Position numbers and translations under genes: made by a program | Notes under the pieces: generated by a model | What the model saw: only the letters and a program-made list of their open reading frames with translations | Database searches by the model: none | Told to the model about the DNA's origin: nothing | Assembly: GCA_024278555.1 (NCBI GenBank) | Contig: JAJRSX010000011.1 | Location: 1 to 14,425 of the forward strand | Source of the DNA: a bacterium | GTDB taxonomy: Bacteria; CG2-30-53-67; CG2-30-70-394 | Direction of reading: 5' to 3' | DNA length: 14,425 nucleotides | Part shown: in pieces, positions 1-14,425 of the stretch | Position numbering within the stretch: position 1 is the stretch's first letter | How the letters are laid out: every line of letters starts with the position of its first letter

Positions 1-10
1 AAAAGTTCAA

Positions 11-70
11 AACACGAAAGAATTCAATCGGTTGTTTTTCGTGCTTTCCCCCTTTCGTGGTTTCGTGTTC
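11..70. repeat. Degenerate inverted repeat of the ACACGAAA type
   Basis: An ACACGAAA block near 12-19 is mirrored by TTTCGTG blocks near 53-68, with TTTTTCGTGC between them. The stretch is clearly more AT-rich than the rest of the window. It reads as a decayed intergenic palindromic repeat rather than a gene or terminator. No coding potential is visible. The true left edge may lie outside the window. Confidence 0.45.
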
Positions 71-101
71 CAGCGGTGTGAAGGACGACGGAACGCTCGG
101 G

Positions 102-139
102 GCTATTTCCGCTGATCCTCTCCGTGTCTTTCCGTGGAT
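102..139. repeat. Dispersed repeat block (TTTCCGCTGATCCTC + TCCGTGTCTTTCCGTGG)
   Basis: Two blocks lie next to each other here and recur elsewhere in the window. Positions 102-122 are a 21-bp match, in inverted orientation, to 5583-5603, and its TTTCCGCTGATCCTCT core recurs directly at 6026-6041. Positions 121-139 match 10864-10882 exactly over 19 bp, and both copies are followed a few bases later by ATGGCCTTCCC. All copies are intergenic. I read this as a composite intergenic repeat of unknown type. Confidence 0.6.
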
Positions 140-250
140 TCCGTGGCGCAAATGGCCTTCCCGGCCCACGCCATCCCCCGGGCCACCACCGGCGACACCC
201 TCCCCCCCCGCCCAGCCTCCCCCTTTCTACTTCCTACTGCTATCCCCCCT

Positions 251-273
251 CGTTGCGCCTTTGCGTTGAAAGC
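251..273 (-). repeat. Inverted copy of the TTCAACGCAAAGGCGC repeat
   Basis: On the minus strand this reads CTTTCAACGCAAAGGCGCAA, the same core as the units at 5385-5420 and 5486-5526. The rest of the first 415 bp holds C-rich low-complexity sequence (about 160-240) and no gene that I can support. Confidence 0.5.
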
Positions 274-326
274 CCCACTCGGCGCGAAAGACCCGCAGCC
301 GACGATGATGGGGGGTCCGTACCGTA

Positions 327-356
327 TGGCAATCCACCTCCCCCGTGTGCTACATT
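327..356 (+). promoter_or_regulatory. Weak candidate sigma70-type promoter
   Basis: TGGCAA (327-332) and TACATT (351-356) are 18 bp apart, about 60 bp upstream of the small gene starting at 416. The match to consensus is only partial, so this is a guess by position and spacing. Confidence 0.25.
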
Positions 357-415
357 CCGCGGCCGCATCGGATGGTCGTGTTCCTGCTAACCCCCGAAAA
401 AGAAAGGGAGTTCCT

Positions 416-613
416 ATGTTTTACGAAGGCACGCCGGTAATCGAAGACATGCTCAACTGGTGGCGCAAGGAGCTGGAGAACGCCTCCGCGGCGGAGCTCC
501 CCCAGGTCCTCAACAACCTGATGGCGGAGCGGTACCAGTTCAACCCGGAGACCACCGAGGAGCTGGAGAAGCTCCACGACGAGTTCGCCGCCAAGTTGCC
601 GAAGGCCGCGTAG
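416..613 (+). CDS. Hypothetical small acidic protein, 65 aa
   Basis: I do not recognise this protein. It starts at ATG 416 behind a purine-rich ribosome binding site (AGAAAGGGAG, 401-410, about 5 nt away) and ends at TAG 613. The same frame is open upstream to 134, but that part is low-complexity proline-rich translation of repeat DNA, so the later start is chosen. The product looks helical and acidic: a hydrophobic N-terminus with a tandem Trp pair (W15, W16), a middle rich in Leu and Asn, and a run of Glu around residues 46-57. There is no signal peptide, no membrane segment and no Cys. A strong hairpin 12 bp after the stop suggests a single-gene transcript. A good ribosome binding site plus a terminator support a real gene. 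Confidence 0.7.
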   Translation: MFYEGTPVIEDMLNWWRKELENASAAELPQVLNNLMAERYQFNPETTEELEKLHDEFAAKLPKAA

Positions 614-624
614 CCGTTTCTGTC

Positions 625-657
625 GCGGGACCGGGGCGGCAGCCGTCCCGGTCCCGC
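625..657 (+). terminator. Strong hairpin after the small gene
   Basis: GCGGGACCGGG (625-635) pairs perfectly with CCCGGTCCCGC (647-657), an 11-bp GC stem around an 11-nt loop that can itself fold (CGG...CCG). No U tract follows, as is common in very GC-rich genomes. Its place 12 bp after the stop at 613 supports a terminator role. Confidence 0.65.
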
Positions 658-786
658 TCCCCTCGCTCCATCCCTGGAGCGGGGCTGCCGATTCCGCACG
701 TCTGAAGCCCCACGACCGTCCCCGGCGTGGTGGATCCGTCGCGGCCGTCGGTCGATGGGGCGGGGGTGGTGCCACCCCCGTCTTGG

Positions 787-967
787 GGAGCCTGTCGGAC
801 TTTGGCCCGATCTATTGCGGGAAAGCGGATCTCCACCCGAGGTCACCCCCGGTTCTTCGTTGCACCAACTTGCGGGCGGGCGGCCCCCCTACCGCGTTCC
901 GAACGGGTCTCAATCCGGGCTCGACTCCGCCTTCCGTGGTCACGATCGCCAAAGTTCGACAAACTCC
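787..967 (+). mobile_element. MITE-like element, copy A (non-coding, terminal inverted repeats)
   Basis: The left end is GGAGCCTGTCGGACTTTGG and the right end, on the minus strand, is GGAGTTTGTCGAACTTTGG, so the element has imperfect terminal inverted repeats of about 19-22 bp. It holds no credible gene. A second copy lies at 11591-11760 in the opposite orientation. The first 28 bp here (787-814) equal positions 11730-11757 exactly, and interior blocks such as GACCCGTTCG and CAACGAAGAAC are shared in the same order. This is what a short non-autonomous transposable element looks like. The family and its transposase are not visible here. The right end stops about 10 bp before the ABC-F start codon. 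Confidence 0.75.
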
Positions 968-976
968 TAACCCGCC

Positions 977-2941
977 ATGCTCTCCCTCCATCAGGTCGAA
1001 AAGCGGGCAGGCGGGCGCCTCCTCTATGAGGGGGTGACCCTGCGCATCGCCCAGGGGGAGCGGTGGGGGCTGGTCGGGGCGAACGGCTCGGGCAAGACCA
1101 CCCTCTTTCGCCTCCTCGCCGGTGAGGAGGAGGTGGACGCAGGAAGGGTGGCGCGCCGTCGCGACCTCACCCTCGGCTACCTGCGCCAGGAGGCGGTGGG
1201 GGCGGCGGACGAGACGCCGCTGCTGGTCCACACCACCGGCTCCCGGGGGGAGGTGGCGACGGTGGAGGCGGCCCTGGCCGCGGTCGAGGCGCGGCTCGCC
1301 CACGGCGGCACCCGGGAGGAGCTTGGCGCCTGGGCGGCGGAGCAGGGAGAGCTCTTCGAGCGCTTCCAGGCCCTCGGCGGCTTCGACCTGGAGGCGCGGG
1401 CGGAGGCGATCCTCCACGGCCTCGGCTTCCGCCACGCCGACTTTGTGCGGCCGATCCGCGCCTTCTCCGGCGGCTGGCGGATGCGCGCCGAGCTCGCCCG
1501 CCTGCTCCTCGCCGCCCCCGATCTGCTGCTGCTGGACGAGCCCACCAACCACCTCGACCTCGCCTCGGTCGAGTGGCTGGAGGGGTACCTGAAGGGCTTT
1601 CCCGGGGCGATCCTCCTCATCTCCCACGACCGCGCCTTCCTCAACCACCTGGTCACCAAGGTCGCCTCGGTGGAGGGGGGGGCGGTGGTCACCTACCGCG
1701 GCAACTACGACGCCTTCGAGCGGCAGCAGCAGGAGCGCCAGGCGCTGAAGGCGCAGGCGGCCGCCAACCAGGAGCGGCAGATCCGCGACACCGAACGGTT
1801 CATCGCCCGCTTCCGCTCGCAGGCGAACAAGGCACGGCAGGTCCAGAGCCGGGTCAAGCAGCTCGCCCGTATGGAGCGGATCGAGGTAGAGAAGGGCTCC
1901 GCCTCGGTCCACATCCGCTTCCCCCAGCCGCCGCGCTCCGGACGGGTGGTGGTGGAGGTGGAGGGGGTGGACAAGGGGTACGGTGACACCGCCGTCTACC
2001 GCGACCTCGCCCTCACCCTTGAGCGCGGCCAGCGGATCGCCCTCGCCGGCCCGAACGGGGCGGGCAAGTCGACCCTGATGAAGCTCCTGGCCGGGGTCGA
2101 GCTCCCGGACAGGGGCACCGTCACCCTCGGCACCGGCGTCAAGCGCGCCTACTTCTCCCAGCACAGCGCCGACACCCTGCACCCGGAGCGGACCCTCCTG
2201 GAGGAGGTGCGGGCGGTGGCCCAGGATCGCACGGTCACCGAGCTCCGGGCGCTCCTCGGCCGCTTCCTCTTCCCCGGCAACGCGGTAGACAAGAGGGTCG
2301 CGGTCCTCTCGGGGGGCGAGCGCTCCCGCCTCGCCCTCGCCCGCCTCCTCGTCCAGCCGCCCAACCTCCTGCTCCTCGACGAGCCCACCAACCACCTCGA
2401 CATGGCGGCGCGCGAGGCCCTGGCCGCGGCCCTGGCCGAGTACACCGGCACGGTCGTCCTCATCACCCACGACCGCCACCTCCTCCAGCGGGTCGCCAAG
2501 GAGATCCTGGTGGTGGAGCGTGACCCGGATCGCGACGACCCGGCCACCGTGACCCTCTTCCCCGGCGACTACGCCGCCTACAACCGCGCCCGCGCCGAGG
2601 CGGCGCCGGCGGCCGCGCCAAACCGGCCTGTGAAGAAGCGCCCTCGCCGGCGGCGCGAAGATCAGCGGAAGGCCAAGGCGGAGGTCAACCGGCTCAAGCG
2701 CGAGGTGGACGAGCTGGAGCAAGAGTTGGAGGTGGTGATGGCGGAGCAGGGAGAGCTCGACGAGCGCCTCGCCGATCCGGACCTCTACAACAACGACCCC
2801 ACCCTCTTTGACGAGACCATCCGCCGCCATCAGGAGGTCGAGCGGCGCGCCGCCCGCCTCACCGAGCGCTGGGAGGAGCGCCTCGCCGCTCTGGAGATGG
2901 CGCAGGAGGCGCTCGCTGAGAAGGACGGTGCAATGGGGTAA
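977..2941 (+). CDS. ABC-F family ATP-binding protein, YheS-like
   Basis: This is a soluble 654-aa protein with two ABC ATPase domains and no membrane segments, the layout of ABC-F proteins that act on ribosomes. NBD1 has Walker A at about residues 34-41 (GANGSGKTT), the signature FSGGWRMR at about 163 and LLLLDEPTNHLD at about 184-195. NBD2 has Walker A at about 358-366 (GPNGAGKST), the signature LSGGERSRLALARLL at about 444 and a second LLLLDEPTNHLD at about 465-476. The linker contains FIARFRSQANKARQVQSRVK, the region that contacts P-site tRNA in this family. Residues about 555-650 form a charged coiled-coil tail. The FSGGWRMR signature, linker and tail resemble E. coli YheS more than EttA or Uup. 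ATG 977 has no clear ribosome binding site, and the sequence just upstream is the end of the MITE-like element. The HAD gene follows after 47 bp. Confidence 0.93.
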   Translation: MLSLHQVEKRAGGRLLYEGVTLRIAQGERWGLVGANGSGKTTLFRLLAGEEEVDAGRVARRRDLTLGYLRQEAVGAADETPLLVHTTGSRGEVATVEAALAAVEARLAHGGTREELGAWAAEQGELFERFQALGGFDLEARAEAILHGLGFRHADFVRPIRAFSGGWRMRAELARLLLAAPDLLLLDEPTNHLDLASVEWLEGYLKGFPGAILLISHDRAFLNHLVTKVASVEGGAVVTYRGNYDAFERQQQERQALKAQAAANQERQIRDTERFIARFRSQANKARQVQSRVKQLARMERIEVEKGSASVHIRFPQPPRSGRVVVEVEGVDKGYGDTAVYRDLALTLERGQRIALAGPNGAGKSTLMKLLAGVELPDRGTVTLGTGVKRAYFSQHSADTLHPERTLLEEVRAVAQDRTVTELRALLGRFLFPGNAVDKRVAVLSGGERSRLALARLLVQPPNLLLLDEPTNHLDMAAREALAAALAEYTGTVVLITHDRHLLQRVAKEILVVERDPDRDDPATVTLFPGDYAAYNRARAEAAPAAAPNRPVKKRPRRRREDQRKAKAEVNRLKREVDELEQELEVVMAEQGELDERLADPDLYNNDPTLFDETIRRHQEVERRAARLTERWEERLAALEMAQEALAEKDGAMG

Positions 2942-2988
2942 GCTCGCAGAGCCACTCCGTTTGGCGATCTCCCGCGCCGCCCGCCTCC

Positions 2989-3699
2989 ATGGCCCACCCC
3001 ATCCAAGCCATCCTCTTCGACGCCGTCGGCACCCTCTTCCGGGTGCGCGACTCGGTGGGGGCCATCTACCACCGGGTAGCGGCACGCCACCGGCGGTCGA
3101 TCACCCCCGAGGCCCTCGACGCCGCCTTCCACGAAGAGATGGCGGCCACCGACCCCATGGCCTTCCCCCACCTCTCCGCCGACCACCTGCGGGAGATGGA
3201 GCTCCAGTGGTGGTACGACCGCGTCTACCGCACCTTCGCCCGCTTCGACCTGCCGCTCCATTTCGAGACCTACCGCACCGAGATCTACGAGCCCTTCCGC
3301 GGTGCCGCCTGGGAGCTCTACCCGGAGAGCCGTGACACCCTCATCGCCCTGCGCGAGCGGGGGATCACCGTCGCCGTGGTCTCCAACTTCGACTCCCGCC
3401 TCCCCGACGTCCTCACCGCCCTCGGCATCGGAGCCCTCGTCGACCACCCCATCTACGCCTCCCCGCACGGCGTCGCCAAGCCCGATCCCCGCCTCTTCGA
3501 GATCGCCCTGGAGGCGTGCGAGGTCAAGGCCGAGGCCGCGATCCACGTCGGCGACGACCCCACCGACGACGCCGCCGGCGCCCGCGCCGCCGGGATCCGG
3601 CCGCTCCTCATCGACCGCGAGGGCAAGCGGCTGCCGATGGTCGACCTCCCGGTGATCCGCCGCCTCGACGAGCTCCTCCCGCTCCTCGACCGGGGCTGA
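2989..3699 (+). CDS. HAD-superfamily (subfamily IA) hydrolase, DREG-2/HDHD3-like
   Basis: This 236-aa cytosolic protein has a complete HAD core with an alpha-helical cap at about residues 20-105. Motif I is FDAVGTLF (nucleophile D11), motif II is VVSNFDS (S132), motif III is K164 in GVAKPDPRLFEIAL, and motif IV is HVGDDPTDDAAGA (D189, D190, D194). Motif I carries Val13 where phosphatases of this superfamily usually have the second, general acid/base Asp. A DAVGT motif is, to my recollection, typical of the DREG-2/HDHD3 group, whose substrates are poorly known. Catalysis is therefore uncertain. The gene lies 47 bp after the ABC-F gene on the same strand and may be co-transcribed with it. The ATG at 2989 has no obvious ribosome binding site. 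Confidence 0.88.
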   Translation: MAHPIQAILFDAVGTLFRVRDSVGAIYHRVAARHRRSITPEALDAAFHEEMAATDPMAFPHLSADHLREMELQWWYDRVYRTFARFDLPLHFETYRTEIYEPFRGAAWELYPESRDTLIALRERGITVAVVSNFDSRLPDVLTALGIGALVDHPIYASPHGVAKPDPRLFEIALEACEVKAEAAIHVGDDPTDDAAGARAAGIRPLLIDREGKRLPMVDLPVIRRLDELLPLLDRG

Positions 3700-3846
3700 T
3701 CCGGATAGCGCCGGGGCGCTCCCGCGGGCCATTCACGGGGACTTGGTGCCGCGGTCTTGCCAGTAGCCCGGCCGCCGGTGTTCAAGGGCGGTTCGCACCT
3801 CAGCCCACGGCCGACCGGTCGCCTGCCCCACCCTCACGGGCGCAGC

Positions 3847-3888
3847 CCGAGAGAGGTATTTCAGCGCCTTGACTCGCGTCTGAAATGA
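3847..3888 (+). pseudogene. Remnant of an antitoxin C-terminus
   Basis: The last codons before TGA 3886-3888 read PREVFQRLDSRLK, which resembles the C-terminal end of small addiction-module antitoxins of the PF09720 type (EEVFARLxARxK). The stop overlaps the toxin start ATG 3885 as ATGA, the usual antitoxin-toxin junction. Upstream of about 3847 the frame is open but unlike an antitoxin (Pro, Gly and Arg from GC-rich DNA), so the N-terminal part seems lost or replaced. The match is short, hence modest confidence. The rest of 3700-3846 holds nothing I recognise. Confidence 0.4.
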
Positions 3889-4145
3889 GGGGTGTCAGGT
3901 TCAATCCGCTCGCGGAGCGGGAGCTGACCGACGCCATCGCGTACTACGAAGAGCAGAGACCCGGTCTGGTTCAGAGCTTCTTGAGGTGGTTCGGCACTCG
4001 GTGACCTTGCTGACAAGGTATCCGGAAGCGGCACCGAAAGTTCGTGGGACCGTTCGTCGTTTCGTCCTGCCGCGATTTTCGTACTCGTCGTTATTCCGTC
4101 CGATGGGAACGGGTTGCCCCCGGATACTGGCCGAGGACACGACCG
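3885..4145 (+). pseudogene. RelE/ParE-family toxin, broken by frameshift and deletion
   Basis: The gene begins well at ATG 3885: MRGVRFNPLAERELTDAIAY followed by YEEQRPGLVQSF, a typical start for a RelE/ParE-type mRNA-interferase or gyrase toxin. Its own frame stops at TGA 4002-4004 after 39 residues. The homology continues in the next frame from about 3980 (LEVVRHSVTLLTRYPEAAP, then RFVLPRFSYSSLFR), which one lost C at the TTC/CTT junction would explain. The family's PGYW box returns in the first frame near 4118-4130. Only about 6 codons separate the FR and PGYW motifs instead of the usual dozen and a half, so an internal deletion is likely as well. The product cannot be a working toxin. Confidence 0.7.
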
Positions 4146-4175
4146 CTCCACGGTCCCCTCAGCGTTCGCACCTCC

Positions 4176-5198
4176 TTACCGGACGATGCGGAGGACGTCG
4201 TGGTAGGAAACAAAAAGAATAAAGGCGATCAGCAGGAGAAACGCCCCCTGCTGGACCCACTCCTCGGTCTGCTTGGCCAACGCCCGGCCGCGCACCGCCT
4301 CGATGGTGCCGAAGAGGACGTGGCCGCCGTCCAACGGCGGGATCGGCAGGAGGTTGAAGACGAAGAGGGCGATGGAGATCACCGCCATGAAGTGGACGAG
4401 GGTGGCGACACCGAAGTGGGCCGCCTGGGTCGCCATCTGGAAGATCATGATCGGCCCGCCCACGGCGGAGGCGTCCACCTTGCGGGTGACGAGCTGGACG
4501 AAGCCGGAGACGGTGCGGGCGGTGAGGTCCCACGCCTCGGCAATACCGTAGCGCACCGCCGCCACCGGCCCGAGGGGGCGCGACCAGGTGGCGCCGGAGT
4601 GGGTGACGCCGATGCGGCCCGTCTCCGGGTCCGGGGTGACCACGAGCTCCAGCCGCACCCCGTTGCGCTCGACGGTGATCTGGGTCGCCTCCCCGGGGCG
4701 CGCGTGGAGCGCCGTGGCGAGGGCCTCGAAGGTGTCGATGGGGGACCCCTCGACCACCACGATTCGGTCGCCCGCCGCCAGCCCGGCAGTGGCCGCAGCC
4801 GACTCCGCCACCACCTTGCCCACCTCCGGGGCGGTGTGGACCTCCCCCTGGACGAGGGCGAGGAGGACGAGAAAGAGGGCGCCGGCCACCGCGTTCATGG
4901 TCGGGCCGGCGAGGGCGATGACGATCTTCGCGAAGGGGCGGGCGGCGCGCGCCGCCTCCTCGTCCGGCTTCACGAAGCCGCCCACCGGGATCGGGCAGAG
5001 GCGCAATTCGGTCCCCGAGGCCAGGGGCCGCCGCCACAGGGCCGGGCCGAAGCCGATGGCGAAGACCTCCACCGGGACCCGGAAGCGGCGGAAGGCGACG
5101 AAGTGGCCCCACTCGTGGACCACGATGAGGAGACCCAAGAGAAAGAGGGTGGCGAGGATGTTGACGCCGTTCGTCGAGAGCCAGTGGAAGAAGACCAT
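4176..5198 (-). CDS. rseP: RseP-type site-2 protease (M50 family, intramembrane)
   Basis: RIP zinc metalloprotease of the inner membrane, the family that cleaves anti-sigma factors and remnant signal peptides within the membrane. The 340-aa product has HEWGH at residues 28-32 in the first membrane helix (zinc ligands H28 and H32, catalytic E29), CPIPVGGFVK at 68-77, a second helix with AGPTMNAVAG at 97-106, a single PDZ domain at about 122-190, a third helix ending in NLLPIPPLDGG (zinc ligand D290), and a last helix at about 319-331. E. coli RseP (about 450 aa) has two PDZ domains, so this is the shorter single-PDZ form. ATG 5198 puts the active-site helix at the N-terminus as expected, but no Shine-Dalgarno is visible; the sequence before it is C-rich. 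Upstream is repeat DNA, not the dxr/cdsA genes often found beside rseP. Confidence 0.93.
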   Translation of the reverse strand: MVFFHWLSTNGVNILATLFLLGLLIVVHEWGHFVAFRRFRVPVEVFAIGFGPALWRRPLASGTELRLCPIPVGGFVKPDEEAARAARPFAKIVIALAGPTMNAVAGALFLVLLALVQGEVHTAPEVGKVVAESAAATAGLAAGDRIVVVEGSPIDTFEALATALHARPGEATQITVERNGVRLELVVTPDPETGRIGVTHSGATWSRPLGPVAAVRYGIAEAWDLTARTVSGFVQLVTRKVDASAVGGPIMIFQMATQAAHFGVATLVHFMAVISIALFVFNLLPIPPLDGGHVLFGTIEAVRGRALAKQTEEWVQQGAFLLLIAFILFVSYHDVLRIVR

Positions 5199-5310
5199 GG
5201 TGTGCGGAGGGGGGAGGGTGGAGAGAGGGGCGCCATGTTGGGGGATCGGCGTCCCTACGTCACGGGCCGCGATTCAAGCCTCATCGTCGGGTCCATGGTT
5301 CAATCGAGCC

Positions 5311-5602
5311 ATGAACGCAAGGGCGCCAAGGCGCGAGGGCGCAAAGGGCGCTGGGTGTTCGCCTGGGTGCACGTGCCGAGTGGGATTTCAACGCAGAGGC
5401 GCGGGAGACGCGGAGGAGAGATCTGGCCACGGGTCGGGCGTCACCGGTGCCCGTTCGGTTGCAGGGAGGCGCCTTGAAGGCTAGGATTCAACGCAAAGGC
5501 GCCAAGGGGCCAAGGCGCCAAGGGGAGGGGGTCGGAGGGGCCGGCGTCCAACGCGGTGCGGGGCGGGTGGGGGTTCAACGCAGAGAGGATCAGCGGAAAT
5601 AG
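5311..5602. repeat. Cluster of degenerate repeats with a TTCAACGCAnAGGCGC core
   Basis: Units start near 5311 (ATGAACGCAAGGGCGCC), 5385 (TTCAACGCAGAGGCGC), 5486 (TTCAACGCAAAGGCGCC), 5546 (TCCAACGCGG, weak) and 5574 (TTCAACGCAGAG). Several continue into short GGCGCCAAGG reiterations. Spacing is uneven and the units are diverged, so this is not a CRISPR. An inverted unit lies at 251-273. The last unit runs into the GAGGATCAGCGGAAAT block (5585-5600) shared with 105-120. I see no gene in 5199-6064. Confidence 0.6.
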
Positions 5603-5669
5603 CAATGCAGGCCAAGTACGGCGTCGCTCCACGCCTCGGCCGGGAGGTGGAGGACTCCCGGAAGGGATT

Positions 5670-5835
5670 TTTCACCACAGAGAAACGGAGGGCACAGAGA
5701 ACTCCATCAGAAAACAACACGATTTTGCGCCGTCCTCGTGCACGGCAACCCCGTGGCGCTCCGTTGCGAGGCCCAGGAGGAGGAACGCACCTCTCCTTTG
5801 CAGTGCTCTGTGCCCTCTGTGTCTCTGTGGTGAAA
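5670..5835. repeat. Large inverted repeat of the CACCACAGAG type, 30-bp arms
   Basis: The left arm (5670-5699, beginning TTTCACCACAGAGA) and right arm (5806-5835, ending TCTCTGTGGTGAAA) are inverted copies that differ at about two positions in 30. They enclose about 106 bp with no gene. The CACCACAGAGrCACrGAG motif is, from memory, common in intergenic DNA of many environmental bacteria. The well-kept arms could fold into a long hairpin in RNA or act as ends of a small mobile element. Confidence 0.7.
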
Positions 5836-5984
5836 TCGCCTTCCAGGCTCGCGCCGTGATCACCTGGTGACTCCCTCGACCCTGTTGGCGGTCTCCCCTC
5901 CTCCTGAAATCTTGCCCTCTTTCCGATTGCCCATTGTCGGTCATGAGCTGGGAGCAATAGGCATTTCTTGCGATGACGGCGTCG

Positions 5985-6000
5985 GTCGGCTGAAGCCGAC
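5985..6000. repeat. Small REP-like hairpin GTCGGC-TGAA-GCCGAC
   Basis: A 6-bp perfect stem with a TGAA loop is followed by CCTACGG. The form GTCGGCTGAAGCCGACCCTAC resembles REP-type palindromes found between genes in various proteobacteria. The tail is echoed by CCACCCTACGG just before the MOSC start (about 10949-10959). Confidence 0.45.
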
Positions 6001-6025
6001 CCTACGGTCTGGCAACCCCATCTTG

Positions 6026-6041
6026 TTTCCGCTGATCCTCT
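6026..6041. repeat. Third copy of the TTTCCGCTGATCCTCT block
   Basis: This 16-bp block is identical to 106-121 and is followed by TCGTGG, as the copy at 106 is followed by a related CCGTG. It lies 24 bp past the stop of the outer-membrane protein gene. Confidence 0.5.
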
Positions 6042-6064
6042 TCGTGGTTTTCCCCGACAGGCCC

Positions 6065-7690
6065 CTAGAATCGCGTGGTGGTGAGGAAGGTCACCTTCGG
6101 CTGGTGGTTGTCGCCGTCGATGCGATCCAGCGGGAAGGCGAGGTCGAGGCGGATGACCTGCTCGCTCGCCGCCACCGGCCAGGCGAGCCGCAGGCCGAGG
6201 CCGGCGGCGGTGGCGAGGCTGGCGAGGTCGAAGCCGTCGGCGTGGCGCCAGACGGTGCCGCTGTCGATAAAGGCGAGGCCGCCCACCGCCACCACCCCGG
6301 CGATCCGGGCCGCCGCGAAGAGGCGGTCCTCCACGGTGAGCCTGAGGCGGGTGTCGCCGGTGATCGCGTGGTCGTTGTAGCCGCGCAGGCCGGTGGAAGC
6401 GCCGACCGAGAGGAAACGGTCGTCGTCGAGGTGGCGGGTGGTGAGGAGGTTGGCGCGGGCGATGAGGGTGTGGCTGAGGGCGGCGGTGTCCAGCCCGGTG
6501 TGCTGCACGACCCCCACGACCCCCGCCCCCACCTGCAGGTTCACTGCCTGGCCGCCCTCCAGGCGGCCGGAGGCGGAGAGGGAGGCGCGCACCCAGCGGC
6601 CCGGTCGCCACCGGTGGCCGTCGCTGTCGGTGAGGGCGAAGAGCAGGGCCGGCGTGTCGCTCCCCAGGGCGGTGGCAGCCACCCCGACCTCGCCGCTCAG
6701 GTCGTTGGCGAGGTTGATGTACTCGGGCCGGTCGAAGTGGTCGACGTGGCGTTCGGTCACAAAGCCGACGCCGAGCCGCCGGTAGAAGAGGCCGACGGAG
6801 TCCTCCGAGCGGTCGGTCGGCAGGTTCGTGGTGGAGGCGGTGGGGGTGAAGCGGCGGGAGGTGGCGGCGGCGAAGAGGCCGGCGCGGTGGACCACCGGCG
6901 CGCCTGATACCAGCGCCCTCGCCCACTCGACTCGCGCCGACTGGCGGGTGGCGCGGTAGCCGCTGGTCGCCACCCCGTCGTCGACGAGCGCCTCGTCGCC
7001 ACGCCGGTGGGCCGCCGTCAGCGACGCCGCCCACTCGGTCTCCAGGGCGTAGAAGGGGTGGGCGAGGGAGACCGCCGCGGACTCGCCGCTGCCGGTGTTG
7101 GTCGCATCGACGGCGCCCCGCCACCAGCTCCCGAGCAGTCGTGGGTCGAGGTAGTGGAGGGCGACCTGCGGGTCGCCGAAGCGGTTGGCGTAGGTGGCAC
7201 TGAGCCGCTTGCCGTAGCCGCCGAGGTTGGTGTCGCGCACCCCCACGGTCCAGGCAGTGCCCGCATCCACCGCGGCGAAATCGACGATCGGCTCGATCGC
7301 CCAGGCGTCCTGCGCCTCCACCACCAGCCGCACCCGGTTGTCGGCAAGGGGGGCGCAGCGGATCTGCTCGCGGCGGAGGTAGCCGAGGCCGCGCAGGTGG
7401 CGGAGGGTGTCGCGCAGCCGCTCCCGGTCCAGCCGCTCGCCGGTGTGAACGAGGAGCTCGCGCTCGATCACCCCGGGTCGGGTGGTGGCGTGCAGCCGGT
7501 TGATGGCCGCCGGGGAGAGGGGCGGCGGCAGCCGGTCGTCCGCCCCGAGGGGGGGACGGTGGACCACCTCGATGGAGGCGATGGTCGGCGCCCTGGCGAA
7601 GAGCGGCTCGCAGGTGGGGACCTCCTGCGCCGTGGCCGCGGCCGGCAGCAGGCCGAGGAGGAGAGCGAGGAGGGGGAGGAGGCGGGTCAT
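6065..7690 (-). CDS. Omp85/BamA-like outer-membrane beta-barrel protein with POTRA domain
   Basis: The 541-aa precursor has a clear signal peptide (charged start, Leu-rich core, cleavage after ATA at about residue 21). A single POTRA-like domain follows at about residues 60-126, including GERLDRERLRDTLRHLRGLG and YLRREQI. From about residue 135 the chain alternates polar and hydrophobic residues in strands, includes VRDTNLGGYGKRLSATYANR (an Omp85-style barrel start), and ends in a terminal Phe (TFLTTTRF), the usual outer-membrane assembly signal. With one POTRA it is shorter than BamA (five POTRAs, about 800 aa), so it is a minor Omp85-type protein rather than BamA. Two cysteines (C27, C112) flank the POTRA region and could form a disulfide. 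The gene starts 6 bp after the stop of the upstream lipoprotein gene and is the last of the four-gene operon. No clear ribosome binding site is seen, so translational coupling is plausible. The cargo or partner is unknown. Confidence 0.82.
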   Translation of the reverse strand: MTRLLPLLALLLGLLPAAATAQEVPTCEPLFARAPTIASIEVVHRPPLGADDRLPPPLSPAAINRLHATTRPGVIERELLVHTGERLDRERLRDTLRHLRGLGYLRREQIRCAPLADNRVRLVVEAQDAWAIEPIVDFAAVDAGTAWTVGVRDTNLGGYGKRLSATYANRFGDPQVALHYLDPRLLGSWWRGAVDATNTGSGESAAVSLAHPFYALETEWAASLTAAHRRGDEALVDDGVATSGYRATRQSARVEWARALVSGAPVVHRAGLFAAATSRRFTPTASTTNLPTDRSEDSVGLFYRRLGVGFVTERHVDHFDRPEYINLANDLSGEVGVAATALGSDTPALLFALTDSDGHRWRPGRWVRASLSASGRLEGGQAVNLQVGAGVVGVVQHTGLDTAALSHTLIARANLLTTRHLDDDRFLSVGASTGLRGYNDHAITGDTRLRLTVEDRLFAAARIAGVVAVGGLAFIDSGTVWRHADGFDLASLATAAGLGLRLAWPVAASEQVIRLDLAFPLDRIDGDNHQPKVTFLTTTRF

Positions 7691-7696
7691 GGACGG

Positions 7697-8746
7697 CTAT
7701 TCGGCAATGCGCCGCGCCGTCCCGATCACGCTCTGTGCCGCTATTTGTCCGAGCTTGCGGGCCGCCTGGACCTCCGCCTCCGGCAGGTCGATGCCCGACC
7801 CCTTGGCGTGCAGGGGCACCATCCGGGCCGGACCGGTGGGCCCCTCCAGGTCGACGCGCATCTCACCGTCGAGGTAGACAAAGGGGTGGTTGCCGGCCCA
7901 CTGCTCCCGCCGGTGGATGCGCACCGAGACCTCCCCCTTGCCGGTGGAGCCGGGGCGCAGGGAGAGGCGCTCCAGGGCGGCGGTGACCGCCTCGGTGAGG
8001 CCGTCGACCGGGGCGCCGCTGGTGTTGAGGCGCACCCCGTAGGCGGCGAGGAGGTCGCGCGCCGCCCCCTCCAGGCGGTCGACGCGCAGCTTACGCGGGA
8101 CGTCGAGGTCGTCGCCGGTGAGGGCGCGGTACTGGGCGCGGTACTCGGCGCGCCGGTCGAGGTGGAAGAGGATCGCCAGGGCCGCGCCCACCCGCTCGCC
8201 CGGTCGGTCGGCGTCGAGCCGTTTGCGCGCCCGATTCAGCCGGTCGTTCTCCACCTTGGTCCGCTCCTTGAGGTGGTCCGCCTCGGCGTCGCGGTCCAGC
8301 CGGGCGAGGCAGTACCAGGTGTCGCTGCGCCTGTTGTGGGTGATCTTGTCGAAGAAGACGGCGCGCAGCTCCACGTCGAGGGGCTCCACCAGGCCCCGCG
8401 GCGCCTCCACCCGCATACCACGGCCGCGGAGCCACTCGGCCACCGACCGCTCCGCCTCCGCCTGGACCCGGTAGAGGTCGACGTCGCGGTTGCCGCGCCC
8501 CTTTACGACGCCGACGCCGTAGAGGTCGTCGCCCTTCTCGCGTGGGTGGTCGAGCCACTTGGGCGGTCGCTTGGACTCGTCCACCTCGGGGAGGGTGGCG
8601 GGGGTGAGGCGGGTGGCGTCCGGGGCCGGGATGGCCAGCCCCTCGCGCAGGGGGCGCTTGTGGCTACAGGCGAGCCCCGTCGCGAGGGTGGCGGCGAGGG
8701 TGACGGCGAGGAGGGTGAGGCGGGTGGCGGGTACGACCGGATGCAT
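7697..8746 (-). CDS. LPP20-like outer-membrane lipoprotein
   Basis: This 349-aa precursor has a signal peptide ending in TGLAC, so Cys27 is the likely lipidation site, although Gly at -3 is not ideal for a lipobox. Residues about 62-85 (PPKWLDHPREKGDDLYGVGV) followed by an Ala- and Arg-rich helix resemble LPP20-family lipoproteins, which share a PxW...YGVG pattern and then AxxxA helices. A charged helical stretch rich in Arg, Asp and Glu fills about 150-215, and the rest looks globular. Start ATG 8746 is supported by AGGGAGAG 4 nt upstream. It lies between the repeat-type lipoprotein gene (54 bp upstream) and the Omp85-like gene (6 bp downstream). Its function is not known. The context suggests a complex in the outer membrane. 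Confidence 0.72.
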   Translation of the reverse strand: MHPVVPATRLTLLAVTLAATLATGLACSHKRPLREGLAIPAPDATRLTPATLPEVDESKRPPKWLDHPREKGDDLYGVGVVKGRGNRDVDLYRVQAEAERSVAEWLRGRGMRVEAPRGLVEPLDVELRAVFFDKITHNRRSDTWYCLARLDRDAEADHLKERTKVENDRLNRARKRLDADRPGERVGAALAILFHLDRRAEYRAQYRALTGDDLDVPRKLRVDRLEGAARDLLAAYGVRLNTSGAPVDGLTEAVTAALERLSLRPGSTGKGEVSVRIHRREQWAGNHPFVYLDGEMRVDLEGPTGPARMVPLHAKGSGIDLPEAEVQAARKLGQIAAQSVIGTARRIAE

Positions 8747-8750
8747 GGGG

Positions 8751-8758
8751 CTCTCCCT
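8751..8758 (-). promoter_or_regulatory. Ribosome binding site deciding the 8746 start
   Basis: On the minus strand AGGGAGAG lies 4 nt before ATG 8746. It supports this start, which also places the signal peptide at the very N-terminus. Confidence 0.65.
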
Positions 8759-8800
8759 GAGGGCGGCGGTGCGAGGGTGTCGCCAACGACGAGGGTGGAT

Positions 8801-10036
8801 TTAGAAGAGACGTGCCTTCACTAGATAAAACTTTCCCGCCTCCACCGCCACCTGGCGGCTGGCCACGAGTTGGCCATCCACGGTGACCTCCACCGTAGCA
8901 GAGGGGGGGGACAGGGGGATGCGGGTGAGATAGAGGGCGGCGGGGAGCGCCTCCCACGAGCGGGTGTCGGCCACCTCGGTGGCGATGCCGACCGCGCGCA
9001 CCAGGAGGCCGGCAACCTCGCCGCCGTCGCGCCGCGCCTTGCGCGCCACCACCTCCTTGGCCACCGCCCGGGCCACCAGGCGCGCCATGTCGCGGCTGCG
9101 CGCCGCGGCGAGGTCGGCGCGCGCCGCCGCCGCCAGATTTGCCGCCGGCGTCACGGCCACGGCCGCACCACCGGTGCGAACCACCACCCGCCGCCGCCCG
9201 CCGCCGCCGCCGGTGAGGCCGGGGAGCGACAGGCGTACCGGGAAGCCGCGGCCGCCCGGGACGATCACCGACTCGCTCCGCCGGTAGGGGATGCGACCGG
9301 CGTGGACCACCACCACCGCCTCCGCCGCCTCGGGCGCGGGGTCGATGGTCGGGTGGCGGGTGGCGATCTCCGCGGCCACCTCAACGAGGCCGAGGCGGTG
9401 GGCGAGGCGCAGGGCCGCCGCCACCAACGCCGGTGGCGTGCCGCCCCCCTCTTCGTAGGCGGCCAGGGCGAGGCGGTAGCTCACCATGGCGTCGTTCGCC
9501 TCCCCCGCCGCCTCGTAGACGATGCCGGCGAAGTGGCGCAGGTAGCCGACCTCGCGCCGCAGCTCGCCCCCCTTGAGGGAGCGGCCCACCGCCTGCAGGC
9601 GCAGAGCGAGCCGCCGCGCCTCCACCGCCGCCTCGGTCGGGGCGTCGAGGAGGAGGTAGTTGAGTGCCTTGTAGTACGAGATCAGGGGCTGCTCGAAGGC
9701 ATGCCCGGTGTACGGCCGGGTCTGGTCGTTGACGAGGAAGGAGAGCGTCTCGCGCGAGACGCTCTTGGTGACCGCCGCCTCCACCTGCTGGTCCGCCTCG
9801 GCAAGGAGCCGGTTGGACTCCGCGTACTCCCCGCGGAGCTGCTTCACCACCGCCGCGTCGAGGAGGTAGAGGGGGCGGTCGTTGGCGCCCACCCGCTTGC
9901 CGTAGTGGGCGAGTGCCGCGTCGGCGGCCTCGGTGCGGCCGCCGTAGAGGTCGGCCACCGACTCGCGCAGGGTGGCACGGCCGGCGCAGGCGCCTGCCGT
10001 GACGAGGAGGAGGAGGAGGGCGAGCCGCCCCGCCAC
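8801..10036 (-). CDS. COG3014-like lipoprotein with TPR-like helical repeats
   Basis: I place the start at GTG 10036, giving 411 aa. It has a strong ribosome binding site 5 nt upstream and puts the signal sequence at the N-terminus (MAGRLALLLLLVTAGAC, lipid on Cys17). A longer reading from GTG 10105 overlaps the upstream stop as GTGA but adds 23 Arg-rich residues. Residues about 30-235 look like TPR-type helical hairpins (for example PLYLLDAAVVKQLRGEYAES and YYKALNYLLLDAPTEAAVEA). A Gly-rich stretch near 285-295 separates them from a C-terminal part with beta-strand character ending in KARLF. The pattern fits, from memory, the uncharacterised COG3014 family, which tends to sit beside LpoB-like genes. 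It is the second gene of the operon. The role is unknown, perhaps a periplasmic scaffold. Confidence 0.75.
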   Translation of the reverse strand: MAGRLALLLLLVTAGACAGRATLRESVADLYGGRTEAADAALAHYGKRVGANDRPLYLLDAAVVKQLRGEYAESNRLLAEADQQVEAAVTKSVSRETLSFLVNDQTRPYTGHAFEQPLISYYKALNYLLLDAPTEAAVEARRLALRLQAVGRSLKGGELRREVGYLRHFAGIVYEAAGEANDAMVSYRLALAAYEEGGGTPPALVAAALRLAHRLGLVEVAAEIATRHPTIDPAPEAAEAVVVVHAGRIPYRRSESVIVPGGRGFPVRLSLPGLTGGGGGRRRVVVRTGGAAVAVTPAANLAAAARADLAAARSRDMARLVARAVAKEVVARKARRDGGEVAGLLVRAVGIATEVADTRSWEALPAALYLTRIPLSPPSATVEVTVDGQLVASRQVAVEAGKFYLVKARLF

Positions 10037-10041
10037 GATCG

Positions 10042-10050
10042 CCTCTCCCC
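10042..10050 (-). promoter_or_regulatory. Ribosome binding site favouring the inner GTG start
   Basis: GGGGAGAGG on the minus strand lies 5 nt before GTG 10036. It decides the start of the COG3014-like gene in favour of the shorter reading. Confidence 0.6.
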
Positions 10051-10101
10051 CCGGCCGCCTCCGCCCCGTGGCCGCCTGGAGCCTCACCGGTAGCCGCCGC
10101 C

Positions 10102-10695
10102 TCACAGCCGGGCGGCGGGCCGCTTCACGTACTTTTTGATCTTCTTGTCACCGATCCACACCTTGCGGTTGGTGCGCATGTCGATGAGCTCCAGGTTCAC
10201 CTGGTAGAAGACTACCGCCCGCCTTCCAGCCTGGTCGACGATCGAGTTGACCGACCCCAGGAGCATGTAGTCGGCGCCGCTCTCCTCGCCGTGGGAGGAG
10301 CGGGACTCCTCCTCGGTGAAGCCGGCCTGGGCGTCACGCTCCGCGCGGATCTGCTCCCGCTCCCCCGGGGCGGCGACGAAGGTCGCCTCGCCCGAGTTGA
10401 GGATCGCCCGCTGGAGGTCGTTGACGAAGGTGTGGGTGTCGATGTGCTCGGTGGAGCGGTTGCGGATCGCGCCGACGATGAGGACCGGCTGGGCGTCGCC
10501 GTGGGCGCGGCGGAACTGGTCGACCCACGGATGCGACAGGGCGTCCTGGATCATCGCCTTGGCGACCATCTGCGAGTCGGTGTCGTTCCAGCGGCCGGAG
10601 ACGTCCTTGATCTCCTCCACATCCAGCCGCTTCACCGAGGTGGCGCACGCCGCGAGGAGCAGGGGGATGAGGGCAACGATGGCAAGACGACGCAT
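10102..10695 (-). CDS. lpoB: LpoB-family penicillin-binding protein activator lipoprotein
   Basis: The 197-aa precursor has a classic lipoprotein signal, MRRLAIVALIPLLLAAC, with lipobox LAAC and lipid on Cys17. The mature part matches the LpoB/PF13036 fold: DVSGRWNDTDSQMVAKAMIQ, then VLIVGAIRNRSTEHIDTHTF, NDLQRAILNSGEATFVA, an Arg- and Glu-rich linker, GADYMLLGSVNSIVDQAG and VNLELIDMRTNRKVWIGDKK. In E. coli the outer-membrane lipoprotein LpoB stimulates the peptidoglycan synthase PBP1B across the periplasm; the family relation is clear, but whether the partner is the same is inference. ATG 10695 has a near-perfect ribosome binding site. It is the first gene of the four-gene minus-strand operon, and its stop is close to the COG3014-like start. 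Confidence 0.9.
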   Translation of the reverse strand: MRRLAIVALIPLLLAACATSVKRLDVEEIKDVSGRWNDTDSQMVAKAMIQDALSHPWVDQFRRAHGDAQPVLIVGAIRNRSTEHIDTHTFVNDLQRAILNSGEATFVAAPGEREQIRAERDAQAGFTEEESRSSHGEESGADYMLLGSVNSIVDQAGRRAVVFYQVNLELIDMRTNRKVWIGDKKIKKYVKRPAARL

Positions 10696-10699
10696 GGGG

Positions 10700-10706
10700 A
10701 CCTCCT
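10700..10706 (-). promoter_or_regulatory. Consensus ribosome binding site of the LpoB-like gene
   Basis: AGGAGGT on the minus strand is 4 nt from ATG 10695. It is the strongest such site in the window and suggests good expression of the operon's first gene. Confidence 0.75.
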
Positions 10707-10733
10707 ACGCTGGAGTGGATGAACGCGCAGATC

Positions 10734-10761
10734 AGTCTACCCGGAGCCGTCCGCCGTGCAA
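10734..10761 (-). promoter_or_regulatory. Candidate sigma70 promoter of the envelope operon
   Basis: On the minus strand TTGCAC (10756-10761) and TAGACT (10734-10739) are 16 bp apart, each 4/6 to consensus, about 40 bp upstream of ATG 10695. The -35 box falls inside a small palindrome at 10751-10767, which could matter for regulation. This is by-eye evidence only. Confidence 0.35.
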
Positions 10762-10783
10762 CGGCGGGTGAGAGGCAACTCTC
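10751..10783. repeat. Two adjacent small hairpins
   Basis: CCGCCGT-GCA-ACGGCGG (10751-10767) has a perfect 7-bp stem. Right after it, GAGAG-GCAA-CTCTC (10770-10783) has a 5-bp stem with a GNRA-type loop. They sit between the divergent LpoB operon and MOSC gene. They could be REP-like remnants or an operator. Confidence 0.4.
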
Positions 10784-10863
10784 GCGTAGAGGCGCGGAGA
10801 CACAGAGGGCCGGGGAGCAGGCGTCACCTCGTTCTCTTTTCCCCGCCGTACGCTCTCGCCCCT

Positions 10864-10894
10864 TCCGTGTCTTTCCGTGGATACCATGGCCTTC
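10864..10894. repeat. Second copy of the TCCGTGTCTTTCCGTGG repeat
   Basis: Positions 10864-10882 equal 121-139 over 19 bp, and ATGGCCTTCCC follows in both copies. Just before it, 10784-10810 contains AGAGGCGCGGAGACACAGAG, related to the CACAGAG elements. The span 10784-10961 holds no gene I can support. Confidence 0.55.
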
Positions 10895-10961
10895 CCTGCC
10901 GGGCGGCAAGGGATCCGGGGACGGCTTGGCCTCGTGGCCGCTGTGGGTCCACCCTACGGCG

Positions 10962-11594
10962 ATGAAGATTCTCTCCCTCCAGATCGGTATGCCGGAGACA
11001 GTGAAGGTCGGCTCCAAGAGCAAGGCCACCGGCTTTTGCAAACGGCCGGTGGCCGGCCCGGTCCACCTCGGCCCCGAGGGGCCGGCGGGCAACGGGGTCG
11101 CCGACACCAAGCACCACGGCGGCGTCGACAAGGCGATCTGCTGCTACCCCCACGAGCACTACGCCTACTGGGAGGCGCGGGTGGGGCGGCCGCTGCCGGC
11201 CGCCGCCTTCGGCGAGAACTTCACCACCGAGGGGGCGACCGAGGAGACGGTCCACATCGGTGATCGCTTCCGGGTGGGTAGCGCGGTGGTGGAGGTGACC
11301 CAGCCGCGCCAGCCGTGCTCCACCCTCGCCTTCGTCTGGGATCGTAAGGGGTTGGTGAAGGAGGTGGAGGAGAGCGGTTTCACCGGCTTCTACCTGCGGG
11401 TGGTGGAGGAGGGTGAGGTGCAGGCCGGCGACGAGCTCGAGCTCCTCACCGCGCACCCGGCGGCGATCTCCGTGGCCGAGGCGTACCGCATCCACCGGGG
11501 GCGCAAGCGCGACCCGGCGGGGGTCCGGCGGCTGCTCGCCGTCGCCGCCCTGTCGGCGGCGTGGCGCGAGGAGCTGGAGGAGCACGTCCGCTAG
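10962..11594 (+). CDS. MOSC domain protein, YiiM-like
   Basis: This 210-aa soluble protein has an N-terminal MOSC domain. [20 protein letters not shown] (50-69), FGENFTTEG (83-91) and [11 protein letters not shown] (114-124) are the usual blocks, and C119 is the conserved Cys thought to bind the sulfur or molybdenum cofactor. The C-terminal [20 protein letters not shown] and the helices after it match the 3-alpha domain of the YiiM type. In E. coli, YiiM works with molybdenum cofactor in detoxifying N-hydroxylated base analogues; the same role here is inference. The frame is open upstream to 10719, but that part is repeat DNA, so ATG 10962 (MKILSLQIG) is chosen. The ribosome binding site is weak. 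The stop codon TAG (11592-11594) lies inside the CTAG at the edge of MITE-like copy B. Confidence 0.9.
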
Positions 11595-11760
11595 GACGTC
11601 TGTCGGACTTTGGTGATCGTGACGAGGGGAAGCGGGCTCGGGTCCGAATTGTGACCCGTTCGAGCGCTACATGGGTCTATACAACGAAGAACGGGACGCG
11701 ATCCGGGCCGAGATCCGTGAATCAAGCAGTAGATCGGGCCAAAGTCCGACAGGCTCCTAG
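11591..11760 (-). mobile_element. MITE-like element, copy B (inverted relative to copy A)
   Basis: It is bounded by CTAG at both ends (11591-11594 and 11757-11760) and has inverted terminal repeats: CTAGGACGTCTGTCGGACTT on the left and, on the minus strand, CTAGGAGCCTGTCGGACTTT on the right. It aligns along its whole length with the reverse complement of 787-967, with the 28 bp at 11730-11757 identical. Weak translations from both copies contain [10 protein letters not shown] and KVRQT, which are traces of the element and not proteins. It carries no transposase. It lies between the convergent MOSC and lon genes. Confidence 0.75.
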
Positions 11761-11783
11761 AATCCGGGCCTGGCCGGCGACCC

Positions 11784-11836
11784 AGGCCCTTCGGGCCTGC
11801 CGCGGCCGACGGCCGCGGATCGCGGGTACAACCCGC
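11784..11836. repeat. REP-like cluster of three hairpins, possible bidirectional terminator
   Basis: Three perfect stems follow each other: AGGCCC-TTC-GGGCCT (11784-11798), CCGCGGCC-GAC-GGCCGCGG (11800-11818) and GCGGGT-ACA-ACCCGC (11822-11836), then TCCTACC. The last unit, GATCGCGGGTACAACCCGC, resembles the REP palindromes known from Pseudomonas-like genomes. Its place between two convergent genes suits a shared terminator. Confidence 0.6.
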
Positions 11837-11889
11837 TCCTACCCATTTATTGGGACCACTGCGGCGTTGCGCCGGAAGCGCCTCGCCCT

Positions 11890-14321
<2,432 letters not shown>

Positions 14322-14364
14322 GGTGCGACCTTCGGGGAAAGTGGTGGTCAACGGGGGTGGGGGC

Positions 14365-14382
14365 GGCGACCGATCGGCCGCC
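14365..14382. other. Near-perfect 18-bp palindrome upstream of lon
   Basis: GGCGACCGATCGGCCGCC is symmetric except for one pair. It lies 44 bp before the lon start and could be an operator or the terminator of the gene beyond the window edge. No gene is visible in 14322-14425, and I found no convincing promoter boxes. Confidence 0.35.
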
Positions 14383-14425
14383 GGCGGTCCACGTAAGGCC
14401 CGCCTCGGTCACTCCGCCGATGCGG

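What the first reader, a model, noticed from the sequence alone, without database searches (positions are those of the whole stretch)
6065..10695. Four-gene envelope operon linking an LpoB-like activator to an Omp85-type barrel
Three lipoproteins (LpoB-like, COG3014-like with TPR-type repeats, LPP20-like) and a single-POTRA outer-membrane barrel lie in tight order on one strand, all with export signals. The first three resemble a cluster known in other proteobacteria. The addition of a small Omp85-type protein 6 bp downstream suggests an outer-membrane machine that ties barrel or lipoprotein transport to peptidoglycan synthesis. No function is established for most of it.
Basis: partly seen in the sequence, partly recalled or inferred. 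Interest (0 to 1): 0.65.

Follow-up and report, generated by a model that had tools for sequence, protein, structure and literature searches.

The report
Widespread lipoprotein trio plus genus-specific barrel
Three outer-membrane-anchored lipoprotein genes that sit together in many distantly related bacteria are followed here, and so far only in this genus, by a small barrel protein of the BamA superfamily; the neighbourhood is real, but nothing shows that it ties barrel assembly to cell-wall synthesis.

Summary
The four genes are real, at the stated coordinates, on the minus strand, with 6 bp between gene 3 and the barrel. Identities hold: LpoB domain (Pfam), a TPR lipoprotein of the COG3014 type (AlphaFold pLDDT 91), a divergent LPP20-type lipoprotein (shown only with a held-out profile), and a one-POTRA Omp85 barrel. 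The trio LpoB–COG3014–LPP20 is strongly conserved: LpoB and COG3014 are adjacent in 76 of 80 named loci, and LPP20 follows in 42 of 57 with enough flank, across many phyla. The barrel is not part of it. A barrel profile that detects 11 of 11 Omp85 controls finds none in those 80 loci. The four-gene order occurs only in the window's genome and one congener, where 615 bp of dispersed repeat separate LPP20 from the barrel. The cell-wall link is weak: the genome's only class A PBP is of PBP1A type, and no UB2H domain, the LpoB docking site, was found. The genome also has its own BamA and a separate Omp85 beside TamB, so the barrel is an extra 'BamA-like' protein. Best reading: a widespread, uncharacterised outer-membrane lipoprotein trio, with an accessory Omp85 gene joined to it in one genus.

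The parts
10102..10695 (-). LpoB-family lipoprotein (PF13036), lipobox Cys17, SGRWNDTDS signature
8801..10105 (-). COG3014-type lipoprotein: TPR solenoid (about 40-250) plus C-terminal beta/long-helix domain (about 260-433); likely true start near 10036
7697..8746 (-). Divergent LPP20-type lipoprotein, third gene of the conserved trio; short helix-to-strand segment compared with most homologues
6065..7690 (-). Single-POTRA Omp85 barrel ('BamA-like'), signal peptide, 541 aa; adjacent to the trio only in this genus
7691..7696 (-). 6-bp spacer; the congener G001 has 615 bp of dispersed repeat here
4176..5198 (-). RseP-type site-2 protease (PF02163 + PDZ), next gene downstream of the barrel on the same strand, 866 bp away (about 171 bp in G001)

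Best explanation
Genes 1-3 encode a conserved set of three outer-membrane lipoproteins facing the periplasm (LpoB fold, TPR adaptor, LPP20/SHS2-type protein) that most likely act together as an outer-membrane-anchored periplasmic assembly, with the TPR protein as the binding scaffold and the LPP20-type protein as an oligomerising or structural part. Gene 4 is an accessory 'BamA-like' Omp85, extra to the genome's own BamA and to the Omp85 beside TamB, which became joined to the cluster in this genus and probably helps insert or assemble some outer-membrane client. Shown: identities, order, wide conservation of the trio, genus restriction of the barrel link, presence of other Omp85s. Inferred: complex formation, outer-membrane retention, barrel function. 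Not shown: any coupling to peptidoglycan synthesis.
For: LpoB and COG3014 on one strand in 76 of 80 named loci, median gap 15 bp; LPP20 next in 42 of 57 loci with at least 2.5 kb downstream; the same pair in about 18 families of a 98-genome sample. Barrel HMM: 11 of 11 Omp85 positive controls, 0 of 2586 frames in the 80 loci. Barrel homologues elsewhere (about 25% identity) have unrelated neighbours. G000 has BamA (TIGR03303, 640 bits) and an Omp85 about 2 kb from TamB on contig C12. No UB2H match in G000 or G001; single class A PBP with Transgly-PCB_OB-Transpeptidase. H. pylori: HP1457 is an LpoB homologue (PMC11394524), HP1456 (Lpp20) and HP1454 share an operon and both interact with the LPP20-type disk protein FlgP (PMC11756786).
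Against: Only two species of the genus were available, so 'genus-specific' rests on a small phylum sample (8 genomes). The trio is absent from the six other members of the class searched, so it may itself have been gained here. The 615-bp spacer in G001 looks like a late repeat insertion, so the tight order may be ancestral and functional. Deleting hp1456 in H. pylori gave no motor or bacitracin phenotype (PMC11756786).
Confidence: 0.6

Rival explanations
1. One reading: the four proteins form one outer-membrane machine that couples barrel or lipoprotein transport to peptidoglycan synthesis through LpoB.
For: Tight order on one strand with a 6-bp spacer; same gene order in a second species; each protein has an export signal.
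Against: Barrel absent from 80 named trio loci and from all trio loci of other families; 615 bp of repeat separate it in the congener; no UB2H hit and only a PBP1A-type class A PBP.
Confidence: 0.1
2. LpoB here still activates the genome's single PBP1A-type synthase, by a route not needing UB2H, and the COG3014 TPR protein helps as LpoA/LpoP-type TPR lipoproteins do.
For: PF13036 membership; the gene 2 TPR domain resembles, among many TPR proteins, the LpoP TPR domain 6w5q (rank 38); P. aeruginosa LpoP shows that a TPR lipoprotein can activate a PBP (PMC7267771).
Against: LpoB and LpoP both act through UB2H in studied systems (PMC7267771); TPR similarity is unspecific; TIGR02722 equivalog cut-off narrowly missed (109.8 vs 110.55).
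Confidence: 0.2
3. The barrel is functionally tied to its other neighbour, the RseP protease, or to TamB, rather than to the lipoproteins.
For: RseP is the next gene downstream in both species and nearer (about 171 bp) than LPP20 in G001.
Against: In the window the barrel-RseP gap is 866 bp, rich in repeats; G000 and G001 both have another Omp85 beside TamB, so the barrel is not needed as TamA.
Confidence: 0.1

Closest known systems
LpoB–COG3014–LPP20 cluster (Desulfobacterota, Elusimicrobiota, Fibrobacterota, Gammaproteobacteria and others)
   Same: Gene order, strand, lipoprotein signals and the SGRWNDTDS signature of LpoB
   Different: Gene 3 is divergent (12-19% identity) and has a shorter helix-to-strand segment than most; the barrel follows only here
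H. pylori HP1454/HP1456 (Lpp20) operon, with LpoB homologue HP1457
   Same: LPP20-type lipoproteins; the gene 3 family profile hits solved LPP20 proteins 4kzs (8e-5) and 5ok8 (0.012)
   Different: COG3014 partner and barrel not tested there; that 4kzs is HP1454 is from my own knowledge
'BamA-like' Omp85 subfamily of Heinz and Lithgow 2014 (PMC4104836)
   Same: 1-3 POTRA domains plus Omp85 barrel, present in addition to BamA
   Different: Their sequence clusters could not be searched here; function of the subfamily is a hypothesis
E. coli LpoB–PBP1B
   Same: PF13036 fold family; solved LpoB matched weakly (E 0.11)
   Different: No UB2H/PBP1B found, different gene context

Membership tests
LpoB family (PF13036) | Matches the Pfam model above cut-off over its full length | tested here: met
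   139 bits, cut-off 22.3, positions 1-147 of 147
LpoB equivalog (TIGR02722), PBP1B activator | Above the curated equivalog cut-off | tested here: not met
   109.8 vs 110.55 bits, a near miss
LpoB equivalog (TIGR02722), PBP1B activator | Genome encodes a UB2H-bearing PBP1B | tested here: not met
   No PF14814 hit in G000 or G001 at E 0.01; single class A PBP without UB2H; draft genome, so a missed gene is possible
LpoB equivalog (TIGR02722), PBP1B activator | Stimulates PBP activity | not testable with these tools
   needs biochemistry
COG3014-type TPR lipoprotein | Homology to the gene next to LpoB in other phyla, with lipobox and TPR solenoid | tested here: met
   the COG model itself was not available
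LPP20 (PF02169) | Matches the Pfam model | tested here: not met
   no hit at E 10 for window or G001 protein
LPP20-type third gene of the trio | Matches a profile of the third genes built without the window's own sequences | tested here: met
   51 bits, E 5e-15 (Z=1000), residues 124-340
LPP20-type third gene of the trio | Insert between SHS2 helix and second strand linked to ring formation in FlgP | tested here: inconclusive
   39 residues against about 50 in most homologues, judged from an alignment only
Omp85 superfamily | POTRA plus Omp85 barrel | tested here: met
   PF01103 over cut-off; POTRA by structure model, PF07244 below cut-off; BamA/TamA are the top structural matches (Z about 16)
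BamA (TIGR03303) | Above equivalog cut-off, five POTRAs | tested here: not met
   42 vs 297 bits, one POTRA; the genome's BamA is elsewhere
TamA | Above NF047950 cut-off, encoded by tamB | tested here: not met
   16 vs 625 bits; TamB lies beside another Omp85
BamA-like (Heinz and Lithgow) | 1-3 POTRAs, in addition to BamA, own sequence cluster | tested here: inconclusive
   first two met; cluster membership not tested

The most novel reading that the evidence does not exclude
The LpoB–COG3014–LPP20 trio is a widespread outer-membrane-anchored periplasmic ring or scaffold, unrelated to PBP1B activation, of which E. coli LpoB is a derived offshoot; in this genus it has recruited its own Omp85 as a dedicated assembly factor.
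Probability: 0.15. Interest if true: 0.7.

Novelty: new variant of a known kind. Interest (0 to 1): 0.35.

Why it matters
LpoB is read everywhere as a PBP1B activator. The trio's wide spread, and its presence in this genome without a detectable UB2H domain, suggest that the name misleads annotation outside a few lineages and that three lipoproteins conserved across many phyla still lack a function. The barrel link itself matters less, since it is confined to one genus in the data.

Tried and rejected
Barrel as BamA: rejected, BamA is on contig C145. Barrel as the missing TamA partner of TamB: rejected, an Omp85 lies beside TamB. Gene 3 by Pfam and NCBIfam: no hit. Direct search for gene 3 in 98 genomes found only the genus, because the protein is divergent; a profile was needed. 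The first LPP20 E-values came from an iterated profile that had absorbed the window's own sequence, so only the held-out test is used. Papers naming COG3014 with LpoB: none in the library. PDB code 9ccg first looked like a special relative; it is Fusobacterium nucleatum BamA. VIA-align listed no match confined to the C-terminal domain of gene 2; that domain was barely tested.

Full report
Observation. Four reading frames lie on the minus strand at the coordinates given. Gene 1 matches LpoB (PF13036, 1e-40); gene 4 matches the C-terminus of Omp85 (PF01103, 3e-6) with a POTRA match below cut-off; genes 2 and 3 have no Pfam match. The NCBI LpoB equivalog is missed by less than one bit. Genes 1-3 have lipobox cysteines at 17, 40 and 27 that are conserved in homologues.

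Identity of genes 2-4. AlphaFold gives gene 2 a confident model (pLDDT 91): TPR solenoid, then a beta and long-helix domain; TPR proteins are the structural neighbours. Gene 3 matches a profile of the third genes of other trio loci, built without the window's genus, at 51 bits; 1000 shuffles of gene 3 gave no match. The gene 3 family profile hits solved LPP20 proteins 4kzs (8e-5) and 5ok8 (0.012). Gene 4 is modelled as one POTRA plus a barrel (pLDDT 81), nearest to TamA and BamA; the strand number could not be read safely from the model.

Conservation of the trio. In 98 relatives sampled across the domain, LpoB and COG3014 homologues lie side by side in some 18 families. In 80 named loci found with an LpoB alignment, 76 have COG3014 on the same strand (median gap 15 bp), and LPP20 is next in 42 of the 57 with at least 2.5 kb beyond. 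They include Desulfobacterota, Elusimicrobiota, Fibrobacterota, Gammaproteobacteria, Kiritimatiellales and Gemmatimonadetes by record title. In 16 loci a smaller LPP20 gene also precedes LpoB. The loci were chosen by likeness to this LpoB, so the shares are not unbiased frequencies.

The barrel. It is next to the trio only in G000 and its congener G001. A barrel profile finds all 11 Omp85 control proteins and nothing in 2586 frames of the 80 named loci. Distant barrel homologues in other phyla have unrelated neighbours. In G001, 615 bp separate LPP20 from the barrel; parts of that spacer match 45 places in G001 and two weakly in G000. The barrel-RseP spacer of the window is likewise repeat-rich, with 84 matches in G000. 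So each species has repeats in a different gap, and a tight ancestral order LpoB–COG3014–LPP20–barrel–RseP is plausible but not proven.

The cell-wall link. LpoB and LpoP act through the UB2H domain of PBP1B (PMC7267771). No UB2H match was found in G000 or G001, though control hits show that the model is not very specific. G000 has one class A PBP, with Transgly, PCB_OB and Transpeptidase domains and no UB2H. The genome is a 211-contig draft estimated complete.

Other Omp85 proteins. G000 has BamA, an Omp85 about 2 kb from TamB, a short match on C208 and the window's barrel. Heinz and Lithgow (PMC4104836) describe 'BamA-like' proteins with 1-3 POTRAs that occur in addition to BamA and propose an assembly role; the barrel fits this description.

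Function. In H. pylori HP1456 (Lpp20) and HP1454 share an operon and interact with FlgP, but deleting hp1456 had no effect on motor structure, motility or bacitracin resistance (PMC11756786). FlgP forms rings through an insert between the SHS2 helix and second strand (PMC12222027). Most trio LPP20 proteins have about 50 residues in that region; the window's has 39 and two Elusimicrobia about 25. A ring or scaffold role is therefore an inference, weaker for this genus than for others.

Verdict. The sequence observation is sound; the trio is a known-type conserved cluster; the four-gene machine is not supported.

Noticed in passing
window 5577-6050: Repeat-rich spacer between barrel and RseP; up to 96% identical stretches recur at many places of the same genome, often at contig ends, and are nearly absent from the congener.
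   Followed up: partly
L065:7650-8264: 615-bp spacer in G001 between LPP20 and barrel, made of sequence dispersed at 45 places in G001.
   Followed up: partly
L134:10859-11560 and similar Elusimicrobia loci: In Elusimicrobia the trio is followed at 1-18 bp by an FKBP-type prolyl isomerase gene (identified in L134) and a further conserved gene of about 190 aa.
   Followed up: partly
L072:1453-3348: LpoB and COG3014 homologies lie in one 631-aa frame, an apparent fusion of the two.
   Followed up: no
window 11890-14351, minus strand: Lon protease lies in two overlapping frames (643 and 207 aa), whereas G001 has one 836-aa frame: a frameshift or assembly error.
   Followed up: no
G001:C177:34842-36062: A further Omp85 with distant likeness to the barrel (29% identity over its N-terminal part), on the same contig as TamB.
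   Followed up: no
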